From Actinomycetes bacterium (GTDB lineage Bacteria; Actinomycetota; Acidimicrobiia; Acidimicrobiales; RAAP-2), in contig JAKAZC010000030.1 in the NCBI GenBank assembly GCA_021826655.1, positions 1-14,574 on the forward strand: a stretch of 14,574 bases of DNA, given 5' to 3'. The position numbers were made by a program, and so were the translations under genes. The notes beneath the pieces were generated by a model, which saw only the letters and a program-made list of their open reading frames with translations, was not told the DNA's origin and searched no databases. Numbering within the stretch: position 1 is the first letter of the stretch; every line of letters begins with the position of its first letter. Below, in pieces: positions 1 through 14,574 of the stretch.

Positions 1-2
1 GA

Positions 3-740
3 GACCGCCTCACCCGCCCGACGGAGGCGATCGGCCAGCACCGACCCCCTCCGCTGGACCGAACCGGGGAACCGACACTCCGGATCGTCCCATGGGTGGA
101 CCCGGTGGCCGACCCGCACGGCGTGCACCCGTGCAGCCGGTACGTGGAGCTCTACTGGCTGGGCATCATCGGCCCGAGCACGACCTGGCTGCTCCGTCGC
201 CTCAACTACGGCCTCGAGGTCCATGGGGACGGATACGACCTCCACCTCCCCGAGACGGCCCGCGCACTCGGCCTGGGCGACAAGATGGGGAAGAACTCGC
301 CCTTCCGTCGGGCCCTGGCCCGATTGATCACGTTCGAACTGGCACGGGCGCAGGGCCAGAGCGAGCTCGCGGTCCGGTCGCGCATACCTCCACTTCCCCT
401 GCGCCACCTGAGCAGGCTGCCCGAGGCGCTCCAGCGGAGCCACCGTCGATGGGCGGCCGAACGGCACCTGCCCGAGGCCGAGCAGATGCGTCGCCGGGCC
501 CTCCGACTCGCCACTGGTCTGGCGGAGGCCGGACAGGATCGAGCCGGCATCGAGCGGCGCCTCGCCCAGTGGCGATTCCATCCGGCCGTCGCGTTCCACA
601 CGGCCGACGTGGTGTGCGGCGGCGGGGGAACGGCCGCGAGCGGCGGTGCGCCACGCGTCGTGGCCCGGACCGTGCATCCGCTGCTGCCCGATCACCCCGT
701 CCAGTCGTCCGCCCCCGACCTGCCGGACGGGTCCGGGTGA
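3..740 (+). CDS. Conserved actinobacterial protein of unknown function (5' end outside window)
   Basis: The frame is open from the left edge to a TGA at 738-740. The first possible start inside the window is GTG 96. The codons before it (3-95) already have almost only G or C in third position and read into LRIVPW just before the GTG, so I think the true start lies upstream and the gene is partial. Downstream the protein shows an HPCSRYVELYWLGIIGPST stretch, then WLLRRL, a GLGDKMGKNSPFRRAL segment, a PPLPLRHLSRLP segment and an Arg/Glu-rich helical region ending in a low-complexity Gly/Ala/Pro tail. This pattern resembles, from memory, a family of uncharacterised actinobacterial proteins of about 200-250 residues. 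No catalytic motif, signal peptide or membrane segment is visible and I assign no function. It ends 48 bp from the convergent gpsA, across an inverted repeat. Confidence 0.65.
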   Translation, partial: DRLTRPTEAIGQHRPPPLDRTGEPTLRIVPWVDPVADPHGVHPCSRYVELYWLGIIGPSTTWLLRRLNYGLEVHGDGYDLHLPETARALGLGDKMGKNSPFRRALARLITFELARAQGQSELAVRSRIPPLPLRHLSRLPEALQRSHRRWAAERHLPEAEQMRRRALRLATGLAEAGQDRAGIERRLAQWRFHPAVAFHTADVVCGGGGTAASGGAPRVVARTVHPLLPDHPVQSSAPDLPDGSG

Positions 741-775
741 CGGTGCCGACGACGGTCGACCGCCACCCGTCCGGC
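722..775. terminator. Inverted repeat between convergent genes, probable bidirectional terminator
   Basis: GCCGGACGGGT at 722-732 is matched exactly by its reverse complement ACCCGTCCGGC at 765-775, giving an 11-bp perfect stem. The 32-nt loop itself contains the palindrome CGGTCGACCG (753-762). The left arm covers the last codons of the plus-strand gene, and the right arm lies 13 bp beyond the gpsA stop. Position and symmetry suit a shared terminator for the two convergent genes. There is no T-tract, as is common in high-GC actinobacteria, so the function is inferred. Confidence 0.4.
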
Positions 776-788
776 GTCCCGGGTCGGA

Positions 789-1778
789 TCAGCCGGGTTC
801 GGCCTCGTGCCCGGCGGGCGTGAGACCCCAGTAGGACTCGACCGGCTCCATCTCACCCTTCACGACCTTGTCGATCATGCGGCAGATCGGGAGATCGAGG
901 TCGTGCCGCTCGGCGAGTTCGAGGGCCACGTTGGCCGTGTTCACGCCCTCGGCCACCATGTGCATCTCCTCGAGGATGTCACCCAGCCTCCGACCTCTGC
1001 CGAGCTGCTCCCCGACGGCTCGGTTCCGGCTGTGCGGGCTGACGCAGGTGGCGATGAGGTCGCCCATCCCGGCGAGCCCTGCGAAGGTCGCGGGTTTCGC
1101 CCCCATGGCCTCTCCCAACCGGATCAGCTCGGCCAGCCCCCGGGACATCACGGCGGCACGGGTGTTGTCACCCACGCCGAGTCCCTCTCCCATGCCTGCG
1201 GCGATGGCGATCACGTTCTTGAGGGCGCCGCCCAGTTCGCAGCCGATCACGTCGTCGTTGACGTAGACCCGGAAGACACCCCGTGTGAAGACCGCCTGAA
1301 TGGCGCTGGCCACCTCGAGGTCCTCGGTGGCGATGACGGCCGCTGCGGCCTTGCCCGACAGGATCTCGCTGGCGATGTTCGGTCCCGTGAGCGCAGCCAC
1401 CGGGTGTCCCGGGACGATCTCCCTGACCACCTCCGTCATCCGCAGGAGCGAACCGCGTTCCAGGCCCTTCGACAAGCTGACCACCGGGATCCACGGGCGC
1501 ATGAACGGCGCTGCGTCCTGGAGCACCCGCCGGAACCCGGACGTCGGCACTCCGAGCACCACCAGGTCGGCCCCGCAGACGGCCCGCTCCAAGTCCGCAG
1601 TCGCACCGAGCGCGGGGTCGAGGCTGAAGCCCGGCAGATAGGCCGGATTCTCGTGGTCTTCGTGCACGGCCCGGGCCACCTCGGGATCCCGTGCCCACAA
1701 CACGGTGTCGTGTCGGGCGGCCACGAGTGATGCCACTGTCGTGCCCCACGACCCTCCACCGAGGACTGCGATCTTCAC
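789..1778 (-). CDS. gpsA: Glycerol-3-phosphate dehydrogenase [NAD(P)+]
   Basis: This cytosolic enzyme reduces dihydroxyacetone phosphate to sn-glycerol 3-phosphate, the backbone for phospholipids. The 329-residue product has the usual family length. Visible motifs are the N-terminal Rossmann loop GGGSWGT (residues 7-13), NPAYLP (44-49), SLSKGLE (101-107, with Lys104), TGPNIASEI (131-139), and the C-terminal substrate domain with GALKNV (catalytic Lys187), AGMGDL (Asp240) and SRNR (250-253). I chose GTG 1778 because it begins directly with VKIAVLGGG. An in-frame extension to 1952 is possible but would add 58 low-complexity residues and run into pepA. No Shine-Dalgarno precedes the GTG. Instead a TACCGT hexamer lies 7 nt upstream, which suggests a leaderless transcript. 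The gene follows pepA by 85 bp on the same strand and ends facing the unknown plus-strand gene. Confidence 0.95.
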   Translation of the reverse strand: MKIAVLGGGSWGTTVASLVAARHDTVLWARDPEVARAVHEDHENPAYLPGFSLDPALGATADLERAVCGADLVVLGVPTSGFRRVLQDAAPFMRPWIPVVSLSKGLERGSLLRMTEVVREIVPGHPVAALTGPNIASEILSGKAAAAVIATEDLEVASAIQAVFTRGVFRVYVNDDVIGCELGGALKNVIAIAAGMGEGLGVGDNTRAAVMSRGLAELIRLGEAMGAKPATFAGLAGMGDLIATCVSPHSRNRAVGEQLGRGRRLGDILEEMHMVAEGVNTANVALELAERHDLDLPICRMIDKVVKGEMEPVESYWGLTPAGHEAEPG

Positions 1779-1785
1779 GAGCCAG

Positions 1786-1791
1786 ACGGTA
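1786..1791 (-). promoter_or_regulatory. Candidate -10 box for leaderless gpsA
   Basis: On the minus strand TACCGT fits the actinobacterial TANNNT -10 pattern and is separated by 7 nt from the gpsA GTG. Transcription would then begin at or next to the start codon, which agrees with the lack of a ribosome-binding site. I see no clear -35. Short degenerate hexamers occur by chance, so this rests on the spacing and the missing Shine-Dalgarno. Confidence 0.35.
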
Positions 1792-1863
1792 GTGCAGGGA
1801 TTGGGTGGGTTCCCGCTACCCGTCGGGCCCGTTCCTGACGCCTTCCCCCGTCCACCGGTCCGA

Positions 1864-3435
1864 TCAGCTGTCCCGTGGTGCGGCCATCCAACAGGCGAAC
1901 TCCTCGGACGTGGCGAGTTCCACCAGGGTACGGACGCCGAATCCGCTCCCACCCTTGGTGTTGTAACCGCGGCTGTCCTCGGTGCGGGAGGGGCCGGCGA
2001 TGTCGAGGTGGGCCCACGGGACGTCGGATACGAACTCGTTGAGGAGGAGCGCTGCGGCGATGCTCCCCGCCTGTCCGGGCCGGCCCATGTTCTTCATGTC
2101 TGCCACCTCGGACTCGATGTGGACGGCATAGTCCGCGTGGAGCGGCAGGGGCCACGACGGCTCACCGGCCCGGGATCCGGCGGCTCGGACCGCGGCGATC
2201 AGGTCCTCGTCGTTGCCGAACAGGCCGGCGATCTCCTTGCCCAGCGCCACCACAGCCGCACCGGTCAGGGTGGCCAGGTCGACGACTGCGTCGGGTTCGG
2301 ACTCGACGGCGAGGGCCAGTCCGTCGGCCAGGATCAGTCGGCCCTCGGCGTCGGTGTTGAGCACCTCGATGGTCTTACCGCTCCGTGTGGTGAGGACGTC
2401 GCCTGGTTTGACTGCCGTTCCACTCGGAAGGTTCTCGGTCATCGGTGCCCACGCCGTGATCGGAATCCGCCCGTCCAGCGCGGCGACCGCGTCCATGGCC
2501 GCCAGGACGGCGGCCGCGCCGCCCATGTCGGTCTTCATCGACTCCATGCCCGTGGCCGGCTTGAGCGAGAGGCCGCCCGAGTCGAAGGTGATCCCCTTGC
2601 CCACGAATGCCAGGTGCGGCACCCGCCCGTCGAACTCGAACGGGTCGTCGGGTCGGTACTCCACCCGCACCAGGCGCGGTGGCCGCTGTGATCCGGCGGC
2701 CACCCCCAGGAGCCCACCGAGCCGCTCGTCCGCGATGCGGAGCTCGTCCCAGACCTCCACCGTGAGGGTCGCACTTCCCGCGAACCGATCCGACACCACG
2801 GCGGCGAAGCGCTCGGGGGTGAGCGAGCCGGCGGGCTCGTTCACCAGATCGCGGGCGAACGCCACCGATCGGGCGATCTGCGCGCCCCGTGCCGTGCCCC
2901 GGGCGATCGATTCCGGGTTGGCACCGCCGTCGGACAGCACCAGTGCGCCGAGCTCGGGCGGCGGCTCGGCACTGCGGAAGCCGTCGTACCGGTAGGACGC
3001 GAGTGCGCCACCCTCGGCCGCCGCCGCCGCTACGTCGGCCGCCGGCACGCTCCCGACGGTGGGTAGGACGAACAGTGCAGAGCCGCCCGAGCCGGCCGAT
3101 CGCACGAAACCCGCCGCGGCCCGGCGCACGGTCTCGAGCCCCTGGTCGCCGGTGAGCGTCTCGCTTGCGCCCATACCCACCAGCGCCACGTCCGGACCCG
3201 GCGAGGCGCCGGAGGCGGCGAGGGCCGAACGCAGCACGAGGACCTGGGCCGCCCTGCCGGTGAATCCCTGCCGCCCACACCATGCCGCATCAAGCCCGGA
3301 CGGCAGGTCCACTCCGGCCAGGTTGTTCGGGTCGATGGACAGGACGGGGCCACCGGCGGTGCTGTGGACGGGGACTCCCACCGAGGTCAGGTCGTCGGGT
3401 AGTCCGTTGGTGGACACGGCGGTCACGTCGATCAC
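1864..3435 (-). CDS. pepA: Leucyl aminopeptidase, peptidase family M17
   Basis: This cytosolic metalloenzyme removes N-terminal residues from peptides and takes part in peptide turnover. The 523-residue product has an Ala/Gly-rich N-terminal regulatory-type domain (about 1-180) and the C-terminal M17 catalytic domain. The two-metal site is complete: Lys280 and Asp285 in VGKGITFDSGG, Lys292 in LSLKP, Asp303 in KTDMGG, and Asp362, Glu364 and Arg366 in the family signature NTDAEGRL. These are the E. coli PepA positions shifted uniformly by ten. The start is GTG 3435, which has a GGAG ribosome-binding site (3443-3446) at a 7-nt spacing. In many actinobacteria pepA sits beside lpd, sucB, lipB and lipA. 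Here it lies about 7-10 kb from those genes, between the adenosyltransferase and gpsA. The gene looks intact. Confidence 0.96.
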   Translation of the reverse strand: MIDVTAVSTNGLPDDLTSVGVPVHSTAGGPVLSIDPNNLAGVDLPSGLDAAWCGRQGFTGRAAQVLVLRSALAASGASPGPDVALVGMGASETLTGDQGLETVRRAAAGFVRSAGSGGSALFVLPTVGSVPAADVAAAAAEGGALASYRYDGFRSAEPPPELGALVLSDGGANPESIARGTARGAQIARSVAFARDLVNEPAGSLTPERFAAVVSDRFAGSATLTVEVWDELRIADERLGGLLGVAAGSQRPPRLVRVEYRPDDPFEFDGRVPHLAFVGKGITFDSGGLSLKPATGMESMKTDMGGAAAVLAAMDAVAALDGRIPITAWAPMTENLPSGTAVKPGDVLTTRSGKTIEVLNTDAEGRLILADGLALAVESEPDAVVDLATLTGAAVVALGKEIAGLFGNDEDLIAAVRAAGSRAGEPSWPLPLHADYAVHIESEVADMKNMGRPGQAGSIAAALLLNEFVSDVPWAHLDIAGPSRTEDSRGYNTKGGSGFGVRTLVELATSEEFACWMAAPRDS

Positions 3436-3518
3436 GTCAGTACTCCATGGGCTCGGTCGGACAGATGGCAGGCGTCAGGTGCCGGGACGTCGGCGGCGGG
3501 CGTCAGGCGCGGGACAGG

Positions 3519-4103
3519 TCAGTCCGCGACACCGTCCTGCTTCCTGGTGGCCGGCCGTCGAGGGGCTCCGCGGGCCAGCAGGTGGTCTTCTCCCTCCGCC
3601 CAGCGGGCCATGGCCCACAGGAGGTCGGAAAGGCGGTTCAGGTACAGACCGACGAGCGAGCCCTCGATCGGCGCGGACACGAGCAGTCGCTCGGCCCGAC
3701 GCACGATGGTGCGGGCCAGGTCGAGTGCCGCCGAGGTCCGGTTCGCGCCCGGAACCACGAATTCCGTCGGCATGGACACCCGGGCGATCAGATCGTCGAT
3801 CCGCTCCTCCATCGCCGACACCAGCGCGTCGGTCACCAGGGTCCTGCCCGCCACCAACTTCGATCGATGGGACGGTTCGGTCGTCACCTCGGCCATGAGG
3901 ACGTAGAGCTCGCGTTCCAACACGGTCAGGAGCTCGTCCAGCTCGGAGCCGGGGACCGCCTCGGCCCGAGCCATCCCCATTGCGGCCTGGGCCTCGTCGA
4001 CCGCGCCGGTCACCTGCATCATCGGTGCGTCCTTTCGGACGCGCCCCCCGTAGAGGAGGCCGGTCGTCCCGTCGTCGCCGGTACGGGTGTAGATCTTCAG
4101 CAC
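3519..4103 (-). CDS. pduO: Cob(I)alamin adenosyltransferase, PduO/MMAB type
   Basis: The enzyme transfers the 5'-deoxyadenosyl group of ATP to cob(I)alamin, making adenosylcobalamin for enzymes such as methylmalonyl-CoA mutase. The 194-residue length is typical. The N-terminal ATP-binding motif KIYTRTGDDGTTGLLYGGR starts at residue 3. VDE follows at 35-37, then FVVPG (115-119), the arginine-rich ATP and active-site helix ARTIVRRAERL (130-140), and LNRLSDLLW (155-163). It is therefore the PduO family and not CobA/CobO or EutT. The start is GTG 4103, preceded by GAGGA (4108-4112) at a close 4-nt spacing. The Arg-rich C-terminal tail after about residue 175 is not conserved in the family. It is divergent from metH, so the two cobalamin genes share a 115-bp control region. 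The pepA start lies 83 bp beyond its stop on the same strand. Confidence 0.93.
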   Translation of the reverse strand: MLKIYTRTGDDGTTGLLYGGRVRKDAPMMQVTGAVDEAQAAMGMARAEAVPGSELDELLTVLERELYVLMAEVTTEPSHRSKLVAGRTLVTDALVSAMEERIDDLIARVSMPTEFVVPGANRTSAALDLARTIVRRAERLLVSAPIEGSLVGLYLNRLSDLLWAMARWAEGEDHLLARGAPRRPATRKQDGVAD

Positions 4104-4121
4104 GGTGTCCTCACCGACCCG

Positions 4122-4127
4122 ATGCTA
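4122..4127 (-). promoter_or_regulatory. Candidate -10 box for the adenosyltransferase gene
   Basis: On the minus strand TAGCAT (TANNNT pattern) would place the transcript start near 4115. That gives a 12-nt leader containing the GAGGA ribosome-binding site of the gene starting at 4103. No -35 is recognisable. It lies in the divergent region shared with metH. Confidence 0.3.
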
Positions 4128-4202
4128 AACGAACCCCACCGGAGGGCCCCGTCGCCGGCAGGCCCAAGGCCCCGATCGGGCCGGTCCCCGCCTCCGCCCC
4201 GG

Positions 4203-4208
4203 TATCGT
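4203..4208 (+). promoter_or_regulatory. Candidate -10 box just upstream of metH
   Basis: TATCGT fits TANNNT and ends 10 nt before the metH ATG. The transcript would then begin about 4 nt before the start codon or leave a very short leader. A G-run at 4211-4216 lies only 2 nt from the ATG, too close for a normal ribosome-binding site. The 115-bp divergent region is too short for a full cobalamin riboswitch with its expression platform, and I see no B12-box-like element. This is weak evidence. Confidence 0.25.
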
Positions 4209-4218
4209 CTGGGGGGTC

Positions 4219-7200
4219 ATGCCTGACCACCGCACAGAATCGAGCTACCTCCGAGCCGTCGCCGAGCGTGTCGTCGTCTTCGACGGAGCCATGGGGACCA
4301 ACCTCCAACTGGCCGAGCTCACCGCCGATGACTTCGGTGGTCCCGACCTCGAAGGTTGCAACGAGCTCCTCGTCGTCACCCGACCCGACGCCGTGGAGCA
4401 GGTCCACCGGTCGTTCTACGAGGTGGGCTGCGACGTGGTCGAGACGGACACGTTCGGTGCGTTCGCCCCGGTACTCGCCGAGTACGGGCAGGGCCATCAG
4501 GTGCGCGAGCTGAATCTCGCCGCCGTCCGACTCGCCCGGAACGCGGCGGAGGAGTTCGTCACTGCGGACAGACCCCGGTGGGTGGCGGGCAGTATCGGCC
4601 CCGGCACCAAGTTCCCCACGCTCGGCCAGACCCGCTACGCGGCCCTCCGCGATGCCTATGAGGAGCAGGCGGAAGCGCTGGTAGAGGGTGGCGTCGACCT
4701 CATCCTCGTCGAGACGGTGTTCGATCTGCTCCAGGCCAAGGCCGCCATCAACGGTGCCCGTAGGGCCATGCGGCGCACCGGTGTGCGCCTCCCGATCCAG
4801 TGTCAGGTCACCATCGAGCTCACCGGGACCATGCTGCCAGGTACCGAGGTCGGTGCTGCCCTCGTCGCCCTGCAGGCCATGGACGTCGACGTGATCGGCC
4901 TCAATTGCGCCACCGGGCCGTCGGAGATGTTCGAGCCGCTTCGGCACCTCACCGGGCACGCCACCATTCCGGTTTCGTGTCTGCCCAATGCCGGGCTGCC
5001 CTCGGTGGTCGACGGCGCCATGCACTACGACCTCGAGCCCTTCCAACTTGCCGAGTACCACCGTCAGTTCGTGAGCGAGCTGGGTGTGTCCGTGATCGGT
5101 GGCTGCTGCGGCACCACACCGGCTCACCTGGCCGCGGTGGTCGAGGCGTGCGCCGGCCTGACCCCGGCCACCCGTTCCCCCGAGCGTGAGGAGGGTGCCG
5201 CGTCGATCTACACCCACGTGCCCTTCACCCAGGACAGTTCGTTCCTGGTCGTCGGCGAGCGCACCAACGCCAACGGCTCGAAGAAGTTCCGCGAAGCCAT
5301 GCTCGAGGCCGACTGGGACTCCTGCGTGGACATGGCCAAGGAGCAGGTCAAAGAGGGGTCGCAGCTCATCGACGTGTGCGTCGACTACACGGGCGCCGAC
5401 GGCATGTCCGATATGGACGAGGTCGCATCCCGCTTCGCCACCCAGTCGACCGCTCCCCTCATGGTCGACTCCACCGAGGCACCCGTGGTCGAGACCGCAC
5501 TGTCGTGGATCGGTGGCCGTGCCGTCATCAATTCGGTGAACCTCGAGGAGGGCGATGCAGTCGGTACCCGGCTCGACTCGTTCCTCACCCTGGCGAAGGA
5601 GTTCGGCGCCGCCGTGGTGTGCACGTGCATCGACGAAGAGGGACAGGCACGTACGGCCGATTGGAAGGTGCGCGCCGCCACGGCTATCCACGACATCGCC
5701 ACCGGCCGCTACGGGCTCCGTCCCGAGGACCTCCTGTTCGATCCCCTGGCGCTCCCGTTGTCGACCGGCATGGAGGAGAGCCGCCGGGACGGAATCGAGA
5801 CCATCGAGGGGATCCGCCGGATCAAGGCGGAACTGCCCGGCGTGTTCACGGTGCTCGGGCTCTCCAACGTGTCGTTCGGGCTGAACCCCGCCGCCCGCCA
5901 GGTCCTCAATTCCGTCTTCCTCCACGAATGCGTGGAAGCTGGTCTCGACGCGGCCATCGTCCATGCCTCGAAGATCCAGCCCCTGTCCAAGATCGACGAC
6001 CGGGCCCGCGAGGTCTGCCTCGACCTCATCTACGATCGGCGCGCCGAAGGGTACGACCCGTTGACCGAACTCCTGGCCCTGTTCGAGGGCGTCTCCGCGT
6101 CCTCCGCCAGCGCGGCCGAGGACCGCTCGGGCTGGACGGTCGAACGCCGTCTCGAGCACCGGATCATCGACGGTGACCGCAACGGCATCGAAGCCGATCT
6201 CGAGCAGGCGATGGCCCAGGGACTCACCCCGTTGGTCATCATCAACGAGTTCCTCCTCGCCGGCATGAAGACGGTCGGTGAGCTGTTCGCCTCCGGCGAG
6301 ATGCAGCTGCCGTTCGTCCTCGGCTCGGCCGAGACGATGAAGACGGCGGTCGCCCATCTGGAGCCCCACATGGAAAAGGCCGACCAGGGGGGCAAGGGCA
6401 CGATGGTGCTCGCCACGGTCAAGGGCGATGTCCACGACATCGGCAAGAACCTGGTCGACATCATCCTCACCAACAACGGGTACACCGTACGCAATCTCGG
6501 TATCAAGATCGGCATCAACGACATGGTGTCCGCGGTCGAGGAGTTCGGTGCCGACGCCATCGGCATGAGCGGCCTCCTGGTGAAGTCGACGTTGATCATG
6601 CGTGAGAATCTCGAGGAGCTCAACCGGCGGGAGCTGTCCCACATCCCGGTCATCCTGGGTGGCGCCGCACTGACCCGCACCTATGTGGAACGGGACCTCC
6701 GTCAGGTCTACGACGGTCGCCTGTTCTACGGAAAGGATGCATTCGAGGGTCTGCGCACCATGGACCGCCTCGTGGAGCTCGCCCGCACCGGGGACGACGA
6801 TCCCGGATTCGGGACGGCCATCGGCGGGCGCGACCTGGGACCCCGCAAGAGCGAACTGCGCAAGCAGGCTGCCGACGAGGCGCGTGCGCGTGGTGAACAG
6901 CTGCCGAGCCGATCCCCCGAAGTGGTCTCGGACAACAAGCTCTTCACACCGCCATTCGTCGGGAGCCGGGTGGCGAAGGGCATGGCCATCGACGACATCG
7001 TCGCATTCGTGAACGAGACCGCCCTGTTCCGGAACCAGTGGGGATTCCGCCCCGAACAGGGGGAGGACGACCCGGCGTTCAAGGTACGGGTACGGTCACG
7101 GCTCCGAGAGGAACTGGCCAAGGCCAAGGCCGAGCAGCTGCTCGTCCCGCAGGTGGCGTGGGGTCACTTCGCAGCCAACGCCGACGGCGACGACCTGGTC

Positions 7201-7725
7201 ATCTGGACCGACGAGTCCCGCACCGCGGAGCGGATGCGGTACGCCTTCCCCCGACAGGTCGAGGATCCGTACCTGTGCATCGCTGACTTCTTCCGGTCGA
7301 TCGACTCCGGCGACGAGGACTGGGCGAGTTTCCAGGTGGTCACGATGGGCTCCCGGGTATCGGAGGAGGCTGCCCGACTGTTCGCCGCCGACGAGTACCA
7401 GCAGTACCTCTACCTCCACGGACTCGGCGTCGAGATGGCCGAGGCACTTGCCGAGTACTGGCACCGTCGCGTCCGCGAGGAACTCGGATTCGCCGACGAG
7501 GACGGGCCGACGCTGACCGGGCTGTTCCGCCAGAAGTACCGGGGCGGCCGCTACTCGTGGGGCTACCCGGCCTGCCCGCGGCTCGAGGACAACGCGCTGG
7601 TGGTCGAGCTGTTGGGCGCGGAACGCATCGGGGTGGATGTCAGCGAGGGATTCCAACTCCATCCCGAACAGTCGACTACGGCGATCATCTGCCACCACCC
7701 CCAGGCCAAGTACTTCGTCGCCTGA
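4219..7725 (+). CDS. metH: Methionine synthase, cobalamin-dependent
   Basis: MetH moves a methyl group from 5-methyltetrahydrofolate through methylcobalamin to homocysteine, making methionine. All modules are present in 1168 residues. The homocysteine/zinc domain (about 12-311) has zinc ligands Cys230 in LNCATGP and Cys296/Cys297 in GGCCGTTP. The pterin domain (about 338-625) begins FLVVGERTNANGSKKF. The four-helix cap spans about 636-720. The cobalamin domain (about 726-860) has GDVHDIGKN, whose His739 is the lower axial ligand. The AdoMet-dependent reactivation domain (about 905-1168) has GRYSWGYPACP. It is slightly shorter than E. coli MetH (about 1227 residues), like other actinobacterial forms. 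The start is ATG 4219, since the first conserved motif (VFDGAMGTN) begins at residue 20. Upstream and divergent is a cobalamin adenosyltransferase. That enzyme makes a different B12 cofactor, so the link is shared B12 metabolism and not a shared step. Confidence 0.97.
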   Translation: MPDHRTESSYLRAVAERVVVFDGAMGTNLQLAELTADDFGGPDLEGCNELLVVTRPDAVEQVHRSFYEVGCDVVETDTFGAFAPVLAEYGQGHQVRELNLAAVRLARNAAEEFVTADRPRWVAGSIGPGTKFPTLGQTRYAALRDAYEEQAEALVEGGVDLILVETVFDLLQAKAAINGARRAMRRTGVRLPIQCQVTIELTGTMLPGTEVGAALVALQAMDVDVIGLNCATGPSEMFEPLRHLTGHATIPVSCLPNAGLPSVVDGAMHYDLEPFQLAEYHRQFVSELGVSVIGGCCGTTPAHLAAVVEACAGLTPATRSPEREEGAASIYTHVPFTQDSSFLVVGERTNANGSKKFREAMLEADWDSCVDMAKEQVKEGSQLIDVCVDYTGADGMSDMDEVASRFATQSTAPLMVDSTEAPVVETALSWIGGRAVINSVNLEEGDAVGTRLDSFLTLAKEFGAAVVCTCIDEEGQARTADWKVRAATAIHDIATGRYGLRPEDLLFDPLALPLSTGMEESRRDGIETIEGIRRIKAELPGVFTVLGLSNVSFGLNPAARQVLNSVFLHECVEAGLDAAIVHASKIQPLSKIDDRAREVCLDLIYDRRAEGYDPLTELLALFEGVSASSASAAEDRSGWTVERRLEHRIIDGDRNGIEADLEQAMAQGLTPLVIINEFLLAGMKTVGELFASGEMQLPFVLGSAETMKTAVAHLEPHMEKADQGGKGTMVLATVKGDVHDIGKNLVDIILTNNGYTVRNLGIKIGINDMVSAVEEFGADAIGMSGLLVKSTLIMRENLEELNRRELSHIPVILGGAALTRTYVERDLRQVYDGRLFYGKDAFEGLRTMDRLVELARTGDDDPGFGTAIGGRDLGPRKSELRKQAADEARARGEQLPSRSPEVVSDNKLFTPPFVGSRVAKGMAIDDIVAFVNETALFRNQWGFRPEQGEDDPAFKVRVRSRLREELAKAKAEQLLVPQVAWGHFAANADGDDLVIWTDESRTAERMRYAFPRQVEDPYLCIADFFRSIDSGDEDWASFQVVTMGSRVSEEAARLFAADEYQQYLYLHGLGVEMAEALAEYWHRRVREELGFADEDGPTLTGLFRQKYRGGRYSWGYPACPRLEDNALVVELLGAERIGVDVSEGFQLHPEQSTTAIICHHPQAKYFVA

Positions 7726-7789
7726 ACCCCACGGTCCGCCGGTCCCCTGCCCATGTCGGCGTCCACCCGGCGCCTCGCACCCGGAGTCT

Positions 7790-7802
7790 GGCCCAATGGG
7801 CC
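7790..7802. terminator. Short stem-loop downstream of metH
   Basis: GGCCC-AAT-GGGCC forms a 5-bp G/C stem 64 nt after the metH stop and before the next gene's promoter. No T-tract follows. It may be a weak terminator for metH, but such short stems are frequent at this GC content. Confidence 0.2.
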
Positions 7803-7855
7803 GTTCCGCAACCATTCTGCACTCGATCCAAGGAGCGGAGGTGCGAGCCGCCGCG

Positions 7856-7861
7856 TAGAAT
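7856..7861 (+). promoter_or_regulatory. Leaderless-type -10 box of the small membrane-protein gene
   Basis: TAGAAT lies exactly 6 nt before the GTG at 7868. This is the arrangement described for leaderless actinobacterial genes, where TANNNT occupies about -12 to -7 and the start codon is +1. There is no Shine-Dalgarno in the intervening bases. It is also one of the few A/T-rich hexamers in the area. The -35 region shows no consensus. Confidence 0.5.
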
Positions 7862-7867
7862 TTCGCC

Positions 7868-8326
7868 GTGGAGACACCCGCCCTGTCTGGGACGTGGCGA
7901 TTCGGGGCCATATCCGGGACTGCACGCCTCCAGTTCGGGGTGACGGTCGCCGTCATCGTGCTGTCCGCCCTCCTCGTGACCTACCGTCTGGTTCGCTCGG
8001 CCCGCCGTCGCAAGGCAGCGGGCGCCGCCCGCCGAGCCTTCGACGTCGGCGGCCTCGATCACACCGGCTCGTACTCCCCGTCGAGCCGGAGCGGGCCCAT
8101 TGCACGGCCGCGGGACGACACCAGCCAGCCGATGGCACCATCGTTCAATGTCCCCAGACCCGCGCGCCGGACACACACCACGGGGATCGGTCCGGTGGAG
8201 AGACCGGCCCAGATGGTCTCGACGACGACAGGTGTCGTCCCGTCGGCGGAACCGCGGGCAGGTGGACGCCGTCCGGTCGAGCTCCTGGCCATGCCGGTCC
8301 GGCCGCCGGCCCGGCGCCACCGCTGA
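7868..8326 (+). CDS. Small single-pass membrane protein, unknown function
   Basis: This is a 152-residue hypothetical protein. Support for coding comes from G/C-biased third positions along the frame, a leaderless-type promoter placed exactly at the GTG, and a clear membrane segment at about residues 23-42 (FGVTVAVIVLSALLVTYRLV). RSARRRK follows immediately, so by the positive-inside rule the short N-terminus should be outside and the long C-terminus in the cytoplasm. Residues 60-152 are rich in Pro, Arg, Ser and Thr and lack recognisable domains, so they are probably disordered. I do not recognise a family. It lies downstream of metH on the same strand but with its own promoter, and it converges on the dehydrogenase gene at 8402. 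An overlapping frame (7753-8451) lacks comparable features and I treat it as a shadow. Confidence 0.6.
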   Translation: METPALSGTWRFGAISGTARLQFGVTVAVIVLSALLVTYRLVRSARRRKAAGAARRAFDVGGLDHTGSYSPSSRSGPIARPRDDTSQPMAPSFNVPRPARRTHTTGIGPVERPAQMVSTTTGVVPSAEPRAGGRRPVELLAMPVRPPARRHR

Positions 8327-8371
8327 GGCCTCCGTCGGCGTTCGATCCCCAGGAAGTCGACCCTCAGTGGT
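8319..8371. terminator. Possible stem-loop between convergent genes
   Basis: ACCGCTGAGG (8319-8328) can pair with CCTCAGTGGT (8362-8371) over 10 bp with one G-T wobble. The left arm includes the stop codon of the small membrane-protein gene, and the loop is 33 nt. It lies between two convergent genes and resembles the arrangement at 722-775. The long loop and missing T-tract make a terminator role uncertain. Confidence 0.25.
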
Positions 8372-8401
8372 CCGGCGGCGGGCCCCCGAGGACGCTCCCG
8401 G

Positions 8402-9127
8402 TCACAGCGCGAGCGTCGCGCCTCCGTCGACCAGGATTGCCGCACCGTTGATGAATCCGGCCGGTCCCGAGCACAGAAAGGCGGCAACCGAGCCGAAGTC
8501 GCCCGGATCCCCCATGACCCCGGCCCCACCGAGCTCCTTCATGCGGTCGGTGGCGTGGGGGCCGGGGCAGATCATGTTGATCGTGATCCCGCTCGACTCG
8601 GCCGCCAGGTCGTGCGCAGCCGTCTTGAGCCATCCCCACAGCCCCACCCGGGCGGTGTTGGAGAGGGCGAGCATCGGTGCTGCCTGCCGCACGGTGTAGG
8701 ACGTGATGCAGCAGATGCGACCCCATCCCGACTCCCGCATGTGGGGAATGGCCTCGCGTGCCAGTCGGATCGAGGTCGTCAGATTGGCGTTGATCGCCGA
8801 CTCGAGCGCGTCGTCCGTCACCTCGAGCGCCCGCCCCGGAGGAGGGCCTCCGGCATTCGCCACCACGATGTCCAATCCCCCGAACCGCTCCACCGTGGCC
8901 GCCACCAGCCGGGCCGGCTCCCCGGGGTCGGTCACATCGCCGATGCACATGTCGGCCTGACCCCCCGCCCCGACGACCGCCCGGCGGGCCTCGTCGAGCG
9001 CCCCGGGAGTCCGTCCGGAGAGCATCACCCGAACGCCCTCGGCGGCGAGCGCCAGCGCCGTGGCACGCCCGAGACCACGCGATCCGGCCGTGACCAGTCC
9101 CACTTTCCCGTCGATCCCCAGATCCAT
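8402..9127 (-). CDS. Atypical short-chain dehydrogenase/reductase (FabG-like, altered active site)
   Basis: The 241-residue product has the SDR Rossmann fold layout. The cofactor loop is TAGSRGLG (13-20) where TGGxxxGIG is usual, followed by GDVTD (63-67), VANAGG (89-94), Asn115, and ITS with Ser143. The expected YxxxK catalytic pair is absent: the matching place, 13 residues after Ser143, reads SNTAR, giving Ser156 and Arg160. The C-terminus INMICPGPHATDR is normal. A 'BKR-like SDR' subgroup that departs from both the NAD motif and the catalytic tetrad has been described, and this protein fits it. Substrate and activity are unknown. I chose ATG 9127 because the GAGGAG (9139-9144) lies 11 nt upstream. 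The alternative GTG 9137-9139 overlaps that ribosome-binding site. It is the last gene of the minus-strand block, 54 bp after the M24 peptidase gene. Confidence 0.85.
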   Translation of the reverse strand: MDLGIDGKVGLVTAGSRGLGRATALALAAEGVRVMLSGRTPGALDEARRAVVGAGGQADMCIGDVTDPGEPARLVAATVERFGGLDIVVANAGGPPPGRALEVTDDALESAINANLTTSIRLAREAIPHMRESGWGRICCITSYTVRQAAPMLALSNTARVGLWGWLKTAAHDLAAESSGITINMICPGPHATDRMKELGGAGVMGDPGDFGSVAAFLCSGPAGFINGAAILVDGGATLAL

Positions 9128-9138
9128 GTGCTGATCCA

Positions 9139-9144
9139 CTCCTC
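9139..9144 (-). promoter_or_regulatory. Ribosome-binding site deciding the dehydrogenase start
   Basis: GAGGAG on the minus strand overlaps the possible GTG start (9137-9139) and precedes the ATG at 9125-9127 by 11 nt. A start codon cannot use a ribosome-binding site that overlaps it, so the ATG is favoured despite the slightly long spacing. Confidence 0.5.
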
Positions 9145-9181
9145 AAGCTGTGCGTTCCGGCGTGGTCGACGGCGGACCGGG

Positions 9182-10309
9182 TCAGCCGTCGACCACTACC
9201 AGCCGGTGGTCGGCCGTGTTGAGCGACTCCGGCTCCCCGTCCGGCCCTACCACCACGATGTCCTCGAGCCGCATGCCGAAACGACCAGGATGGTAGATGC
9301 CGGGCTCGACCGAGAACGCATGCCCGGGAACCAGCACCTCGTCGTTGCCCACCACCAGATATGGGTCTTCGTGCTCCTCGATGCCGATTCCGTGCCCGGT
9401 CCGGTGAACGAACAAGTCGCCGTGACCCGCCTCTTCGATGACCGTCCGGGCCGCCCGGTCGACCGAGGCCGCCGTCACCCCGGCACGGGCGGTGCCCACA
9501 GCGGTCTGCTGCGCCCGGAGCAGGACCTCATAGCATTCGGCGACCTCGTCGGAGGGGGCGCCGGTGACCACCGTCCGGGTGATGTCCGAGCAGTAACCGG
9601 GTCCCCCGTCCAACGAGAGGGACCCACCGAAGTCGCACACGACCGTCTCGCCCCGGGCGATCATCCGCCCCCCGGGTTCGTGGTGGGGACTGGCGGCGTT
9701 GGGCCCACTGCCGACGATGGCGAAGTTCACGGCGCGGTGTCCCTCGGACACGAGCAGCGCACCGAGGCGGGCGGACACCTCTGCCTCGGTCCGGCCCACC
9801 AACGGGATCCCGCCCGACTGCAGCACGGCCGCGACCCGGTCGGCGGCCGCTGCCGCGGCCCGGAGCGCGGCAACCTCGTCGGCATCCTTCACGGCCCGGA
9901 TGGGCGAGGTCACCCGAGACGCATCGATCCAGTCGCTGTCGGGAAGTCGTCGTTGCAATGCCAGTACCGTGGTGGCCCAGGCGCGGTCGGACACGGCGAG
10001 CCGGGCCGAGCCGTGCCGCCGGAGGAGGTCGACGACGAGGTCGAGTGGGTCCTCGGCATCCGACCAGGGGCGGATCTCGACGAGTCCTTCGGGATCGGGC
10101 ACCCGGGGCGCCTCCAGACCGGGTACGACCAGGACCGCGTCCCCCGTCGCCGGAAGGACCAGGACCGTCAGCCGCTCGAGCGGCATCGCACGGTAGCCGG
10201 TCAGCCAGGGGAGGTCCGCACCATGGGAGAGCAGCATCGCGTCCACTCCGAGCGACCCCATTCGCTCCCGGACCCGCGCGATCCGGTCGGACCGGGCACC
10301 CGCGCTCAT
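9182..10309 (-). CDS. M24 family metallopeptidase, Xaa-Pro aminopeptidase-like
   Basis: The predicted role is cleavage of peptides next to proline by a two-metal cytosolic peptidase. The 375 residues split into an N-terminal creatinase-type domain (about 1-135, with SDRIARVRERM and DLPWLTGYRA) and a pita-bread catalytic domain. All five metal ligands are visible: Asp226 (CDFGG), Asp242 (YCSDITRT), His306 (HRTGHGIG), Glu335 (VEPGIY) and Glu349 (MRLEDIV). The first two ligands are 16 residues apart, where about 11 is usual, because of a small SLSLDGGP-like insertion. ATG 10309 is the start: it overlaps the lipBA stop in an ATGA arrangement, and the longer in-frame extension to 10477 would lie inside the LipA coding region and is Arg/Pro-rich. 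No strong Shine-Dalgarno is seen, so translation is probably coupled to lipBA. Aminopeptidase P versus prolidase cannot be settled from the sequence. Confidence 0.92.
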   Translation of the reverse strand: MSAGARSDRIARVRERMGSLGVDAMLLSHGADLPWLTGYRAMPLERLTVLVLPATGDAVLVVPGLEAPRVPDPEGLVEIRPWSDAEDPLDLVVDLLRRHGSARLAVSDRAWATTVLALQRRLPDSDWIDASRVTSPIRAVKDADEVAALRAAAAAADRVAAVLQSGGIPLVGRTEAEVSARLGALLVSEGHRAVNFAIVGSGPNAASPHHEPGGRMIARGETVVCDFGGSLSLDGGPGYCSDITRTVVTGAPSDEVAECYEVLLRAQQTAVGTARAGVTAASVDRAARTVIEEAGHGDLFVHRTGHGIGIEEHEDPYLVVGNDEVLVPGHAFSVEPGIYHPGRFGMRLEDIVVVGPDGEPESLNTADHRLVVVDG

Positions 10310-12063
10310 GTCCGTACCGATGTGGGGAGGACCGTCACCGGGGCACCGCCGCCAGTGGCGCCGGCCGCCTCTCGGGCGTGGTAGCTCGATCGGGTCAGCG
10401 GTGAGGACTGCACATGGGCGAACCCGAGGGACTCGCCCACCCGGCGGAGGTCGGCGAACTCGTCGGGTCGCCACCACCGGGCGACGGGCAGGTGTCTCGT
10501 GCTCGGGCGCAGGTACTGACCCAGGGTGACGATGTCGACACCGACTGCCCGGAGGTCGGCCAACGTGGCGACCACCTCGTCCTCGCGCTCTCCCATCCCG
10601 AGGATGATGCCCGACTTGGTCGTGAGCCCGGCGGCGGCCGAGCGGGCGAGGACGGTCAGGCTCCGGGCGTAGCCGGCCGACGGACGGACCGCCCGCTGCA
10701 GCCGTGGCACCGTCTCGATGTTGTGGTTGAGCACGTCCGGGCGGGCGTCGAGGATGGTCTGCAACGACATCCGGTCGCCCTTGACGTCAGAGATCAGGAC
10801 TTCGACGGCGGTGCCCGGGCTCGTCGCCCGCACCGCCCGGATCGTCCGGGCGAACGCACCGGCACCGCCGTCCGGAAGGTCGTCCCGGGCCACGCACGTG
10901 ATCACCGCGTGGGCCAGGCCCATTCGTGAGATCGCATCGGCGACCCGGTCGGGCTCCGTGACGTCGAGTGGCAACGGGTGGCGGGTATCCACCTGGCAGA
11001 AGGCACAGGCCCGGGTGCAACGCGATCCGTTGATCATGAAGGTGGCGGTGCCGTCGGACCAGCACTCGAAGATGTTCGGGCAACCGGCCTCTTCGCACAC
11101 GGTGACGAGGTCGAGATCACGGATGCCGCGCTGCAGCCCCAGGAATTCGTCGGCCATCGAGGCCTGGACCCGCAGCCACTCGGGCTTGCGGGCCGAGATC
11201 GGGAGCCCAGCACGGGGGTCGACCCCCGACCGGACCAACCGCCGCTCGAGCGCCGTTCCGCTGTCGACTGGCGTGCTGCCGGTGCTGCCGGTGCTGCCGG
11301 TGCTGCCGGTGCTGCCGGTGCTGCCGGTGCTGCCGGTGCTGCCGGTGGCCAGGAACGATACGGGAACGGCACCGACCGGGCCGTTCGAGCCGGCGCCGTC
11401 GGTCACCGCCGTGCAGTCGTCCAGGTCACCCCAGACCTCCTGGGCCGAGTCCAGGACGGCTCGGACGGCGTCGGCCACCGTGACCGGGTACCCCTCGGCA
11501 GCCAGTGAGGTGACCGGTCGGTCGGCGATACCGCACGGCACGATGTGCCCGAACATCGACAGGTCCGTAGAGACGTTGAGACCGAACCCGTGAGTGGTCC
11601 GCCCTCGCGCCGTCCGCACCCCGACGGCGGCGATCTTGCGGGGTCCGGCGTGCCCGTCCCCCGTGGACGCCGGGTCGAACCACACGCCGGGGAAGCCGTC
11701 CATCCGCCCCACCCGGGAGGGCGGAACACCGAGCCGTGTCAACGCACCGATCACCACGCGCTCCACATCCTGGACGTGTCCGGGTCCCCGATGGGGTCCG
11801 GCACCCACCGAACGGATGGGGTAGCCGACCAGTTGGCCCGGGCCGTGGTAGGTGACATCCCCGCCCCGGTCGACCGTCACCAGCTCCGCACCCACCGTGG
11901 CCGGATCGACGAGTACGTGGTCCGGGTCGGCATGTCTCCCGAGGGTGTACACGGGAGCATGCTCGAGCAGCAGGAGGTAGTCGTCGGCCGAGCGTTCGGC
12001 GATACCGCGTTGGAGGTCCCATGCCTCCGTGTAGGCGACACGGCCGAGCCACCGTGCCCTCAT
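10306..12063 (-). CDS. lipB-lipA: LipB-LipA fusion: octanoyltransferase joined to lipoyl synthase
   Basis: One uninterrupted 585-residue frame holds both enzymes that build protein-bound lipoate. Residues 1-220 are LipB, which moves octanoate from acyl carrier protein to the target lysine. It shows RGGDVTYHGPGQLVGYPI (66-83), the catalytic pair Lys143 (PRKIAAVGVR) and Cys177 (VPCGI), and GFGLNV (159-164). Residues 221-275 are a linker containing eight Gly-Ser-Thr units (241-264). Residues 276-585 are LipA, the radical SAM enzyme that inserts two sulfurs. It has the auxiliary-cluster cysteines 323, 328 and 334, the radical SAM cluster CTRACAFC (349, 353, 356), and the RSSY motif (558-561). Both catalytic sets are complete, so both activities are expected. 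The start is ATG 12063, and no clear ribosome-binding site precedes it. It lies 62 bp after the E2 gene, its likely substrate, and its stop overlaps the M24 start. I found no convincing internal start for a separate LipA. Confidence 0.93.
   Translation of the reverse strand: MRARWLGRVAYTEAWDLQRGIAERSADDYLLLLEHAPVYTLGRHADPDHVLVDPATVGAELVTVDRGGDVTYHGPGQLVGYPIRSVGAGPHRGPGHVQDVERVVIGALTRLGVPPSRVGRMDGFPGVWFDPASTGDGHAGPRKIAAVGVRTARGRTTHGFGLNVSTDLSMFGHIVPCGIADRPVTSLAAEGYPVTVADAVRAVLDSAQEVWGDLDDCTAVTDGAGSNGPVGAVPVSFLATGSTGSTGSTGSTGSTGSTGSTGSTPVDSGTALERRLVRSGVDPRAGLPISARKPEWLRVQASMADEFLGLQRGIRDLDLVTVCEEAGCPNIFECWSDGTATFMINGSRCTRACAFCQVDTRHPLPLDVTEPDRVADAISRMGLAHAVITCVARDDLPDGGAGAFARTIRAVRATSPGTAVEVLISDVKGDRMSLQTILDARPDVLNHNIETVPRLQRAVRPSAGYARSLTVLARSAAAGLTTKSGIILGMGEREDEVVATLADLRAVGVDIVTLGQYLRPSTRHLPVARWWRPDEFADLRRVGESLGFAHVQSSPLTRSSYHAREAAGATGGGAPVTVLPTSVRT
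11272..11343. repeat. 9-bp tandem repeat encoding the (Gly-Ser-Thr)8 LipB-LipA linker
   Basis: On the plus strand GGTGCTGCC occurs seven times without error at 11281-11343. An eighth copy at 11272-11280 has C for G in its first base. On the coding minus strand each unit reads GGC AGC ACC (Gly-Ser-Thr); the variant ends ACG and still encodes Thr. The unit is a multiple of three, so gain or loss of copies changes only linker length. Identical synonymous codons across copies point to recent slippage or unequal exchange, not conserved protein sequence. Confidence 0.97.
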
Positions 12064-12092
12064 CGACGACGCCGACCGGGTGTGCGCCGGAA

Positions 12093-12107
12093 TGCCGGTG
12101 CCCGGCA
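12093..12107. other. Small stem-loop between E2 and lipBA genes
   Basis: TGCCGG-TGC-CCGGCA is a 6-bp perfect stem with a 3-nt loop in the 62-nt gap between the E2 stop and the lipBA start. No T-tract follows on the minus strand. It could be a processing or attenuation element lowering lipBA relative to E2, or chance at this GC content. Confidence 0.2.
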
Positions 12108-12125
12108 GGTCCCCGCCACGGCCGC

Positions 12126-13532
12126 CTAGAGCTCGCCGGCCCAGTCGCGGTCGTCCAGGATGGTCGACAGCCGGGACAGGAAACGTGCCACGTAGGCGCC
12201 GTCGACGGCGCGATGATCGAAGTTCATTGCGACCAGCCCTATCGAGTGGATACCGATCGTCTCCGTCCCGTCGGGCAGTTCGACGACGACCGGCTTCCGG
12301 GACACGCCGTCCGTCGACAGGATCGCCACCTGGGGCTGATTGATGATCGCCCCGGTGATCAGCGTGCCGAACGGGCCGGCATTGGTGATCGAGAACGTCC
12401 CATCGCTGATGTCGTCGAGGCTCAGCCGCTTGGTGCGGGCACGGTCGGCGACGTCACGGATCCGACGGGCCATGCCCCGAAGGTTCAGCTCCTCCGCCCG
12501 GTGCACCACCGGGACGATGAGCCCCTCGTTGTCCAGGTCTACGGCGATGCCCAGGTTGATGTCGCGATGGACGACCAGGGCGTCGTCGCCGACGGAGGCG
12601 TTCAGGTGAGGGAACTCGGCCAGGGCCTCGACCGACGCCCGGGCGACGAAGGGAAGGTAGGTCAAGGTGAACCCCTCCTCCTCGCGGAAGCGCCCACCGT
12701 GGAGCCGGCGAACCTGCTCCACCCGCTCGTAGTCGATCTCCTTCACCATCAACGTATGAGCGGAGGTGGCCTTCGACCGGACCATGTGCTCGGCGGTCCG
12801 GCGTCGGATGTTGGTGAACGGGACGATCTCGTCCCGGTCCGTCGAGGCCGGTGCGGCGACCGGTGCCAGTGCACCGGGAGGCACGGGCGTCCGGGCGGAG
12901 TGGATGCTCGGGACCTCCGAGGGGACCGTGCCCCGCTCGATGATCGATTCCACGTCGGCCCGGGTGATCCGTCCGCCGAGACCGCTACCGGGGATCGATG
13001 CGGGATCGAGTCCATGGTCGCTGAGCAGGCGGCGCACCACCGGGGACAGGACCCGCGTCTGGTCGACCGCACCGGGAGGTTCCGCGGCTGCGGGCGCGGC
13101 CGTCGGAGGGACGACGGCTGCGGCTTCGGGTCGATCCGGGGTCACGGCGCCCGCCGGCTGGTCGGACAACGGAGGCAGCGGTGCGGTCGGACCGGGCGGG
13201 GTCGGCGTCGGTGGGATCGCCGTGGCGACAGGGGCCGGGTCCGGGGACCGGGGCTGGGGCTGGGCGGCTGGGTCCGCGGTCGGTCCGGCCGCCGATCCGG
13301 GTGCGGCGATCACGGCGAGGGCGACACCGACGTCGACCGTGTCGCCCTCCTGGACGAGGATGGCGGTCAGCACCCCTTCGGCCGGAGACGGGACCTCGGA
13401 GTCGACCTTGTCGGTCGACACCTCGAAGAGCGGCTCGTCCCGGGCGACCGTGTCACCGACGGCCTTGAACCACTTGGTGATGGTTCCTTCGGTCACGGTC
13501 TCGCCGAGCTGCGGCATCGTCACGTCAGGCAA
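12126..13532 (-). CDS. sucB: 2-oxoacid dehydrogenase E2, dihydrolipoamide acyltransferase
   Basis: This is the core acyltransferase of a pyruvate, 2-oxoglutarate or branched-chain 2-oxoacid dehydrogenase complex. Its domains in 468 residues are as follows. One lipoyl domain (1-77) has the modified lysine Lys42 in STDKVDSEV. A long Pro/Ala linker (about 78-160) follows. The E1/E3-binding domain (161-200) has SPVVRRLLSDHGLD and GLGGRITRADV. A second linker leads to the catalytic domain (about 234-468) with FDHRAVDG, whose His440 and Asp444 are the active-site pair. The start is TTG 13532: AAGGGGG lies 7 nt upstream and the protein then begins PDVTMPQLGETVTEG, as lipoyl domains do. It overlaps the lpd stop by 8 nt, which implies coupled translation. 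Sequence alone does not separate the E2p, E2o and E2b types, so the symbol is provisional. The LipB-LipA fusion that should lipoylate it is encoded next. Confidence 0.93.
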   Translation of the reverse strand: MPDVTMPQLGETVTEGTITKWFKAVGDTVARDEPLFEVSTDKVDSEVPSPAEGVLTAILVQEGDTVDVGVALAVIAAPGSAAGPTADPAAQPQPRSPDPAPVATAIPPTPTPPGPTAPLPPLSDQPAGAVTPDRPEAAAVVPPTAAPAAAEPPGAVDQTRVLSPVVRRLLSDHGLDPASIPGSGLGGRITRADVESIIERGTVPSEVPSIHSARTPVPPGALAPVAAPASTDRDEIVPFTNIRRRTAEHMVRSKATSAHTLMVKEIDYERVEQVRRLHGGRFREEEGFTLTYLPFVARASVEALAEFPHLNASVGDDALVVHRDINLGIAVDLDNEGLIVPVVHRAEELNLRGMARRIRDVADRARTKRLSLDDISDGTFSITNAGPFGTLITGAIINQPQVAILSTDGVSRKPVVVELPDGTETIGIHSIGLVAMNFDHRAVDGAYVARFLSRLSTILDDRDWAGEL

Positions 13533-14574
13533 CGTGGAGCCCCCTTCCGGTCAAGGCAAGCACGGTCTCGCCGAAGGTCTCCGACAGAGACGGATGCGGC
13601 TGGATGAATTGCGCGACCTCGTCGGCGGTGGCCTCCCAATTGACGGCCAGGTAGCCGGCGCCCAACTGCTCGGTCACCCATGGGCCGACCATGTGGACCC
13701 CCAGGATGCGTCCCGTCGTGCCGTCCGGACGCCGCTCGGCCACGAGCTTGACCATTCCCTCGGTGTCCCCGATGATGCGGGCCCGGCTGTTGCCGCCGAA
13801 CGGGTCCTTCTTGACCACGACGTCGAGGCCGGCTGCCCGGGCCGCGGCCTCGGTCATCCCGGCGAAGGCGACCTCGGGGTGGCAGTAGATCGCCCAGGGG
13901 ACCCGCGCGTAGTCGACCGGCGGCGCCGGCTCTCCCAGGATCGACTTGATCACGACGATGGCCTCGGCGAACGCCACGTGCGCGAGCTGCGGGGTCCCGG
14001 CGACCACGTCGCCCACCGCCCAGATGCCGGGGGCCGATGTCCGCATGACGGCATCGGCGACCACGAAGCCGCGCTCGTCGATGGTCACCCCGGCTCCGTC
14101 GGTCACCAGCCCCTCCGTCCGGGGACGGCGACCGACCGACACCACCACGGCGTCCACGGCCAGTTCCTCACCGTCACCGAATGCGACGACGGTGCCCCCC
14201 TCTGCCGCCGGCGTGTGTCCGTGGAGGGTGACGCCGGCCTTGACGTCGATCCCCCGCTTCTTGAACGAGCGGGCGACGGTACGGACCACATCGTCGTCAC
14301 AGCCGTTGAGGATGGTCGGCAGTGCCTCGAACACGGTCACCGTCGAGCCGAGGTCGGCGAACATCGAGGCGAACTCGCAGCCGATGGCACCGCCACCGAC
14401 GACCGCCACCGAACCGGGAAGGGACTCGAGCGCAAGGACCTCGTCCGAGGTCAGCACGACCGTACCGTCGATGTCGAAGCCCGGGATCGTGCGGGGAACC
14501 GAGCCGGCAGCCAGGACGATGTCGTCACCGGTCACCTCGGTGGTGGTCCCGTCGTTGCCGGCGACGCGATCGGA
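13525..14574 (-). CDS. lpdA: Dihydrolipoamide dehydrogenase (E3), N-terminal part outside window
   Basis: E3 is the FAD enzyme that reoxidises the dihydrolipoyl arm of E2 using NAD+. The frame is open to the right edge and has 349 residues in the window. By comparison with the usual 460-470 residues, about 115 N-terminal residues, including the FAD GxGxxG loop and the redox disulfide, lie beyond the window. Visible elements are DIVLAAGSVPR, the NAD-binding loop VVGGGAIGCEFAS, VSVGRRPRTEG, the second FAD motif GIWAVGDVV, and the C-terminal dimer domain with YCHPEVAFAGMTE and the active-site pair HPSLSE. The TGA stop lies inside the start of the E2 gene. Glutathione-reductase-like relatives are unlikely given HPSLSETF and the E2 neighbour. 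The ATG/GTG-type start near 14535 is internal, because conserved sequence continues upstream of it. Confidence 0.95.
   Translation of the reverse strand, partial: SDRVAGNDGTTTEVTGDDIVLAAGSVPRTIPGFDIDGTVVLTSDEVLALESLPGSVAVVGGGAIGCEFASMFADLGSTVTVFEALPTILNGCDDDVVRTVARSFKKRGIDVKAGVTLHGHTPAAEGGTVVAFGDGEELAVDAVVVSVGRRPRTEGLVTDGAGVTIDERGFVVADAVMRTSAPGIWAVGDVVAGTPQLAHVAFAEAIVVIKSILGEPAPPVDYARVPWAIYCHPEVAFAGMTEAAARAAGLDVVVKKDPFGGNSRARIIGDTEGMVKLVAERRPDGTTGRILGVHMVGPWVTEQLGAGYLAVNWEATADEVAQFIQPHPSLSETFGETVLALTGRGLHVA
13540..13548 (-). promoter_or_regulatory. Ribosome-binding site supporting the TTG start of E2
   Basis: On the minus strand GGAAGGGGG lies within the last codons of lpd, 7 nt before TTG 13532. 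The later in-frame GTG (13523) and ATG (13517) would be 16 and 22 nt away, so the TTG is the better start. Confidence 0.55.

What the first reader, a model, noticed from the sequence alone, without database searches (positions are those of the whole stretch)
10306..12063. Octanoyltransferase and lipoyl synthase fused in one polypeptide
A single frame carries a complete LipB (Lys143/Cys177 pair) followed by a complete LipA (auxiliary-cluster cysteines, radical SAM CxxxCxxC and RSSY). These enzymes act one after the other on the same lysine of E2. In known actinobacteria they are usually separate adjacent genes. A fusion would fix them at 1:1 and could let LipA act on the octanoylated domain before LipB releases it. 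I cannot say whether this fusion has been described elsewhere.
Basis: partly seen in the sequence, partly recalled or inferred. Interest (0 to 1): 0.8.

Follow-up and report, generated by a model that had tools for sequence, protein, structure and literature searches.

The report
Fused LipB-LipA enzyme, class-wide
One protein carries both enzymes that build the lipoic acid cofactor; the joined form is standard in one class of actinobacteria, has arisen in other groups too, and its two halves may dock against each other.

Summary
The fusion is real. On the MINUS strand (12063 to 10306) one 585-aa, 61.4-kDa frame holds complete LipB, a partly disordered linker with a Gly-Ser-Thr repeat, and complete LipA. 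It is no frameshift: of 149 genomes sampled from class Acidimicrobiia, 142 carry LipA; 141 of these have the single-frame fusion and one is cut by a contig end. All 206 aligned fusions keep the LipB Lys/Cys pair and six LipA cysteines. It is usually the genome's only LipB and LipA, downstream of Lpd and E2. Trees fit one origin in this class. In class Actinomycetes 0 of 90 examined loci are fused.

The architecture is not new: LipB-LipA fusions occur in Chloroflexota and other groups, two listed ones bearing the UniRef name "Multifunctional fusion protein". One common origin of all sampled fusions is rejected.

Less expected: AlphaFold2 gives pTM 0.89 for the window protein but 0.58 for a Chloroflexota fusion, and covariation marks two LipB-LipA patches, suggesting docked halves rather than a loose string. 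This is prediction, and the control on separately encoded pairs was underpowered. Nine searches of an open-access library found no paper describing the fusion.

The parts
10306..12063 (-). lipBA: fused octanoyltransferase-lipoyl synthase, 585 aa, ATG start, TGA stop
11416..12063 (-). LipB domain, residues 1-216
11635..11637 (-). LipB Lys143, 206 of 206
11533..11535 (-). LipB Cys177, 206 of 206
11287..11397 (-). linker core, residues 223-259, pLDDT under 50
11273..11347 (-). 9-bp tandem repeat, 8.3 copies, 100% matches, encodes (Gly-Ser-Thr)n; absent from the 8 close homologues whose sequence was read
10342..11256 (-). LipA domain, residues 270-574
11062..11097 (-). auxiliary-cluster cysteines C323, C328, C334
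   Evidence: 206 of 206
10996..11019 (-). radical SAM cysteines C349, C353, C356
   Evidence: 206 of 206
10381..10392 (-). RSSY motif, residues 558-561
   Evidence: both Ser in 203 of 206; the other 3 rows are gaps
11992..12033 (-). LipB helix 11-24, predicted contact patch 1 (covariation block 10-18)
10633..10671 (-). LipA helix 465-477, partner of patch 1 (block 462-470)
11407..11433 (-). LipB 211-219, predicted contact patch 2
10546..10584 (-). LipA helix 494-506, partner of patch 2
12126..13532 (-). E2 acyltransferase with one N-terminal lipoyl domain: the likely substrate, directly upstream
   Evidence: Pfam PF00364 at 3-75, PF00198 at 234-461
13525..14535 (-). dihydrolipoamide dehydrogenase-like gene (listed frame; the Pfam match starts at profile position 99, so its 5' part probably lies beyond the window end)
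9182..10309 (-). M24-family metallopeptidase; its ATG (10309-10307) overlaps the lipBA TGA (10308-10306)

Best explanation
A bifunctional enzyme that carries out both steps of de novo lipoyl-cofactor assembly. The LipB half takes octanoate from acyl carrier protein onto Cys177 (Lys143 as partner) and passes it to the lipoyl lysine of E2. The LipA half, by radical SAM chemistry, then puts sulfur from its auxiliary cluster at C6 and C8 of the tethered octanoyl chain. Shown here: one frame, both complete active sites, conservation of both across 206 fusions, the fusion as usual sole copy, and the E2 neighbour. Inferred from known family chemistry: the reactions. Predicted only (my odds about 0.5): the halves dock through LipB helix 11-24 and LipB residues 211-219 against LipA helices 465-477 and 494-506, holding the two sites near one another while the lipoyl domain moves between them. 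Hand-over without release is possible but has no evidence.
For: Families over cut-off. Both active sites in 206 of 206. Fusion in 141 of 142 LipA-bearing class genomes; one LipB place per genome except G061, with two, and G091, whose single LipB matches in two pieces. Of 51 fused loci with at least 1.5 kb upstream, 47 have Lpd and E2 just upstream and 4 have Lpd without E2. Fused sequences form one side of a branch in the LipA tree (80 fused and 31 separate rows; 86/88) and the LipB quick tree (80 and 15; 89). Docking: pTM 0.89, mean pLDDT 89.8, against pTM 0.58 for a Chloroflexota fusion. In VIA-align all 22 lipoate-ligase-type rows run on from LipB to model residues 471-479 (20 rows) or 509 (2), i.e. 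into LipA, whereas in the Chloroflexota model the corresponding 22 end at 234-237, within or just after LipB. Covariation over 326 fusions: block LipB 10-18 x LipA 462-470 at 5.9 and LipB 211-219 x LipA 492-506 at 5.4, against a maximum over all blocks of 2.1 to 4.2 in 20 shuffles of the LipA halves; both in the top 8 of about 6,800 blocks in 12 of 12 parameter settings.
Against: No biochemistry. Docking is prediction, and the model and the covariation draw on overlapping sequences. Covariation is shallow (effective number about 150): inter-domain pairs are 170 of the top 510, fewer than their share of all pairs (49%), so the inter-domain signal is sparse. In one search, on another alignment, patch 1 was again first but patch 2 was not among the 12 top blocks printed. 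In split halves patch 1 ranked 1, 2, 7, 26, 42 and 568 and patch 2 ranked 4, 8, 8, 29, 45 and 223. Subsamples of 95 fusions lost the signal into noise (patch 1 ranks 15 to 1546), so the separate-gene control (95 pairs, rank 3370 of 6360; patch 2 not scored) is underpowered. The linker varies from 28 to 175 residues between window positions 207 and 290, which does not itself ask for rigid docking.
Confidence: 0.87

Rival explanations
1. Beads on a string: an operon pair merged into one frame. The gain is equal dosage and co-expression, and the halves work independently on a flexible tether.
For: Same gene order as the separate genes of class Actinomycetes (81 of 81 loci with both genes are LipB then LipA). 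Linker of 28-175 aa, with a replication-slippage-type repeat in the window and pLDDT under 50 at 223-259. The Chloroflexota fusion has pTM 0.58, as expected of unfixed domains.
Against: pTM 0.89 and two covarying inter-domain patches in the Acidimicrobiia set.
Confidence: 0.42
2. Two proteins in practice: LipA is also made from an internal start, or the product is cleaved in the linker.
For: In-frame start codons exist in the linker of all 206 genes (GTG or TTG included); at window residue 297 the codon is ATG in 116 of 206.
Against: Start codons with a Shine-Dalgarno-like match are no commoner in the linker (31 of 206) than in the LipB body (52) or LipA body (39); residue 297 lies inside LipA, after the conserved K-P-x-W-L-R segment.
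Confidence: 0.05
3. An artefact of assembly or frameshift, or one half is decayed.
For: One MAG (L066) does have a broken frame in the LipB half.
Against: 140 of 142 class loci and 65 of 80 GTDB-contig loci are one open frame; catalytic residues in 206 of 206.
Confidence: 0.01

Closest known systems
LipB-LipA fusions in other lineages (Desulfonema limicola P0158 and Thermoleophilum album P0175, both 'Multifunctional fusion protein' in UniRef; Chloroflexota P0196, Acidobacteriota P0181, Rhodanobacteraceae P0130 and others)
   Same: Same two domains in the same order (9 of 10 proteins tested carry LipB then LipA)
   Different: The Acidimicrobiia LipA halves form their own branch (SH-aLRT 94), and one clade of all sampled fusions is rejected (p-AU 1.8e-7). 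The linker tends to be longer: LipB Cys to first LipA Cys median 127 aa (111 proteins) against 98 (50 proteins). The one other fusion folded has pTM 0.58
NCBIfam NF053790 LplA_LipA_fuse, bifunctional lipoate-protein ligase/lipoyl synthase
   Same: An attaching enzyme fused ahead of LipA
   Different: N-half is ATP-dependent LplA, not LipB; the window scores 349.8 of the 800 bits required and only over its LipA half
Separate adjacent lipB and lipA of class Actinomycetes
   Same: Same enzymes, same order, 81 of 90 loci
   Different: Two genes; 0 of 90 fused
M. tuberculosis LipB (1w66) and LipA (5exi, 5exj, 5exk)
   Different: Solved as separate proteins

Membership tests
LipB octanoyltransferase | LipB profile over curated cut-off | tested here: met
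   TIGR00214 124.1 (83.55), NF010925 170.9 (155); three narrower LipB models fall below their cut-offs
LipB octanoyltransferase | Cys/Lys catalytic pair | tested here: met
   K143 and C177 in 206 of 206
LipB octanoyltransferase | octanoyl-ACP dependent transfer to a lipoyl domain | not testable with these tools
   needs an assay
LipA lipoyl synthase | LipA profile over curated cut-off | tested here: met
   TIGR00510 342.2 (310.25)
LipA lipoyl synthase | CX4CX5C auxiliary cluster, CX3CX2C radical SAM motif, RSSY serine | tested here: met
   206 of 206; Ser in 203 of 206, 3 gaps
LipA lipoyl synthase | two-step sulfur insertion | not testable with these tools
   needs an assay
LplA_LipA_fuse (NF053790) | score over 800 bits, LplA N-half | tested here: not met
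   349.8 bits over residues 290-565 only; N-half is LipB
LipB-LipA fusions of other phyla, as one homologous family | common origin of the fusion | tested here: not met
   single fused clade rejected, p-AU 1.8e-7 on a quick tree of 119 rows; separate rows are mostly actinobacterial

The most novel reading that the evidence does not exclude
In Acidimicrobiia the fusion evolved into a fixed two-enzyme assembly: LipA's outer barrel helices (465-477, 494-506) took the place on LipB that a helix of the lipoate ligase itself takes in LplA-type enzymes. The two active sites are then held at a set spacing, so that one lipoyl domain is octanoylated and sulfurated in a single encounter.
Probability: 0.3. 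Interest if true: 0.68.

Novelty: new variant of a known kind. Interest (0 to 1): 0.45.

Why it matters
Whether octanoylation and sulfur insertion are physically coupled is hard to test with separate LipB and LipA. A natural, class-fixed fusion with a predicted interface gives one polypeptide in which patches can be mutated and the two-step reaction followed. Repeated fusions in the same order (LipB then LipA in 91 of 91 listed proteins that had both motifs's list) argue that closeness or equal dosage is worth having. A practical point: the named hits are called only lipoic acid synthetase or lipoyl synthase, so the LipB half can be missed in genome surveys.

Tried and rejected
Own-genome searches: no genome is held for this window. 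Rejected: frameshift, decayed half, enriched internal starts. Phylum survey: 246 genomes, list cut short; 12 non-class rows with LipA frames of 482 aa or more were fetched and 0 of 12 were fused, the upstream frame having no LipB in it. It therefore missed the Thermoleophilum-type fusion seen. The open_frame column joins neighbouring matches across a stop when both halves are searched (G011), so it was not used for counts. Seven class genomes have neither LipB nor LipA (G065, G068, G096, G100, G125, G137, G151); 6 of 7 still have an E2-type domain, so incomplete bins or scavenging are both possible. A second PF21948 match, mostly weak, appears in most reference genomes searched and was not identified; G026 has five matches. 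Covariation on 180 fusions of other lineages did not show the patches among its top blocks. The separate-gene covariation control was underpowered. Coordinates of the models are not given by the tool, so contacts were inferred from alignments to solved structures, whose ranges give only first and last residue. The promoter/terminator scan gave one weak plus-strand promoter-like match and no terminator. A 2024 review of lipoic acid attachment (PMC11332335, met in a reference list) is not held, so it could describe such fusions unseen by me.

Full report
What is there. The frame at 12063..10306 on the minus strand encodes 585 aa. LipB and LipA profiles score above their curated cut-offs on the two halves. 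The gene starts 62 nt after the stop of an E2 acyltransferase gene with one N-terminal lipoyl domain, which itself follows a dihydrolipoamide dehydrogenase-like gene; the lipBA stop overlaps the ATG of an M24 peptidase gene.

It is a class-wide trait. A protein search returned 7,995 homologues (capped); the 120 listed are all 542-622 aa with LplA-B_cat and Radical_SAM domains. The best 80 loci from GTDB contigs include 65 single-frame fusions, one frame-broken MAG locus, and 14 separate gene pairs from Mycobacterium, Nocardia, Streptomyces, Cellulomonas and others. A few fused loci carry odd record titles (Acidobacteria for L028; Bifidobacterium breve for L053, L059 and L060), yet L059 and L060 fall inside the fused clade. 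Of 149 genomes drawn from the class of L034, 142 have LipB and the same 142 have LipA; a 143rd LipA-profile match, G065, is weak and I did not count it. Fetched DNA shows 140 of 142 loci fused. The exceptions are L082, a second, separate copy in G061, which also has the fusion, and L208, cut by a contig start. With G001 (locus L034, fused) this makes 141 of 142 genomes. Of 108 class Actinomycetes genomes, 105 have LipB; I examined 90 loci: 81 separate in LipB-LipA order, 9 without LipA in the stretch, 0 fused.

Both halves are kept. In 206 aligned fusions (window, 65 and 140 loci) Lys143, Cys177 and six LipA cysteines are invariant; the RSSY serines are present in 203 and the other 3 rows are gaps. 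The stretch between window residues 207 and 290 spans 28 to 175 aa, median 57. The (Gly-Ser-Thr) repeat is absent from the eight close homologues read.

Origin. In a LipA tree of 111 rows the 80 sampled fusions lie on one side of a branch (86/88) against 31 separate sequences; the LipB quick tree agrees (89). A search with E. coli LipA restricted to long proteins found 91 of 120 listed proteins with LipB and LipA motifs in that order. NCBIfam confirms LipB in 9 of 10 tested; the tenth is LplA-LipA. A Chloroflexota query listed mostly fusions: 89 of its 106 new proteins. With these added, Acidimicrobiia fusions remain one branch (94), while all fusions together need 15 label changes, or 8 when seven short, possibly truncated Chloroflexota rows are dropped; a single fused clade is rejected (p-AU 1.8e-7). 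Separate rows from other phyla are few (E. coli only), so the number of origins is not fixed.

Docking. AlphaFold2 on 80 fusions gave mean pLDDT 89.8 and pTM 0.89, disorder only at 223-259 and 576-585. A 77-sequence Chloroflexota alignment gave pLDDT 89.6 but pTM 0.58. Two free domains of this size would be expected nearer the second value (my judgement). In the window model the 22 lipoate-ligase-type chains listed align to LipB and then run on into LipA residues (end 471-479 in 20, 509 in 2); in the Chloroflexota model the 22 end at 234-237. Mean-field covariation on 326 fusions independently puts LipB 10-18 x LipA 462-470 first among inter-domain blocks and LipB 211-219 x LipA 492-506 next, above 20 shuffles that include within-clade ones and over 12 settings. 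The weak points are listed in the Against line: sparse signal overall, patch 2 not among the top blocks printed for another alignment, variable split-half ranks, absence among the top blocks of other lineages, and an underpowered separate-gene control.

Literature. Nine searches gave no paper describing a LipB-LipA fusion. I saw passages, not whole texts, of PMC10332631, PMC3917532, PMC7468506, PMC3904984, PMC12246082, PMC4398509 and PMC9307952. The passages shown from PMC10332631 discuss fusions of LplA with LplB, not of LipB with LipA. Subscription journals are mostly outside the library. The reaction chemistry of LipB and LipA is established knowledge, partly restated in the passages.

Noticed in passing
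11273-11347: Perfect 9-bp tandem repeat (8.3 copies) in coding sequence, encoding (Gly-Ser-Thr)n; likely to vary in length between strains.
   Followed up: partly
L082 (G061:C83): A second, separately encoded lipB/lipA pair with overlapping frames and a long branch, in a genome that also has the fusion (L139): contaminant contig or transfer.
   Followed up: partly
G065, G068, G096, G100, G125, G137, G151: Class genomes without LipB and LipA; 6 of 7 still have an E2-type domain. Missing bins or lipoate scavenging.
   Followed up: partly
L235-L238: Some other actinobacterial genomes have LipA upstream of LipB on the same strand, the reverse of the usual order.
   Followed up: no
3519-4103 (-) and 4219-7725 (+): A PduO-like reading frame and a MetH-like reading frame, divergent, near lipBA; homologues of both lie downstream of the fusion in many related loci. 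Names from recall of the sequence, not from a family search.
   Followed up: partly
L023, L042, L049, L055: Fused loci with Lpd directly upstream and no E2 between.
   Followed up: no
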